Below, in pieces: positions 1-64,000 of a stretch of 64,000 nt of DNA. Numbering within the stretch: position 1 is the stretch's first letter; every line of letters starts with the position of its first letter. This DNA is from Desulfobacter postgatei 2ac9. Lineage in GTDB: Bacteria > Desulfobacterota > Desulfobacteria > Desulfobacterales > Desulfobacteraceae. Below the pieces are notes generated by a model. That model was given only the letters and a program-made list of their open reading frames with translations. It searched no databases and had not been told where the DNA came from. The translations under genes and the position numbers were made by a program. The stretch spans positions 398,049 through 462,048 of the forward strand of contig NZ_CM001488.1 of NCBI RefSeq assembly GCF_000233695.2, in the 5' to 3' direction.

Positions 1-118
1 GTTTTTTAATATTGCCTGTTTTCATTTTCGTATTCCATTGATTCCACTGTTCAATTTGCTTTCACCGCAGGCAAACGCCTTGCCGTGAAAGCTGTTAACA
101 TCTAACAATTACGGTAAC

Positions 119-148
119 TGTATAGAATATAAAGATATTTCCTGTCAA
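119..148 (-). promoter_or_regulatory. Putative sigma-70 promoter reading leftwards
   Basis: On the minus strand a TTGACA (148-143) is followed after 18 bases by TATACA (124-119). It lies in an AT-rich gene-free stretch (1-263) and would drive a gene beyond the left edge. The call rests on the two hexamers and spacing only. I see nothing else supportable in bases 1-263. Confidence 0.4.
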
Positions 149-263
149 GAAGAGTCGTATGATTTAATAATTATACGCAAGATGGCAGGTCTTGAAATAT
201 ACGGTTTTAAAAGAAAAGTGAGAATTCAAGCGCGGGTTCTCAGATTCTCAAGTTTTTGGATTA

Positions 264-2345
264 TTAGGTCAATCCCAGATCTGAAATGACTGCCAGAAAT
301 AGATCCACCACTTTGGGGTCAAAATGGGTTCCGGAATTGTCTGTAATCATTTTTATCGATTTTTCCTTGAGCCAGCCGTTTCGATATGGCCGATCAGAGA
401 CGACTGCGTCATATACGTCGGCAACAGCCAGGATTCTGGCGCCGATACAGATATCTTCACCGGCAAGGCGCCGTGGATATCCGGTACCGTCGAATTTTTC
501 ATGGTGCTGGTGGACAATAGGAATTGCTTCAGCATATGCGTGGATTGGTTCCAGAATTTTTGCCCCTATGGATGGATGATCCTTGATGATATCGTACTCT
601 TCGTCGGTAAGACGGCCGGGTTTATCCAAAATCGACAAAGGGATGCCTATTTTGCCAATATCGTGCAGGTAGGCTGCCCGGCGCAGGTTGTCCATTTCCT
701 GCTGTTCCATATTCATGGCATCGGCGATCTTCATGGCAAGCGTTGTGACCCGTTCCGAGTGACCGGCCGTCCAGGCAGATTTTGCGTCCACAGTTCTTGC
801 CAGGGCTTCCAGGGTCCCTACATTCAGCCGTTCCATTTCTTCCACCAGAAAAGAATTGGACAACGCCACGGTGATCTGATTGGTAATTTGACGGGCATGT
901 TTGAGTTCGTTGTTCAAGAATGATTTTTCTTGTTCATATCCAAGTGTGATGATCCCTTTGAGCTTTTCGTCAATCATCATGGGGAGCACCACCAGGTACT
1001 CGTCAATGGCAACACCTGCCTTGGCGGCTATTCGCCTGACTAAACCCTGATCGGAAGCAATGTAATGCTCCTCTATTCTTGCCAGTTGTTCCAGATCGGT
1101 TTTGGACAGATCGAAAAATATTTCATCTGGTTTTCTCCTTTTCAAATCCGTCAGAATGAATCCGTGAAAGGTTTCCGGTTTTTTTTCAGCGGCCAGACAG
1201 AGGGTGACAGAATGACATTCAAAAAAAAGAAACATCCGTTTTAATGCTGTGTTGATGATCTGCGCGGTATTCAGTGAAGATAAAATCTCCCGATCAATTT
1301 TCGACCGCGTATTCAGATCTTCAAATTGCCGCTTGAGTTGTTCTGCCATGATATTAAACGATTGGGCGACCTCTTCAAATTCGTCATCGCTTGTTACCTC
1401 GACAGGGGTATTAAAGTCCTGCCGGGCCACTCGCTGGGTTCCTTTTTTTATTTCTTCAAGGGGGACCAGACTTTTGCGTATATGGACAATACTCAGCAGA
1501 AGAACGATCCATACCGTAAGCAGAATGATCAAGGGAAAAATAATTTTAAATTGGGCTAATGCGCTGAGTACTTCTTTCTTCGGGTTTCTTAAAAGTACGT
1601 TCAATACCGGTGCATCAAAGTTTGATTTTAAAAACATGGACCAGTAACTGACAAAATAATTTTCTCCTTGATCATTGTACTCTAATAGCCGGACTTGGTC
1701 ATTTTCGGTATCCCTGGCCAGATGGCGGCGCAGCTCCTCGGTAAGGGGAAATGATGAAACCAGAACCTTCCGGTACTGATCCGTTATACATAGATCCGTC
1801 ATGGGCGGCAGGAGATTTTGATGTCCGATTCCCCACAGATACAGCGTATCGATTTCTCCGACCAGGATACCTGTTTTGTCAGCTTTCATTATCATATACG
1901 CTTTGGCCGGAGCCGCTTTTTCCTTATCGTTGTTTTCAAAGATCAAGGCGGTATTATCCTGGGATACACTGGTGGCTTTTTTGAGAAACGCATCTGAAAA
2001 AGCTGGAAACTGGCCGAACAAGCGTTCAGTTTGCCCTGCACTGTCAATCACTCCCATGGCATTGAAGTGCGGAAGAAATTTTTTGGCAAAGGCATCTGAG
2101 TGGTCAGATTTTAACAGACTTAACTGCATATCTCTTTCCAGGTGCAGCAGTCGCTCATAAATGGCCATGCCATGGACTTTGGCCGCATCCTGTAGATCTC
2201 TTGCATTCTGTTTTTTAAGTTGGACGGACACCTGGATATAGGAAATCACAGACAGACACAGAATGGGAATGAGCGCACACATCACAAATAAAATAAAAAT
2301 TCTTCTGCCCACTTTGCTTTGAAACAGGGATCGTCCGATTCGCAT
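264..2345 (-). CDS. Membrane sensor HD-GYP phosphodiesterase
   Basis: Predicted inner-membrane enzyme that degrades cyclic di-GMP in response to a periplasmic signal. The 693-residue protein has an N-terminal transmembrane helix (about 13-35), a periplasmic sensing region, a second helix (about 268-292), a HAMP linker (P-LEEI ... FNTPV ... FN-MAEQL), a GAF-like segment and a C-terminal HD-GYP domain. The catalytic signatures are visible: GHSERV, HDIGKIGIP, HQHHEKFDGTGYP and ADVYDAVVSDRPYR. The HDIGKIG and GYP motifs are both complete, so it is probably active. It is the last gene of a minus-strand group, 15 bases after the pseudopilin gene, which fits c-di-GMP control of surface structures. 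The input ligand cannot be read from sequence. Confidence 0.9.
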   Translation of the reverse strand: MRIGRSLFQSKVGRRIFILFVMCALIPILCLSVISYIQVSVQLKKQNARDLQDAAKVHGMAIYERLLHLERDMQLSLLKSDHSDAFAKKFLPHFNAMGVIDSAGQTERLFGQFPAFSDAFLKKATSVSQDNTALIFENNDKEKAAPAKAYMIMKADKTGILVGEIDTLYLWGIGHQNLLPPMTDLCITDQYRKVLVSSFPLTEELRRHLARDTENDQVRLLEYNDQGENYFVSYWSMFLKSNFDAPVLNVLLRNPKKEVLSALAQFKIIFPLIILLTVWIVLLLSIVHIRKSLVPLEEIKKGTQRVARQDFNTPVEVTSDDEFEEVAQSFNIMAEQLKRQFEDLNTRSKIDREILSSLNTAQIINTALKRMFLFFECHSVTLCLAAEKKPETFHGFILTDLKRRKPDEIFFDLSKTDLEQLARIEEHYIASDQGLVRRIAAKAGVAIDEYLVVLPMMIDEKLKGIITLGYEQEKSFLNNELKHARQITNQITVALSNSFLVEEMERLNVGTLEALARTVDAKSAWTAGHSERVTTLAMKIADAMNMEQQEMDNLRRAAYLHDIGKIGIPLSILDKPGRLTDEEYDIIKDHPSIGAKILEPIHAYAEAIPIVHQHHEKFDGTGYPRRLAGEDICIGARILAVADVYDAVVSDRPYRNGWLKEKSIKMITDNSGTHFDPKVVDLFLAVISDLGLT

Positions 2346-2360
2346 CTATTCTGCTCTCCA

Positions 2361-2867
2361 TTAATAATTTGAAACCAGCCCGACAAACCCGCCGTCATTG
2401 GCCCTGACAATATCATCCCGGCTGGCTTTGGCTGTAAACGGGGCCACACTCTTTCCATCCGGCCCCATGCTGTACAGGTCATAATCTGAATTTACAGGCA
2501 CCATGAAATGATCCTTTCGCAATTTTCCTTTCGGGGTCCCTTCCACGGGAATATATTGATATGCGTTACCCCAGGGGTCCGTCAAATTATCCATGCCGAC
2601 TGCCGCAAGGTTAGAGGGAAATTTATCAAAGTCAAAGTAATAAACCAGTAGCGATTTTTCAATGGTTTTAATGTCTGAAATGGCAATGGTCACACGGACC
2701 TTGTGTTTAATATTAAGATACATTGGCGTGGCAATGGCGGCCAGTGTTCCGATAATGGCAACGACGATCATCAATTCAATGAGGGTAAACCCGCCTTTTT
2801 TGATAGAGCCGTTCACCAGGCCGGTTTGGCGTTTTAATTTGAAAAGAAAGCGTATGATAAATAGCAT
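2361..2867 (-). CDS. Type II secretion/type IV pilin-like pseudopilin (GspG-like)
   Basis: A prepilin-type protein: the junction GG/FTLIELMIVVAIIGTLAA is the classic prepilin peptidase site followed by the hydrophobic assembly helix with Glu at +5. The C-terminal part (DPWGNAYQYIPVEG ... YDLYSMGPDGK) resembles the GspG major pseudopilin core with its calcium-loop-like DLYS-GPDGK segment. The start is uncertain. An ATG at 2867 gives a 26-residue leader and a GTG at 2816 would give a typical 9-residue leader. The longest frame starts at an ATG at 3026 that overlaps the stop of the upstream radical SAM gene but would give an implausibly long leader. No other secretion genes are adjacent, so it is an orphan. 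Confidence 0.75.
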   Translation of the reverse strand: MLFIIRFLFKLKRQTGLVNGSIKKGGFTLIELMIVVAIIGTLAAIATPMYLNIKHKVRVTIAISDIKTIEKSLLVYYFDFDKFPSNLAAVGMDNLTDPWGNAYQYIPVEGTPKGKLRKDHFMVPVNSDYDLYSMGPDGKSVAPFTAKASRDDIVRANDGGFVGLVSNY

Positions 2868-3025
2868 CGGCGTATTTTTATATGGGTGCATTCCCTGAGC
2901 GTTGAGAAGACGAACCCTTGTGAAAGAATCCGAAAAGTATATAATTGTTTGGGCGCGTTGGCAAGAAATAAAATTGACCTGAACAGAATCCTCCAGATGA
3001 GTCGTTTGAAATTTGACATCAAACA

Positions 3026-4078
3026 TTACAGATGAAGCAGCCGGACAGGTTTGGGGTTAAAGGCAAGACCCAGTTCAATGCGGTCCAGGACCGTCTGTTT
3101 CTCATCCGGGAATTGATATCCTTCATACTCATGATGCAAGACCAGTTCGCCCGAGGCTGTTCGCCAGTAATTGCCCATGTGGTCAAAGCAAACCTTGGAT
3201 GTTACATCCAGGTTCCGGACCATGCGGCGCAGTTCAAGCAATTGCTCCCGGGGATCAAGCAGGGTGATCTGCCCCTGGTTGACCTGGTCGGACATCGGTG
3301 TGCCGGGAGCCGGCCTGAAGGGCCGGGAGCGGATATAGTGGGGATTGACCTCACTGAGGACCCGGGCGGTATTTTCGGCGTGTTGCTCTGTCATCTCCTT
3401 GCCGCCAAGGCCGGGCATCCAGTATTCCGATACCTGAAAGCCGGCTTTCATGGCCTTTTTACCCCCTTCAATATGGCCTTGCGCCGTTACGCCTTTTTTG
3501 ATTTGCTTGAGCAGGGCATCATCTCCGGTTTCAAGGCCCAGGTGGAGCCGGTTGAGACCTGCTGCGCGTATGGCTTTCAAATCCTCAATTGACCGCTGGG
3601 CCAGGGTCCGGGCCCTTGCATAGGTGGTGACTCTTTCAATGGAGGGAAAGGTTTGCTTAAGATAGATCAGTGCCGCAATCAGGTCCTGGGGCGGCATGAT
3701 CAAGGAGTTGCCGTCCTGTACAAATGCGGTCTTTTCGCCCACCGCCATCCACTGGATCAGCATATCCGCACCCGGATGGTGGTTTAAGCCAGGGGCTTTG
3801 TCAAGCAATGCCAGAATAGCCTCCCGGGTGACCTGGCCGCCGTGCCCCAGGGCTTTTGATTCAGCCTGGAGATCGACAACAAGTTGTGCCATGGCATTGA
3901 TGTCGGCTTTAATTTCCTCCAGGGGTCTGAGGTTAAATTTTTTTCCCTTATACATGGTACAGAAGGTGCAGTGGTTCCAGGGACAGTTGCGGGTAAAGCG
4001 GACCAGCAGGGAAGCGCTGCCCCCTTCACTGGGCGGGCGGTATATGCCGGTTTCAAACGGGTAGTCTTGGCTCATCAT
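3026..4078 (-). CDS. Radical SAM protein of unknown substrate
   Basis: Radical S-adenosylmethionine enzyme. The cluster motif is near the N-terminus, NCPWNHCTFCTMYKG (about residues 32-46), with CX4CX2C spacing rather than the classic CX3CX2C. Later segments fit the TIM-barrel: TTYARARTL, GLNRLHLGLETGDD and YWMPGLGG. The GLETGDD and GLGG elements resemble Elp3/HemN-like subfamilies, but I cannot assign the substrate. It is the first gene of a three-gene minus-strand run with the pseudopilin and HD-GYP genes. Its TAA stop overlaps an ATG of the next frame. Confidence 0.8.
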   Translation of the reverse strand: MMSQDYPFETGIYRPPSEGGSASLLVRFTRNCPWNHCTFCTMYKGKKFNLRPLEEIKADINAMAQLVVDLQAESKALGHGGQVTREAILALLDKAPGLNHHPGADMLIQWMAVGEKTAFVQDGNSLIMPPQDLIAALIYLKQTFPSIERVTTYARARTLAQRSIEDLKAIRAAGLNRLHLGLETGDDALLKQIKKGVTAQGHIEGGKKAMKAGFQVSEYWMPGLGGKEMTEQHAENTARVLSEVNPHYIRSRPFRPAPGTPMSDQVNQGQITLLDPREQLLELRRMVRNLDVTSKVCFDHMGNYWRTASGELVLHHEYEGYQFPDEKQTVLDRIELGLAFNPKPVRLLHL

Positions 4079-4298
4079 TACATCCTGTAATCTTGATTGT
4101 CGATTATTATAAAATGCTGATCATATTCCGGAAGTCAACCCATTGCAAAGAATTGGCGGGCAATCATTGATCCAACCTGCCTGCAGTTCAATATCAATTT
4201 TGAATGGCGCATGCGGAATATAATTTTTTTACCTGGCCCGGGTTTTATGGTAAATTTCAATGGATTTTGAATTTTTAAAAAAAACCGGAGATGTCCCC

Positions 4299-5840
4299 AT
4301 GAAAAAAGACCGTATCACCACCACCACCAAAGCTGCTGAAACAATTAAAACCGATCTTCTGGTTTATTTTGCCGTGGAGGCAAAGGGCAAAATGCCTGCA
4401 TGCGATGCCGCTGTAGAGCCCCAGGTTAAAAAGGCGTTTGAGTTGAAGGATTTTTCCGGCAAGGCTGCAGAACAGATATTGTTTTACCCGCCGCCCGGGT
4501 CAAACATCTCTGCCCTCCGGGTTCTGGTCTTAGGTACAGGCCCTGTGAATAAGGAAAAGGAGACAGGGGCTGCCCTGGACATGCTGCGGGAGGCCGGGGG
4601 AGAAGTTGCCAAGGTGTGTGCATCGGTGAAGGCTAAGGATGTGGCTGTCTGTCTGCCGACTTCAAAGCATCTCTCCCCGGCCATAAGTGATCCGGAACTC
4701 TCTGCGGGTGCCCTGGCCGAAGGCATTATCCTTGGAGATTACCGGTTTGAAAAATATAAGGAAAGCACCAAAAAGAAAACCGATTATCCCGGCCTTGGTG
4801 CCATAGAATTTGTATGCAAAGATGATCCTGATATCGTATGCCAGGGTATTGAAAAGGCAAAAAATTCAGCCTTTGCCGCCTGTACGGCACGGGATATGGC
4901 CAATGAGCCGGGCAATCACTGGACTTCTGCCGATTTTGCGGTATATGCCAAACAGCTTGCCGCACAGACCGGACTGGGTTACCGGTGTCTGGAAAAAAAG
5001 GAGATGGAACAGATGGGCATGGGGGGGATTCTTGCCGTCAACCAGGGGTCCTATGTACCGGCACGCATGGTGGTCCTTGAATATTTGCCGGAAAACAGAA
5101 CGGAAACCATTCTCCTTGTGGGCAAGGGGTTGACCTTTGATTCCGGGGGCATCAGCATCAAGCCGTCTGAGGGTATGCAGGAGATGAAATACGATATGTG
5201 CGGCGGTGCGGCGGTGATGTGCGCCATGCAGGCCGTGGCCCTGGATAAGCCCGATGTGGGGGTTGTGGCCATCGTTCCTGCCACGGATAATATGCCCGGG
5301 TCCAGGGCCATTCACCCCGGAGACATTATCACCCACTACAACGGGGTAACCAGTGAGGTGATCAACACCGATGCCGAAGGCCGCCTTATCCTGGCCGACG
5401 CCCTGGCCTGGGGCATTGAAACTTTTGAGCCCACCTGTGTACTTGACGCAGCGACCCTGACGGGCGCGGTCATCATCGGCCTTGGCCATCATTATACCGG
5501 GCTTGTGTCCAACAATGACGCCCTGGTCAAAGCGGTTGAGGCGGCCGGGAATCTGGCCGGGGAACCTGTCTGGCGACTGCCCTTGAATAAAAATTATGAA
5601 AAACAGATTGAATCCAAGGTGGCGGACATTAAAAACACCGGGGGGAAACCGGCCGGCACCATAACTGCGGCCGCGTATCTGTCAAATTTTGTGGGCAAAA
5701 CCCCCTGGGCGCATCTGGACATTGCAGGCACGGCATGGGATTTTACTAAAAAGGCGTATATTCCCAAAGGGCCTTCGGGAACCGCCACCAGAACATTTAT
5801 TAACTTGGTGCGAAACTGGAAAACAGGCAAAGTAAAATAG
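4299..5840 (+). CDS. pepA: Leucyl aminopeptidase, M17 family
   Basis: Cytosolic two-metal aminopeptidase that removes N-terminal residues from peptides. The C-terminal catalytic domain shows the M17 signatures: GKGLTFDSGGISIKPS, MKYDMCGGAAVM and NTDAEGRLILADAL, which carry the Asp/Glu/Lys metal and catalytic residues. The end (HLDIAGTAW ... GPSGTATRTF) is also typical. I chose the ATG at 4299 because GGAG sits 8 bases upstream; the frame is open from an ATG at 4260 that would add 13 unconserved-looking residues without a ribosome site. It gives 513 residues, normal for the family. mutY follows 14 bases downstream, probably co-transcribed. Confidence 0.95.
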   Translation: MKKDRITTTTKAAETIKTDLLVYFAVEAKGKMPACDAAVEPQVKKAFELKDFSGKAAEQILFYPPPGSNISALRVLVLGTGPVNKEKETGAALDMLREAGGEVAKVCASVKAKDVAVCLPTSKHLSPAISDPELSAGALAEGIILGDYRFEKYKESTKKKTDYPGLGAIEFVCKDDPDIVCQGIEKAKNSAFAACTARDMANEPGNHWTSADFAVYAKQLAAQTGLGYRCLEKKEMEQMGMGGILAVNQGSYVPARMVVLEYLPENRTETILLVGKGLTFDSGGISIKPSEGMQEMKYDMCGGAAVMCAMQAVALDKPDVGVVAIVPATDNMPGSRAIHPGDIITHYNGVTSEVINTDAEGRLILADALAWGIETFEPTCVLDAATLTGAVIIGLGHHYTGLVSNNDALVKAVEAAGNLAGEPVWRLPLNKNYEKQIESKVADIKNTGGKPAGTITAAAYLSNFVGKTPWAHLDIAGTAWDFTKKAYIPKGPSGTATRTFINLVRNWKTGKVK

Positions 5841-5854
5841 TTCAAACCGCCTTA

Positions 5855-6886
5855 ATGGCCTGGTATCGGGCCAATTGCCGGCAGCTTCCCTGGCGCGGGG
5901 ATATCCCCGTGTACCGGGTATGGGTCTCCGAGGTGATGCTTCAGCAGACCCAGGTTAAAACCGTGATCCCCTATTATCACAAGTTCATGGCAACCTGGCC
6001 TGATCTTAAAGACCTTGCTGCCGCAGACCTTGAAACCGTGCTTAAGGCCTGGGAGGGCCTTGGGTATTATGCCAGAGCAAGAAACCTTCACAAGGCTGCC
6101 GGTATTGTGGTCCGTGATATGGGTGGCATTATTCCGGATGATTATAAGGGGTTTAAGAATCTTCCGGGTGTGGGGGATTATATTGCTTCGGCTGTGCTCT
6201 CCATTGCCGGGTCAAAGCCCCATGCCGTGGTGGACGGAAATGTCAAGCGGGTCCTGGCAAGGCTTTTGTGCGTTGACACGCCTGTAAATCACAGCGCTGC
6301 CCATAACGCATACAAGGCCATTGCCGCAAGTTTGTTGTATGAAAAAGATCCCGGCACATACAACCAGGCGATCATGGAGCTTGGCGCCCTGGTCTGTACC
6401 CCTAGACGTCCGGATTGCGACGCATGCCCCCTGGTCCGGGAATGTTGCGCCTGCGAACAGCAGGCAACAGCTCTTTTCCCCAGGCGCACGGAGAAAAAAA
6501 AGGTGCCCACGGTTCATATTGCCGCCGGCATTGTCAGGAAAAACGGAAAAGTCCTGATCACCCGAAGAAAACTGGACGGGCTTTTGGGCGGATTATGGGA
6601 ATTTCCCGGCGGCAAGGTGGAACCCAAAGAGTCCCCTGAACAGGCGTGCATCCGTGAGATCCGGGAAGAAACCGGTGTTGAGACCGGAAATCTGCAATTT
6701 TTAACCCGGGTTTTTCATGCATACACCCATTTTAAAATAGAAATGGATGTATTCTTCTGCGATTATCTCTCGGGCCGGGTGACTCTCAATGGTCCCATTG
6801 ACCATAAATGGGTCCGTGTAGACGAGCTTCACCGGTTTCCTTTCCCCCGGGCCAATCTTAAATTCATGGAATTGATCTGCGTTTGA
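5855..6886 (+). CDS. mutY: A/G-specific adenine glycosylase MutY fused to a Nudix domain
   Basis: Base-excision repair enzyme that removes adenine opposite 8-oxoguanine. Residues 1-220 hold the HhH-GPD glycosylase: EVMLQQTQV (catalytic Glu), LPGVGDYIASAVLSIA (helix-hairpin-helix), VVDGNVKRVLAR (catalytic Asp) and the [4Fe-4S] ligands CX6CX2CX5C ending ECCAC. Residues about 228-343 form a MutT-like domain with a complete Nudix box, GGKVEPKESPEQACIREIRE followed by ETG. In typical MutY this domain recognises 8-oxoG; a full Nudix box could also mean retained hydrolase activity. No alternative start codon exists between the upstream in-frame stop and the ATG at 5855. Confidence 0.95.
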   Translation: MAWYRANCRQLPWRGDIPVYRVWVSEVMLQQTQVKTVIPYYHKFMATWPDLKDLAAADLETVLKAWEGLGYYARARNLHKAAGIVVRDMGGIIPDDYKGFKNLPGVGDYIASAVLSIAGSKPHAVVDGNVKRVLARLLCVDTPVNHSAAHNAYKAIAASLLYEKDPGTYNQAIMELGALVCTPRRPDCDACPLVRECCACEQQATALFPRRTEKKKVPTVHIAAGIVRKNGKVLITRRKLDGLLGGLWEFPGGKVEPKESPEQACIREIREETGVETGNLQFLTRVFHAYTHFKIEMDVFFCDYLSGRVTLNGPIDHKWVRVDELHRFPFPRANLKFMELICV

Positions 6887-6943
6887 GCGGGATTACCTGC
6901 GTGAAATATTCATCCGCATGCTGCTGCATCCGGGCTAAAGCGT

Positions 6944-6972
6944 TTGACAATCGACTCCTGCCTAAATATAAG
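6944..6972 (+). promoter_or_regulatory. Sigma-70-type promoter of the accessory island
   Basis: TTGACA (6944-6949), a 17-base spacer and TATAAG (6967-6972), 69 bases before the next gene. A near-consensus promoter at the left border of the accessory island between mutY and the chemoreceptor gene. Confidence 0.6.
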
Positions 6973-7040
6973 AAAGACGAAGTCGACGGGTGGGTAAAAG
7001 CTGGCGGTGCGGCTGATCGCAATAAAAAGGATTCGGAAGA

Positions 7041-8471
7041 ATGATTACGGACTACCATGCAATCTACTACGCGCATGAATTGAGCCGGGTCGGCGGCACC
7101 GGTGTCGACCGCCTTGGCCGTGCGCTATTTGATGCATGTGTAGACCTGAATCCTCACCAGGATGAATACGGTTGGGAGGATGGCGAAGGGCTCTCACCGA
7201 CCCATCGCGAATTCCGCCAGGCGACCGGACTGGGCAAGACGCGCCTGATCTATGTCAAAGGAACCGACGATTCCAGGCGGCATCCGAAAATGAAGGCGCT
7301 GATCGGCGAGGCCAGTTCCGAACTGATCCGCCGCCGCGTCAACTCTCCCGAAGAATTGCTCTCCGCCGTCTATGCCAGTCTTGTCAAGCTTCTGGAAGAG
7401 CAGGAACTGATCCGCTTTACCCCCTTCGATGCCTCCTTCTGTCGCAACGCCACGCTGGAGGATCTGGATCTGGAAGGCATTTCTCGGTTTCTGTTGTTGG
7501 CCCGGCGTGGACGCAGCTTCCCCCTGCCCGAGGACACGCCGCCTGAGGATGTGCTGTCCCACCTGAATCTGCTCGACAAGGGGCGGCCTACTCATGCCGC
7601 CGTCCTGCTTTTTGGTAAAAAACCACAACGCTTTCTAATCACCTCCGAGGTCAGGTGCGCCCATTTTCACGGCTTCGAGGTGGAAAAGCCTATTCCCTCG
7701 TATCAGGTCTACAAGGGAACGCTCTTCGAACTTATTCAACAGGCCAAGGATTTTGTGCTCTCAAAAGTCGATCTCTGGACGGGTGACCGCTCCCAAGGCG
7801 TACAGGTGCCTACGGCTTACGAAATCCCGCAGGAGGTGGTGTCCGAGGCCATCGTCAACGCGATTTGCCACCGCGACTACACCAGCAACGCCAGCGTCCA
7901 GGTGATGCTGTTCAAGGACCGGCTGGAGATCTGGAATCCGGGTAGCATGCCGCCCGGCCTGACGCTGGAAAAGCTCAAACAGCCGCACCATTCCGTCCCG
8001 GCCAACCCGCTGATTGCCGAGCCGCTCTATCTGACCAAAAACATCGAACGCATGGGAACCGGCATCCGAGACATGATTCAGCGTTGCCGGCAAGCCGGGC
8101 TTCCGGAGCCGATCATCCATCTTGATGCGGGCGAGTGGGTGACAACTATCCGACGAAAACCTGGCGTCTTTCTAACATCGCCCCAGTCAGGGGCCCAGTC
8201 AGGGGCCCAGTCAGGGGCCCAGTCAGGGGCCCAGTCGATTGAAGTGTTGAAAATACTCGCTGTGGAGAATGAGATTTCAGCCAATATTTTAGCGGAAAAG
8301 CTTGGATTGCAGTCAAAAACGGGCGCATTCAAGCGCACCTTGCAGGATTTGCTGAAACAACAGCAAATTGAATATACGCTTCCGGACAAGCCCAGCAGCC
8401 GACTGCAGAAATACCGTCTTACCGCCAAAGGCAACGCCATTTTAAAGCAACTGAATCAGGAGAACCCATAA
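7041..8471 (+). CDS. Chimeric DUF4062 / RecG-like ATP-binding protein
   Basis: Residues 41-140 resemble the second half of a DUF4062 domain (YGWEDGEGLSPTHREF ... GKTRLIYVKG), and residues about 180-380 an AlbA_2/HATPase_c_4 putative ATP-binding region (EAIVNAICHRDY, PLIAEPLYLTKNIERMGTGI) often annotated as RecG-like transcriptional regulator. The C-terminus looks like a winged helix, preceded by a (QSGA)4 linker. Residues 1-40 (MITDYHA ... VDLNPHQ) do not fit this family; they resemble the first residues of SNF2/RapA-type helicases, and the first strand of DUF4062 is missing. I infer a deletion fusion near base 7161. Expression from the promoter at 6944 is plausible; function of the fusion is doubtful. 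The family call is from memory of homologues. Confidence 0.7.
   Translation: MITDYHAIYYAHELSRVGGTGVDRLGRALFDACVDLNPHQDEYGWEDGEGLSPTHREFRQATGLGKTRLIYVKGTDDSRRHPKMKALIGEASSELIRRRVNSPEELLSAVYASLVKLLEEQELIRFTPFDASFCRNATLEDLDLEGISRFLLLARRGRSFPLPEDTPPEDVLSHLNLLDKGRPTHAAVLLFGKKPQRFLITSEVRCAHFHGFEVEKPIPSYQVYKGTLFELIQQAKDFVLSKVDLWTGDRSQGVQVPTAYEIPQEVVSEAIVNAICHRDYTSNASVQVMLFKDRLEIWNPGSMPPGLTLEKLKQPHHSVPANPLIAEPLYLTKNIERMGTGIRDMIQRCRQAGLPEPIIHLDAGEWVTTIRRKPGVFLTSPQSGAQSGAQSGAQSGAQSIEVLKILAVENEISANILAEKLGLQSKTGAFKRTLQDLLKQQQIEYTLPDKPSSRLQKYRLTAKGNAILKQLNQENP
8184..8236 (+). repeat. 12-base tandem repeat coding for (QSGA)n
   Basis: Four perfect copies of CAGTCAGGGGCC plus a partial fifth copy, in frame in the preceding gene and coding for a Gln-Ser-Gly-Ala linker between the ATP-binding region and the C-terminal winged helix. 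Perfect identity suggests recent slippage. Each copy contains the palindrome GGGCCC at its junction. Confidence 0.9.
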
Positions 8472-8472
8472 C

Positions 8473-8802
8473 ATGCCAAGCGCCGAACAACTTCGCAGCC
8501 GCCTGTGGATGCTGGTTGGCGGAAAACAGTATGTCACCTTCATCGAGCCGCACGGTCTTTTGTACGAAGGCCCCGCCAGCGAGAAGGTTCTGTTCCACAA
8601 GCGGATCAAGGATGTCGAGCAACGGTTGAAAGACCCGACCGTGATCCTCAACAGCTTCATCCTTTCCTGGACGCGATACCCGCAACTGAAATGGGATAAC
8701 ACACAGGACGAGCTCGAGGATATGCACGTGCTGTTCATGACCAATGACCGGGACAGATATATTGACAAGCTGTTTGCCCGGCTGAGGGGGATGGTGAAAT
8801 GA
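8473..8802 (+). CDS. Small hypothetical protein in the accessory island
   Basis: A 109-residue soluble protein I do not recognise. It contains a strand-rich centre (KQYVTFIEPHGLLYEG) and an acidic-aromatic C-terminal half (YPQLKWDNTQDELEDMHVL ... RDRYIDKLFARL). It starts one base after the stop of the preceding gene. Its stop overlaps the ATG of the following AAA gene in an ATGA tetranucleotide (8799-8802), so it is translationally coupled on both sides and probably belonged to the same defence-type operon. No transmembrane segment or signal peptide. Confidence 0.6.
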   Translation: MPSAEQLRSRLWMLVGGKQYVTFIEPHGLLYEGPASEKVLFHKRIKDVEQRLKDPTVILNSFILSWTRYPQLKWDNTQDELEDMHVLFMTNDRDRYIDKLFARLRGMVK

Positions 8803-10797
8803 GCAGCGGAATTAAAAGAATTGATTCTATGAAAAATTTGGCAGTCTTTCAGGATTTTCATTAGGCATCCTCCGTGAAGGATAAAGACAAGAATGTCGCT
8901 GAATTTAAAAAAATTAATATATTATATGGTCGCAACTATTCTGGCAAAACAACCGTTTCACGAATATGGAGAGCTCTTGAGACCGGATTTCTTTCAAATA
9001 AATATACATCTGCTGAATTTCAGATGAGCTTTAAAGATGGAACTAATGTTACCCATAATTTCTTGGCTGGACATGGTCGAGTTGTTCGAGTTTTCAACGA
9101 AGATTTTGTTCGGGATAATCTGCGATTCATCTCGGATCCTGACGACAGCATCGAACCGTTCGCCATTCTTGGAGACGACAACAACAAAATCGAGAAGGAA
9201 ATAGAAGCGCTTGAAGGTGAGATTGGCTCAAAGCAGGAGGGAAAAGAGACAGGTTTATATGCCGAGAAGAAAAAAGCGATCTCAGATTTCGATGTCGTTA
9301 GAGGTAATCATAAAACAGCCACCGATGACCTAGATAAACAATTAGGCGACAAGGCGACCGACAGGAAAATCGGCATTAAGTATAACCCGGAGCGTTTTGG
9401 AGACCAAAATTACAATATTCAAAAACTTAAAACTGATATTGGAATAGTTCAAAACGTAAACTATCAACTGCCAACCGATGAGCATCTGGCACAATGTGAA
9501 AAATTGATCTCTGAAAAGACACTCCTGCAGGAAAGATGACATCCTCAACCCAAAGTCATTTGAAAAACCCGAAGATGACTCTGGCGACCTGGTTGCCGTA
9601 TGGGGTTCATATAATAAGATTCGGAACGAATCCGATGAGTTTTCAAACTCGTTAAGTACGGAGCATCCAAAAGCAAAAAAGGCGTTACGGCTCAAGGAAG
9701 TATCAGACTATCTCGTCACCATCCAATACCAAAATCAGTTTGCTGCCATTGAAGACCTCAAGGACAAGCTCAATAAAGCCGAGCAAGAAAAGAAACGCAT
9801 TGAAGCAGACCTCCGTCATAAACAAGAGCTGATTACAGCCAAAAAGCGCGAACTGAACGACGAGGAAAAGGGCGCAAGGAAGGTCAATGAATATTTGAAC
9901 AACTTCTTCGGGCACCAGTTTCTCACGATAGAGGCCAAGAAAGATAAAGTTGTTGGGGAGGAATCCAAGCGTATCAGGTTTGAAATCATTCGGGACGGCA
10001 AGAAGGCTTACCACCTGAGTGAAGGCGAATGCAGCTTGCTGGCATTTTGCTATTTTCTGGCAAAACTTGACGATATTGATACCAAGGATTCAAAGCCGAT
10101 CATCTGGATTGACGATCCGATCTCATCGCTCGATGGGAATCATATCTTTTTCGTTTACAGCTTGCTAAGCACTGAGGTTGTTTCCAGCGGAAGATTCGAA
10201 CAGTTGTTTGTATCAACACACAATCTTGATTTTTTAAAATATTTAAAGAGACTGAGCGGAAAATTTATCGACGTAGATGGCAAGAAGAAGGACTATCAAA
10301 AAGGCTATTTTATAATTACCCGGCAAGATAAAACATCCACCATCGGAGTAATGCCACATTATTTGAAAGAATACGTAACCGAATTCAATTATCTTTTCCA
10401 TCAAATACACAAGTGCGCAGCAATCGACTTTATTGACGACACCAACTACACAACTTTCTACAACTTCGGAAACAACGCTAGAAAGTTTTTCGAGGTTTAC
10501 CTCTATTACAAGTACCCAGACCAAGGTATGATGGAGGAAACTCTACGCCTTTTCTTCGGCGAGGAAAAGATACCTGCCGTTTTAACGGACAGAATCAATA
10601 ACGAATATTCGCATTTGTGTGGTGTTTTCGAGCGTGGGGCAACACCTATTGAAGTGCCAGAGATGCAGACCGCAGCGCGACAAATCATTGCAAGGCTGAA
10701 AGAAGATAGGGATCAGTATTTGGCTTTGCTCAATAGTGTTGGAGAGAACAAAGAACACCTCGAAGGAAAGGCTGTGACAACCGAGGGGGCTCCATGA
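8799..10797 (+). pseudogene. Broken RloC/PrrC-like AAA_13 anticodon-nuclease-type gene
   Basis: The intact ancestor would be a large ATPase of the AAA_13 type. Remaining parts are the start MSSGIKRIDSMKNLAVFQDF, Walker A GRNYSGKTT (8928-8954), ABC-type signature LSEGECSL (about 10015), Walker B PIIWIDDPISSLD (about 10096-10134) and a C-terminal region with an Arg-x3-Glu pair (from 10480) and a His 44 residues later (10612), compatible with the Arg-Glu-His triad of PrrC/RloC tRNA nucleases. Two lesions are visible. An in-frame TAG at codon 22 (8862) stands where relatives appear to have Trp. Near 9535-9540 the frame shifts, and a central coiled-coil stretch that in RloC-like proteins carries a zinc-hook CxxC seems deleted. 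A GTG at 8874 could restart translation of the N-terminal part only. The nuclease assignment is inferred; a non-nuclease AAA_13 protein is possible. Confidence 0.7.
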
Positions 10798-12050
10798 AAA
10801 TCCTTCATACATCCGACTGGCACATCGGCCGCACTCTTTACGGCAGAAAACGCTACGAGGAATTCGAGGCCTTTCTGACCTGGCTGGCTGAAACGATTCA
10901 GCAAAATGAAATTGATGCCCTTCTGGTGGCGGGTGATGTCTTTGACACCAGCGCTCCAAGCAATCGCGCCCAGGAGCTCTATTACCGGTTCCTGTGCCAG
11001 GTGGCCGCCTCATCCTGTCGGCATGTTGTCGTTGTCGCGGGCAACCACGATTCGCCCTCCTTTCTGAATGCTCCCAGGGAGCTGCTCAAAGCCCTGGATG
11101 TCCACGTGGTCGGTAGCAGCACGGAATCCGCGGAAGACGAAGTGCTGGTACTCCGTAATGAGCAGGACGCTCCGGAATTGATTGTCTGTGCCGTGCCCTA
11201 TCTCCGAGACAGGGATATCCGCGTGGCGGAAGCGGGGGAGAGCGTCGAGGAGAAGGAGCGGAAATTGATTGACGGCATCCGCACCCATTACGCCGCCGTC
11301 GCTGCCTTGGCTGAACAGAAGCGCGAGGAACTCGGGGCCGATATTCCCATCATTGGCACGGGACATCTGTTCACCGCTGGCGGACAAACCGTCGATGGTG
11401 ATGGCGTGCGCGAACTCTATGTGGGCTCCCTGGCCCATGTGACAGCCGGGATTTTTCCTGCCTGCTTCAACTATCTGGCGCTGGGGCACCTCCACGTCCC
11501 GCAAAAGGTGAACGGCTCCGAAATCATACGGTACAGCGGCTCTCCATTGCCCATGGGGTTTGGAGAGGCAAAACAGCAGAAGAGCGTTTGCCTGGTTGCC
11601 TTTGATCAGATAGAGGGTCACAGCACAGCTGCATCCGTACAACTGATCGACGTGCCGGTGTTTCAAAGGCTTGAGCGCGTCAAGGGAGACTGGGACGGCA
11701 TCTCATCCCGCATCCTTGAATTATCGGCAACGGACGACCCAAATCGATCAGGGGCCTGGCTTGAAGTCATTTATGACGGCATTGAGGTCATTGGCGACCT
11801 GCGTGAGCGCCTGGAGGCTGCAATTTCAGGCACCCGGATGCAAATCCTCCGGATAAAGAACAACCGCATCATCGACCGCGTGCTGGGACAAATCCATGCA
11901 GAGGAAACACTCGACGACCTGAATGTGAACGACGTGTTCGAACGATGCCTTGCCGTTCATGAGGTGCCTGAAGAGCAGCGGCCGGAGCTGCTTCGGGCCT
12001 ACCAGGAAACGGTCTCGTCTCTCTATGAAGACGATGTGCAGGCCGAATAG
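10794..12050 (+). CDS. sbcD: Exonuclease subunit SbcD (Mre11-like)
   Basis: Calcineurin-like metallophosphoesterase that acts with the SbcC ATPase to trim DNA hairpins and ends. All phosphoesterase motifs are present in order: HTSDWHIGRTL, LLVAGDVFDT, VVAGNHDSP, GTGHLF and LGHLHVPQ, followed by RYSGSPLPMGFGE. At 418 residues it is a usual length and looks intact. Its ATG overlaps the TGA of the broken AAA gene (ATGA), and sbcC starts 11 bases after its stop. Because the partner SbcC is truncated, the complex is probably non-functional unless another SbcC exists elsewhere in the genome. Confidence 0.95.
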   Translation: MKILHTSDWHIGRTLYGRKRYEEFEAFLTWLAETIQQNEIDALLVAGDVFDTSAPSNRAQELYYRFLCQVAASSCRHVVVVAGNHDSPSFLNAPRELLKALDVHVVGSSTESAEDEVLVLRNEQDAPELIVCAVPYLRDRDIRVAEAGESVEEKERKLIDGIRTHYAAVAALAEQKREELGADIPIIGTGHLFTAGGQTVDGDGVRELYVGSLAHVTAGIFPACFNYLALGHLHVPQKVNGSEIIRYSGSPLPMGFGEAKQQKSVCLVAFDQIEGHSTAASVQLIDVPVFQRLERVKGDWDGISSRILELSATDDPNRSGAWLEVIYDGIEVIGDLRERLEAAISGTRMQILRIKNNRIIDRVLGQIHAEETLDDLNVNDVFERCLAVHEVPEEQRPELLRAYQETVSSLYEDDVQAE

Positions 12051-12061
12051 AGAGGCTGTCG

Positions 12062-14848
12062 ATGAGAATACTGCAGGTACGCTTCAAGAATCTGAACTCA
12101 CTGGTCGGCGAATGGCAAATCGACCTGATGCACCCGGCCTTCGCGTCTGACGGCATCTTCGCCATCACCGGCCCCACCGGCGCGGGGAAGACCACGATCC
12201 TTGATGCTATTTGCCTCTCCCTTTATGGGCGGACGCCTCGCCTGAACAAGGTCACCAAGAGCGGAAACGAAATCATGTCCCGCCAGACCGGGGAATGCTT
12301 TGCCGAGGTGACCTTCGAAACTCAGTCTGGGCGTTACCGCTGTCACTGGAGCCAACACCGGGCACGCAAGAAGCCGAATGGCGAACTCCAGGCCCCGAAA
12401 CACGAAATTGCCAATGCCGATTCCGGGGAGATCTTTGAATCCAAGATCAGAGGTGTAGCCGACCAGATCGAGTCAGCTACCGGCATGGACTTTGATCGTT
12501 TCACCCGATCCATGTTGCTGGCCCAGGGCGGCTTCGCCGCGTTTCTTCAGGCGGCACCGGATGATCGGGCTCCGATCCTGGAGCAGATAACGGGCACAGA
12601 GATCTACAGCCGGATATCCATCCGTGTCCATGAGCGCCGGCGCGGGGAGCGGGAAAAATTGAACCAGCTCCAGGCTGAAACAGCAGGTATCGTGATTCTT
12701 GAGCCGGAGCAGGAACAAGAGATTGGGCAGGCACTCGAGACAAAGCAGAAGGAAGAGACAGACCTTGCCGCCAAATCCGCTGAGACCGGGAAGGCCATTG
12801 CCTGGCTCACCACCATCGACGGGCTGAAGACGGAAATCATCAATCTGGCCGATGAAGCGAGCAAGCTGCAGGGCGATATCGAGGCCTTCAAACCGGATCG
12901 TGAAAAGCTGGGCCGGGCTTTGAGTGCCGCCTCACTGGACGGCGCATACGCAACGCTCACCGCCATCCGCAAACAGCAGGCGCATGACAGAGCTGGCTTG
13001 AAAGCGGAGGAAGAGGCTCTTCCCGGACTGGAATCCTTTGCCAGGCAAGAGGCCGAGGCACTGAAATCGGCTGAGCAACAAACCGCTCGGACTAAAGAAG
13101 ATCTGAAATCGGCAGCGCCTGCATTGCAGAAGGTTCGCTTCCTTGATCAGAAACTTGCCGATCAGAAAAAGGCTGTTTCCGAAGGAGATGCGGTCTCTGA
13201 GAGGGATGCGGCAAAGATTGATGCAGACAAAAAAGCCTTGATCGAAGCGCAGAAAAAACGATCCAGAGCTCAGGAGACGCTGGCGCTTGTGGACCGCTAC
13301 ATCAAGGCGCATGCACAGGATGAATGGCTGATCAGCGGTCTGGCCGGCGTTGAAGAACAGTTCGGCGGCCTGATCTCCAAGCAAAAAGAAATCGTCCAAA
13401 AAGAGGCGGATCAAGAAGCGTCCACGACAGCTCGGGAACTGGCCACAAAGTCACTCGAACACTGTCAGAAGCAATCCGGCATTCGGAAGCAGGAGCTGGA
13501 GGACGCCTCAAAACAGCTTCAGGAGGGCAAGGATGGTTTGAGGCAGTTGCTGGGAGACCGCTTGTTGCGGGAATACCGCACCGAGAAGGACACCCTGCTG
13601 CGTGAAATGGCCTTCCTGACCAAAATTGCGGAGCTTGAAGATCACCGGGCAAAACTGGAAGACGGCAAGCCCTGTCCTCTTTGCGGCGCAACCGAACACC
13701 CCTTTGCGGAAGGGAATGTACCCATCCCCGATGAAACCGAACAGAAGATCGACGCCCTGACCAGGCTGATCAGCAAAGCCGAGGACCAGGAATCCGCCAT
13801 CAAGCAACGCGAAGAAGCTGAAACTCTGGCCCGTAAAAATCTGACGAAGGCTGAAAAGCTGGAGTCAGCAGCGGCTAATGATAAGAAGGCCGCTGAGAAC
13901 GCCCTGGCCGAGGTGAAGGACGGCCTGGTGAAACTCCGTGCCGATTTTGCCGAACGCATGCAGGCCGTCTCTACCAAACTCCTGCCCCTTGGTATTGCGG
14001 AGATCCCTGAAACGGACATTTCATCACTGATCCAATCCCTCAAGGCGCGGCTGAAGGCGTGGCAGACCCAGGTCAAGAAAAAGGCGGACATCGAGAAACA
14101 GATTGCCGACATCGACAGTGAGGTGAATCGCCTGGATGCGGTTATTGAAACCCAAAGCACCGCCCTGGCCGAAAAGCTGGAGCGTCTGGATACCTTGAAA
14201 AAGGAACTCGCCGCCGGAAGTAAAGCGCGTAACGCACTATACGGCGACAAGAATCCCGACGATGAGGAGCGCCGTTTAAACAAGGCGGTTTCTGATGCCG
14301 AAGCTGCCGAAAAACAGGTCAGAGAACGGCACAATGAACTTCAGCAAAAATCGAATACCGCAAAGGCCCATGTCGAATCTCTGAAGAAACGTATCGACCT
14401 GCGAGAGCCGGAACGGAGAGGTCTTGAAACTGAATTCTCCGCAGCGCTCGCGCCCGTTGGTTTTTCAGATGAAGAACAGTTTTTGGCGGCCGTATTGCCC
14501 TCTGAATATCGGGCGGTGCTGACGGCCAGGGCCAAGGATCTGGATGAGCGTCAAACAGATCTCAAAGCCAGGCAGAAGGATCGGGAAATGCGCTTGACCA
14601 CCGAGATGGCCCGAAAGATCACCGACAAGTCGCTGGAAGAGCTCGAGCCCCAATTCAAGGAACACCAGGAGGTCCTGAAACAACTGCGCGACATCATTGC
14701 CGGTCTCAAGCACAAGTTAAGTGAGAATATCGCTGCAAAAGAGCGGATAAAGGAAAAGCAGACAGCTATCGAGGCCCAGAAGCTGGCTAACTTGAAGATG
14801 AATCAGCTGGCGCAGCCATTCAGGGTAAACGTATTTAAATTGTATTGA
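12062..14848 (+). pseudogene. sbcC: SbcC exonuclease ATPase, lacking its C-terminal ATPase lobe
   Basis: Rad50-like partner of SbcD. The N-terminal lobe is intact: FAITGPTGAGKTTILDAI (Walker A, residues about 36-53) and the Q-loop region RSMLLAQGGFAAFL. Two long coiled-coil arms flank a zinc hook, GKPCPLCGATEHPF, at about residues 535-548. The frame ends at residue 928 within the returning coil, in an unrelated-looking tail ([15 protein letters not shown]). The ABC signature (LSGGE), Walker B and D-loop of the C-terminal lobe, normally about 150-200 further residues, are absent and are not found downstream, where the chemoreceptor promoter begins. It is therefore a 3' deletion at the right edge of the island, and ATP hydrolysis should be impossible. 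Confidence 0.85.
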
Positions 14849-14874
14849 CTCCAAAAACTTTCATGAGGTATAAA
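14845..14874 (+). promoter_or_regulatory. Putative promoter of the chemoreceptor gene
   Basis: TTGACT (14845-14850), an 18-base spacer and TATAAA (14869-14874), 85 bases before the chemoreceptor start. It overlaps the stop codon of the truncated sbcC, so the island boundary abuts this promoter. No sigma-28 motif was seen. Confidence 0.5.
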
Positions 14875-14958
14875 TTATACCTTTATGCAAAATTTTGTGG
14901 TGATCAAGACCGTCCTATCGAAATCAAAAACAAGGAAAACAAAAATTGGAGGGGACCA

Positions 14959-17106
14959 ATGGGAATTAAATTAAAAATAGGAATGCTGGTGGCCTTGTCA
15001 ATTTTAACAATGTTGATTATTGGTGGAGGCGCTGCCTGGGTTATATCATCAGTGGCTGATAGTTCAGAGAAGATTGTGACTGCTTTTGGAAAAGTGAATG
15101 CCCTCATTTCCCAATTACAAAACTCCGGTAAAAACGTTTCTCTTACTTTAAACGCAGACAGGGATGCTTATCAGGCATATGTCGCCCAATTAGAGGCAAA
15201 AGGGACACATGATGCCGAGGCTATAAACAAAGCAGATGCAAGTAATCTGGAAAATATCCAGCAGGTTCATGACCGGATCAAGAGCGCTTCAGCAACCTTT
15301 AGCCAAGAAATGCTTAACACCTATAATGAATTCCAAAAATTGTTTCCCGAATGGCAGGCATTAAGTCGGGAAACGATTGCTCTGTGCCATGAATACAGTG
15401 AAACCTATGGTACCCGGAAGGAAATTATAGGAACTGCCGAAAAATCATTTTCGTCAATGCGGGCATTGATGAATGAGATCACAGAAATGTTTGAAGCTAA
15501 AATAGCCGCTTCCTCCGAGAATAGTCTGAGATACGCAACAGCTGTTAATTTTGTGGTCAATGCAGATCGTGATGCCTATCAGGCTATGGAGGCAAGAATA
15601 CGGGCAACGTTTGCGCAGGATTTGAAAATCCTTGCTTCTTATGACTCTGATAATGCTGAAAACATTGAACAGGTTGGCCAACGGATGGGGAAAGCTTCTG
15701 CTGAATATGATCAAGCAATGATGGATAAATATACTGAGTTTAAAGGGTTTTATGAAACCTGGAAAACTGCCAGTCGTGAAGCCATAAAGCTTAGCCGTAC
15801 TTTAAAGGAGAACCGCGACAAACTGAACAAAATTGAAATCGCTTCTTTGGATAAGTTCAGTGAAACCCGTGATGTGATCGACGTCATAGGGACTCAAAGT
15901 GATGAGCTGTCGCAAAGTTATATTTCGTTAGCACAGGAAGAGGCTGAAAAGGTTAATCGGCTGGCGATAGAATCTAAAGACACTGTTTCGTCAATGATGA
16001 AGGCATCTACCATATTGTTTGTTGCCGTTTTATTAGTTCTGATAGCTGTATCTGTTGTTGTAGTCAAGGCAATCGTAAAACCAATAAATAATACAGCAGG
16101 CGGCCTTAAAGATATTGCAGAAGGAGAAGGTGATTTGACGATCCGCCTGCCAGTCTCAACCAAGGATGAAGTCGGTCTGTTATCAGAAAGTTTTAATAAA
16201 TTTATTGAAAGGCTGCACCAAATGATAACAGATATAAAACAGGATGTAGAAACCCTTTCATCATCATCAACAGAGATGGCCTCAATTGCTGATGATATGT
16301 CAAACAGCGCAGATCAAACATCCCAGCGTGCAAATGCTGTTGCCGCAGCGGCAGAGGAAATGAACTCTAACATGAGTTCCGTGGCAGCGGCAATGGAAGA
16401 ATCCAGTATTAACCTGAATACCGTTGCCAGTGCAGCAGAAGAGATGAACTCAACCATAAACGAAATAGCCGGGAGTGCAGAAAAAGCACGAAGCATAACC
16501 TTGAATGCCGTGTCTAAAGCAGATGAGTCCACAACCATCATAAACGAATTAAGCAACTCTGCCAACGCCATTGGTAAAGTGGTGGAGACGATTACCGATA
16601 TATCCGAACAGGTGAATCTTCTCTCTTTAAATGCAACCATTGAAGCGGCAAGAGCAGGAGAGGCAGGAAAAGGATTCGCAGTTGTTGCAAGTGAGATTAA
16701 AGATCTTGCAAAGCAGACATCCGAGGCGTCTTTGGATATCAAAAAAAGGATTGAAGATATACAGCAAAGTTCTGCAATCTCTCTGAGCAGCATTGAAGAA
16801 ATTTCAGCGGTCATTGCTGATGTAAACGATATCGTTTCTACAATTGCTACGGCGGTCGAAGAACAGTCTTCAGCGACACGTGAAATTGCCCAGAATATTG
16901 CTCAAGCCTCCAGCGGTATTGAAGAAGTTAACTCAAATGTGAATCAGAGTTCAGCGGTCTCAGCAGAAATTGCTCAGGATATTACGGGAGTGAATGACTC
17001 ATCAGGAGAAATCGCTGAAAGAAGCGGCCAGGTCAAACTTAGTGCTGAAGAACTTTCCAAGCTTGCTGCCAGACTCGATGAAATGGTTGGCCGATTTAAA
17101 ATATAG
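14959..17106 (+). CDS. Methyl-accepting chemotaxis protein with duplicated helical sensor
   Basis: Transmembrane chemoreceptor that signals to CheA/CheW. The start at 14959 is supported by GGAGGGG six bases upstream; the open frame begins earlier without a ribosome site. The 715-residue protein has one N-terminal helix, a large periplasmic helical region, a second membrane helix ([18 protein letters not shown]), a HAMP domain and an MA signalling domain with the hairpin tip [26 protein letters not shown]. The periplasmic region contains two related modules, each opening with NADRDAYQA and containing NxENIxQVxxR and a WxxxSRE-like segment, as in helical bimodular (HBM) sensors, which bind small organic acids. 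The ligand is not predictable. No C-terminal CheR-tethering pentapeptide is present. Confidence 0.9.
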
Positions 17107-17310
17107 ATTTGAATCATGATCGCCTCATCCAGAAAGATTTACCCAACTCAAGCAGATGAAAATCGGTTTTGCTTTCCACCTGTTTTTTTTTAAATCCGTA
17201 CAGGCGCTATCATGATGAAATCGGCAACAATTCATGGTAAGGTGGAGCCTTTTTACAGCGCAGTAATACTTTGAAAGCTATAAATTATAAGTAGAAAGGT
17301 TTTGAACCCC

Positions 17311-19038
17311 ATGGGTTATGAAATTATACTCCAAGACGCCCCGAAAAATTATACCTTTGACCAGGATAAGATCATCTCTCCTTCAGAAACTGTCCGGCGG
17401 TTCCGGGAAAAGGCCGCTGCCCTGGACCTTGACATTTTAAGCCGGACCCGGCGCATCGACAACGGCCGCCTGGATATTCCGGTGTTTTACAGTGAGTGTG
17501 GTGCGGATGCAAAACGGGTGACCGGCACCAATAAACAGATGGGCAAAGGCGGAACACCGGAACAGTCCGAGGCCAGTGCCGTCATGGAACTGGTGGAACG
17601 GTTCAGCTTTTTTTCCTTTGCCGAAGATGAAAAAAACTTTATCCATGCCACGCCTGAGCAGCTTGGCGAAAAGGCCCTGGATTATGCCCTGATCACCCAG
17701 TCCGTCCATGACGATGAAGCCGAGGCATTAAAGGTTAAACCCATATTTGATTCTTTGCCCCTCCAATGGACCAAAGGTTATGATCTGACCGATAAAAAAG
17801 AGGTGAATATCCCCTTTAACTGGTTTTATATGATCAATGAATTCAACGGTCCAAGTGCGGGCAACTGTACGGAAGAAGCGTTGACCCAGGGCATTTGTGA
17901 GCTTGTGGAGCGTCACGTCAGCTCCCGGGTATCCCGGGAAAAATTAAAGGTGCCCGGCATCCGTCTGGACTCTTTTAAAGATCCCCTTATCCGGGAACTT
18001 CTTGCCAAATATGAAACCCAGGGTATCCGGATTTATGCAAGCGATCTCTCCCTTGACACGGGCATTCCCACCATAGCGGTGCTGGCCTGGGACCCGGCCA
18101 CCTTTCCGGATACAAGCGAGATCGTATGGACCGCAGGCACGGCCCCGTCCCCGGAAAAAGCCATGGGCCGGGCCCTGACCGAAGTGGCCCAGCTTGCCGG
18201 GGACTTTAATTCCGGGTCCAATTATGTGGCATCCGGTCTGCCGAAATTCACGGATATAGACGCGGCCCGTTATATCACCCATCCTGAAACCATGGTGGAT
18301 GCCGCGGATCTGCCGGACCTGTCTGCGGACAACATGAAGGTGGAAGTGGAAAACCTGATCCGGATTCTGGCGGACAAAGGCTTTCATCTGCTCTCCATTT
18401 GCACCACCCATCCCGGCCTGGATATCCCGGCCTATTACACCATAATGCCGGGCGCCCATTTCAGGGAGCGGGCTGACGAGGCCAGCGTGGGCATGTTTGC
18501 CGCCCGGCTGATCACGGAAAATTCCCATCCCATATTGGCCATAGACCAGCTGGATGAACTGGAATCACTCATCCCGGGGCAATACTACACCAGTTTCTAC
18601 AAAGGATTGATGTTCAGCGCCCTGGAAGAGGGCGAAGATGCCATAAAACAGTTCCGGGCGGCCCTTGAGCGCGGGCCTGCCAGGCGCAATCTGCCTGATA
18701 TCTGTTCCCATATGGCTGCGGCCCAGAAAGATTTGGGACTGTTGGACCCGGCCCTTGAGACATGTCAAATAGGCCTTAATGCCGATCCCCAGCGCCCTGA
18801 CATCCTGAACACCGCCGGTGCCTGCTGTTTTATGAAAAAGGATTTTAAAACCGCTGTTACCTATTTTGAAAGAGCCCTGGATGTGGACCCAAGCCTGGCC
18901 ATCAATTATGCCAATATGGGGTCCTGTTACCGGGAACTCAAAGAACCGGTGCTTGCAATCAAATTTTATGAAATGGCTTTAACAATAGACCCAAGCATTG
19001 AATTTGCACGGGATAATATTAAAAAATTAAAAAAATAG
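17311..19038 (+). CDS. YcaO-domain protein with C-terminal TPR repeats
   Basis: YcaO proteins use ATP to activate backbone amides for cyclodehydration or thioamidation. Residues 1-400 carry the YcaO core: RVTGTNKQMGKGGTPEQSEA, SAVMELVERFSFF, NCTEEALTQGICELVERH and PTIAVLAWDP. Residues about 425-575 form TPR-like repeats (GLMFSALEEGEDAIKQFRAA, FKTAVTYFERALDVDPSLA, PVLAIKFYEMALTIDPS). The length is near that of E. coli YcaO, a protein genetically linked to RimO-dependent ribosomal S12 methylthiolation; a rimO gene is present in this window but 24 kb away. No precursor-peptide or partner gene of a RiPP cluster is adjacent. ATG 17311 is preferred over an in-frame TTG at 17302, which lies too close to the AAAGG ribosome site. 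Confidence 0.85.
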   Translation: MGYEIILQDAPKNYTFDQDKIISPSETVRRFREKAAALDLDILSRTRRIDNGRLDIPVFYSECGADAKRVTGTNKQMGKGGTPEQSEASAVMELVERFSFFSFAEDEKNFIHATPEQLGEKALDYALITQSVHDDEAEALKVKPIFDSLPLQWTKGYDLTDKKEVNIPFNWFYMINEFNGPSAGNCTEEALTQGICELVERHVSSRVSREKLKVPGIRLDSFKDPLIRELLAKYETQGIRIYASDLSLDTGIPTIAVLAWDPATFPDTSEIVWTAGTAPSPEKAMGRALTEVAQLAGDFNSGSNYVASGLPKFTDIDAARYITHPETMVDAADLPDLSADNMKVEVENLIRILADKGFHLLSICTTHPGLDIPAYYTIMPGAHFRERADEASVGMFAARLITENSHPILAIDQLDELESLIPGQYYTSFYKGLMFSALEEGEDAIKQFRAALERGPARRNLPDICSHMAAAQKDLGLLDPALETCQIGLNADPQRPDILNTAGACCFMKKDFKTAVTYFERALDVDPSLAINYANMGSCYRELKEPVLAIKFYEMALTIDPSIEFARDNIKKLKK

Positions 19039-19046
19039 CCTGCGTC

Positions 19047-20912
19047 ATGTTCAGAAAAAAAACACCAGCCTGGAAAACACATTGTGTCTCCACGGATAAA
19101 GTGTTGTCCAGGATTGCGCCGGGCATGCACATTTTTATCGGCACGGGAACCGCCGAACCCAGAACCCTTGTGAATGCGCTGATGAGCGCCGAAGGCTGCA
19201 ATCTGGAGGACCTGACCCTGATCCAGTTGCTCAGTTTCGGAGATGCCGTATCCTATAACGCACTGGAATCCCACAGGTACCGCCTGAAGACCTTTTTTTC
19301 CGGGTGGGTGTCGGCCCAGGCCATCACCGCAGGCCGGGTGGATCTGATTCCGGCCCGGTTTTCCAAGATTCCTTTGCTCATGAAAGAAGGACTGATACCC
19401 ATTGATGTGGCTTTTCTCCAGATCACCCCGCCCAATGAAAACGGCTATTGCAGCTTTGGTCTTGGTGTGGATGTGGCCAGACAGGTGATGAAGCAGGCCG
19501 ATTTTGTTGTGGCTGAGATCAATGAACACACTCCCTTTACCCTCGGGGACACCTTTGTTCATATAAGTGAATTTCACATGCTGGTCCAGGCCCGGGTTCC
19601 ACCCCTTTATTTTCCAAGATACCCCGTGGCGCCGGTGTTTGACAAAATCGCTGAAAATGCCGCCTCGGTGATTGATGACGGATCATGCATTGCCTTTACC
19701 TACGGTCCCATTTACGAGGCCCTGGCCCGGCACCTGGCAAAGAAAAGAAACCTGGGCATTCATACGCCGTTTTTCACGGATGCGCTCATGGAACTTGCTG
19801 AAAGCGGGGCGGTTACCAACCGGGAAAAGGGCATGTTCCTGGGCCGGTCTTTGACCACCTATGCCCTGGGCTCCAAAAAACTGATGGCGTGGCTCGACAA
19901 AAATCCCATGGTGGAGTTCCAGGGCATTGACAAGATATTCAATCCGTTGCAGATCGGGCGTAACAAAAAATTTGTCATGGTCCTGCCGGTGCGGCGGGTG
20001 GCCCTGTCGGGCCGAGTGGCTCTTTACGCGAAATCTGCCAATATTTCCGCAGATCCGGGCCAGATTGCAGACATACTGAACGGTGCCGAACTCTCCCAGG
20101 GCGGGTATAATCTTGTGGCCCTTCCCAGCCGGAACAGGGATGGCGCGCCAAATATCCGTCTGTTTCTGGATGATACCCCGGACCAGCTCAGTTTTCCGGA
20201 ATGCATTGACCTTGTGGTCACGGAATACGGGGTGGCCCACATCAGGGGCAGAAGCCTGCGGGAACGGGCCCAGGCCCTGATTGAGATCGCCCATCCCGAA
20301 GACCGCACAGAGCTAGTGGAAGGCGGCAAAAAAGAGAACCTGCTTTACCCGGACCAGATGTTCATTGCCGATTCGGCCCATTTTTATCCCAAGGAGATCG
20401 AAACCATCCATACGTTCAAAGATGATCTGCAGGTTCGGTTCAGGGCCATCAAGCCGTCGGATGAAGAGCAGATGCGCAGGCTGTTTTACCGATTTTCCGA
20501 TAACGCCATTTACTACCGTTACTTTTCACCCATCAAAGCCATGCCCCATGCCAAAATGCAGGCCTATGTGAATGTGGATTACAGAGAGGTGCTGTCCGTG
20601 GTGGGCCTTGTGGGTGAACCCGGCAACCAGACCATCATTGCCGAGGCACGTATTGCCAAGCATCCGGACAAGCCGTTCATGGATATGGCCTTTGTTGTGG
20701 ACGAGGCCTACCAGGGTTTTGGCATTGCCTCCTTTCTCTTGAAGATGCTTACCCGTTTGGCAAAGGAGCGCGGGGCCGTGAAAATCACCGCAGATGTTCT
20801 CTCCTCCAACCGGGCCATGCTCAAGGTGTTTGAAAAAGGCGAATACCCGCTGACCGCCAAACTTGACGGTGGCGCTTACGCCATCAGCATAGATCTGACA
20901 AAACCCGGCTGA
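19047..20912 (+). CDS. Acetyl-CoA hydrolase/transferase fused to a GNAT acetyltransferase
   Basis: Residues about 1-430 are a family I CoA-transferase/acetyl-CoA hydrolase (GTGTAEPRTLVNAL, PPNENGYCSFGLGVDV, EYGVAHIRGRSLRERA). The family's catalytic Glu probably lies in the VAEIN or VTEYG segments. Residues about 455-615 form a GNAT domain (VRFRAIKPSDEEQMRRLF, DMAFVVDEAYQGFGIASFLL) with the acetyl-CoA-binding QGFGIAS loop. The fusion suggests CoA transfer or hydrolysis coupled to, or regulated by, acylation; the substrate is unknown. It lies 8 bases after the YcaO gene and is likely co-transcribed with it. Similar fusions occur in Desulfobacterota, to my memory. Confidence 0.85.
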   Translation: MFRKKTPAWKTHCVSTDKVLSRIAPGMHIFIGTGTAEPRTLVNALMSAEGCNLEDLTLIQLLSFGDAVSYNALESHRYRLKTFFSGWVSAQAITAGRVDLIPARFSKIPLLMKEGLIPIDVAFLQITPPNENGYCSFGLGVDVARQVMKQADFVVAEINEHTPFTLGDTFVHISEFHMLVQARVPPLYFPRYPVAPVFDKIAENAASVIDDGSCIAFTYGPIYEALARHLAKKRNLGIHTPFFTDALMELAESGAVTNREKGMFLGRSLTTYALGSKKLMAWLDKNPMVEFQGIDKIFNPLQIGRNKKFVMVLPVRRVALSGRVALYAKSANISADPGQIADILNGAELSQGGYNLVALPSRNRDGAPNIRLFLDDTPDQLSFPECIDLVVTEYGVAHIRGRSLRERAQALIEIAHPEDRTELVEGGKKENLLYPDQMFIADSAHFYPKEIETIHTFKDDLQVRFRAIKPSDEEQMRRLFYRFSDNAIYYRYFSPIKAMPHAKMQAYVNVDYREVLSVVGLVGEPGNQTIIAEARIAKHPDKPFMDMAFVVDEAYQGFGIASFLLKMLTRLAKERGAVKITADVLSSNRAMLKVFEKGEYPLTAKLDGGAYAISIDLTKPG

Positions 20913-21168
20913 TCATACCTGTTCTATTTAAATAGTTATGAGTTTTTCCTCTGACTTTAAAATTTGTGTTAAGGGCTCTCCCCAGTATTTTATTTCGATA
21001 TTTAACCCTCTTATTGAAACAGTGTTAATTTATCTTGTGTGTGCCCAGATGAAACCCCTTGCGGATGCAGCCGAAAACCGCCCACAATCAACGCCTGTGG
21101 CATGCAGGACAGACCCGCTATTCGATCCGTTCGTAGGACAAGGTCGTACCGCGAGGGATGTATACGTA

Positions 21169-21567
21169 CTATAGAAAGGTGTCCCCGACCACGGTGAGAT
21201 GGTAACAAAGAGCATCAGCCTCGTTGGAAACGATGAAGAACTCACCCTGAGGGTCGTGAAAACGCTCTTGGCAATTGTTTACAAACGTCAAGACCCCATT
21301 GCTCACGATCTCCTCGTTGTATAGCGACAAGAAGATGTTCCCCTTGATCTCGATGGTTGCGCAGGTATCGCTTCGGGATCGCCAACGACCTTGCAGTTTG
21401 TCGACTTTGCTGACGGAGGGGGCGGCAGTCTTCACCGCGTCAAATTCGCCGCCCGCCTTATTCATCTCCGGTTGTCCCGTCGAACAAGCTGCCACGGCAA
21501 GAAGCAGGATGAACGCAAGGAAGGCCAGACAGCATGGGCTATCGTTGATAGACGGTGAGTAACGCAT
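21169..21567 (-). CDS. Small lipoprotein of unknown function
   Basis: A 132-residue protein starting at the ATG at 21567 with a signal peptide ending in a lipobox (LLLAVAACSTG), so probably anchored to the membrane by a lipidated Cys. The mature part has a short beta-rich domain (LQGRWRSRSDTCATIEIKGN ... GEFFIVSNEADALCYHLTVV) with two Cys residues, reminiscent of small extracellular ligand-binding folds, but I do not recognise the family. The longer open frame to 21684 has no signal-peptide logic. It is isolated between two gene-poor stretches. Confidence 0.55.
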   Translation of the reverse strand: MRYSPSINDSPCCLAFLAFILLLAVAACSTGQPEMNKAGGEFDAVKTAAPSVSKVDKLQGRWRSRSDTCATIEIKGNIFLSLYNEEIVSNGVLTFVNNCQERFHDPQGEFFIVSNEADALCYHLTVVGDTFL

Positions 21568-21705
21568 CGAATATTTTCCGGTTCTGGGTTGGCGTGGCCT
21601 ATGCACGGCTTTCGTCATCGTCCTCCAGGTTCGGCGTCCCACGCAGGGTAGAGAGTCATTGGTTTTCAGGCCGAGCCCAAACACATTCGGTTTGATTCAA
21701 CTGTG

Positions 21706-21906
21706 CTATATTGTGTTGTCCTTTGGTAATTTTTCCGGGAATACATCCGGAACCCGTACCAGCATGAGTTCACTTCGACAAAAAGGGCAGAACAGGCTTG
21801 CAACATTATTTTCATCCATGATGGATTCTGATTTGAATGTCACTTCAAAGGGATTTGCCCCCGGGAACGAGCAATTATGATTAACGCAAATATAAGATAA
21901 ATCCAT
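21706..21906 (-). CDS. Small zinc-ribbon protein
   Basis: A 66-residue cytosolic protein with two cysteine pairs, YICVNHNCSF (CX4C) and SLFCPFCRSEL (CX2C), spaced as in a zinc ribbon. A strong ribosome site (AGGAGG, 5 bases before the ATG) supports translation. Similar small proteins are, to my recollection, common single genes in sulfate-reducing Desulfobacterota; function unknown. It is divergent from mobB, sharing a 97-base intergenic region. Confidence 0.65.
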   Translation of the reverse strand: MDLSYICVNHNCSFPGANPFEVTFKSESIMDENNVASLFCPFCRSELMLVRVPDVFPEKLPKDNTI

Positions 21907-21921
21907 AATATCCTCCTTTTC

Positions 21922-21950
21922 TTGACTTTTTTACATGTGCATCTTATACC
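21922..21950 (+). promoter_or_regulatory. Putative promoter of mobB
   Basis: TTGACT (21922-21927), 17-base spacer, TATACC (21945-21950), 54 bases upstream of the mobB start and inside the divergent region shared with the zinc-ribbon gene. Confidence 0.45.
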
Positions 21951-22003
21951 TTAGCCGTATTTAATCCATGGTTCAAGAATAAAAAACATTCAAGGCTGTG
22001 TAT

Positions 22004-22555
22004 ATGAACAGTAAAAAAACGCCTCGGGTTGTTTTAATTGTCGGCAAATCCAACTCAGGAAAAACCACGTTGATGGAAAAGTTGATCAGAGAGCTCAGCG
22101 CACGCGGGTTTCGTGTGGGATCTGTGAAACATACCCATCATAATTTAAATTTTGACAAAAAGGGAAAGGACAGCTGGCGGCATAAAAATGCCGGTGCTGT
22201 TGCCTCACTTCTTGTGACGGATACAAAGGTGGCCCTGGTAAAAGAGGATACCCGTCCGGACGAAGAGAAATTTTTTCACTATCTGGGTGATACGGATCTT
22301 ATTCTTGCTGAAGGATTCAAGACATTGTCTCTTCCCAAAATTGAGGTGTTCAGGAAAAATAGCCCCCATGAAGCACCTTTATGTCTTGAAGACCCTAATC
22401 TTGTTGCTTTTGTGACAGATACGGATATCCGGCCCGAAAAAAAAAACTGTTTTGGGTTAGAGGATATAAAATCAATTGCTGATTTGCTTGAACACCATTT
22501 TCTTGCTTCATTTTCCAGAAAATCTCCCCATCAGGCAAGTGAGCTTAACGGATGA
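22004..22555 (+). CDS. mobB: Molybdopterin-guanine dinucleotide biosynthesis protein B
   Basis: P-loop GTPase-like accessory factor for converting molybdopterin to its guanine dinucleotide form, needed for DMSO-reductase-family enzymes such as formate dehydrogenases. Motifs: Walker A IVGKSNSGKTTLMEKL, the conserved GSVKHTHH segment and LILAEGFKTLSLPKIEVFR. The ATG at 22004 has AAGG 8 bases upstream; a GTG at 21998 is in frame but too close to it. No mobA is adjacent. Its stop overlaps the start of the next gene (ATGA). Confidence 0.9.
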   Translation: MNSKKTPRVVLIVGKSNSGKTTLMEKLIRELSARGFRVGSVKHTHHNLNFDKKGKDSWRHKNAGAVASLLVTDTKVALVKEDTRPDEEKFFHYLGDTDLILAEGFKTLSLPKIEVFRKNSPHEAPLCLEDPNLVAFVTDTDIRPEKKNCFGLEDIKSIADLLEHHFLASFSRKSPHQASELNG

Positions 22556-23409
22556 AACCCCATCAAATACTTATTTTAGGGAGCTTTGTTTTGGGCATGA
22601 CAATGTTTACGGCAAAAGCCTTGCCCAATTGTCTTCAATCCCTTGAAAACGGGCACATAGACTGGACAACCGGCCTTTTCACGGCCACAGGCCATGCCTC
22701 CCCCGAAATCAATGCCGAAGGCAAGGCTGTGGCCATGCCTGGGTCTGCCAGAGCTTGTGCCACCCGGAACCTAATTGCCATTCTCAAGCAGATCAAAATT
22801 TCAGGGGATCTCACGGTTGGGGAATACGCATCAACCCATGATGCCATTCTTGCCGGGATTGAGAAGGTTGCCCAGGATGCGCGGGTTTGCCGTCAACTGT
22901 ATACATCTGCCCTGGATGTGGAAGTTTGGGTGGAGGCCACATCCTATGGCCGATTTCTTCAACTGGTGCTTCCGGACCACATCCGGGAGATTCCCAAGAT
23001 CAGCGAACTGAAGCAGGGGTCGGCTGAACCGGTTGACAAGACGCCTTCAGCCGGTGCCAAGCCATATACCGGACTGATTGTGGATGCAAGAACGTTAAAT
23101 TTTGAGCCCTTACTTTATCCCACCATTGTCAGTGAACAGGGCAGGGAAATCTATTCCTCTGTTTTTATAAGTCGGGAATTTGCCGTTCAAAACGGGGTCT
23201 GCGCCTATCTGTGCGACATGGACCAGGCCCTTGCGTCTGCCAGAATCGGTTCAAATCCCCTGGTGATCAAGGCATTAAGAAAAACCGGGGACAAAATCGG
23301 CGCCATTGTGATGAGCATGGCAGACGCCAAAACCCTGGACAGGGAGACCGAGCGCCACATCTTTTTAAAGGAGTGCCGGGTGATTGTCGTGGTGAAACCG
23401 CCAGTGTAA
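22552..23409 (+). CDS. Exported protein of unknown function (LPP20/FlgT-like)
   Basis: Predicted periplasmic protein of 285 residues. The N-terminus has a hydrophobic signal (ILILGSFVLGMTMFTAKALP). The middle resembles the repeated alpha/beta modules of LPP20/FlgT-like proteins (GSARACATRNLIAILKQIKI ... VWVEATSYGRFLQLVLP), followed by a second module beginning TGLIVDARTLNFEPLLYPTI. These features are common in surface or flagellum-related proteins, but no flagellar genes are adjacent. It is translationally coupled to mobB through a 4-base overlap, probably without functional relation. Confidence 0.6.
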   Translation: MKPHQILILGSFVLGMTMFTAKALPNCLQSLENGHIDWTTGLFTATGHASPEINAEGKAVAMPGSARACATRNLIAILKQIKISGDLTVGEYASTHDAILAGIEKVAQDARVCRQLYTSALDVEVWVEATSYGRFLQLVLPDHIREIPKISELKQGSAEPVDKTPSAGAKPYTGLIVDARTLNFEPLLYPTIVSEQGREIYSSVFISREFAVQNGVCAYLCDMDQALASARIGSNPLVIKALRKTGDKIGAIVMSMADAKTLDRETERHIFLKECRVIVVVKPPV

Positions 23410-23415
23410 AAAAGA

Positions 23416-24267
23416 TCAGGGCGCTTCAATCAGGGCATTGTCAATCAGCCTTGATTTTCCCACCTGTACGGCGAGGGCCACAAGGGTTTCTGCCTGGACG
23501 GTTTCCACCGGCTCAAGGGTCCGGGGATTGCACAATTCAATGTAATCAATCCGGGTGTGCTCAAATGAGAGTATAAAGGCTTCCATCTCCCTGACAAGAT
23601 CCGGAACAGACCGGATGCCCTTGGCAACCCTTTGTTTTAAAAGGCTGATGGCTTTGGAAAGGCAGACCGCGGAAGTACGCTGCTCCGGCGTAAGATAGGC
23701 ATTTCTGGAGCTCATGGCCAACCCGTCTTCTTCCCTGATGATCTCCCCGCCGATGATCTGGATATTGAAATCCAGATCCTTCACCATCTGTCTGATGATG
23801 GCAAGCTGCTGGAAGTCTTTTTTTCCGAAAACCGCCACATCAGGCATGACAATGTTGAACAGTTTGGTCACCACCGTGGCCACTCCCCCGAAATGGACAG
23901 GGCGGGACCGGCCGCACAGGTACTGGGGAAGATGGTCCAGAGAGACGCGGGTCTGGTAGTTTGGCCCGTACATTTCGTTTTTATCCGGAAGGAAAACAGC
24001 TGTTACGCCTGCCTGCTGTGCCAGATCCAGGTCATTGCGAATATTGCTGGGATAGGCGTCCAGGTCTTCATTGGGGGCAAACTGGGTGGGATTGACAAAA
24101 ATGCTCAGGACCAGCTCATCACTCAAAGGCTTGCCTATTTCAAGCAGCGAAACATGTCCTTTGTGAAGGTATCCCATGGTGGGTACAAAACTGATGGTCT
24201 TTCCCTCTCTTTTTTTTGCAGCAGACCAGGCCTGCATATCCGCTTTTGTTTTTAAAATATCCATCAT
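23416..24267 (-). CDS. panC: Pantothenate synthetase
   Basis: Ligates pantoate and beta-alanine with ATP in coenzyme A synthesis. Class signatures are PTMGYLHKGHVSLL (HxGH nucleotide site), FVNPTQFAPNEDLDAYP, GVATVVTKLFNIVMPDVAVF, FGKKDFQQLAIIRQMVKDL and MSSRN. The length of 283 is normal. The gene begins with ATGATG, and the first bases overlap the TGA of the receiver-domain remnant upstream, showing that the two were once co-translated. It is convergent with the mobB pair. panB and panD are not in this window. Confidence 0.95.
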   Translation of the reverse strand: MMDILKTKADMQAWSAAKKREGKTISFVPTMGYLHKGHVSLLEIGKPLSDELVLSIFVNPTQFAPNEDLDAYPSNIRNDLDLAQQAGVTAVFLPDKNEMYGPNYQTRVSLDHLPQYLCGRSRPVHFGGVATVVTKLFNIVMPDVAVFGKKDFQQLAIIRQMVKDLDFNIQIIGGEIIREEDGLAMSSRNAYLTPEQRTSAVCLSKAISLLKQRVAKGIRSVPDLVREMEAFILSFEHTRIDYIELCNPRTLEPVETVQAETLVALAVQVGKSRLIDNALIEAP

Positions 24268-24500
24268 CTGTTAAGTTCCTCTTTTACGGCAATGCCCATA
24301 TCCAGTATGGTATAGGGTTTTTTAACAAAGGCTCCTGCTACTATAGACAGGGTTTTTAATACATCTTCTGATTCCGAATGTCCACTTGCAAGAATGGCTT
24401 TCTGGGACGGTCGGATTTTTTTGATCCGTTTGTAGGTCTCAAGTCCCGAAATGGAGAGGGGCCATGACCATGTCTAAAATCAGTAGATTCACAGGGATCT
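24264..24500 (-). pseudogene. Response-regulator receiver domain remnant
   Basis: Translation of the minus strand gives NLLILDMVM, which carries the phospho-acceptor Asp, then a frameshift. The neighbouring frame continues SGLETYKRIKKIRPSQKAIL and ends VKKPYTILDMGIAVKEELNR before TGA. This is the C-terminal two thirds of a CheY-like receiver domain of the type found at the end of hybrid histidine kinases. The N-terminal part is missing; the sequence is cut at about 24500 where a transposase remnant begins on the other strand. The stop overlaps the panC start. Confidence 0.7.
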
Positions 24501-24504
24501 GCAT

Positions 24505-24984
24505 GATGAAATCAAGGATGGATTAAATCTGGCCGTTGGGGAAGCACACCGGCGATATACCAGAATGATCAATTTCAGGGAAGATTGGCGCGGTCATTTA
24601 TGGTAGGGGCGGTTTGCATCCTTTATCATGGAAGAAAGTTACTTGCCGGCATGCACGCGGTATATCGAGTATAACCCGGTCCGTGCCGGTCTTGTAAAAC
24701 GTCCTGAGGATTGGAAATGGAGTAGCGCCGGGGCGCATATGAATGAAAAGGATGACGTTCTTGTCAAAACAAGACCCTTGCTTGAGATTGTTAATAAATC
24801 TTGGGATGATTTTTTATCTTCGGATATTAAGGAATCTGAAATCGAATTGTTCAGAAAGCATGAACGTAACGGCCGACCCTTGGGAAAAACGACTTTTGTA
24901 AAGCAATTGGAGACTATTTTAGACAGACGGCTCAGGCCAAAGAAGCCAGGTCGAAGGAAAATAGGTAAGGTGTCACCGGATTAG
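24505..24984 (+). pseudogene. REP-associated (Y1-type) transposase remnant
   Basis: The frame GEAHRRYTRMINFREDWRGH followed by LW, a TAG codon at 24604, then GRFASFIMEESYLPACTRYI and EYNPVRAGLV is the C-terminal half of a Y1/HUH REP-associated transposase. Gln is expected where the amber codon stands. The N-terminal half with the HUH motif is lost at the junction with the receiver-domain remnant. An ATG at 24628 could still yield 118 residues but lacks catalytic parts. Element inactive; no terminal repeats recognised. Confidence 0.75.
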
Positions 24985-25040
24985 TAATCTTGGGGGTCAC
25001 AGCGCCGGTCAGCACCGCGCTCTGTCTCAAAACTACCACC

Positions 25041-25072
25041 TTGACAAAGCGTACGGCATGCCGTACAGTTAT
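25041..25072 (+). promoter_or_regulatory. Promoter with palindromic operator of the yefM-yoeB pair
   Basis: TTGACA (25041-25046) is followed after 17 bases by TACAGT near 25064-25069. The spacer holds a perfect 16-base palindrome, GTACGGCATGCCGTAC (25051-25066). Its position between the promoter elements fits autorepression by the antitoxin/toxin complex, as is typical for this family. The promoter lies about 30 bases upstream of the antitoxin start. Confidence 0.65.
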
Positions 25073-25099
25073 GTTGGTTTAAGATACAAGGAGGTATAT

Positions 25100-25342
25100 A
25101 TGAGAATATTATCGGTAACAGAAGCCCGTTCAAATCTCTACAGGCTTATTGATCAGACATCATCATCCCATGAGCCAATTATCATCACAGGAAAGAGAGG
25201 GAATGCGGTCCTTCTTTCTGAAGAAGACTGGAAATCAATTCAAGAGACAATGTTTTTACTTAACATCCCTGGAATGCGTGAATCCATACAAGATGGAATG
25301 TCAACTCCAGTAGAAGATTGCAGTGAGGATCTTGACTGGTGA
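25100..25342 (+). CDS. yefM: YefM/Phd-family antitoxin
   Basis: An 80-residue antitoxin and DNA-binding autorepressor that neutralises the downstream YoeB-like RNase. The N-terminal fold signature MRILSVTEARSNLYRLIDQ and PIIITGKRGNAVLLSEEDWK is typical; the C-terminus (MSTPVEDCSEDLDW) is the acidic toxin-binding tail. The ATG at 25100 has AAGGAGG 6 bases upstream, so I prefer it over the earlier in-frame ATG at 25058. It overlaps the toxin gene by 4 bases and follows a palindromic operator. Confidence 0.9.
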   Translation: MRILSVTEARSNLYRLIDQTSSSHEPIIITGKRGNAVLLSEEDWKSIQETMFLLNIPGMRESIQDGMSTPVEDCSEDLDW

Positions 25343-25602
25343 TTTGGAAAGTTGTCTATGCCAAACAAGCTCAGAAGGATGCAAAGAAACTATCAACATC
25401 GGGGTTAAAGTCAAAAGCAGAGGAAGTCATTGATATTTTAAAGGAAAACCCATACCAAACACCCCCTTCTTATGAAAAACTTGTAGGTGATTTATCTGGT
25501 GCATATTCAAGAAGATTAAATATTCAACATAGAATCGTATACCAAGTTATAAATGCTGATAAAATTGTTAAAGTTCTCCGCATGTGGACACATTATGAAT
25601 GA
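25339..25602 (+). CDS. yoeB: YoeB/Txe-family toxin (ribosome-dependent mRNA interferase)
   Basis: An 87-residue RelE-superfamily toxin that cleaves mRNA at the ribosomal A site. The family features are visible: WKVVYAKQAQKDAKKL at the N-terminus, NPYQTPPSYEKLVGDLSGAY, SRRLNIQHRIVYQV and the C-terminal RMWTHYE with the catalytic His-Tyr end. It starts at GTG (25339) within GTGA, overlapping the antitoxin stop. All conserved residues appear intact, so the pair is probably functional. Confidence 0.92.
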   Translation: MIWKVVYAKQAQKDAKKLSTSGLKSKAEEVIDILKENPYQTPPSYEKLVGDLSGAYSRRLNIQHRIVYQVINADKIVKVLRMWTHYE

Positions 25603-25605
25603 CAG

Positions 25606-25646
25606 AATCGGGATAGGACTCCCCATCACTGAGGCGCCTCCCACAC
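25606..25646 (+). repeat. Left copy of a 41-base direct repeat flanking the channel gene
   Basis: Begins AATCGGGATAGGACTCCCCA and ends CCTCCCACAC. The first 29 bases are identical to the copy at 26614-26655, and the rest matches with a small indel. Neither copy lies in a gene; together they bracket the potassium-channel gene as a roughly 1-kb unit. Origin not recognised. Confidence 0.85.
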
Positions 25647-25707
25647 CACTTGTTTTTTAAATTAGGCGGATCCCCTGATTCCGCCCAACACCATCAGGAG
25701 TAGAGCC

Positions 25708-26550
25708 ATGAAATGGCCGAAGGATGCTGGCCACGAGGTAACGCCTCCGAGGGCCCACTGGCGAACCGTTTTGCATGAAGTGATTTTCGAGGCCGACACC
25801 CGGTTGGGGAAAGGATTCGACGTATTGCTCATTGTCAGCATTTTGGCCAGTGTTATAGCGGTGATGCTTGACAGTATCGCTGCCGTGCAGTCACATTACG
25901 GCAGCTTGCTCTATGCGATCGAGTGGGTATTTACGATTATCTTCACTGTCGAATACCTTTTGCGACTTATGTGTGTCGGCCGGCCACTCAAATACGCGGG
26001 CAGTTTTTATGGAGTAGTCGATTTGCTGGCGATCATCCCGACCTACGTTAGCCTATTCCTGCCGGGAAGCCAGTACCTGCTGGTCATCCGAATTCTGCGC
26101 ATCCTGCGCATCTTCCGTATCCTGAAGCTGGTCCCCTATCTCGGGGAGGCGCGACTCCTTATGAAGGCGCTGCGGGCGAGTAGTCACAAGATTGCCGTCT
26201 TTATCTACACGGTAATGACCCTGGTGGTCATCTTCGGCTCACTGATGTATGTCATTGAGGGCGGAGGCAATGGCTTCACCAGCATTCCACGCAGCATCTA
26301 CTGGGCAATCGTTACCCTCACTACGGTCGGATATGGTGATATTTCGCCTCAAACTGTCCTTGGCCAGACGCTGGCGTCGATGGTGATGATTCTCGGCTAT
26401 GCCATCATCGCCGTGCCTACTGGTATTGTGACCGTGGAAATGTCGCGGGCTTTCGGCCGTAAAGTTTCCACCCAGGTCTGCCCGGAGTGCAGCGCTGAAG
26501 GTCACGATGCCGATGCCCGCCACTGCAAGTTTTGTGGTGCGGTGTTGTAA
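25708..26550 (+). CDS. Voltage-gated potassium channel with C-terminal zinc ribbon
   Basis: Six-helix Kv-type channel subunit of 280 residues. S1 begins FDVLLIVSILASVIAVML. S4 is RILRILRIFRILKLV with regularly spaced Arg residues as voltage sensor. The pore helix and filter read AIVTLTTVGYGDISP, and S6 is MVMILGYAIIAVPTGIV. The tail CPECSAEGHDADARHCKFCG is a CX2C...CX2C zinc ribbon not present in the best-known bacterial Kv channels. The gene has a higher GC content than its neighbours and lies between two direct repeats, suggesting horizontal acquisition. Confidence 0.9.
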   Translation: MKWPKDAGHEVTPPRAHWRTVLHEVIFEADTRLGKGFDVLLIVSILASVIAVMLDSIAAVQSHYGSLLYAIEWVFTIIFTVEYLLRLMCVGRPLKYAGSFYGVVDLLAIIPTYVSLFLPGSQYLLVIRILRILRIFRILKLVPYLGEARLLMKALRASSHKIAVFIYTVMTLVVIFGSLMYVIEGGGNGFTSIPRSIYWAIVTLTTVGYGDISPQTVLGQTLASMVMILGYAIIAVPTGIVTVEMSRAFGRKVSTQVCPECSAEGHDADARHCKFCGAVL

Positions 26551-26613
26551 TGCTGATTTAAGCGCAATGTTCCAAAAGCGATAAGCTCAGCAATCTTGAA
26601 AGGTAAAGAACAT

Positions 26614-26655
26614 AATCGGGATAGGACTCCCCATCACTGAGGAGCCCTCCCACAC
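26614..26655 (+). repeat. Right copy of the direct repeat flanking the channel gene
   Basis: Second copy of the 41-base sequence (AATCGGGATAGGACTCCCCA ... CCTCCCACAC) found at 25606-25646, in the 263-base stretch between the channel gene and the next membrane protein. That stretch also holds a small hairpin, GCAGAAC-A-GTTCTGC (about 26763-26777), and otherwise nothing recognised. Confidence 0.85.
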
Positions 26656-26813
26656 TCCCCGCCTCCATCCGGCTGGATCTAAGACTTGCCAAATGTATTT
26701 GAATTTTATACATTTGACTCACTTTTAATAAGATGTGCCGTGCCCGGCACACCACAAAACGCCGGCAGAACAGTTCTGCTCAGCGCGCCGTTATTTCTTT
26801 AAAAGAGAATGCA

Positions 26814-27386
26814 ATGACTATAGACGCTATTAAAAAAACGAAACAAGCATTTCTGATACTTGGACTATTTTTAGCCATAGCAATTACAATTAATTTTTTT
26901 GTCTTGAATTTTTTTGATCAGAAAAGTTCATATCGAGCAGCACATAGCTTGGTTGGAATTCTCTCTTTAATGGGGTTTGTATTGACTTTCTCAAACTCAG
27001 TTCGTTCAAAAATCAGATTAATATTTATGTTTTTTATTTCACTTATTCCATGTTATTTCGGAACAATTTTTTCAGATCTGGATATTACATTGCTAGGAAT
27101 TGGGCAACATCGAAATCCAATTTTTCACAGTGGATTATTGTTCTTTTTAATTTTATTTGTTGCCAGACCTTTCAAATCGGTATTCCTGACCTTGATTGTT
27201 GTGGGTTTTGGCGTCGGCCTAGGTTCTCATCTAATCTGGGATTTATTCGACCAGGCAGATGTACGATGGATTCCTGGTGGTTTCCTCGACAGTTTTTGGC
27301 TTGGCATTAACGGACTATTTTGTTTAATTTTTGCCAGAAGTTTTTTATTGTTTCGGTTGGATATTTCTAAAATGAAATCTACATAA
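26814..27386 (+). CDS. Membrane protein, DUF457/YdjM-like putative metal-dependent hydrolase
   Basis: A 190-residue, low-GC membrane protein with about five hydrophobic helices. Conserved-looking polar residues sit at helix ends: FSDLDI, GQHRNPIFHSG and GSHLIWDLFD. This pattern of Asp and His resembles the YdjM/DUF457 membrane hydrolase family, in which they may bind metal; the assignment is tentative. The ATG at 26814 is preceded by AAGAGAA and removes an unlikely hydrophilic extension of the longer frame. It stands alone in the accessory patch, just before a relE remnant. Confidence 0.6.
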   Translation: MTIDAIKKTKQAFLILGLFLAIAITINFFVLNFFDQKSSYRAAHSLVGILSLMGFVLTFSNSVRSKIRLIFMFFISLIPCYFGTIFSDLDITLLGIGQHRNPIFHSGLLFFLILFVARPFKSVFLTLIVVGFGVGLGSHLIWDLFDQADVRWIPGGFLDSFWLGINGLFCLIFARSFLLFRLDISKMKST

Positions 27387-27388
27387 AG

Positions 27389-27520
27389 AAAAGAAATGAG
27401 AATTTTAAGAAAATACCTAAACAGCATCTTGTTAAACGGTTAGAAAAAATTGGTGAACTAAAAAACAACCCAAGGCCGGATGGAAGTGAAAACCTAACAA
27501 GCTATGATTTATATAACAAC
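27389..27520 (+). pseudogene. RelE-family toxin remnant
   Basis: The frame reads NFKKIPKQHLVKRLEKIGEL followed by KNNPRPDGSENLTSYDLY, the central part of a RelE/ParE-type toxin. The start and the C-terminal catalytic half are missing. The frame stays open and is in phase with the hisHF start at 27539, without an intervening stop. No start codon was found for it, so it is probably not translated. Confidence 0.65.
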
Positions 27521-27538
27521 AGCGTCTGGAATAAAATT

Positions 27539-29128
27539 ATGAAAATTACCGTATTAGACTATGGGGCGGGTAATGTCCGCAGCCTGATCAATGCTGTGGA
27601 AAAAATGGGCGGCAGCATTAAAATGGTTGAGAAACCTGAAGATATCCTGGCAGCAGAAAGGCTTATTTTCCCTGGTGTCGGCAATTATGGGGCCATGCTT
27701 GAAATCCTTCATGCGCGTGGGTTTGTCGCGCCTCTGCGGGAATATCTCAACGCTGACCGGCCGTTTCTGGGCATCTGCGTGGGTATGCAGGCCCTGTTTG
27801 AGGGCAGTGAGGAAGAACTGGTCCCCAACGAGAGCATTGGATTTTTTAAAGGCCGGGTGAAACGTTTCAGAACTGAACTGTCCGTGCCCCACATCGGGTG
27901 GAACGGAATCCACATCAAACAGGACTCCCCTTTTCTTGACGGGGTGGAACCGGATACAAAATTTTATTTTGTCCATTCCTACCATGTCGTGCCCGAAAAT
28001 CCGGACGTTATCCTGACCACCACCACCTATGATTACCCTTATGCCTCGGCTGTGCAGCAGGGCAATATTATCGGCACCCAGTTCCATCCGGAAAAAAGCG
28101 GGGCTGCCGGCATGAAGCTACTTGATAATTTCATCCACTCAGATAGCCTTAAAGCCCGGGGGCCTGCTGACATACCGGCTAAAGGCCTGTCAAAACGGGT
28201 GATTGCCTGCCTGGATGTCCGGTCCAACGACACTGGGGATTTAGTGGTCACCAAAGGGGATCAGTATGATGTCAGGGAAGCGGGCAGTGTTAGAAATCTT
28301 GGCAAACCCGTGGCTTTGGCCAAAAAATATTACGAGCAGGGCGCTGACGAGATCACCTTTTTAAATATAACAGGATTCAGGGATTTTCCCCTGGAAGATA
28401 TGCCCATGCTAAAGGTCCTGGAAGAAACCTCAAAGCAGGTGTTTGTGCCCCTGACCATTGGCGGGGGTATCCGGGAATTCACAGATGCCCGGGGCCGGCA
28501 CTATTCGTCCCTGGATGTTGCGTCCCGGTATTTCAGGGCCGGTGCGGATAAGGTTTCCATTGGATCTGATGCGGTGTATATTGCCATGGCATACCTTGAA
28601 TCCGGGCAAAAAACAAAGAGATCAGCCATTGAAGAGATTTCAAGGGTTTACGGGGCCCAGGCCGTGGTGATTTCCGTTGATCCCAAAAGGGCATGGGTCG
28701 CTTCCCCGGAAGATGCACCCAAGCACCATGTGGTCAAGGTGACATCCGGGGAAAAAGGCCCTAACGGTGAAGTATATTGCTGGTACCAGTGTACGGTGAG
28801 CGGAGGCCGGAAAGCCATGGATATTGATGCCGTGGCCCTGGCAAAGGCCTGTGAAGCGTTGGGGGCCGGTGAAATCCTGCTCAACTGCATAGATAAGGAT
28901 GGAACAAAATCCGGGTTTGATCTGGACCTGATCAATGCCGTGCGCAGCAATGTCACTATCCCGGTGATTGCCTCTTCCGGTGCCGGGTGTGAGGCGCATT
29001 TTTCCGAAGTGTTTAAATGTACAAAGGCTGAAGCGGCATTGGCCGCAGGTATCTTTCACCGGGAAGAAGTGCCCATCCAGTCAGTGAAACAGCATCTTGC
29101 CGAACAGGGCATTGAGGTGCGAAAGTGA
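27539..29128 (+). CDS. hisHF: Fused imidazole glycerol phosphate synthase (HisH-HisF, HIS7 type)
   Basis: Histidine biosynthesis enzyme that makes imidazole glycerol phosphate and AICAR. Residues 1-205 are the class I glutaminase HisH with catalytic Cys in GICVGMQ and His-Glu in GTQFHPEKS. Residues about 214-529 are the HisF cyclase barrel with Asp in RVIACLDVRS and in VISVDPKRAWV. Most bacteria keep these as two proteins. The fusion and the HisF segments DARGRHYSSLDVASRYFRAG and DKVSIGSDAVYIA closely resemble eukaryotic HIS7 from memory. The gene stands alone, without other his genes, behind toxin remnants; GGA lies about 10 bases before the ATG. Confidence 0.93.
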   Translation: MKITVLDYGAGNVRSLINAVEKMGGSIKMVEKPEDILAAERLIFPGVGNYGAMLEILHARGFVAPLREYLNADRPFLGICVGMQALFEGSEEELVPNESIGFFKGRVKRFRTELSVPHIGWNGIHIKQDSPFLDGVEPDTKFYFVHSYHVVPENPDVILTTTTYDYPYASAVQQGNIIGTQFHPEKSGAAGMKLLDNFIHSDSLKARGPADIPAKGLSKRVIACLDVRSNDTGDLVVTKGDQYDVREAGSVRNLGKPVALAKKYYEQGADEITFLNITGFRDFPLEDMPMLKVLEETSKQVFVPLTIGGGIREFTDARGRHYSSLDVASRYFRAGADKVSIGSDAVYIAMAYLESGQKTKRSAIEEISRVYGAQAVVISVDPKRAWVASPEDAPKHHVVKVTSGEKGPNGEVYCWYQCTVSGGRKAMDIDAVALAKACEALGAGEILLNCIDKDGTKSGFDLDLINAVRSNVTIPVIASSGAGCEAHFSEVFKCTKAEAALAAGIFHREEVPIQSVKQHLAEQGIEVRK

Positions 29129-29135
29129 CTTGAGA

Positions 29136-29158
29136 TTAAAGGTTCAGGCAACCTTTAA
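29136..29158. terminator. Hairpin between convergent hisHF and HDOD genes
   Basis: Perfect inverted repeat TTAAAGGTT-CAGGC-AACCTTTAA just after the hisHF stop and including the last codons of the HDOD gene. Could end transcription in both directions, but no strong T-run follows. Confidence 0.35.
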
Positions 29159-29992
29159 CAGCATTTCTACTTCCTCCATCCGGCAGGCGAAGTCTGCGAT
29201 AATTTTCAATGTATCTTCGGCTGAAATACCAATATGGTCCATGGCCTGCCGATGGAACCGATACGCAAGTCCGTCCGCCCCCACCCCCATGCCCATCATC
29301 ATGCATATACAGTCGGATAGATAGACCACAGCGAGATCCTTGTCCCTGACCATGGTCTCGCTGCTAAGATGATGGTTACGGATGATTCCGACCATTCTGG
29401 GGGAGAACTTCCATATTTTGGCAATCATTGCGCCAAGCTCGGCATGGTCCACGCCGATAATCTGTTTTTCAGCCTCCATAAAACTGAAGTTTTCATTAAT
29501 TACCAGATTGGAGATTTTTTCAAAGGCATCCTGGATGAATTTATCCAGAACGGTTTTGCCGATATCCTTGAGAAGTGATGCGGTGAATATGCTGTTTTTA
29601 TTCGGCAGATCCAATTGGACAGCCACCTGTTTTGCAATGAGGGCCGACGATACGGAATATTTCCATAACGCGCCTTCGTGCAAATCATACCCTTTCTGGG
29701 TGCCTTTGACTGCCTGGCTGCATAGCTTGAGCATTACCAGGTCCACAACATGGTTTGTACCCAGCATCATGGCGGCTTCCTGGATGGTTTCAGCGGGGCG
29801 TTTCAAACCAAAATATGCGGAATTGGCAGTTCGAAGGATATTTGCGGTAATGGCAGGATCGTACTGGATGATTTTAGTAATGTCTTTCATGGATGAATTG
29901 GGGTCATCTATGATTTCCAAAAGGGAGTTGACCACGGCAGGAATAGGTTTTAAATTTTTTATTTCCTTGATCACTATTTGCAGGTTGCTCAT
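29144..29992 (-). CDS. HDOD-domain signalling protein
   Basis: A 282-residue HDOD protein, a domain related to HD hydrolases but lacking full metal ligands and used as an output or scaffold in chemotaxis and c-di-GMP systems. Typical segments: LKPIPAVVNSLLEIIDDPNS, ITKIIQYDPAITANILRTAN, SAYFGLKRPAETIQEAAMML and ASLLKDIGKTVLDKF. It overlaps cheD by 4 bases and is co-transcribed with it, so a link to chemoreceptor signalling is likely. No extra GGDEF or receiver domain is present. Confidence 0.9.
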   Translation of the reverse strand: MSNLQIVIKEIKNLKPIPAVVNSLLEIIDDPNSSMKDITKIIQYDPAITANILRTANSAYFGLKRPAETIQEAAMMLGTNHVVDLVMLKLCSQAVKGTQKGYDLHEGALWKYSVSSALIAKQVAVQLDLPNKNSIFTASLLKDIGKTVLDKFIQDAFEKISNLVINENFSFMEAEKQIIGVDHAELGAMIAKIWKFSPRMVGIIRNHHLSSETMVRDKDLAVVYLSDCICMMMGMGVGADGLAYRFHRQAMDHIGISAEDTLKIIADFACRMEEVEMLLKVA

Positions 29993-30468
29993 AACTGCAC
30001 CTCTCCTAATCCGGATGTTTTCAAATAAATCTTTCCGGAGGCTATCTCCATTTTTATTGCCCGGTTTGAATACCCCCCAACAGCCTGTTTCCAGATGGAA
30101 AGATTATTTTGGGTCAATATCTGCATCAGTGCTGAATAGTTTTGTCTGCCGATATTGAAAATTCCTTCCTGTTCCATAATTTCAGCTCCCCCTGCAACAA
30201 AGACTTTAATTCTGGATTTTTCAGCACCCAGTGCATATACTTGTTTAAACAGCTCCGGGATGCCGGTATCAGCGAACATGAATGGATTGCTTTTTGCCTT
30301 TATTTCATCAATGGCGGAGTTCGGAAGTATATAGTGAAGTATCCCTCCGACTCCGGCCTGGGGATCATATATTGCAAGCCCGACGCATGAACCAAGCGAG
30401 TATGTCACAATGGTATCACCGCTCCGGTTGCTGACTTTCATATCTGCTATACCTACGATGTGTTCCAT
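29989..30468 (-). CDS. cheD: Chemoreceptor glutamine deamidase CheD
   Basis: Converts specific glutamines of chemoreceptors to glutamate. Catalytic triad context is visible: Cys in YSLGSCVGLAIYDP and His in GGILHYILPNS, with a downstream Thr. The segment KVFVAGGAEIMEQE and GRQNYSALMQILTQNN are also characteristic. At 159 residues it is the normal length. It lies 60 bases downstream of ssb and overlaps the HDOD gene, an unusual place apart from other che genes. A receptor-type substrate is encoded at 14.96-17.1 kb. Confidence 0.92.
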   Translation of the reverse strand: MEHIVGIADMKVSNRSGDTIVTYSLGSCVGLAIYDPQAGVGGILHYILPNSAIDEIKAKSNPFMFADTGIPELFKQVYALGAEKSRIKVFVAGGAEIMEQEGIFNIGRQNYSALMQILTQNNLSIWKQAVGGYSNRAIKMEIASGKIYLKTSGLGEVQL

Positions 30469-30528
30469 GTTGCCTCGATTCTTTAGAGTAAGTACCGGCG
30501 GGACGCGTTCTCAATATGATAAAAATCG

Positions 30529-31056
30529 TTAAAACGGAATATCATCGTCCGGAACGGATTGGTCATACCCCTCTGGCGTGCCGGGCTGGGCAGGTCCCTG
30601 GAAATTATCTGAATTGGGCGCAGGTCGGTTTGGGGTATATCCACCACGACCGCCGGAATTCGGTTGATTCTGATATCCGCCTCTCTGGTAATCTGATTCC
30701 CCTGGACCGGACTGGCCGCCGCCATCCCTGCTGCCTAGAAACATAAAGTTTGAAACGACAATTTCCGTGGTGTAGTGTGTCTGGCCATCTTTTTCCCAGT
30801 TTCGGGTCTGCAGCCGCCCTTCAATATAAACCTGTTTTCCCTTGGACAGGTATTTTTCACAGGTTTCAGCCTGTTTGCCGAATACCACAATCCTGTGCCA
30901 TTCTGTTTTATCCTGGCGCTCCCCCGTGTTTTTGTCGGTCCAGGTTTCAGTGGTGGCCAGTGAAAAATTTACCACTGCCAGTCCCTGCTGGGTATACCTG
31001 ATTTCAGGGTCTTTTCCCAAATTACCGATGAGGATGACTTTGTTTAAACCTGCCAT
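30529..31056 (-). CDS. ssb: Single-stranded DNA-binding protein
   Basis: OB-fold protein that coats single-stranded DNA. N-terminal OB domain: [53 protein letters not shown] Gly/Asn/Pro-rich flexible linker follows, then the acidic tip DDDIPF that recruits repair proteins. The ATG at 31056 has GGAG 8 bases upstream; a TTG two codons earlier is less likely. It follows gyrB by 20 bases on the same strand. The length is 175 residues. Confidence 0.95.
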
Positions 31057-31076
31057 ATTCAACTCTCCTTCACTAT

Positions 31077-34609
<3,533 letters not shown>

Positions 34610-34750
34610 TTAGAATCCTTTTTTTATCATCTGTTAAACCCGCTAAGTCTATAATAAACTGTCTGAGTTATCAAGAGAAATGGCAGCGACGGTACGCCTT
34701 GATACTCTGCGTTACGGGCCTGTTCAGGATGGTGGCGGCAGATAAAAAAT

Positions 34751-35578
34751 TCAGGGTTCTGCGGCAAAAAAGACCTGGGCCGGTTTGGGGGTTGAACAGG
34801 TTTCGTTCAGCCACCTGGCCTTATCTTTGATGGGGCCGTCCTTCATCAACCGTGCCTGTTCCGGACATGCCTTGATGCAGGCGCAGCATAGAATACAGTC
34901 TGCCGCAATGGTGGCAAACCCGTTTTCCGGATCAATGGCTTTTGACGGACAAACCGTGGCACAGGTCCCGCAGTTTGTGCATGCATCCGTCACCTCAATG
35001 AAGTCCGGGGCACCCTTGCCCATGCCCTCTTTGTACGGAAAAGTTCCCGGTACCTTTAAGGCTGCAATTTTCTTTAAATCCTTGGTCTTTTTTAGCAGCT
35101 TTCCGGTATTGTTGCCAAAGTCTTCGGCCTGTTTCAGGTCGTTTTCATCCGGCCGGTTCATGGCAATGGGAATATCTGTGCTTGCAAAAGAGTGTTCGCC
35201 GATAAAGGCCGCCCCGGAAACCGGGATAAATCCGCATACCGACGCGATATCCTTAAGTTCCAGCAAAGCGTCATCATATTCCCTGTTACCGTATACCACG
35301 GTGAGTATGGCCGGGGTGTTGGAAGCCGTCAGGTTTTTAAAAAAATTCGCGGCATCCGCGGGTACGCGGCCGGCATACACCGGCGCTCCAAGGAGCACGA
35401 TATCATTGTGATCAAAGGGCGCAAGCACGGTGCTTCGACTCTCCGGACGGGTGAAATTGACGGCGGTTATTTCGGACCCACTGATTTCCAGACTCCGGGC
35501 AAGACCCTGGGTTATGGCCCTAAGAACCGTTTCGGTTGTTTTGGTGGGGCTGAAATATATAAGGGTGATTTTTTTCAT
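34751..35578 (-). CDS. EFR1-family flavodoxin-ferredoxin protein
   Basis: Electron-transfer protein with an N-terminal flavodoxin-like domain (LIYFSPTKTTETVLRAI, VLLGAPVYAGRVP) and a C-terminal pair of 4Fe-4S clusters: CTNCGTCATVCPSKAID and CILCCACIKACPEQA. The ATG at 35578 is chosen because GGAGG stands 8 bases upstream and the longer frame would overlap nrdG. It lies 25 bases after nrdG and likely supplies reducing power to an anaerobic enzyme, perhaps NrdG/NrdD; that link is inferred from position only. Confidence 0.88.
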   Translation of the reverse strand: MKKITLIYFSPTKTTETVLRAITQGLARSLEISGSEITAVNFTRPESRSTVLAPFDHNDIVLLGAPVYAGRVPADAANFFKNLTASNTPAILTVVYGNREYDDALLELKDIASVCGFIPVSGAAFIGEHSFASTDIPIAMNRPDENDLKQAEDFGNNTGKLLKKTKDLKKIAALKVPGTFPYKEGMGKGAPDFIEVTDACTNCGTCATVCPSKAIDPENGFATIAADCILCCACIKACPEQARLMKDGPIKDKARWLNETCSTPKPAQVFFAAEP

Positions 35579-35603
35579 ACCTGAAACCTCCATATCTTGT
35601 GTT

Positions 35604-36356
35604 CTATCGTATCCTGGTATTTTCCACAAAAGGTAAAACGGCGCTCTTCAATGCCGCCATATCATCGGCGTTTAGAAAATGATCATCCACGGCGGCAAAA
35701 TTCGGATCCAGCAAATTCACGTTGCGGGAGCAGGGCTGGAGTACATAGGATGCTGCCCCCCGGATCATCCTGCCGATATTTTTCATGATATCAGGCGTGA
35801 CAAACGGCTTTGCGCAAGTGGTCCTGAATTCATAGGCCGGCGCTTTTGCCATGATCAGTGAAATACTTTCCATGACCCGATCCAGGTGTCCGGGGTTTTT
35901 CATTACCATGGGATAGTGGTCTATATCTGTTTTAATATCCATGGCCAGATAATCCAAAAGCCCCAGGTCAAAAAGCGCGTCTATGATCCTGGGGGCCGTG
36001 CCGTTGGTATCCAGCTTGACTTTATATCCCATCTGTCTGACCGTTTGGATAAAATCCGTCAGGTCCGCTTGAAGGGTGGGTTCTCCGCCGGTAATAACAA
36101 TCCCTTCAATCATGCCTTTGCGTTTATCGAGAAATTCAAAAATTTTTTTTTGATCCGTACTCTCGGATCGGTTCAAGTTTAATTGATTCAAACCCGAACT
36201 GCCGCTCCCGCAGGGACCGGCAGTTCGGGCAGCAAGCTCCGGATTATGACAATAGGGGCAGGTGAAGTTACACCCCCGGGTAAACAGTACACAGGCTATG
36301 GTTCCCGGAAAATCAATCAGGGAGTTTTTTTGAAATCCGCCAATATCCATGGGCAA
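35604..36356 (-). CDS. nrdG: Anaerobic ribonucleotide reductase activating protein (radical SAM)
   Basis: Generates the glycyl radical on NrdD using SAM. The radical SAM motif is LFTRGCNFTCPYCHNPEL (CX3CX2C), followed by the GGE motif in VITGGEPTLQADL. A 30-residue low-complexity insertion (GPCGSGSSGLNQLNLNRSES, about 48-67) separates these two motifs. It ends DPNFAAVDDHFLNADDMAAL. The gene lies 14 bases after nrdD on the same strand and is the expected partner. Confidence 0.92.
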   Translation of the reverse strand: MPMDIGGFQKNSLIDFPGTIACVLFTRGCNFTCPYCHNPELAARTAGPCGSGSSGLNQLNLNRSESTDQKKIFEFLDKRKGMIEGIVITGGEPTLQADLTDFIQTVRQMGYKVKLDTNGTAPRIIDALFDLGLLDYLAMDIKTDIDHYPMVMKNPGHLDRVMESISLIMAKAPAYEFRTTCAKPFVTPDIMKNIGRMIRGAASYVLQPCSRNVNLLDPNFAAVDDHFLNADDMAALKSAVLPFVENTRIR

Positions 36357-36370
36357 CCCTTTCCGAACGG

Positions 36371-38491
36371 TTATGATGCCATCTTTGCCGCCGTCTTCTG
36401 GGCGGTATAGGTCTTGCGCATGTTAAATTCCGTCTGCTTGCCGTTGTTCCACTGGCTTACCGGTCGCAGATAACCCACCACCCTGGAGTATATTTCCGTA
36501 TCGGCATTGCAGATTTCGCATTTGGCATGTTCCCCTGAGATATAGCCGTGGGAGGGGCAGACACTGAAGGTAGGTGTCAGGGTGAAGTAGGGTAGACGGA
36601 AGGTGTTGGACACTTTGGATACCATGTGTTTGACCGCCTCAATGTCTGAGACCTCCTCACCCAGGAACAGGTGCTGAACCGTACCGCCGGTGTATTTGGT
36701 CTGCAGTTCGTCCTGAAGTTCCAGTGCCTCAAACAAGTCGTCCGTATAGTTTACCGGCAGGTGAGTGGAGTTGGTGTAGAAGGGGTCTGAGCCGTTTTTG
36801 AACTCCTCTTCATTGGCACATATAATGTGTTTGAATTTCTTTTTATCCAGTTTGGCAAACCGGTAGGTGGTGCCTTCGGCAGGGGTTGCTTCCAGGTTGA
36901 ATATTTCACCGGTACTTTCCTGCAGGCTTTCGATTTTGCTTCGGATATGATCCATGGCCTTGATGGCAAAGGCCTGTCCCCGGGGTGTGGCAATGCCGTA
37001 GTCCGTGCCCAGGAAATTCAGGCAGGCTTCGTTCATGCCGAGAACGCCGATGGTGGAAAAGTGATTGCGCCAGTAAACGCCTGTATTTTCCTTAATTTTT
37101 CTCAAATAGAATTTTGAATAGGGGTACAGATCGCCTTCGGTGAACTTTTCAAGAATTTTGCGTTTGATGCCCAATGATTTTGCGCTGATGTCAATCAGTT
37201 TATCCATGCGGCTGAAAAAATCAGCTTCATCCTGGGCAAGGAGCCCGATCCTCGGCAGATTCAAGGTGACAACCCCGATGGAACCGGTCAGCGGATTTGC
37301 ACCGAAAAGTCCACCGCCACGCTTGCGCAGCTCCCGGTTGTCCAGCCGGAGCCGGCAGCACATGGAGCGCGCATCTTCGGGGTCCATGTCGGAATTGACA
37401 AAGTTGGAAAAATAGGGGATTCCGTATTTGCCCGTCATTTTCCAGATGTTTTTCAATTTGGGATTGGCCCAGTTAAAATCTGCAGTAATGTTGTAGGTGG
37501 GAATCGGAAATGTGAATACCCGGCCCTTGGCATCGCCGTCCATCATCACTTCTGCAAAGGCGGAATTGATCATGTCCATCTCATCCTGGAATGCGGCATA
37601 GGTCTCTTTCTGGTATTTTCCGCCAATAATGACAGGGGTGTCCTTGAGCATGGCAGGCACTTTCAGATCCATGGTGATATTGGTGAAAGGCGTCTGAAAG
37701 CCTACCCGGGTGGGAATATTGATATTGAAAACAAATTCCTGCAACGCCTGTTTGACCTCTTTGTATTCAAGGTCGTCATACCGGACAAAGGGGGCCAGCA
37801 AGGTATCGAAATTGGACATGGCCTGGGCCCCTGCCGCTTCTCCCTGCAAGGTATAGAAAAAGTTGACGACCTGGCCCAGGGCGCTTCTGAAATGTTTGGG
37901 CGGGGAGGATTCCACCTTGCCGGCCACGCCTTTGAATCCTTCAAGGAGCAGGTCCTGCAGATCCCACCCCACACAGTATACGGACAGAAGGCTTAAATCA
38001 TGGATATGGATATCTCCGCTATAATGGGCATCCCGGATGGCCGGGGGATAGATTTTATTGAGCCAGTATTCGGCGGTGATATCCGATGAGATATAGTTGT
38101 TCAGTCCCTGGAGGGAGTAACTCATGTTTGAGTTTTCCCGGACCTTCCAGTCCATGCGGCTGATGTAAGATTCCATGAGCCCGACATTCTCATTGATGGC
38201 GATTTTCCGGATCTGGTTGTGCTGCTCCCGGTAGATAATGTATGCTTTGGCTGTTTTATAAAATGGGGAATCCAGCAGTACCCGCTCCACAATATCCTGG
38301 ATCTCCTCCACCTCGGGAATGGGACCCAGTTGAAGTTCCCGGGCAAGGGTCAGTACCCGCATGGTCATTTTTTTGGCATCCCTGCCGTTGAATTCTTTGG
38401 TCGCTTCACCCGCTTTGATCAAAGCATTTGTTATTTTAGAAGAATCAAACGCAGCTACCCGTCCGTCTCTTTTTTTGATTTGTTCAAACAT
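36371..38491 (-). CDS. nrdD: Anaerobic (class III) ribonucleoside triphosphate reductase
   Basis: Makes deoxynucleotides without oxygen through a glycyl radical. An N-terminal ATP-cone regulatory domain spans about 1-95 (KKRDGRVAAFDSSKITNAL). Catalytic-barrel segments include DIHIHDLSLLSVYCVGWDLQ and FTFPIPTYNITADFNW. A zinc-site region follows (CPSHGYISGEHAKCEIC), and the C-terminal glycyl radical loop is YSRVVGYLRPVSQWNNGKQ with the radical Gly near residue 673. The length of 706 is normal. The upstream region contains a promoter and two NrdR boxes, so it is very probably repressed by NrdR. Co-transcribed with nrdG. Confidence 0.97.
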   Translation of the reverse strand: MFEQIKKRDGRVAAFDSSKITNALIKAGEATKEFNGRDAKKMTMRVLTLARELQLGPIPEVEEIQDIVERVLLDSPFYKTAKAYIIYREQHNQIRKIAINENVGLMESYISRMDWKVRENSNMSYSLQGLNNYISSDITAEYWLNKIYPPAIRDAHYSGDIHIHDLSLLSVYCVGWDLQDLLLEGFKGVAGKVESSPPKHFRSALGQVVNFFYTLQGEAAGAQAMSNFDTLLAPFVRYDDLEYKEVKQALQEFVFNINIPTRVGFQTPFTNITMDLKVPAMLKDTPVIIGGKYQKETYAAFQDEMDMINSAFAEVMMDGDAKGRVFTFPIPTYNITADFNWANPKLKNIWKMTGKYGIPYFSNFVNSDMDPEDARSMCCRLRLDNRELRKRGGGLFGANPLTGSIGVVTLNLPRIGLLAQDEADFFSRMDKLIDISAKSLGIKRKILEKFTEGDLYPYSKFYLRKIKENTGVYWRNHFSTIGVLGMNEACLNFLGTDYGIATPRGQAFAIKAMDHIRSKIESLQESTGEIFNLEATPAEGTTYRFAKLDKKKFKHIICANEEEFKNGSDPFYTNSTHLPVNYTDDLFEALELQDELQTKYTGGTVQHLFLGEEVSDIEAVKHMVSKVSNTFRLPYFTLTPTFSVCPSHGYISGEHAKCEICNADTEIYSRVVGYLRPVSQWNNGKQTEFNMRKTYTAQKTAAKMAS

Positions 38492-38570
38492 CTGACTACC
38501 TCTTGAAATCTGATTGATATTCGCATACTCTGATGAGAATGCAGTCGGGGAGACCCGGTCTGCAAACCAA

Positions 38571-38599
38571 ATCTAACGCAATATATAGTTGAGTGTCAA
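38571..38599 (-). promoter_or_regulatory. Promoter of the nrdD-nrdG operon
   Basis: Minus-strand TTGACA (38599-38594), 17-base spacer and TTAGAT (38576-38571), 80 bases before the nrdD start. The spacer is filled by an NrdR box, and a second box lies just upstream of the -35 element, so repressor binding would block the polymerase. Confidence 0.55.
38576..38591. promoter_or_regulatory. NrdR box 1
   Basis: ACGCAATATATAGTTG matches 13 of 16 positions of the NrdR consensus as I remember it, ACACWATATATWGTGT, including the full central CAATATATAG. It lies between the -35 and -10 elements of the nrdD promoter and starts 31 bases from box 2, the usual three-turn spacing of NrdR box pairs. Confidence 0.7.
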
Positions 38600-38606
38600 G
38601 AAGAAA

Positions 38607-38622
38607 ATACTATATGTTGTGT
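38607..38622. promoter_or_regulatory. NrdR box 2
   Basis: ATACTATATGTTGTGT matches 14 of 16 positions of the NrdR consensus. It lies directly upstream of the -35 hexamer of the nrdD promoter and 28 bases before the divergent small membrane-protein gene, which may therefore also be affected. Confidence 0.7.
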
Positions 38623-38649
38623 TTTTAACACGAATAAAATAAGGGTGCC

Positions 38650-38898
38650 ATGCAGCTTGACCAGAATCCGTTTTTTAGAAAAACCATAACGCCCTGGTAT
38701 GATTCTAATTTCGCCTGTTGGGTGCTGATTTGCTCCATGGTTCTGGTTTTTTGTTTTGCCGTGAGTGGGGTGATCGTGGCCGGTGACGACCCTAAGCTTG
38801 TCCGCCATATATGGTTTCCGTTGATGCTGACCGGACTTTCCGGTTTTCTGGTTATTAAAGTTTATGTACGGTTGAATATCAGGAGCAACAACGAGTAA
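38650..38898 (+). CDS. Small two-helix membrane protein
   Basis: An 82-residue protein with two predicted transmembrane segments (ACWVLICSMVLVFCFAVSGV and IWFPLMLTGLSGFLVIKVYV) joined by a short polar loop (VAGDDPKLVRH). AAGGG stands about 4 bases before the ATG. Family not recognised. It is divergent from nrdD and convergent with the Nudix gene, ending two bases from it. Confidence 0.6.
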   Translation: MQLDQNPFFRKTITPWYDSNFACWVLICSMVLVFCFAVSGVIVAGDDPKLVRHIWFPLMLTGLSGFLVIKVYVRLNIRSNNE

Positions 38899-38899
38899 A

Positions 38900-39475
38900 T
38901 TATCCTGATATGTCTCCGACCACCTCTAAAAGATGATGAACAATTTTGGCCGTAACCCCCCATATTACCACATCCTTATATGGATAGGTCAGCTCCATAA
39001 CACCGGGGTTGTGACCGGCATAGCCTTTTTCACGGTGGGTCTGCCAGAGCGTTTCAAACGGAATTTCAAGCACCATTGAAATTTCTTCGGTATCAAAAAC
39101 GAGGTCATCTTTCCGGTTCCAGACACCTGTAAATGCCTGGATGTCCCGGTTTTTCACGGTCTGAAAATGGCCCAGCGATCCGATATACTGCACATTATCA
39201 GAAACAATGCCTGTTTCTTCGTAAAGTTCACGAAAGGCCGCCTGCCTGGCCGAAGCGTCTGTTTTGTCCACGTGTCCGCCGGGAAAAGCCATCTGGTTGC
39301 GCCAGACATATCCCTCCCGGTCCGCTTTCCGGATAAACAGCAGGGCAGGTTCCCGGCTGAAAAGAAAGAGCGCCATTACGGTTGTGGGCTTAAACAGCGC
39401 AGGATCCGGGGGCGGCGGGTGGGCGGCCGAGGAAATGGCGGAATGAATTTTTTCAATATATGAGGAGGTGTTCAT
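38900..39475 (-). CDS. Nudix hydrolase, CoA-pyrophosphatase-like
   Basis: A 191-residue Nudix enzyme. The Nudix box reads GGHVDKTDASARQAAFRELY followed by EETG; an Asp replaces the first Glu of the consensus, while the essential REL and EETG residues are present. The preceding LLFIRKADREGYVWRNQMAF segment resembles the NudL/YeaB group that cleaves coenzyme A, so CoA diphosphate cleavage is likely but not certain. Single gene between two oppositely oriented neighbours. Confidence 0.82.
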   Translation of the reverse strand: MNTSSYIEKIHSAISSAAHPPPPDPALFKPTTVMALFLFSREPALLFIRKADREGYVWRNQMAFPGGHVDKTDASARQAAFRELYEETGIVSDNVQYIGSLGHFQTVKNRDIQAFTGVWNRKDDLVFDTEEISMVLEIPFETLWQTHREKGYAGHNPGVMELTYPYKDVVIWGVTAKIVHHLLEVVGDISG

Positions 39476-39567
39476 GAACTATCCTTTTAAACAATGTCCA
39501 TTAGTCAAATTTACAATCTTAATCTGCCCTTGTCAAACCGGGGCTTTTTGAATTTTAACCCGTTATC

Positions 39568-39598
39568 TTGACAATTGGTTTTTTGCGACAATTATTAT
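39568..39598 (+). promoter_or_regulatory. Putative promoter of htpG
   Basis: TTGACA (39568-39573) and, after a rather long 19-base spacer, TATTAT (39593-39598), about 50 bases upstream of htpG. No CIRCE element was found, so heat control by HrcA is not indicated. Confidence 0.4.
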
Positions 39599-39646
39599 TA
39601 AAAATTTAATTTTAATTGTTAAACTGTTAAGTCCTTAGGAGATATA

Positions 39647-41569
39647 ATGGCAGAAAAAAAAACCAGACAATTTAAAACCGAAGTCCAGCAGCTTTTGCAT
39701 CTGATTATCCACTCTCTTTATTCCAATCAGGAGATTTTTATCCGGGAGTTGATTTCAAACGCCTCGGATGCCATTGACAAGGCCAGGTTCAAGGCACAGA
39801 CAGAACCGGATCTGTTTTCAGATGACAATGATTACCATATCCGCCTGGCTGCGGATAAGGAAGCCAAGACCTTCACCATTACGGATAACGGTATCGGCAT
39901 GACCTTTGACGAGGTCAATGACAATATCGGCACCATCGCCCAATCCGGCACCGCCGCCTTTATGGAAGCCCTGGAAAAATCAAAAAATGAAACAGGCCTC
40001 TCCCCGGAACTCATTGGCCAGTTTGGCGTGGGCTTTTATTCTGCGTTTATCGTGGCAGACAAGGTGCGTCTGGACACCAAAGCCCCGGGCCAGGAAAAGG
40101 GTGTACGGTGGGAATCCGACGGCAAGGGCGAATATACCCTTGAAGAGATTGACAAGGAAAAACGGGGTACGCAGATTACCTTATTCCTCAAAGATCCGGA
40201 AGAGGGAGAGCAGGATTTCACCGAAGAGTACACCATCCGCCACATTGTTAAAAAGCATTCCGATTTTGTCACCTATCCCATCATCATGAACGTGGAGACC
40301 AGCGAGCCTATTCCTGAAAATGAGATCATCAGGGATAAAGACGGCAAGCCCATCGGGGAGACATATCGGAAAGTCAAAAAAGACGAGACCTTGAACTCCA
40401 TGAAAGCCATCTGGGCCAAATCCAAGGACGATGTTACCGAGGATGAACACAAGGAGTTTTATAAGCACATTTCCCATAACTGGGATGACCCCTGTGAAAT
40501 TATTCACAAAAAGTTTGAAGGGGTGACCGAATATGATGTGCTTATGTATCTTCCCTCCAAGGCCCCCTTTGATCTGTTCCGGGCGGAACGTAAACACGGC
40601 ATGCAGCTTTACTGCAAACGGGTGTTCATCATGGATGACTGCAAGGAGCTTTTGCCCGAGTACTTGGGATTTGTCCAGGGCGTTGTCGATGCTCCGGATT
40701 TGAATCTTAATGTCAGCCGAGAGATTCTGCAGGAAGACCGCCTAGTCAGAAATATCCGCAAGAACCTGGTTAAACAGATTTTTTCCGTGCTTGAAGGCAT
40801 GGAAGATGAAAAATATATTCAATTCTACGAGGAGTTCGGCCAGGCACTTAAGGCCGGTATCCCCACGGATTATGACAACAAGGAACGGCTGGCATCGTTG
40901 CTGCGTTACAAAACCACCAAGTCCGGCGATAAATATGTAACCCTTGACCAGTACATTGAGAATATGAAAGAGGACCAGAAAGAGATTTACTATATCACAG
41001 GTGAAAATCTGGCCTCCCTTCTCAATTCCCCTTTGCTTGAGGCGCTCAAGGCAAAGGACTACGAAGTCCTTCTCATGGTGGACCCCATTGATGAATGGGT
41101 GACCCAGTCCCTGCCCGAATACAAGGAGAAGAAACTGAAAAGCGCTGAAAAAGGCGATCTTGACCTGGAGAAGGTGGATGACGAAAAGAAAAACGAGTAT
41201 TCAGCACTGCTCTCTTTTCTTAAAGGCAAGCTGGAAAGCAAGGTCAAGGATGTGGTGGTCTCCAAACGGCTCAAGAACTCTATCTCCTGTCTGGCAGGCG
41301 ACGAGTGGGCCATGAGCGCTTACATGCAGAAAATTCTGAAAGCCTCGGGTCAGAAAGCCCCGGATCAGAAACGCGCTTTGGAGGTCAATGTCAATCATCC
41401 GGTTATGGAAAAGATCAAGTCCGTATTTGAATCCGATACGACCAATCCGGTGCTTACGGACTATTGTGATCTGCTTTATGATATTGCCGTGATTTCCGAA
41501 GGCGGCAAGCTTGATAATCCGTCACGATTTTCCGCCCTTGTAGGAGATCTCATGGCAAAATCTATATGA
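39647..41569 (+). CDS. htpG: Chaperone HtpG (Hsp90)
   Basis: ATP-dependent Hsp90 chaperone. N-terminal GHKL domain: [48 protein letters not shown]. Middle domain: [20 protein letters not shown] and [20 protein letters not shown]. The C-terminal dimerisation part is present, and the length of 640 is typical. TAGGAG precedes the ATG. The stop overlaps the rimO start by 4 bases, so it heads a four-gene operon. Confidence 0.97.
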
Positions 41570-42897
41570 AAATTTATCTTGAAAGCCTGGGTTGTTCCAG
41601 AAACCAGGTGGACAGTGAGATTATGCTTGGCCGGTTGGTCGCCGCCGGCCATCAGATGATAACCGATCCGGCCCAGGCTGACGCCATTATTGTTAATACC
41701 TGCGGGTTTATTTCAACCGCTTCCCAGGAGGCGGTTGATGTTATTTTGGAGATGGCGGAATTTAAAACCACCGGTTCGTGCCGGCGGCTGGTCGTCACCG
41801 GCTGTCTTGTTCAGCGATATAAGGATGACCCGGATCTTTTGGACAGTCTGCCGGAGGTGGATGCTTTTTTAGGCACCGCAGCCTGTGACCATATCGTAAA
41901 AGCCGTGGAAAATACCGACAAGATGCCGTTTACCCTGTTTCCGGAGCCCGACGCCCGGCAGGTAGACACCCCTGTGCAGGCCCGGGAGCTTCTTAATGAA
42001 AAAATCGCTTACATCAAAGTGTCCGAAGGATGCAGCCGCCACTGTACCTATTGCATTATTCCCACGCTGCGGGGACGCCAGCGTTCCCGGCCTATAGAGC
42101 TGATCTGCAGGGAGGCTTCTGCCCTTCTGGATAAGGGGGTTAAGGAGATCATTCTCACAGCGGAAAACACTACCGATTACGGCCTGGATCTGGCTGGCCC
42201 GGCCTTTCATACGGTTCTTGAAAAAACTTCAAAAAAGATGGCTCAAAAAGATCCGTCCGCCTGGCTTCGATTCCTATATACCCATCCGCATACCCTTGAT
42301 GAACGGGTCATTGAAGCAGTGCAACGCCATGCCAACATCTGTTCATACTATGATGTGCCCATCCAGCATGCCCATGATGAGGTCCTAAAACGCATGGGCC
42401 GACCCTATACCGGGCAGGATCTTATCCGGCTTTTTTCCGATATCCGTCGCCTCGATCCGGACGCCGCGTTAAGGACCACCATAATTGTCGGATTTCCCGG
42501 AGAAACAGATCAGCAGTTCAAGGACCTTTTGGCGTTTATACAGGAGGTCGAATTTGATTTTCTGGGTGTTTTCACCTATTCAGACTCCCAAGATCTGCCC
42601 GCCCACAAGTTAAGCGGTCATATCCCTGAAGATGTGGCGGAATTGCGGCACGACACCATTATGGCAGCCCAGGCCAAGATTTCCGAAAAACGCAATGCCC
42701 GGCATGTGGGCCGTGTGTATCCGGTTCTTGTGGAAGAAAATCCAGAAGACGGGGTATACATCGGCAGAACCCCGTTCCAGGCCCCGGAAGTGGACGGGGT
42801 GACATTTATTTATTCAGATGGACTGGACACAGGTAGTCTGGTTCAGGTAAAAATAACCGATGCATTTGAATATGATATTGCCGGGGAGATGGTGTGA
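41566..42897 (+). CDS. rimO: Ribosomal protein S12 methylthiotransferase RimO
   Basis: Radical SAM enzyme that adds a methylthio group to Asp of ribosomal protein S12. It has the UPF0004 N-terminal domain with three cluster cysteines ([39 protein letters not shown]), the radical SAM motif [20 protein letters not shown] and a C-terminal TRAM domain. The family hallmark after the SAM barrel reads [11 protein letters not shown] instead of the more common Gln-Asp-Thr version. The length of 443 is normal. In E. coli, YcaO assists this modification; a YcaO gene is at 17.3 kb. Confidence 0.93.
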
Positions 42898-43877
42898 AAA
42901 AAAATATAAAAAAAGAGATTCTTGCACTGGCAGGCCCTGACCTTTTGCTGGTGGAGCAGGCCCTTGAAGCGAATTTGACCCCTAATCTGGATTTGGTCAG
43001 GCAGGTGGCAGGTCATCTGCTGTTTGCCGGCGGCAAACGGCTGCGGCCCCTGCTTATGATTCATGCGGCCCGCATGTGCGGGTTTCAGACCGGACAGGAA
43101 ATCGAGTTTTCCACCATTTTTGAGTATCTTCATGCCGCCACCCTGCTCCATGATGATGTGGTGGACGGCTCTGATACACGCCGGGGTAAACCATGCGCCC
43201 ACACCCTGTGGGATGCGGCAACCGTGGTGCTCACAGGCGATTTTCTTCTGGCCACAGCGCTTGTGATTGCCGCAAAAACAAAATCACCCCGGGTCATTGA
43301 AGTGATCGCTCAAATTACAGCCGATATGTCCCAGGGCGAAATCCTCCAGATGGAAAAAAAGGGCAATCCGGACCTCTCAGAAGAGGAGTACAATGAAATT
43401 ATAGAATGCAAGACAGCCGTTCTGATCCAGGGGGCCTGTCGAACGGGTGCCATTGTGGCCGGAGTGGATGAAAATCAGGAAACCGCCCTTAAAAATTATG
43501 GCTGGCACCTGGGCATGGCCTTTCAGATGGCCGACGACCTGCTGGACTATACCGCCACAGCCGACCAGCTGGGCAAAAACCCCGGGGCAGATATGCGCGA
43601 AGGCAAGCTGACGTTGCCCCTGATTTACAGCCTTGAAAAGGCCGATGCCCTGGAACGCGAATGGATCCTGGCCGCCATGGCCCGGCCGCAGTTTGATCAG
43701 GAAGAATTTGAAAGTCTTAAAACGCGTCTGATTCGTCTGGGCGGCATTGAATATATAAACAAGCGCGCCCTTGCCCATGTGCAGTCAGCCAGGGCGGCTC
43801 TGGATATTTTTCCTCAATCCCCCTCAAAATATTTGCTGGAGCTGATTGCGGATTATTCCATCCTCAGAAAGGTATGA
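42894..43877 (+). CDS. Polyprenyl synthetase (octaprenyl/heptaprenyl diphosphate synthase-like)
   Basis: Trans-isoprenyl diphosphate synthase that builds the quinone side chain. First Asp-rich motif in LLHDDVVDGSDTRRG and second in MADDLLDYTATADQLG, with GGKRLRPLL and KTAVLIQGACRTGAI segments. The length of 327 and the sequence context favour a long-chain (menaquinone) enzyme, but chain length cannot be read directly. It starts at GTG (42894) overlapping the rimO stop. Confidence 0.9.
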   Translation: MKKNIKKEILALAGPDLLLVEQALEANLTPNLDLVRQVAGHLLFAGGKRLRPLLMIHAARMCGFQTGQEIEFSTIFEYLHAATLLHDDVVDGSDTRRGKPCAHTLWDAATVVLTGDFLLATALVIAAKTKSPRVIEVIAQITADMSQGEILQMEKKGNPDLSEEEYNEIIECKTAVLIQGACRTGAIVAGVDENQETALKNYGWHLGMAFQMADDLLDYTATADQLGKNPGADMREGKLTLPLIYSLEKADALEREWILAAMARPQFDQEEFESLKTRLIRLGGIEYINKRALAHVQSARAALDIFPQSPSKYLLELIADYSILRKV

Positions 43878-45193
43878 TCATGGTCCTTCAATTACGATTT
43901 TTATTGGTCTCATTTGTCGTTGCTGTTTTTTGTTTTCCCCTGCCCGGGGTAATGGCTGCCCGGGAGGATAGTCTCCATATCACCATCGGACAGCATAAAA
44001 TAAACGGCCAGGATACTTCAGATGCTCAAAAGGCCGCAGTGAGAGATGCCCTGGAAAAGGCTGTTCAAATTGCATTCGTCTCTGTGGTTTCCGAGCAGAA
44101 ATTGGGCGAAAATCTTGACGTTCTTTATGACCGGCTTCTTGCCCATACCATGGATTTTGTCTCCACTTACCGGGTCATCAACGGCATGGCTCACAATGGG
44201 GCATATCTTGTGGGCGTAGAATCAAAGATAAGCCTGGAACTAATGGAAAAACGTTTGCGTGATGCCGGAGTATTCAACCAGGTTCAAAACAACCCAAAGG
44301 TTCTTTTGCTCATTGCAGAACAGGGGCCTGAAGATACGCAACCCCGGTGCTGGTGGTGGCAGCCGGAAGGTAACCCCGCAGCCTCCGTTGCGGAAAAAAG
44401 CCTGAAAGTCGTATTTGAGCAGGCTCGTATCCCTTTGGTGGTGGCCGGAAACAATTATCCCGACCCCGCTGCTTATAATATCGTATTTTCTGCCATGGGT
44501 GATCAGACTGCTGCCATGGCCCTGGGGCAGGCCCTTAAGGCCGATATGGTTGTCCTTGGCCTGGCATCAGCCCGGGAGTCCGCTAATCGAATGGGCAATG
44601 AAAAAACCTTTGAGGCAGGTGTTGCTTTTACGGTGCTGGATACGGCTTCCCGGAAAGAGGTGATCCATGAAACCTCCACGGCCGCAGCCAAAAGCACAGA
44701 TACCCGGGGCGCAGACCAGGCACTTGCCCAGGCATCAGAGAGCGCCGGGCAGGCCTTGAGGGAAAAAATTGAAGGGTTTTGGGCCCAGAACATGAAAGAG
44801 GGAAAAACCTTTGATCTTTATGTGGAAGGGGATAATTTTCTGACTCGATTTATTGCCCTGAAACGTCAGCTCAAAGACATCCGGGAGATTGAAGATATTT
44901 CGCCACGGGAGCTTGGATCTTCCCATGCCATTATGGAGGTCACCTACCAAGGAACGCCAGCGCAGTTTGCCAATGCCGTGATGCTGAGAACCTTTGAAGA
45001 ATTCGGTGTTGAGGTGTCAATGGTCTTGGATGATGCGGTTAAGATAAGATTTGTGGCTTCCCCAAAAAACAACCCGGCCTCCGAGCCCTCCCAAGATGAT
45101 CCAAAAGTTATTGTCCCGCAGCCGGACACCTTTTCCCAGGGATCAGCCAAAACGACCGGCCAGGAAAATGTTCAGGAAAGACTGCAGGAATAG
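43874..45193 (+). CDS. Exported FlgT-like protein of unknown function
   Basis: A 439-residue secreted protein with an N-terminal signal (LLVSFVVAVFCFPLPGVMAA). Residues 40-140 resemble the N-terminal domain of FlgT-like outer-membrane assembly proteins (QDTSDAQKAAVRDALEKAVQ, VSTYRVINGMAHNGAYLVGV), and a later part (PKVLLLIAEQG, DMVVLGLASARES) looks like the middle domain. The C-terminus is Pro/Gln-rich. No flagellar genes adjoin it. The start overlaps the polyprenyl synthase stop (ATGA), so it is last in the htpG operon. Confidence 0.65.
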   Translation: MIMVLQLRFLLVSFVVAVFCFPLPGVMAAREDSLHITIGQHKINGQDTSDAQKAAVRDALEKAVQIAFVSVVSEQKLGENLDVLYDRLLAHTMDFVSTYRVINGMAHNGAYLVGVESKISLELMEKRLRDAGVFNQVQNNPKVLLLIAEQGPEDTQPRCWWWQPEGNPAASVAEKSLKVVFEQARIPLVVAGNNYPDPAAYNIVFSAMGDQTAAMALGQALKADMVVLGLASARESANRMGNEKTFEAGVAFTVLDTASRKEVIHETSTAAAKSTDTRGADQALAQASESAGQALREKIEGFWAQNMKEGKTFDLYVEGDNFLTRFIALKRQLKDIREIEDISPRELGSSHAIMEVTYQGTPAQFANAVMLRTFEEFGVEVSMVLDDAVKIRFVASPKNNPASEPSQDDPKVIVPQPDTFSQGSAKTTGQENVQERLQE

Positions 45194-45247
45194 CGTCAAT
45201 ATTCTTGACATAATTTCAAGGGTCTGTTAAAAGTCATATATGTTTAA

Positions 45248-45323
45248 TGGCGCGTAACTCAGTTGGTAGAGTGCTACCTCGACACGGTAGAAGTCAGCGG
45301 TTCAAGTCCGCTCGTGCCAACCA
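45248..45323 (+). tRNA. tRNA-Val (GAC) with C at position 33
   Basis: A complete 76-base cloverleaf with encoded CCA. The acceptor stem TGGCGCG/CGTGCCA has one G-T pair. The D stem is ACTC/GAGT with loop AGTTGGTA, the anticodon stem CTACC/GGTAG with loop TCGACAC, the variable loop AAGTC, and the T arm AGCGG-TTCAAGT-CCGCT. Anticodon GAC (45281-45283) reads Val codons GUC/GUU; A35, C36 and discriminator A73 fit valine identity. Position 33, nearly always T, is C here (45280). It stands alone, followed by a terminator. Confidence 0.93.
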
Positions 45324-45333
45324 TAAAAAGATT

Positions 45334-45366
45334 AAGCACTTACGGAAAACCCATAAGTGCTTTTTA
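45334..45366 (+). terminator. Rho-independent terminator after the tRNA
   Basis: Perfect 9-base stem AAGCACTTA/TAAGTGCTT with an 11-base loop, followed by a T-rich run (TTTAATTT). Eleven bases after the tRNA end. Confidence 0.75.
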
Positions 45367-45568
45367 ATTTTTGTTGCCGCTTTGTTTCAATTCGAACGTG
45401 ATTGTTGTTTTTTACTTCTCAGGGATTTTTGTACGTTTGTTGATAAGAAGCAATCTCTTGTCCTATGATACCTGACAATTCAATGTATTGAGCAGTTTAA
45501 TCTATATCAAATTACGGAATCACAATAAGCATATGATTCAAAAGACACTCAGCGCTGGTGGTAAGGTC

Positions 45569-46366
45569 ATGCCGTTCCAATACATTACAAGAGTGGCCGC
45601 CGGCCTGTTGGTGCTGCTTTTTTTTTCATCCTGTACAGTGGAAAAGCCCGTAGCGGTGGTCGATGATCCGCGGAGTCGTCAATTAGAGAAAGAAAATATA
45701 GAGAAAGAAAATACGGTTGTCGATGATTCGCGGATTCGTCAAATAGAGAAAGAAAATGCGGAGCTGACCTGCAAGTTGGCTGAGCAGAAACGGCTTTCAA
45801 AAAAATTACAGCAAAGATTGCTCACAAGGCATAAAGAAACCGATACCTGCCGGCAGGCGAACGAAAAATTGATCAAAGAACTCTCGCAAAGCAAGGCTGA
45901 GCTGGCGACCCGGGGCAGCAAACTGGAAGCGGCCACCCTTATTGCCGAGGCGACGGCCGTCATCAGCACTGTGGAACAAAAACCCTTGAATAAGTCCCAG
46001 AAAATTGTTCGGGAAAGAGCATTAGAAAACCTTAAAGAGAGTAAACAGGAACTGGCAAATGGAAACTATGAAAATGCGGCCTACTTGTCCAGAGAAGCGA
46101 TGGCGCAGGCAAAAAGCATTGATATAGGTGAAGACAGCAGCACCGCTGATATGCCGGAAAAGGAAATATTTTTTCTAACGCCCTTGCAGATGAAATTGTT
46201 TACAGCCGGGAATCTCCGGAAAGGCCCGTCTATTAAGGCGGGTGTCAAAAAAGTACTTCAAGAAGGACGCAGTGTTACTGTTGTCGGCCATAAACAGGAT
46301 TGGGTGAAAGTCAAATTGGCAGAGACTGACGAGACCGGCTGGATCCATCTCTCCCTTCTTTATTAA
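45569..46366 (+). CDS. Lipoprotein with coiled coil and SH3 domain
   Basis: A 265-residue lipoprotein: signal peptide ITRVAAGLLVLLFFSSC with the lipidated Cys at its end, a charged coiled-coil region (about 25-110), an alpha-helical middle (about 115-195) and a C-terminal bacterial SH3 domain (NLRKGPSIKAGVKKVLQEGR ... WVKVKLAETDETGWIHLSLL), which usually binds peptidoglycan or proteins. The ATG at 45569 is preferred because GGTGG lies 7 bases upstream and the signal peptide then has normal length; an ATG at 45533 and a TTG at 45488 are in frame. Near the lipobox the sequence VVDD-R-RQ-EKEN occurs twice. Convergent with the GGDEF gene. Confidence 0.75.
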   Translation: MPFQYITRVAAGLLVLLFFSSCTVEKPVAVVDDPRSRQLEKENIEKENTVVDDSRIRQIEKENAELTCKLAEQKRLSKKLQQRLLTRHKETDTCRQANEKLIKELSQSKAELATRGSKLEAATLIAEATAVISTVEQKPLNKSQKIVRERALENLKESKQELANGNYENAAYLSREAMAQAKSIDIGEDSSTADMPEKEIFFLTPLQMKLFTAGNLRKGPSIKAGVKKVLQEGRSVTVVGHKQDWVKVKLAETDETGWIHLSLLY

Positions 46367-48057
46367 GGGCTCAGATATTTTCCCGCCTCTGCCGCGTCCC
46401 TTTGTTGGTCGTCATCAGCCTGGTAAACAACCCGGTTTCGTCCCTCATTCTTGGCACGGTAGAGCGCCATATCAGCTCGCTTGACGACTTTTTGCTCATC
46501 CCCGTCCTGTTTCTGGATTCTGCCGATACCAACGGAAATGTGGACTTGGATTTCCTGATCTTCATGAATAAATTTATGGCTTGCAACGGCTTTTCGGATA
46601 CGTTCTGCCGCCTGGATGGATTCATCCATTCCGGACTCTGCAAGGATCACGAGAAACTCCTCTCCGCCGTACCGACCGGCAGAGTCGACATTACGCAGAT
46701 TTTCATCAAAGAGTTCCGCCACCTGTTTTAATACCGTGTCTCCGGCCTGGTGTCCGTATGTATCATTAACATCTTTAAAATGATCCACGTCAATCATTAA
46801 TACGGAAAATCCTGTTTTATACCGGCGATAATATTTGTAGTGATCACGCAGGATACTCATCACCTGTTTTCTGTTATTCAAACCCGTCAGAGGATCAATT
46901 GTCGCCAGTTGCTCCAGTTTTGTCTGGCTGAGCTTGAGTTTGGCCACCATTTCATTGAAAACGGTTGTTGCAAACCCAATTTCATCGTTGCGGTATACTG
47001 GAAGCCGGACATCCAGATCACCTTCGGCCACCCGTTCAGCCCCTCTGGTTAAAACCGACAGCGGCACCATGATCTGCCTGCTCAGCAGATAAGCCACAAT
47101 ACCCATCAGAACAGTAAAACAGCAGAGAATAATAATATTTCGATGACGGGCGTTGATCAGTCCGGAGAAAGCCTTTTCATAATTCTCGGTAATAAAAAGT
47201 CCCCATTCAAGTTCTCGAAACGGGACGACCAGCCCCATTAAGCGTTCACCCCTGCCGTTGACATATTCACGAAGCTTTTGGCTGTCATCAGACGGTGCCA
47301 GAGAGATTTCATTGAGCACTTTTTTGGCCCCCCTGCCGAACAGAAATTGCCGACCTGTTTTTATATCCACAAGGGCTTCATAGGTCCAGTCTCCGGAGTC
47401 TCGAAACTTCGCCGGATCCAATAAAGGCAGTAATCCCGTGAGTCTGACTTCAATCGCCAGCAATGTTTCGTATTCATAAAGTTGATCCAGAAAAAAGGGA
47501 ACACCGATCAGGATAAGGGGCGACTTGTCCCTTGAATCAATATAGGCGTTTCCCTTGAACCATTGTTTGTCTGAAATCTGTTCGATGCAATCATTGGGAA
47601 AGGGAAACGGCCGCGCCCGGCCGCCGCTTTCAGAGGCGGCGATAACAGAGCCGGTCTTGGAAAGAACAAAAATCCGGACATAATTTTTAAATTGATGCTG
47701 CAGTGTACTGAGATAGGTTTCAAGTATTTTGATATGTTGGCGCCGTTTTTTATTGTCATCCGCCTTTTTTTCAGGCGTGTTAAGATAAGCCGTAACGGTT
47801 TCCGATACAATTGACGCATTGGAAAACACGGTTAGATCATAAACCCGCTTTTTCAGCCATAGGGAAATTTCCCGTTCCATGATCTGTGCAGAGTCTGCAA
47901 ACTTTTGCTTAACCTTTTCCTCCAGCGTGGTTTGCAGCATGTTCTGGAGTAAAAGCCCCATTGACAGGGACGGTATGGCCGTAATCAATACCGCAAAAAT
48001 AAAAATTCGGTTCCTGATACTAAATAGATATCTGTTTTTATTTTTCTGTTTGCCCAT
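46363..48057 (-). CDS. Membrane diguanylate cyclase (dCache-HAMP-GGDEF)
   Basis: Makes cyclic di-GMP under control of an extracellular sensor. It has a transmembrane helix at about 16-38, a dCache-like periplasmic sensor (to about 300), a second helix (IIILCCFTVLMGIVAYLLS), a HAMP domain (VPLSVLTRGAERVAEGDLDV) and a GGDEF domain. The active loop is RYGGEEF and an inhibitory RxxD site (RNVD) lies five residues before it, so product inhibition is expected. DPLTGLNNRK and MIDVDHFKDVNDTYGH are also typical. Together with the HD-GYP protein at the left end it forms part of c-di-GMP signalling. Confidence 0.93.
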   Translation of the reverse strand: MGKQKNKNRYLFSIRNRIFIFAVLITAIPSLSMGLLLQNMLQTTLEEKVKQKFADSAQIMEREISLWLKKRVYDLTVFSNASIVSETVTAYLNTPEKKADDNKKRRQHIKILETYLSTLQHQFKNYVRIFVLSKTGSVIAASESGGRARPFPFPNDCIEQISDKQWFKGNAYIDSRDKSPLILIGVPFFLDQLYEYETLLAIEVRLTGLLPLLDPAKFRDSGDWTYEALVDIKTGRQFLFGRGAKKVLNEISLAPSDDSQKLREYVNGRGERLMGLVVPFRELEWGLFITENYEKAFSGLINARHRNIIILCCFTVLMGIVAYLLSRQIMVPLSVLTRGAERVAEGDLDVRLPVYRNDEIGFATTVFNEMVAKLKLSQTKLEQLATIDPLTGLNNRKQVMSILRDHYKYYRRYKTGFSVLMIDVDHFKDVNDTYGHQAGDTVLKQVAELFDENLRNVDSAGRYGGEEFLVILAESGMDESIQAAERIRKAVASHKFIHEDQEIQVHISVGIGRIQKQDGDEQKVVKRADMALYRAKNEGRNRVVYQADDDQQRDAAEAGKYLSP

Positions 48058-48187
48058 AGATCACTAAGGATTAAACTTCTTTCAAAAGTTAATAATAATT
48101 GATTCAATACTGTTTTTGATTTTTCTTTATACTCAAGTGCAGGTGGAGATGATAAAATTGCTTTTAATTTCTTTTATAATAAAGTTA

Positions 48188-48242
48188 TGAGTATTGAGTA
48201 GTGAGATTTAAAACAAGCTGTTTTCTCAATACTCAATACTCA
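48188..48242. repeat. Long inverted repeat in a gene-free region
   Basis: TGAGTATTGAGTAGTGAG (48188-48205) pairs with CTCAATACTCAATACTCA (48225-48242) with a single mismatch and a 19-base loop; each arm also contains the internal direct repeat GAGTA(T)TGAG. It lies in the 437-base stretch 48058-48494, which holds no convincing gene. It may be a transcription terminator for neither neighbour (both read away or end earlier) or a REP-like element. Confidence 0.7.
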
Positions 48243-48494
48243 CATCTTTTATTGTTTGTTGTGTCCGTCAAGACATGGCCGTTATAAGAAAGCCTGGGTA
48301 AGTTACTCAGATCTTTCAAGCTTTGTTGTGGGCTATGCCTGGCAGTTGATATGTCACTTCAGCCCATGGCTGTTATACAATGTCATTTTCAATGAAGGCA
48401 ACCAGATTTTTAGATCGTTCCTGTGGCGGGAGCCCTCTGGAACCTTGACGGTGCAGGAAACACACCGATTTTTTTTACCTCTTAGACGGGCTTG

Positions 48495-49316
48495 TCACTT
48501 TTTCATAAAAGCAAACACGGCCATGAGCACACCTATCAGGGAGCTTATAAAAACCATGGCCCGGATCTCCTCTGCCCCAAGTTTTCGGACTGCCGGATAT
48601 TTTGCTGCCATGGCGCTCAGAAAAACAATGACAATAAAAGGCAGGGCGGGCAGGTACAGGTTCATCGATCTTGCCGCCATAATGGAGAGAACCAGACCGA
48701 TACCTGCCACGGGGAAAAATACCCGGGACGTGTTTTTCGCCTGTTTTGATCCGGCAAGGCTGAATATATTGTCGCTTATGCCGAATCGCCGCGCGCCTGC
48801 CGACAATAAGGCTACCACGACCCAGTCGGTGATGCCGAACACAGGCAAAAAATAATCATTGCCGGGCATGGGCATTTTGACCAGGAAAAAATCCACCACA
48901 GGCACCGGGCCTGTCATGCCTTCCCGGTAATATCCGGAAATATTTTCTGCAAACTTGCGGGTGGGGCCCATAAAGACACTGAACATGTCGGACAGGGCCA
49001 CGGCAAATCCAATGGGAATAAACTCAGCGGGGCGCTTTAGCGGGATGGCCAGCCAGTGGCCTGCCACACAGGCGAAAAGCACCAGGGTCGCCGTGGACAG
49101 GACCGTAATGAAATTGCTTTTCAGACCTGCCTGGACGGGCAGGTAAAGAATTACCAAGATCAGTGTCAAAGCCCCCATCCAGGACAGACGCCGGACCGTG
49201 TCCGTACCGATGGCCGGTTCAATTCGTGTTTGATAAATCCGGGTCATCCAGGCCAGACAAGCAATGAGCCCCACAATGATAATATAATCAAATCCGGCCC
49301 GGGCCGTTTCAGGCAA
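48495..49316 (-). CDS. Multi-pass membrane protein, unknown function
   Basis: Integral membrane protein with about seven hydrophobic helices (for example YIIIVGLIACLAWM, LTLILVILYLPVQAG, FIVIVFLSAMAAKYPAV). I do not recognise the family. The called start is a TTG at 49316, the first usual start in the frame. However the frame is open upstream and encodes another hydrophobic stretch (VISIYLVWGLGTLGFQAL), so translation may start earlier, possibly at an ATT near 49379 directly after the DUF4438 stop. It is the last gene in a minus-strand group with surE, an MFS transporter and DUF4438. Confidence 0.6.
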   Translation of the reverse strand: MPETARAGFDYIIIVGLIACLAWMTRIYQTRIEPAIGTDTVRRLSWMGALTLILVILYLPVQAGLKSNFITVLSTATLVLFACVAGHWLAIPLKRPAEFIPIGFAVALSDMFSVFMGPTRKFAENISGYYREGMTGPVPVVDFFLVKMPMPGNDYFLPVFGITDWVVVALLSAGARRFGISDNIFSLAGSKQAKNTSRVFFPVAGIGLVLSIMAARSMNLYLPALPFIVIVFLSAMAAKYPAVRKLGAEEIRAMVFISSLIGVLMAVFAFMKK

Positions 49317-49390
49317 TATCCGGTCCAGTGCCTGGAATCCAAGCGTTCCCAGGCCCCAGACCAGGTATATGCTGATTACAGCCTTAATCG

Positions 49391-50287
49391 CTATTCGTAT
49401 CCGCCGGCCGCACTGCCGATCCCCAGAAGATCGGCGATGTTGGCAGACGGATCAATTTTAGGTTCAATCTGGGGGGTTGCACAGGTTAAAAGCGTGGATA
49501 CCCCGGGTCCATGACCGGCCAGCAGACAGTCGGAGTGGACCACAATGCCGATGGTGACCGCGCCCTGGACATAGGCCCTGCCATAGGCGTTGTCATGGTC
49601 CATCAGGGCCACAAAATCCCCGAATCGGATTTTATCCAGGTTGTATTTTTTTACGGTCTCGGGATCTGAAGTCATGATATCATAATCACCTGCCCCCACA
49701 TGGGCACGTCCAACACCTGATCCCATGCAGGGCGCAGGTACAATGGTGGTCACGGCCACCTGGAGGATACCTGCATCGGTTTCAACAATATTCATTTTTT
49801 CCAGCAGGCCGGGGTCCAGGTTGAACAGTTTAATTTCAGGATAGTCGGTCAGGGCCAGGCCCTGGCCTTTGGCCCGGATCAGGATTTTGTCCTCATAGCT
49901 CATTTTTTCTTTGATTTTGCGGGGGAATTCCACAATCACATGTTCGGAGCCCCCGTGGTGGCCGATGACCACACCGGTTTCTCCCTGGGCTTCTCCGGAA
50001 ATGATTTTAGCCTGGTTGCCCACGCACGAGAAAAGCTGGAGGGTGTTGTTGGGAAAATCATTGGGGTTTTCCATATTGGCCGTGCAGGATACCCCGGGTT
50101 CGATATGGTCGCCGGCAAGTCCGAATGCCGGGTCCCCAACCTGAACATTGAGGGTGATGCCGCCGATGCCGGGCAGCAGAAAGGGATTTCCTTTATGGTC
50201 CACTTTCCAGCCGGCTCCTGCCCGGGGCATGCCGGGTTTGCAGGCCAGGAACAGTTCAACCACTTTATCTTTATTTGTTTTTAACAT
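49391..50287 (-). CDS. DUF4438 protein
   Basis: Soluble protein of 298 residues that I assign to DUF4438 from segments such as [51 protein letters not shown] and [20 protein letters not shown]. Function unknown; the His/Asp-rich GDYDIMTSD and DHDNAYGR segments could bind metal, but this is speculative. The ATG at 50287 has GAGG 8 bases upstream and is preferred over a GTG at 50296. It is placed between the MFS transporter and a membrane protein on the same strand, so a transport-linked role is possible. Confidence 0.8.
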
Positions 50288-50297
50288 GATATGCACC

Positions 50298-51494
50298 TCA
50301 TTTTTTTAATTTAATCAGAAAGGGGATTGCCGTAAAACCTGCCAGGGCGGATATGATAAACATCATGTTCAGGCCGAATGCGTCTGCAATGGCCCCTGCC
50401 GCCACAACAGCTATGGATCTTACGGCAAAGGAGAGCATCATGAAAAGCCCATTGGCGGCTGCGGGACTTTCCTTGGCATTCTCCTGGATCAGAGCCAGCA
50501 TCACAGGGGTGGTTGACAATACGGTGAACCCTGTTATCAAAAGTGAAAGTATCTGGATTACCCCCGTGGTTAGGGCAAACAATAAGATGGTCACAGGGGC
50601 TACGGCCAAGGCCCAGAACAGCACTCTCCTTCGCCCCAGACGGTCGGACAGGATACCTGCGGACAGGATGCCTGCAACGCCTGTGGCCTCATACAGGGTC
50701 AGTGCCGTGCCCCCCAGCCACAACGAACCTGTGGCCTGTTCGACATACACCGTTAAAAACATGCCCATGGACCCGTGCATCATGGCCCGGGCTGAAAGAA
50801 TGCCCGCCAGGGGATTGAGTACATGCCGGATCTCTTTGTAGGACTGGGTTAAAGATCCCCGACGCTTTGCTTTTACCGCTTCCTGTGAGGGTTCCAGGAT
50901 TATGAACAACAGCACGGAGGTGGCCAGGGCCAGGGCCAGGACAAAATGGAACCGGGCCAGCCCCAGGTAAGATACCGCCGCAACGGCAAGGATGGGCCCC
51001 ATTGTTCTTGCAAACTCTCCGCCGGTCATGAAAAAACTCATGCCCCGGCCTTTGAATTTGCCCGAATACCTTGCCACCGTCACCGGGGCAGGGACATGGA
51101 ACAGGGATACCGAGATGCCGGCCACAAAGACCAGGATCAGCAGCATGCCATAGGACGGGGCAATGCCGATGAGGCTCATGGGAATGGCGGTCAGGGTCGG
51201 GGCCAGAATCACCAGCCACCGGGCAAGCCCTTTGTTGTCTGCAAACAGACCAATGAACGGGTTGGCCAGGGATGGGATCTGCATCACCGTGGATAAAAGA
51301 CCTGCCTGGCTCAGGGTGATGGAAAGCTTTTCAATGATCAGGGGTAGCAGGGGTGCCAGGAAGCTTGTGTAAATATCATGGACAAAATGGGCAAATGCAA
51401 TGGTGGTGACCCTGGATGTTTGAAATTCAGATGCTTGACGTTCGGATGCTTGAAATTCGGACGCCTTGGCCGAATGTTTATCTGGTATTGTCAT
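50298..51494 (-). CDS. MFS transporter, FSR-like
   Basis: Twelve-helix major facilitator protein of 398 residues. The N-terminal half resembles fosmidomycin-resistance type transporters ([33 protein letters not shown]), with a typical [15 protein letters not shown] loop between later helices. Residues 12-28 are a polar, locally repeated tail ([17 protein letters not shown]). The substrate is unknown. The start abuts the surE stop directly and DUF4438 follows after 10 bases, so the four genes form one transcript. Confidence 0.85.
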
Positions 51495-52244
51495 TTAAAA
51501 ATCAGCCTTTGCAACCAGATCCATGGCTGCATGGGCAGTCATGTTGCACTGCAGCGGTGTGATGGATATAAAATTTTTAAGCAATGCACTGTCATCTGAC
51601 CCTTCACATGGCTCATTCGGCGCCATGCCGGCGTACCAGTAATATGTCAGGTCCCTGGGATTTCGGCGGCGGTCAAATACATTAATCAGGTTGTTATCTG
51701 CCTGGGAGGTTACCTTTGTGCCGGCGATCCGGTCAAATGAAACGGCCGGAGCATTGATGTTCAGGAAAATCCCCGGAGGAAGATTCAGGGCCATGGCTTT
51801 CTCCAGAATGGAAGCTGTATAGCTTGCCATGCCGTGAAAGTCCATCTCATCACCGTACTGGATGGATACGGCAATGGCGCGAATTCCGTTGATGGCCGCT
51901 TCCCGGGCCGCGCCTACGGTACCGGAGTAGTTGATGTTTAATCCGGTGTTGGACCCGGCATTGATTCCTGAAATTACAAGGTCCGGTGTCTGGTCACAGA
52001 TATCAAACAGGGCCAGTTTTACACAGTCGGCCGGGTTGCCGGCAACCGCATGCCCAAAGTCGTTGTGTCCCAGGCGCACTTTCTGGTGTTTCAGCGGCGT
52101 GTGCAGGGTGATGCCATGACCCACGGCGCTTTTCTCCCTGTCCGGGGCTGCCAGGGTCACCTCATGGTCTGATTTTAATGCATTGAATAAGGCCCGAATG
52201 CCCGGGGCCTGGTATCCGTCGTCGTTTGTCACTAATATTTTCAT
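51495..52244 (-). CDS. surE: 5'/3'-nucleotidase SurE
   Basis: Metal-dependent nucleoside monophosphate phosphatase. The family start MKILVTNDDGYQAPGIRAL with the DD metal ligands is plain, followed by VAAPDREKSAVGHGITLH-like segments (LAAPDREKSAVGHGITL), GNPADCVKLAL, and LVISGINAGSNTGLNINYSG with Asn/Ser ligands. I start at the ATG at 52244; the 62-residue upstream extension of the open frame is unlike any SurE. The length is 249 residues. It is the first gene of the group with MFS, DUF4438 and a membrane protein, and divergent from the TetR gene. Confidence 0.93.
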   Translation of the reverse strand: MKILVTNDDGYQAPGIRALFNALKSDHEVTLAAPDREKSAVGHGITLHTPLKHQKVRLGHNDFGHAVAGNPADCVKLALFDICDQTPDLVISGINAGSNTGLNINYSGTVGAAREAAINGIRAIAVSIQYGDEMDFHGMASYTASILEKAMALNLPPGIFLNINAPAVSFDRIAGTKVTSQADNNLINVFDRRRNPRDLTYYWYAGMAPNEPCEGSDDSALLKNFISITPLQCNMTAHAAMDLVAKADF

Positions 52245-52337
52245 AGCTTGTTTTGTTCCTGTTGACGAATTTGTGTATCTAAAAAAAATGACGCTTGTGT
52301 TGATAAAACATAAAAGAGGAGGCTTCTGCAATAAAAA

Positions 52338-52366
52338 TTGACAAAAAAAAGCAGTACCCTTATATA
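52338..52366 (+). promoter_or_regulatory. Promoter of the TetR-family regulator gene
   Basis: TTGACA (52338-52343), 17-base spacer (A-rich) and TATATA (52361-52366), 48 bases upstream of the start. Lies in the divergent region with surE (52245-52413). Confidence 0.6.
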
Positions 52367-52413
52367 TTATAAATTGATTAGCATATAAACAATAAAAACA
52401 GGCAGAATAATTT

Positions 52414-53034
52414 ATGGGAAGAAAAAGCATATCTCATATCAGAAAACCTGAAATACTGAGGCATACCTACAAGGTTGTGGAAGAAGAAGGCTTCAAGGGT
52501 ATGACCATCGGTAAAATCGCAAAGCGAATGGGCGTCAATTCAGGTCTGCTTATTCATTATTTTAAGAGCAAGGAAGGCCTGATCATGGAAATGGTAGATT
52601 TCCTTTATGAAACTTCCATGAACAATTACCTCAAGGAGTTGGAGGCGCTCACCAGCTCCAAGGAACGCATGGAGACCCTTCTGGGAATTCTTTTTGACGC
52701 CAGCGGCACCTGGCCCCAGCGGGATGCTGTGTTCTGGTCCTGCTATGCCATGGGATTCCGGGATGAGAACATCAGGGAAAGAATCCGGGACATGATGCTT
52801 AAATTCATTGAATTCGGGATTGAAGAGATCGCGGGCTGGGAAGAGACCGGGCTAGCCAGTGTAGAAAATAAAAAAAGAGCTTCCGCCAAAATTTTTGCCC
52901 TGTCAGAGGGCTTCGGTATTGTGAAAAATTCACTGGACGATCCGGAGCTTATTAAGGAGGTTGCCGACTTTTTTAAAAATACGACCTTGAAAATTTTAAA
53001 TTGCAAATCAGCACTAAATCAAGAACAGCCCTGA
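52414..53034 (+). CDS. TetR/AcrR-family transcriptional regulator
   Basis: A 206-residue repressor with an N-terminal helix-turn-helix (ILRHTYKVVEEEGFKGMTIG, KIAKRMGVNSGLLIHYFKSK) and a C-terminal ligand-binding region like BetI/TetR_C-type domains (WPQRDAVFWSCYAMGFRDEN). The ligand is unknown. It is divergent from the surE-MFS group, so control of that group or itself is possible; no clear palindrome was found in the shared region. Confidence 0.88.
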   Translation: MGRKSISHIRKPEILRHTYKVVEEEGFKGMTIGKIAKRMGVNSGLLIHYFKSKEGLIMEMVDFLYETSMNNYLKELEALTSSKERMETLLGILFDASGTWPQRDAVFWSCYAMGFRDENIRERIRDMMLKFIEFGIEEIAGWEETGLASVENKKRASAKIFALSEGFGIVKNSLDDPELIKEVADFFKNTTLKILNCKSALNQEQP

Positions 53035-53044
53035 ATACCGCCTT

Positions 53045-53072
53045 GCTTTGCTGTTCCCGGCAAAGCTGTTTT
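53045..53072. terminator. Putative terminator between TetR and M24 genes
   Basis: GCTTTGC/GCAAAGC stem of 7 bases with an 8-base loop, followed by TGTTTT on the plus strand. It sits between the convergent regulator and peptidase genes. Confidence 0.45.
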
Positions 53073-53094
53073 ACATCTTTTTCAACTTCGTTTC

Positions 53095-54303
53095 TTAAAC
53101 CATGAATACCTTGTTGGGTATTGTGCTCAGAAAACGGCTGCCGGTTTCCGTTATCTGGATCACGCTTTCTATGCCTGCGGCGAACCGGTCCTTAAAAATA
53201 AATTTCGGCTCCACGGCAAACACCATTCCCGGTTCAAGCAGTGTACTCCGACCCTTTGAAATAATGGGGTCTTCGACCAGTTCGAGACCAATGCCATGTC
53301 CTATAAATTTGGATTTTAATCCGGGAAAGCCTAGGAATTGTTCCCCATATCCAAACCTGTCCGCCATGGTCACGGCGATCTGAAAGATCGTCTTCATGGC
53401 AACACCGGGTTTCATGGCTTCCTTGACATGGAAAAGAATGTCAATGGCTGCCCGGCTTGCACCATCGGCCCGGCGGTCCATTTTTCCGGTCACAAACATC
53501 CGGGATTCATCCATGTGATAGCCAAATGCCATGGTGCCGAAATCAATGAGTACGGGGTCATTTTTTTCAATCACCCGGGTGCCGGCACCAAAGGGGAAGG
53601 CGGTGTACATACCGGTGCCGCATACCGGAGAATCCAGTGCACCTGACTGCCCCCCGCTTGCACCGCCCATGATGTGGAAGGTAAACCCGACGGATCTGTA
53701 ATGGCGTACCTGTAGGCGGCCCGAGTGCCCCTGGGTCCTGGCAAAGGCCTCAATGCGTCCGGCCAGATCTGTTTCCCGGATGCCGGGTTCAAGGTTTTCG
53801 GCTATAAAGTCAAATACCCGGCTGGATATTTTTGCCACATCCTGCATGATGCCGATTTCATATTCTGACTTTATTGCCCTGCAGGAGATGATCAGGGGCG
53901 AGGCATCCTGCCAGGTACAGCCAAAAAACAAAGACTGATAAAACCTGAAATCCCTGACCGGGACAAGGTCAAAGGCGATGCCCATGGTTTTGGCAAAACC
54001 ACCGTGGCTGTCCTGGATAATCTGGGGGATTTCCGTGACTGAAAAAACCTGGATAATCTGGGTCAACGGACTTTCGGCAACCGCTCTGGGAAGGTATTTT
54101 TTTACGAATAAAATGGGCTCATGTTCGAGGGTCACGTATAGCCAGGCATCCTGGGCTGAACCGCTGAAGTAGTAATAATCCGGTCTGTGGGTCAGAAATA
54201 CACCGTCCACACCGGCCTGGGCCATCTTCTCTTTCAGGGTTTGTATCCGCTGGCTGATTTCTGTTGCAGGGGTCAGATCCAGAGGCAAAAGCTTATCTAT
54301 CAT
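53095..54303 (-). CDS. M24-family Xaa-Pro peptidase
   Basis: Pita-bread metallopeptidase of 402 residues (Xaa-Pro aminopeptidase/dipeptidase type). The N-terminal creatinase-like domain is 1-150. The five metal ligands are visible in order: Asp in DPVLIDFGTMA, Asp in YHMDESRMFV, His in KFIGHGIGLEL, Glu in VFAVEPKFIF and Glu in AGIESVIQIT. It probably cleaves the bond before proline in small peptides. Single gene, convergent with the TetR gene; upstream is a 334-base non-coding region. Confidence 0.9.
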   Translation of the reverse strand: MIDKLLPLDLTPATEISQRIQTLKEKMAQAGVDGVFLTHRPDYYYFSGSAQDAWLYVTLEHEPILFVKKYLPRAVAESPLTQIIQVFSVTEIPQIIQDSHGGFAKTMGIAFDLVPVRDFRFYQSLFFGCTWQDASPLIISCRAIKSEYEIGIMQDVAKISSRVFDFIAENLEPGIRETDLAGRIEAFARTQGHSGRLQVRHYRSVGFTFHIMGGASGGQSGALDSPVCGTGMYTAFPFGAGTRVIEKNDPVLIDFGTMAFGYHMDESRMFVTGKMDRRADGASRAAIDILFHVKEAMKPGVAMKTIFQIAVTMADRFGYGEQFLGFPGLKSKFIGHGIGLELVEDPIISKGRSTLLEPGMVFAVEPKFIFKDRFAAGIESVIQITETGSRFLSTIPNKVFMV

Positions 54304-54400
54304 TTTTTTTCACGATTCTTTTTGTTTATACTTAAAGTCACTCGTTTATTTTATCAATATATTTGGAATTTAATAAAGTATAATCCTTAATTTTTAAATT

Positions 54401-54485
54401 GTAAGGGTCCACCCTATATGTTGCGCAGCCTAAAATCGGGAACCTAAGCTTCGATAGACACGTTGTGTATAGGACCAACCCTTAC
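54401..54485. mobile_element. MITE-like element with imperfect inverted ends
   Basis: The 334-base stretch 54304-54637 holds no gene but contains an 85-base segment whose ends are inverted copies: GTAAGGGTCCACCCTATA at the left and TATAGGACCAACCCTTAC at the right. The outer 8 bases pair exactly and the inner part imperfectly. No target duplication is evident and no transposase is encoded. Only one copy is present in this window, so the call is tentative. Confidence 0.4.
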
Positions 54486-54637
54486 TTTTCATCAGGCTTG
54501 ATGGTCAGGGCCTGGTCATAAGATCGGTCACGAGGTGCCCGTTCGGAAAGTTTTTTAAATTGATTTTTATCTGATTTTTTGGCATGTTGCTGTGCGCAGA
54601 AACACAAAATAAAACTATTTGAGGTTAAATATAATAA

Positions 54638-56452
54638 ATGAATACAAAACGACTAATGCTGGGAAACGAGGCTTTGGCCTATGGGCTGCTGAAAAACGGT
54701 TGCCAGATGGCCTGCGCCTACCCCGGCACCCCGTCTTCGGAAATTCTGTCCGCCGTTGTTTCCCTGAAAAAAGAGATGAAGCTTGATATTCACGCCCAGT
54801 GGGCAGTGAATGAAAAAGTGGCATTTGAAACCGCTTACGCAGGGGCCCAGGCAGGGCTTCGAACCGCGGTTGCCATGAAACAGGTGGGACTGAACGTGGC
54901 TGCCGACCCATTGATGAGTTCCGTATACTTAGGCGTGAAAGGTGGTTTTCTGGTGATCAGTGCCGATGATCCCGGCCCCCACTCATCCCAGACCGAACAG
55001 GATTCACGCTTAATGGCGGTCATGGCCAAACTGCCGGTGCTGGATCCGGACTCCCCGGTCCAGGCTGCGGAACTTGCCGGTATCGCCTTTGACTTGTCCG
55101 AAGCCTTTGAGATTCCGGTGATGCTGCGGCCCACGACCCGGGTGTGCCATTCCCGCCAGAGTATGGATGTGGAAAAAATTGAAATGACGCTGCGTCAGGC
55201 AGCCTTTGAAAAAAATCCGGGCAGATGGGCGGCAACACCAAAATTTCGGCTCCAGCTCCACAAGGAACTGGAGGCCAAACTGGCCAAAATTGCACACTAC
55301 GAACCCACCCGCCCCCGGCTGGTGTCCGGCTCGGCCAAAGGTCGTGGACAGGCCATTGTCGTAGCTGGTGTGGCGGCGGCCAATGCCCGGGACATTATTA
55401 AAGAAAGAAATATGGATATTCCTCTCTACCAAGTCGTTCAGCCTTTCCCCCTTCACACGGATTTTATCCATGAGATGGACGGCTACGATGAAATTCTGGT
55501 GCTGGAAGAGACCTGGGGCGTCATTGAAATGCAGCTGGCAGATAAAAATCGGGTGAAGGGGAAAAATACGGGCTTTATCTCTCCGGCTGGCGAACTATTG
55601 CCGGAAAATGTGGAAGAACGGATCTGCGCCTTTGTGGGTGTAGATTACCAGGCGCCGCAAATCACCATGCTGCCCGGGCGGCGTCCGACCCTGTGCGCAG
55701 GCTGCCCCCACCGTGCCAGCTTCTTTGCCATTAAAAAGGCCGCGCCCAAGGGGATCTTCACCAGCGACATCGGATGCTACACCCTGGGCTGCAATCTCGG
55801 GGCCGTGGACACGGTTACCTGTATGGGGGCAGGTATCAGCCAGGCTGCCGGTTTCACCATTGCCTATGCCAAAAACGAGAAACAACCGCCGGTTTTTTCC
55901 ACCATTGGCGACTCCACATTTTTCCATTCCGGTATTCCCGGATTGATTGAAACCGTCACCAAAAAAATTCCTTATGTCCTGGTGATTCTGGACAACCGGA
56001 CCACGGCCATGACCGGCCACCAGCCAACACCGGCCTCGGGCAGGGACGCATCAGGAGATCCCTGCATTGCCGTAAATATCCCTGCCATTGTCAAAGGCTG
56101 CGGGGTAAATTTCATTAAAACTGCAGACCCATATGATCTGCCGGCATTTATCGATATTCTCAAAGAGGCAAACGCATATTGCAAAGAAAACGGTCCGGCC
56201 GTGGTGATTGCCGAACACCCGTGCCTGCTTAACTTGGACAGGGCTGAACTCAAAGCATCCTTTAAACGAGTAATCGTAAATAGGGATGTCTGTGACGGCT
56301 GCGGATATTGCATAAGCCAGTTTGAATGCCCGGCCCTAAACATGGACAAAGAGACTGAACAGATCTGCATTGACCCCGGCCTTTGCACCGGATGCGCGGT
56401 TTGTTCATTTGTCTGCCCCAAGGGCGCACTTGTCCTTGAAAATCAGGAGTAA
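54638..56452 (+). CDS. iorA: Indolepyruvate ferredoxin oxidoreductase, alpha subunit
   Basis: Oxidatively decarboxylates aryl pyruvates from aromatic amino acids to aryl-acyl-CoA, passing electrons to ferredoxin. The N-terminal pyrimidine-binding part is ACAYPGTPSSEILSAVVSLK; the ThDP-binding part includes CAGCPHRASFFAIKKAAPKG, SDIGCYTLGCNLGAVDTVTC and GDSTFFHSGIPGLI. Two [4Fe-4S] motifs end the protein: CDGCGYCISQFECP and CTGCAVCSFVCPKGAL. The length of 604 is typical. iorB follows 5 bases later. Confidence 0.96.
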   Translation: MNTKRLMLGNEALAYGLLKNGCQMACAYPGTPSSEILSAVVSLKKEMKLDIHAQWAVNEKVAFETAYAGAQAGLRTAVAMKQVGLNVAADPLMSSVYLGVKGGFLVISADDPGPHSSQTEQDSRLMAVMAKLPVLDPDSPVQAAELAGIAFDLSEAFEIPVMLRPTTRVCHSRQSMDVEKIEMTLRQAAFEKNPGRWAATPKFRLQLHKELEAKLAKIAHYEPTRPRLVSGSAKGRGQAIVVAGVAAANARDIIKERNMDIPLYQVVQPFPLHTDFIHEMDGYDEILVLEETWGVIEMQLADKNRVKGKNTGFISPAGELLPENVEERICAFVGVDYQAPQITMLPGRRPTLCAGCPHRASFFAIKKAAPKGIFTSDIGCYTLGCNLGAVDTVTCMGAGISQAAGFTIAYAKNEKQPPVFSTIGDSTFFHSGIPGLIETVTKKIPYVLVILDNRTTAMTGHQPTPASGRDASGDPCIAVNIPAIVKGCGVNFIKTADPYDLPAFIDILKEANAYCKENGPAVVIAEHPCLLNLDRAELKASFKRVIVNRDVCDGCGYCISQFECPALNMDKETEQICIDPGLCTGCAVCSFVCPKGALVLENQE

Positions 56453-56457
56453 ATATC

Positions 56458-57006
56458 ATGTTAAATAATCAGCAGATTATCATTTCAGGTCTGGGCGGGC
56501 AGGGTGTTCTTTTTATTACAAAACTGCTGGCCGGCGCTGCCATGGCCGACAATCTTCCCGTACTCACCTCGGAAACCCACGGTATGGCCCAAAGGGGTGG
56601 AAATGTAATTTCCTATCTTAAAATCGGTGATTTCTCAGGACCGCTGATCCGACCTGCCACTGCCGATGCGCTGATTGCCCTGAAAGCCGAAAGTTTTGCC
56701 CACCATTCCTATTTTCTCAAACCCGGGGGGTTGGCCGTGGTGAACAGCCCGGATCCTGTTGAAGATGACAGGTACAGGGTGTTTTGTGGAAATGCCACTG
56801 CCCTGGCTGAAGAGGCCGGCAATGTACGCAGCGAAAATGTAGCCATGCTGGGATTTTTCATGGGTGCCATCAAAGATGACACCCATCTGTTCAACCCGGA
56901 CACTCTTGCGCGAATGATCAAGGAGAAATTCCAGGCAAAACCAGCAGTGGCGACAACTGTACTAAGCCTGCTTGAGGCAGGCATGCAACTATATCAAAAA
57001 AGGTAA
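56458..57006 (+). CDS. iorB: Indolepyruvate oxidoreductase, beta subunit
   Basis: Gamma-type CoA/pyruvate oxidoreductase domain that partners IorA. Signature segments are IIISGLGGQGVLFITKLLAG, SETHGMAQRGGNVISYLKIG and ALKAESFAHHSYFLKPGGLA. The length of 182 is typical. Together with IorA it turns indole-, phenyl- and 4-hydroxyphenyl-pyruvate into acyl-CoA. The next gene, a phenylacetate-CoA-ligase relative, starts 5 bases downstream. Confidence 0.95.
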   Translation: MLNNQQIIISGLGGQGVLFITKLLAGAAMADNLPVLTSETHGMAQRGGNVISYLKIGDFSGPLIRPATADALIALKAESFAHHSYFLKPGGLAVVNSPDPVEDDRYRVFCGNATALAEEAGNVRSENVAMLGFFMGAIKDDTHLFNPDTLARMIKEKFQAKPAVATTVLSLLEAGMQLYQKR

Positions 57007-57010
57007 CTTA

Positions 57011-58300
57011 ATGAGTTTTATCCCTTTAAACATAACCGGCGAACAGATCGCCGATATTCAGCAACAGGGTCTGAAATGGACCGTGGCCCACGCCTATAAC
57101 AACAGCCCCTATTACAAAAAAAAGCTCGAAGCCGCAGGCTGCAGGCCCGAAGATGTCAAAACTCTTGATGATCTTGAAAACCTGCCTTTTACGGACAAGC
57201 ATGACTTTCTTAAGGACTATCCTTTTCCCTTGCGGTCTGTGCCGATGTCCGACATTGTACGAATCCACGGATCTTCGGGAACCACGGGTAAAAGAAAAAT
57301 TTTGTGCTACACAAAAGAGGATGTGGACAACTGGGCCAATATTTTTGCCCGGTGTTATGAGTTGGCCGGTGTCACCAAACTCGACCGGGTCCAGATTGCC
57401 GTAGGCTATGGGCTTTGGACTGCAGGTGTTGGTTTTCAGAACGGGTGCGAGCGTTTAGGCGCCATGGCTGTGCCTCTAGGTCCGGCTAATGTGGACATGC
57501 ACATTGACATGCTGTTGGATCTTGAATCCACGGTCTTCTGCGCCACTGCTTCCATGGCCCTGCTCCTGTCCGAAGAGCTTGAAAAGCGCAAACTGACGGA
57601 AAAAATCAAATTAAAAACCATCATTTTAGGGGCCGAGCGCCACAGCGCGTCCATGCGCAAACGTATCCAGGAGATTACCGGGGCCAAACATATCCATGAC
57701 ATCTACGGCATGACCGAGCTTTACGGACCCGGCACCGGCCTTGACTGCACAGAGCATGCAGGTATCCATTACTGGGCCGACCATTTTATTTTTGAGGTGA
57801 TTGACCCGGTAACCCTCAAGCCCCTACCCGTCGGGGAAGAAGGAGAGCTTGTGGTCACCACCCTGAAAAAACAGGGTACGCCTTTAATTCGCTACCGCAC
57901 CCATGATGTCACCCGGCTGATTCCCGGGGCCTGCGCCTGCGGCAACCCCTTTCCCCGGCATGCCAGAATTTCCGGGCGTACAGATGACATGTTTATCTTC
58001 AGGGCGGTAAACATCTATCCCAGCCAGATTGATGATATTCTAAGCGGTATTGACGGGGTGGGCAGCGAGTACCAGATTCACCTGAACCAGGATGCCGACG
58101 GCAGGGATTATATGACCATCCGGGTGGAGCGCACCAATGATGCCGCCACAGGAGAAGAGAGCGGCCTGGCCGACCAGGTGTCCGGCCGGATTCGTAAAAA
58201 ACTGCTGGTCAGATCCCGGGTTGAAATCGTGGATTACGGCACCCTGCCCCGGACTGAAAAAAAAAGCAAGCGGGTGTTTGATAACCGTCCATCTGAATAA
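57011..58300 (+). CDS. Phenylacetate-CoA ligase-like enzyme (PaaK family)
   Basis: ANL-superfamily acyl-CoA synthetase, 429 residues, that activates aryl acetic acids or, coupled to IorAB, makes ATP from aryl-acyl-CoA in reverse. Motifs: RIHGSSGTTGKRKILCYTKE (P-loop), HDIYGMTELYGPGTGLDC (aromatic-site region), RYRTHDVTRLIPGACACGNP and ISGRTDDMFIFRAVNIYPSQ (hinge). The exact substrate cannot be read. The ATG at 57011 has AAAGG nearby; the longer frame overlaps iorB and is rejected. Forms an operon with iorAB and probably the TRAP genes. Confidence 0.9.
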   Translation: MSFIPLNITGEQIADIQQQGLKWTVAHAYNNSPYYKKKLEAAGCRPEDVKTLDDLENLPFTDKHDFLKDYPFPLRSVPMSDIVRIHGSSGTTGKRKILCYTKEDVDNWANIFARCYELAGVTKLDRVQIAVGYGLWTAGVGFQNGCERLGAMAVPLGPANVDMHIDMLLDLESTVFCATASMALLLSEELEKRKLTEKIKLKTIILGAERHSASMRKRIQEITGAKHIHDIYGMTELYGPGTGLDCTEHAGIHYWADHFIFEVIDPVTLKPLPVGEEGELVVTTLKKQGTPLIRYRTHDVTRLIPGACACGNPFPRHARISGRTDDMFIFRAVNIYPSQIDDILSGIDGVGSEYQIHLNQDADGRDYMTIRVERTNDAATGEESGLADQVSGRIRKKLLVRSRVEIVDYGTLPRTEKKSKRVFDNRPSE

Positions 58301-58338
58301 ATTTACTACTCCCTGCGGGGAAAGACAAAGGAGTTACA

Positions 58339-59358
58339 ATGAAAAAAGCATCATTATTTTTCTGTGTTCTGGCAGCAATTGCGTTTGTTTCCGGAACAAG
58401 CCCTGTCCCGGCCCAGGCCAAAAAAGTGAGCCTGAACTATGCCAATTTTCCCCCAGCCCCCACCTTTCCCTGCGTACAGATGGAAAGATGGAAAACCGAA
58501 ATTGAAAAACGTACCGACGGTGCCGTACAGATCAACACCTTTCCCGGCGGAACGCTTTTGGGTGCCAAAGAGATGATGGACGGGGTCATCAACGGCCAGG
58601 CCGACATCGGCTGTATCTGCATGGCTTATCAGCCCGGCCGCTTCACCGTGACCAATGCCACAAGTCTTCCCCTGAACATTCCCGACGCCAAGACCGGCAG
58701 CCTTGTGCTTTTAGATCTGTATAACAAATACCAGCCCGAGGCTTTTGACAAGGTAAAGGTGTTGACCATGTTTGTCACAGCCCCTGCCAATATCATGTCC
58801 AAAGCGCCGGTGGCCGAACTTTCCGACCTCAAGGGCCTTGATCTGCGTGCATCCGGTGGTGCGGCCCAGATTCTCAAAGCCTGGGGCGCCAACCAGGTGG
58901 GTATGCCCATGTCCGACACCCCCGAAGCCCTGCAGAAAGGTGTGGTCAAGGGACTGTTTTCCTCTTTGGAGGTGATGAAGGATCTTAAATTTGCTGAAAT
59001 CTGCAAATACATCACCATCACCGACACCGTGATCTATCCTTTTGCCGTAATCATGAACAAAGGCAGCTGGGACAAGCTGCCCGACGATGTGAAACAGGTC
59101 ATGGACGGCATGATCCAAGAGCAGTCTGCCTGGACCGGCGAATACATGGACCGGCATGTCAGTGATTCCATTGCCTGGTCAAAGAAAGAACACCAGGTGG
59201 AAGTGATTACGCTCTCTGCTGAGAAAAAGGCCGAGTGGAATGCGCGGCTTGCCCCCATTACGGAGAGCTGGATTAAAACAGCCCAAGAAAAAGGTCTGCC
59301 CGGAGACCGGATTGTAAAAGATATTAAAACGCTTATTGAAAAACACGCCGCAAAATAG
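58339..59358 (+). CDS. dctP: TRAP transporter solute-binding protein DctP
   Basis: Periplasmic substrate-binding protein of a TRAP uptake system, 339 residues. Signal peptide SLFFCVLAAIAFVSGTSPVPAQA. Family segments: RTDGAVQINTFPGGTLLGAK, DIGCICMAYQPGRF and LRASGGAAQILKAWGANQVG, which hold the Arg for carboxylate binding. GGAG stands 6 bases before the ATG. Context with IorAB/PaaK suggests an aromatic or branched acid as substrate; this is inference. Confidence 0.92.
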   Translation: MKKASLFFCVLAAIAFVSGTSPVPAQAKKVSLNYANFPPAPTFPCVQMERWKTEIEKRTDGAVQINTFPGGTLLGAKEMMDGVINGQADIGCICMAYQPGRFTVTNATSLPLNIPDAKTGSLVLLDLYNKYQPEAFDKVKVLTMFVTAPANIMSKAPVAELSDLKGLDLRASGGAAQILKAWGANQVGMPMSDTPEALQKGVVKGLFSSLEVMKDLKFAEICKYITITDTVIYPFAVIMNKGSWDKLPDDVKQVMDGMIQEQSAWTGEYMDRHVSDSIAWSKKEHQVEVITLSAEKKAEWNARLAPITESWIKTAQEKGLPGDRIVKDIKTLIEKHAAK

Positions 59359-59368
59359 CAATATACCC

Positions 59369-59854
59369 ATGGAAACCATTGAAAAAATAAGTGACTTGCT
59401 TAACCGGTGGGCCGGGATCATTGCCGGGATCATTCTGGTCTTCATGATCCTTTTGACCATGGGCAATATTGTGCTGCGCAGGGTCGGGGTGCCCATCCGG
59501 GGCACCTATGAAATCATGGGATTTGCAGGGGCCGTGATCACGGCCCTTGCCATGGGCTTTACCCAGAAAAAAAGAGAGCATATCCATGTGGACATTTTGA
59601 TAAGCCGGTTTCCGCGGGGGGTCAAAAAGGCCGTTTTTGCCGTGAACAACGGATTATGCACCCTCTTTTTTTTTGCCGCTGCGTGGTTTGTGGGCCGACG
59701 GGGCATGACCCTTTTTGAAACAGGAGAGGTATCGGAAACCCTTAGAATGGTATACTATCCCTTTGCTTTTGTCGTGGCATTCGGCTGCTTTCTGCTGGCT
59801 GCCATGCTGTTTATTGATCTGGTTAAACTGTTTATTCTAAAGGATTCCAAATGA
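59369..59854 (+). CDS. dctQ: TRAP transporter small permease DctQ
   Basis: Four-helix small membrane subunit, 161 residues. Helices include IIAGIILVFMILLTMGNIVL, GAVITALAMGFTQ and FVVAFGCFLLAAMLFIDLV. The conserved YEIMGF segment and the REHIHVDIL motif after helix 2 are typical of the family. I start at the ATG at 59369; a TTG at 59336 would overlap dctP. Its stop overlaps dctM (ATGA). Confidence 0.88.
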   Translation: METIEKISDLLNRWAGIIAGIILVFMILLTMGNIVLRRVGVPIRGTYEIMGFAGAVITALAMGFTQKKREHIHVDILISRFPRGVKKAVFAVNNGLCTLFFFAAAWFVGRRGMTLFETGEVSETLRMVYYPFAFVVAFGCFLLAAMLFIDLVKLFILKDSK

Positions 59855-61152
59855 GCCTGACCCTGGTGGGCATCCTCGGGATCGTCGGCCTGATGTTGCT
59901 GCTGTTCGTGTTCGGCATGCCCGTAAGCTTTGCCATGGCCCTGGTGGGTTTTGGCGGCTTTTCCTATATTCTCAACGTTAATGCGGGTGTAAACATGATC
60001 AGCCAGGAGTTCTGGGCGGTATTTTCCAATTACGGGCTCACCGTGATCCCTTTGTTTGTGTTCATGGGACAGATCGCTTTTTATTCCGGGGTCAACGATC
60101 GCCTTTATAAGGCGGCGTATAAATGGATAGGGCATATCCGGGGGGGCATTGCCATGGCCACCATCATGGCCTGCGCAGCCTTTGCCTCCATCTGCGGGTC
60201 GAACACGGCCACGGCGGCGACCATGACCACGGTGGCATTTCCCCAGATGTCCAATTTCAGGTATAAACCCATGCTCTCGTGCGGGTCGATTGCCTGCGGC
60301 TCCACCCTTGGGGTTGTGATCCCGCCCTCCGTGGTGCTTATCATCATCGGCCTTTCCACGGAACAGTCCATTGCCCGGCTTTTTTACGGTGGCATCGGGG
60401 CCGGCATTCTTTTGTGTCTGTTGATGCTGCTCACGGTCTATGTGGTCTGCCGTCTGAATCCCGAATGGGGCCCGGCCGGTCCAAAGTCGGGTTTTGGCGA
60501 ACGCATCCGGTCTCTTTCCGGTGCCATTGAGATGTTGATTCTGTTTTTCCTGATCATGACCGGGTTGTACGCCGGATATTTCACACCGTCAGAGGCCGGC
60601 GGGGCAGGGGCCTTTTTTGCTCTGGTTATCAGCCTTGTCCAGCGGACACTCTCCTGGGAAAATTTCAAAAAGGCTATCATGGATACCTTGCGGGTCTCCT
60701 GCATGGTCATCATGCTTATCACAGGGGCCATGATCCTGGGTAAATTTTTAACGATTACCCGCATTCCATTTAACATGGCCTCGTGGGTGGCGGATCTGAA
60801 CGTTCCCGATCCCGTGATCCTGGCTGTAATTTTCGGTATGTACGCCATTGGCGGTGCCATCATGGATGCCCTGGCCCTTTTGCTGATCACCATCCCCATC
60901 TTTTTCCCAGTGGCCTCTCAGATCGGCTGCGACCCCATCTGGTTTGCCGTTCTCATTACCGTGGTTACAACCCTTGGCGCGGTTACACCCCCTGTGGGTG
61001 CCACTACTTATGTGGTGGCGGGCATGGCCAAGGGCAGTACTTTAAATGAAGTATTTAAGGGTGTTACATTTTTTCTTCCGGCCTATCTGGTTTGTATTGT
61101 TCTACTTATGATGTGTCCCTGGATTATTACCTTTCTGCCGGGACTGTTGTAA
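59851..61152 (+). CDS. dctM: TRAP transporter large permease DctM
   Basis: Large membrane subunit with about 12-14 hydrophobic helices, 433 residues, that carries the substrate with sodium. Signatures: MLLLFVFGMPVSFAMALVGF, VIPLFVFMGQIAFYSGVN, GGIAMATIMACAAFASICGS and GVVIPPSVVLIIIGLSTEQS. The C-terminal half repeats the scaffold (ITTIPIFFP-like ITIPIFFPVASQIGCDPIWF, VTPPVGATTYVVAGMA). Translationally coupled to dctQ. Confidence 0.95.
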   Translation: MSLTLVGILGIVGLMLLLFVFGMPVSFAMALVGFGGFSYILNVNAGVNMISQEFWAVFSNYGLTVIPLFVFMGQIAFYSGVNDRLYKAAYKWIGHIRGGIAMATIMACAAFASICGSNTATAATMTTVAFPQMSNFRYKPMLSCGSIACGSTLGVVIPPSVVLIIIGLSTEQSIARLFYGGIGAGILLCLLMLLTVYVVCRLNPEWGPAGPKSGFGERIRSLSGAIEMLILFFLIMTGLYAGYFTPSEAGGAGAFFALVISLVQRTLSWENFKKAIMDTLRVSCMVIMLITGAMILGKFLTITRIPFNMASWVADLNVPDPVILAVIFGMYAIGGAIMDALALLLITIPIFFPVASQIGCDPIWFAVLITVVTTLGAVTPPVGATTYVVAGMAKGSTLNEVFKGVTFFLPAYLVCIVLLMMCPWIITFLPGLL

Positions 61153-61175
61153 TAGTTGAATATTTTATGCTTTGG

Positions 61176-61205
61176 TTGACAAAAGGGGGTGCCTATCCTT
61201 AAAAT
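61176..61205 (+). promoter_or_regulatory. Promoter upstream of the secreted-protein gene
   Basis: TTGACA (61176-61181), 18-base spacer and TAAAAT (61200-61205), 74 bases before the next gene, whose start has GGAGG. It separates that gene from the TRAP operon. Confidence 0.6.
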
Positions 61206-61278
61206 TGATGGTCGGATGAGTTTGGCGATAAAAAAAAATTTGATACAAAAAAAACTTTGGAAATGGAGGATTTAAAAC

Positions 61279-62124
61279 ATGGCGTTACGAATAAACACAC
61301 TTCTTCTGGTAATTTTTACAGGCCTTTGGATTCTGGCCGCTGACTGTGCTTTTGCCCAGTCTTTAAAGCCCACTTTGGAAAAGGCCTGGAATGACTATCT
61401 TCAGGCCAGCAGGTCAGGAAATGAATCGGAACTTGAAAAGACAATGTCTTCCTTCAGCCTTTGCAGCTTAAAAAACAAATTGGCTTCGGCACAACGGTCG
61501 TTAACGCCTGAAATCATAAAAGGTTTTGCAAAATACAGCCCGGATATATCCAAAATGGAATTTGCCGGGGTGCTTGAAAAAGGGGACAATGCAAGTCTTG
61601 TCTATGTCAGGGATTCAGGGAAAAAAGACGCCTCCGGAAACCCCATGGCGACCTTCAGCGCCATTAAATTTGTCAAGGAGTCAGGATGGAAAGTGGACGC
61701 CACCATGAATTGCGACAAGCCAATGTATCAGAATGATGGCCGGAAAACAGGATTTTATCTGTCAGATCTGCGACAGGAGTGTGCCATGGACGGGAATGTA
61801 AAACCGCCCCCGGCCCTAGTTTCAAAGCCGTATTCATCCGCTCTGCTTGATGTATTCAGCTATGGTTACCAGGCTCAGGTTACGGTCAACGGGGTCCCCC
61901 AGGAGCCGGTCACCGCGAGTTGGTCCGGGGTCGTGATCGGTGGTCTTCGTAAAAACGAAAACAACATCACCATTAAGATGACAAAAGTGGACACAGACAA
62001 GCAGAGCGTTCCTAAGATAAGAATCCGTCAGCTTCTTAAAAATCGCACAACACGAGAAGTGTTAAAATTTGAGCCCCGGAAAAATATTGAAGGCGTCCAC
62101 ACGTTTACCGTTTCAGTCATATAG
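61279..62124 (+). CDS. Exported protein of unknown function
   Basis: A 281-residue protein with an N-terminal signal peptide (LLLVIFTGLWILAADCAFAQ). The mature protein has an alpha-helical first part with two Cys residues, a middle that resembles a small beta-rich folding domain (NASLVYVRDSGKKDASGNPM) and a C-terminal beta-rich part (GYQAQVTVNGVPQEPVTASW, NNITIKMTKVD). Family not recognised. GGAGG lies 10 bases before the ATG, and it has its own promoter. The aminotransferase follows 26 bases downstream, so both may share a transcript. Confidence 0.65.
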   Translation: MALRINTLLLVIFTGLWILAADCAFAQSLKPTLEKAWNDYLQASRSGNESELEKTMSSFSLCSLKNKLASAQRSLTPEIIKGFAKYSPDISKMEFAGVLEKGDNASLVYVRDSGKKDASGNPMATFSAIKFVKESGWKVDATMNCDKPMYQNDGRKTGFYLSDLRQECAMDGNVKPPPALVSKPYSSALLDVFSYGYQAQVTVNGVPQEPVTASWSGVVIGGLRKNENNITIKMTKVDTDKQSVPKIRIRQLLKNRTTREVLKFEPRKNIEGVHTFTVSVI

Positions 62125-62150
62125 GTTTCCGGTAATGAAGGTGAGTTCCC

Positions 62151-63431
62151 ATGACAAGTATGAGGAAAATACATAATTACAGGGGGTTCTCCACGGAATC
62201 AGACAATTCCATCTTTAAGCTGGAAAACAACTTCGGCGCCCATCACTATACCAGGATAAATCTGGTGATCAGACGCGCCGAAGGCTGCTGGCTCACCGAC
62301 GATAAGGGAAACAAATACCTGGACTGCCTGGCCGCCTACTCGGCTGCCAACCCGGGGCACCATCATCCCACGATTACCAATGCCCTGATCAACGCGCTGA
62401 CCGGCAATTATGCATCGGTTATCTCCAACGTGGTTTTCACTGACCCTTTGGGCATATTTCTTTCCGAATGTGCCTCCTTTGCCCCTCAGCTTGGCCCCAG
62501 ATTCGGTGCGCACGGCAACAAGGTCCTGGCCAAAAACGGTGGTGTGGAATCGGTTGAAACATCAATAAAAGCCATGCGCTACTATGGATTCAAACAAAAA
62601 GGAATTGAAGACGGCAAGCAGGAAATCATTGTGTTTGACAGAAATTTCCATGGCCGTACCCTTTCTGTGGTCTCCTTTTCTTCCAACAAAAAATACCGTG
62701 AAGGATTCGGTCCTTTAACACCGGGCTTTGTCTCTGTGCCCTTTGGGGATCTGGACGCGGTTGAAAAAGCGGTCACCCCCAACACCTGCGGTATTCTTGT
62801 GGAACCCCTTCAGGGTGAAGGCGGTATGATTATCCCGCCCAGGGGTTTTCTCAAAGGATTGAGGGCCCTGGCTGATGAAAAAGACCTGTTCCTGGTCTGT
62901 GACGAAATCCAGGTAGGATTGGGTCGTGCCGGCAAACGGTTTTGCTTTGAGCACGAAAGCATTGTGCCCGACGGCTTAATTCTGGGCAAGGCCCTTTCCG
63001 GGGGACTGGTGCCCTTGTCCGTCTTCATGACCAACGCCGAAATTATGGATATGATTTTTTCCAAGGGGTCTGACGGTTCCACATTCGGTGGCTACCCCCT
63101 GGCCTGTGTGGCCGGTATCGCAGCCCTGAAGGTATTTCAGGAAGAAAAACTGGATGAACAGTCCGCACAAAAGGGTGCCCGTTTAAAGAAACGCATTGAA
63201 GATATCGGCAAACGTTCTCCCTATGTCAAAGAGGTGCGGGGGTTGGGTCTTTTCATCGGCATTGAAGTTAAAGACAACAATGCCATGGAGTTCTGCCGCA
63301 AACTGATGAAGGAAGGAGTTGTTGTGAATGACAGCCACGGTCACACCATTCGTATTTCTCCGCCCCTGGTCATCAATGACGAGGAGATGGATTTCATGGT
63401 GGAACGTCTGGAGCGGGTTTTGGTTCCATAG
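62151..63431 (+). CDS. Class III PLP-dependent aminotransferase (ornithine aminotransferase-like)
   Basis: Pyridoxal phosphate enzyme of 426 residues that transfers an amino group from an omega-amino donor such as ornithine. Segments include YTRINLVIRRAEGCWLTDDK, DCLAAYSAANPGHHHP, ILVEPLQGEGGMIIP, VCDEIQVGLGRAG (PLP Asp) and LILGKALSGGLVPLSV (Schiff-base Lys), then STFGGYPLACVAG. The overall pattern is close to RocD, but acetylornithine and related enzymes share it, so the substrate is not certain. It is followed by an inverted repeat and a strong terminator. Confidence 0.85.
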   Translation: MTSMRKIHNYRGFSTESDNSIFKLENNFGAHHYTRINLVIRRAEGCWLTDDKGNKYLDCLAAYSAANPGHHHPTITNALINALTGNYASVISNVVFTDPLGIFLSECASFAPQLGPRFGAHGNKVLAKNGGVESVETSIKAMRYYGFKQKGIEDGKQEIIVFDRNFHGRTLSVVSFSSNKKYREGFGPLTPGFVSVPFGDLDAVEKAVTPNTCGILVEPLQGEGGMIIPPRGFLKGLRALADEKDLFLVCDEIQVGLGRAGKRFCFEHESIVPDGLILGKALSGGLVPLSVFMTNAEIMDMIFSKGSDGSTFGGYPLACVAGIAALKVFQEEKLDEQSAQKGARLKKRIEDIGKRSPYVKEVRGLGLFIGIEVKDNNAMEFCRKLMKEGVVVNDSHGHTIRISPPLVINDEEMDFMVERLERVLVP

Positions 63432-63437
63432 GTGTTC

Positions 63438-63467
63438 GGAATACGTTCCGTATCTGGAACGTATTCC
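63438..63467. repeat. Perfect 12-base inverted repeat
   Basis: GGAATACGTTCC (63438-63449) and GGAACGTATTCC (63456-63467) with a 6-base loop, six bases after the aminotransferase stop. No T-run follows directly, so it is not a classical terminator; it could be an mRNA-stabilising hairpin or protein-binding site. Confidence 0.75.
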
Positions 63468-63480
63468 CATTAAAGGAATT

Positions 63481-63518
63481 AAAGGGCAGGCGGATCAAGC
63501 GATCCGCCTGCCCTTTTC
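63481..63518. terminator. Strong bidirectional terminator
   Basis: Stem AAAGGGCAGGCGGATC / GATCCGCCTGCCCTTT, 16 base pairs without mismatch, with a short loop and flanking A- and T-runs on either side, so it can end transcription from both directions. Confidence 0.85.
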
Positions 63519-63523
63519 GTTTA

Positions 63524-63720
63524 CATACAGGATCTACCAGCATCTGGCAGCGTGATTGCGTTGCCGGCCGCCACAATACCCGTCACCCCGGCCGTATGTC
63601 TGTCCGCCCATGGGAATGAAATGTTGTACGGCTGTGCCTTGGCTCTCAGCTCACTCTGGGTCTTGCTGATATTTTCGGACAGGGCCCTGGCTCTCTTGGG
63701 ATCAGGGTTTGTTCCTGCCG
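63524..63720 (-). pseudogene. Unidentified protein fragment
   Basis: The minus-strand frame reads RARALSENISKTQSELRAKA followed by QPYNISFPWADRHTAGVTGI and ends DAGRSCM before a stop at 63521. It has protein-like composition but lacks a start, and its N-terminal side merges with antisense of another gene fragment near 63735. I do not recognise the family. It ends just after the bidirectional terminator, as a real C-terminus would. Confidence 0.3.
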
Positions 63721-63734
63721 TCAATCCACTCAGT

Positions 63735-63836
63735 TCAGCCCGGTCGGCAGAGATTAAAAATATTGACGTGCGTGTGATTGTGGCCACCAACAAAGATCTG
63801 GAAAAAAATGCAGGCCGGGCCCTTTTTATACGTTAA
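63735..63836 (+). pseudogene. Fragment of a sigma-54 activator AAA+ domain
   Basis: Plus-strand codons read IKNIDVRVIVATNKDLEKNA, matching the sensor I strand (VRVIAATNKDL) of sigma-54-dependent activators. Only about 30 residues remain, with no start and a stop at 63834. Probably debris from a rearrangement in the 63.5-63.83 kb interval. Confidence 0.4.
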
Positions 63837-64000
63837 TCCATAACCCTTTGATACATTTCATCATTGTAACCAATCATTAGCATCTTATCGATTTCTATGG
63901 TTGGTGCTCGAAGATTACCTGACCTGCCTATTGCCGATTTCAATATCTCTTCACGATTTGTTTCATCCGGTGAAAAAGTCAGTACCTTCTTGCCCTTCCC
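63833..64000 (-). CDS. ArsC/thioredoxin-fold protein, C-terminal part (cut by window edge)
   Basis: The minus strand encodes the last 55 residues: KKVLTFSPDETNREEILKSA, IGRSGNLRAPTIEIDKMLM and IGYNDEMYQRVMD, then TAA. The GNLRAPT segment with the cis-Pro and the following strand are typical of ArsC-like/thioredoxin-fold proteins; some relatives in this phylum are, to my memory, selenoproteins with Sec in the N-terminal active site, which lies outside the window. The start is not visible. Confidence 0.65.
   Translation of the reverse strand, partial: GKGKKVLTFSPDETNREEILKSAIGRSGNLRAPTIEIDKMLMIGYNDEMYQRVMD

Follow-up and report, generated by a model that had tools for sequence, protein, structure and literature searches.

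A mosaic, decayed defence operon 3′ of mutY in Desulfobacter postgatei and a recurrent pairing of RloC-type genes with sbcCD

Results

We analysed a 64,000-nucleotide stretch of the Desulfobacter postgatei 2ac9 genome (the window), in which all genes, remnants, and lesions described below lie on the forward (+) strand. Comparison with relatives shows, at the level of sequence, that positions 6887 to 14850 are a mosaic, decayed defence operon inserted 3′ of mutY. The left flank is mutY itself (5855..6886), at whose stop codon the match to same-genus empty sites ends; the match to empty sites G351, G329, and G324 restarts at the block's right edge (17195..17205). The whole block was absent from all 6 sites examined, which were drawn from 11 same-genus genomes and have a ycaO-like gene directly 3′ of mutY. 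At its left end is a 44-bp scrap (6885..6928) with 88.6% identity to L267:8755-8798, part of a gene located upstream of BREX genes on this viral contig and labelled amidotransferase-like by eye. A sequence-only reading of the same DNA had placed an accessory island between mutY and a chemoreceptor. The left boundary stands, but the insertion extends from 6887 to ~17199 and takes in the methyl-accepting chemotaxis gene (14965..17106; 86% amino acid match to an MCP elsewhere in G354), which was missing between mutY and the ycaO-like gene at 6/6 same-genus sites examined.

The operon was reconstructed against L020, a relative at the same site, and G240, another relative. The comparison shows an ancestral order of HTH gene, SNF2 helicase, DUF4062/HATPase protein, type III Mod, type III Res, RloC-type ATPase, SbcD, and SbcC. 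The sequence-only reading had proposed an original operon of helicase, DUF4062 protein, a small protein, RloC-like nuclease, sbcD, and sbcC; the co-directional series is borne out except for the small protein, which is a scar of Mod and Res, and the type III restriction-modification (R-M) core had been missed. Coupling by ATGA overlaps was found at 7041, 8799, and 10794 but not at the boundaries 8471/8473 and 12050/12062.

The first remnant of the operon is what is left of the 3′ part of an excisionase-like HTH_17 gene (6970..7044), recognised by comparison with G240 and L020. Its 5′ part is lost: G240 bases 2395-2623, including the first 141 bp of the gene, are missing from the window, and the spacing at this point is identical in L020. 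An open reading frame at 7041-8471 then opens with 40 codons from the start of a DrmD-like SNF2 helicase (7041..7160), which has 962 amino acids in L020 and 965 in G240 from the matching start, and passes without a frame change into a DUF4062/HATPase_c_4/Fic-like_C protein (7161..8471). At this junction (J1) the latter protein has lost its first ~79 residues and with them most of the DUF4062 domain. In L020 the helicase and the DUF4062 protein (511 amino acids) are separate, full length, and intact, which confirms the fusion already suspected at 7161, and a Mod start is present, with Mod itself interrupted by the contig end. A search of L020's genome for the remainder of the operon matched 32 bp and nothing more. 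The DUF4062 part has a dN/dS of 0.079 versus L020, and its polarised counts lean to relaxation (p = 0.29).

The open reading frame at 8473-8802 was rejected as a standalone 109-residue protein. Residues 1 to 11 match Mod, the type III methyltransferase (first 11 codons, 8473..8505, by comparison with G240 and L020), and residues 11 to 109 are a 96% match to the terminal part of a Res (restriction subunit) frame of 1153 codons (last ~98 codons, 8503..8802; 95% nucleotide identity to G240). The two sides of the Mod/Res junction (J2) have 2 bp in common. Both genes are full in G240 (Res, ~1150 amino acids), so that the window holds 11 and ~98 codons in place of a complete Mod and Res. The G240 relatives of the fused fragments score 828 bits with MTase_III, 562 bits with REase_III, and 679 bits with DrmD; dN/dS of the Res tail versus G240 is 0.10. 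Because the small protein is a Mod/Res deletion scar, the earlier question of whether a 109-residue protein always precedes the AAA_13 gene is meaningless.

The RloC-type gene (8799..10797; PDC-S06, PDLC04887; Pfam AAA_13) begins in an ATGA overlap with the Res remnant. A stop codon at 8862..8864 replaces a Trp found in 11/11 aligned relatives, and an internal deletion with its junction at 9520..9532 (placed at 9525-9529) has removed ~150 codons out of frame, the CxxC zinc hook among them. The lesions noted in the AAA_13 gene from the letters alone are thus real. The R-x3-E-xn-H triad is retained and the hook is absent, and Walker A, hook, and triad do not lie in one open reading frame; on sequence grounds the gene is classed as an RloC-family pseudogene, not as RloC.

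In the 11 aligned proteins (alignment A1), the triad residues R730, E734, and H774 (X39) and the zinc-hook residues C318 and C321 are all invariant. With a loose pattern, the other SbcCD-linked proteins (G076, L239, G060, and G402) have triad spacings of X37 to X50, and in the first three of these the triad His lacks the preceding Ser. One CxxC each was found in G312, G201, G076, and L239. The C-terminal fragments of G060 and G402 had none (for G402, the check covered this fragment only). The published RloC signature is R-X3-E-X36-52-H plus CXXC (PMC2610378). The CxxC and R-x3-E-x39-H of the relatives fit it, and we infer that PDC-S06 is RloC. An AlphaFold model of the C-terminal part was weak (pLDDT 68, pTM 0.45) and helical; its best PDB matches were Rad50-type ATPases, and no HEPN entry was recognised among the best 50 of 319 fold matches to this weak model.

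The RloC-type pseudogene is followed by a full-length sbcD (10794..12050; 418 amino acids) and a truncated sbcC (12062..14820). With the NCBIfam subfamily model TIGR00619, SbcD scores 217 bits and so exceeds the cut-off of 77.65, while the truncated SbcC falls under the TIGR00618 cut-off (204 versus 478.5 bits). As had been read from the letters, sbcC is cut short: it has 928 codons versus 1083 in G312, 1091 in G076, and 1096 in L239. DNA homology to G076 and L239 stops at 14781, and the stop codon is provided by the terminal sequence of an insertion element (14821..14876; DDE_Tnp_1 transposase), a gene-bearing copy of which lies at L098:1483-2616. The C-terminal part of SbcC found in G076 and L239 is missing, so that the complete SbcD is not accompanied by an SbcC with both ATPase halves. 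Window SbcD and SbcC are 91% and 87% identical to those of the G076 cassette, and the DNA is 89% identical over 10794-14781, an alignment that begins at the sbcD start codon; the RloC genes preceding these two sbcCD pairs fall in different clades. The nearest relatives found for window SbcCD sit in RloC-type cassettes.

Substitutions in sbcC (69 synonymous and 87 nonsynonymous on the window branch versus 81 and 53 on the G076 branch, p = 0.007) show an apparent relaxation of constraint in the window. For SbcD, dN/dS versus G076 is 0.10 and polarised counts lean to relaxation (p = 0.057). The window sbcCD is a second copy, since another, complete sbcCD lies elsewhere in the genome. That second locus contains a 1.8-kb gap, in which a candidate RloC remnant was rejected: only ~74 bp at the start of the gap match G312, and therefore no RloC gene body was found there.

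Relatives place at least six lesions in 6887-14850. The three independent decay events of the sequence-only reading thus become several events of less clear independence: a break in divergence coincides with the join at 7161 and looks like recombination from the alignment, and the lesions are therefore not clearly independent deletions.

RloC/PDC-S06 genes adjoin sbcCD in seven loci besides the window: with type III R-M in G312, with type I R-M in G402, on a BREX contig in L239, as stand-alone sets in G201 and G076, in G060, and on a Chitinibacter plasmid, where gene order is reversed. The G076-type stand-alone cassette consists of the S06 gene, sbcD, sbcC, and a gene for 386 amino acids. The order RloC, sbcD, sbcC holds in 7/8 loci, window counted, and the genes overlap or nearly do so in the window, G312, G060, G076, and L239. 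The RloC-type genes belong to three PDC-S06 clades and not to a single SbcCD-linked one, and their settings are type III R-M, type I R-M, BREX, and stand-alone. The notion that these genes might occur together nowhere else is contradicted by G312, which has SNF2 helicase, DUF4391, Mod, RhuM-like, Res, RloC, SbcD, and SbcC in that order, with no DUF4062 gene.

In a sample of the organism's own phylum, SbcCD was adjacent in 5 of the 33 genomes with an RloC/S06 match; some of the remaining 28 offered only 1.5 kb of flank or ended in contig ends. The binomial probability is 7e-9 at a chance of 0.2% and 1.9e-5 at 1%, with chance values assumed and relatedness uncorrected. Adjacency was found in 0/10 genomes sampled from the phylum of a Nevskiales genome; sbcCD was not beside 72 of 73 RloC-type genes in viral loci or beside RloC in 4 of 5 plasmid neighbourhoods examined. 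The family's sbcCD loci are mostly without RloC (present in 1/12 examined outside the window), and type III Res relatives annotated in the same way had sbcCD in 0/15 cases. We found no published account of an RloC-SbcCD pairing in a literature that included few subscription papers or bioRxiv preprints and no supplements. The claim that an anticodon-nuclease-type ATPase paired with SbcCD is notable holds up in these gene neighbourhoods, and the pairing is recurrent.

Discussion

We give a probability of about 0.7 to a joint explanation of these data: a decayed restriction operon, a recurrent RloC-sbcCD set, and, in intact copies, an end-clearing and tRNA-alarm mode of action. In the window, the helicase start has been joined to the DUF4062 gene and the Mod start to the Res tail, the RloC gene has lost its zinc hook to a deletion, and sbcC has been cut by a transposon end, with the rest lost. 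In the intact system, restriction would create DNA ends, SbcCD would trim or degrade them, and RloC would stay silent while the ends are cleared. If ends persist, with restriction or SbcCD overwhelmed or blocked, RloC would cut tRNA anticodons and translation would stop. The window copy can no longer act in this way. Since dN/dS of sbcD and of the DUF4062 fusion is still near 0.10 and 0.08, function may not be entirely lost, and these two frames are the best candidates for still yielding a useful protein.

A more general proposal, which we advance tentatively and would not yet bet on, is that RloC plus SbcCD may be a transferable two-part immune module added to restriction or BREX operons. SbcCD would clear the ends made by the first line, and RloC would monitor the ends or SbcCD and halt translation if clearing fails, as PrrC monitors EcoprrI; one SbcCD lineage would serve different RloC clades. 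Characterised RloC proteins are activated by linear DNA and breaks, and in the published cases activation by breaks occurs without a partner (PMC3874168); SbcCD therefore need not belong to RloC control.

The neighbourhood might instead be accidental, if defence islands collect genes and a mobile sbcCD lands beside RloC without a working relation. The majority of RloC genes have no sbcCD, the linked RloCs are not monophyletic, and sbcCD lies beside type III R-M without RloC in the second locus of G000 and beside such remnants in G334. We nevertheless consider accident unlikely, given a link that spans three clades and four settings, a fixed order in 7/8 loci with overlapping or near-overlapping genes in five, a frequency (5/33) far above the assumed 0.2-1%, and 0/15 among the Res relatives. 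It is more doubtful still that the island is reduced and not dead, with the two in-frame fusions and intact sbcD selected as a smaller system such as a DUF4062/HATPase regulator plus SbcD. Both large fusions are indeed in frame, but the chance of two in-frame joins is 1/9; dN/dS is low for DUF4062 (0.079, L020), the Res tail (0.10, G240), and SbcD (0.10, G076), but mainly reflects time before the damage, and the polarised counts point toward relaxation (sbcC, p = 0.007; sbcD, p = 0.057; DUF4062, p = 0.29). The fused protein also lacks most of its DUF4062 domain, and the genome has a second, complete sbcCD. We give hardly any credence to programmed readthrough or frameshifting, or to sequencing errors, as the source of the AAA_13 lesions. 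The gene does persist as two long parts, both well conserved in sequence, but an invariant Trp has become a stop and ~150 codons with the invariant CxxC are missing at the frame change; a loss of some 450 bases would not result from programmed recoding or from faulty base calling.

Under the joint explanation, the interest lies in the partner. RloC is portrayed in the available literature as a lone tRNase set off by DNA breaks, with a rare link to restriction. The recurrent RloC-sbcD-sbcC set, which accompanies R-M of types I and III or BREX or stands alone, offers a testable partner in a Rad50-Mre11-type nuclease acting on the same ends, and such a link, if true, would tie DNA-end processing to abortive infection. 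Intact cassettes for testing are those of G076, G201, and G312; the window illustrates operon breakdown.

Among known systems, type III R-M with a DrmD-like SNF2 helicase is represented by the G240 relatives, which match all three models, whereas Mod and Res are reduced in the window. With respect to DISARM, the best model for the helicase is DrmD (679 bits), DrmA being weaker on the same protein (153 bits), and among five further L018 proteins scanned (a subset of the open reading frames), none had DrmA or DrmB as its best match. The likeness to SbcCD lies in an SbcD that passes TIGR00619 and in full SbcC proteins of 1083-1096 amino acids in G312, G076, and L239; the window SbcCD differs in its place in a defence operon and its truncated SbcC. 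RloC of Geobacillus kaustophilus and Acinetobacter baylyi is an ABC ATPase of the Rad50 kind, interrupted by a coiled coil that carries CxxC, with a C-terminal R-x3-E-x36-52-H triad, as in the relatives described here; published members have 658-897 amino acids, and a few of them lie in R-M loci of type I or III (PMC2610378). Our relatives, unlike these, directly precede sbcD-sbcC, genes that the published text consulted mentions as comparisons only, and in the window a hookless pseudogene remains. PrrC with EcoprrI is similarly an anticodon nuclease within a restriction operon, where it acts as a backup defence (PMC3710099, PMC2610378); here the gene sits instead with R-M of type I or III, with BREX, or without any such system, and SbcCD is added.

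The island after mutY is a decayed type III R-M-RloC-SbcCD operon

The island at 6887-14850 is a decayed operon, for which a better name is type III R-M-RloC-SbcCD remnant. The window (G000:C1:398049-462048) belongs to a 3.97-Mb genome on one contig, apparently that of a Desulfobacter-type sulfate reducer. In six of the 11 same-genus genomes, those whose sites were read (G312, G329, G324, G303, G334, and G351), a gene named ycaO-like by eye (17302 in the window) directly follows mutY after a gap of 20 to 300 bases. Homology to these sites breaks off with the stop codon of mutY (6886) and returns around 17200, which makes the insertion ~10.3 kb long, chemoreceptor included. At its left edge, 44 bp (6885-6928) match an amidotransferase-like gene upstream of the BREX genes of viral contig L267, which suggests that this edge is a scrap of another defense or mobile region.

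The sequence-only reading had placed a gene fusion at 7161, and both partners are found separate and intact in L020 (JAABPW010000054.1), a same-site relative. The left flank of L020 is that of the window (mutY C terminus 94% identical, same 155-bp spacer). Next come an SNF2 helicase of 962 aa, a DUF4062/HATPase_c_4 protein of 511 aa, and the first part of a type III Mod. Its Verrucomicrobia MAG label is probably a binning error, because the mutY it carries belongs to a close relative of the window host. The window lacks ~2,990 bases of L020 (572-3561), from helicase codon 40 to DUF4062 codon 80. The reading frame is kept across the join, at which zero bases are exactly shared, although blastn extends the left match six bases past it. 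This join may reflect recombination between two alleles rather than plain deletion, because divergence from L020 shifts there from 8 differences in 280 bp on the left to 10.6% on the right (P = 8e-6), with dS at 0.065 for the mutY end and 0.41 for the DUF4062 part. Four to five tandem 12-bp units (8180-8240) encode QSGA repeats in the fusion protein. The DUF4062 protein also lies among apparent R-M genes, read by eye, in five further genomes (L022-L026).

The 109-residue frame, which had been taken for a small protein and an operon member in its own right, is neither: Mod supplies its start and Res the rest. Residues 1 to 11 match the Mod start in G240, a relative with full Mod and Res genes, and in L020, preceding DNA included; residues 11 to 109 match (96%) the end of a 1,153-codon G240 frame whose product scores 562 bits as REase_III. 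The pieces join at a 2-bp overlap. With the gene lengths of G240 (order HTH, SNF2, Mod, Fic, Res, PHP) as a yardstick, Mod and Res became a single short frame by loss of at least 6 kb.

Lesions in the AAA_13 gene had likewise been called from the window, and an alignment of eleven RloC-type relatives bears them out. All the relatives carry Walker A, LSEGE, Walker B, and an invariant CxxC, with an invariant R-x3-E-x39-H and a Ser just before in the 11 aligned. The published RloC signature is R-X3-E-X36-52-H, the His often following Ser, plus a CXXC zinc hook (PMC2610378), and the nuclease domains of both RloC and PrrC have been assigned to the HEPN class (PMC3710099). The window copy keeps the R-E-H triad, has a stop at 8862-8864 where 11/11 relatives have Trp, and has lost ~150 codons, the CxxC hook included, with a frame change at 9525-9529. 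This gene is a pseudogene. A hook mutant of RloC is a more active nuclease (PMC2610378); hook loss may, speculatively, have forced the other lesions here.

The truncation of sbcC also stood. DNA homology to complete relatives stops at 14781, with a G305 protein alignment reaching weakly some nine residues beyond, and the terminus of an insertion element, which we take to be of the ISAs1 family, begins at 14821. The G347 copy of this element carries a DDE_Tnp_1 transposase gene (377 aa), and three other places in G000 carry parts of it. The end of the sbcC DNA match and this terminus stand 39 bp apart (14782-14820). The terminus (14821-14888) itself recurs at the three other G000 places and in same-genus genomes; some of these occurrences (L094-L096) have no transposase gene in the stretch read.

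A second, complete sbcCD of G000 lies behind type III Mod and Res at C1 ~1,075,750-1,080,790, as computed from L085 (G000:C1:1070000-1089999); DUF4391, Mod, RhuM-like, and Res genes stand in front. No trace of an RloC body was found in the 1.8-kb Res-sbcD gap of L085, where G312 has an RloC gene.

RloC lies beside sbcCD in seven other loci

Seven loci besides the window hold RloC and sbcCD together. The same-genus locus, G312:C21, has the helicase-to-sbcC order: SNF2 helicase, DUF4391, Mod (722 bits), RhuM-like, Res (1143 bits), RloC (835 aa), SbcD, and SbcC (1083 aa); its best-scoring Mod and Res models differ from those of G240. Genome G201 has RloC, SbcD, and SbcC (1230 aa) with no R-M gene recognized nearby, and a Chitinibacter bivalviorum plasmid has an SbcD end, SbcC, and then a broken RloC. 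Viral contig L239/L267 carries BrxC (1993 bits), PglX (1312), SduA (516), PglZ (1166), BrxL (1236), a PDC-S06 protein (1107), SbcD, SbcC, and a 386-aa protein. The last four recur in G076, a one-contig genome, with no R-M or BREX gene recognized; its PDC-S06 protein is 91% identical to that of L239, and its SbcD and SbcC are 91% and 87% identical to those of the window. A 3.4-kb contig of G060 holds PDC-S06, SbcD, and the SbcC start, and G402 has type I restriction and specificity genes, a split RloC-type gene (PDLC04890), SbcD, and SbcC. The G402 gene is split by an opposite-strand gene (L268:8233-8670), by eye a small transposase, with sbcD and sbcC open downstream. The 386-aa protein, encoded 3′ of sbcC in L239 (13267-14427) and L256, weakly matches a pAgo-associated nuclease model (30.5 bits); the window lacks that side of the cassette.

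These RloC proteins fall into three PADLOC clades, PDLC04887 (window, G312, G201, and, by similarity, Chitinibacter), PDLC04893 (L239, G076, G060), and PDLC04890 (G402). Triad spacing (X37 to X50) fits RloC in all six proteins checked outside the window. CxxC is present in the G312, G201, L239, and G076 proteins; the C-terminal fragments of G060 and G402 showed none. Three of the eight loci have a broken RloC (window, Chitinibacter plasmid, and G402).

Own-phylum searches gave RloC/PDC-S06 matches besides G000 in 13/240 and 10/296 genomes (E up to 1e-3) and 11/293 (E up to 1e-40), or 33 distinct genomes (G162 twice), the weakest of which may be other ATPases. sbcD lay beside the match in five of the 33 (G312, G402, G201, G076, and G060), with flanks down to 1.5 kb and, in some cases, a contig end close by. 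The binomial tail, uncorrected for relatedness, is 7e-9 at an assumed chance of 0.2% and 1.9e-5 at an assumed 1%. Against this, the pairing occurred in 1/73 viral loci, in one of five plasmid neighborhoods read out of 176 records, and in 0/10 matches (E up to 1e-50) from 398 genomes in the phylum to which a Nevskiales genome belongs; conversely, RloC was present at 1/12 family sbcCD loci besides the window. As a control, sbcCD was in 0/15 BLAST-annotated neighborhoods of type III Res matches from 16 genomes other than the window's own, the 16th (G240) being read by eye only.

Relatedness and constraint of the operon genes

From the sbcD start codon on, window positions 10794-14781 are matched by G076 DNA at 89%, and the RloC genes in front differ in clade, which points to module exchange. 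In trees built without G076, L239, G060, and G402, the Chitinibacter RloC is the nearest relative of the window's (98/96), sbcCD linkage needs at least 3 changes of state on the RloC tree, and the window SbcD groups with that of G201 (100/98), apart from family SbcDs.

Pairwise dN/dS was low for the DUF4062 part (0.079 versus L020), the Res tail (0.10 versus G240), and SbcD (0.10 versus G076), with a higher 0.25 for SbcC (versus G076). With L239 assumed to be a true outgroup, synonymous/nonsynonymous changes on the window and G076 branches were 69/87 and 81/53 for sbcC (P = 0.007) and 29/19 and 47/13 for sbcD (P = 0.057). For DUF4062, polarized by L021 and L022, they were 21/13 on the window branch and 21/7 on the L020 branch (P = 0.29); four outgroups gave 6/8 and 4/6.

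A proposed model for the RloC-SbcCD cassette

The RloC-SbcCD operon of the sequence-only reading thus survives in part: the operon is decayed and its pairing recurs elsewhere, while the small protein is not a gene and the type III R-M core had been missed. Our literature search found no description of an RloC-sbcCD gene set recurring across defense systems, a new arrangement of known parts. Characterized RloC is turned on by linear DNA and breaks, and one member is active in R-M-deficient mutants (PMC3874168). In what we infer to be the simplest account of the cassette, restriction or BREX would make or expose DNA ends, SbcCD would then process them, and ends that persist would elicit tRNA cleavage by RloC. 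Alternatively, RloC might guard SbcCD itself, a parallel proposed here with PrrC, which guards EcoprrI.
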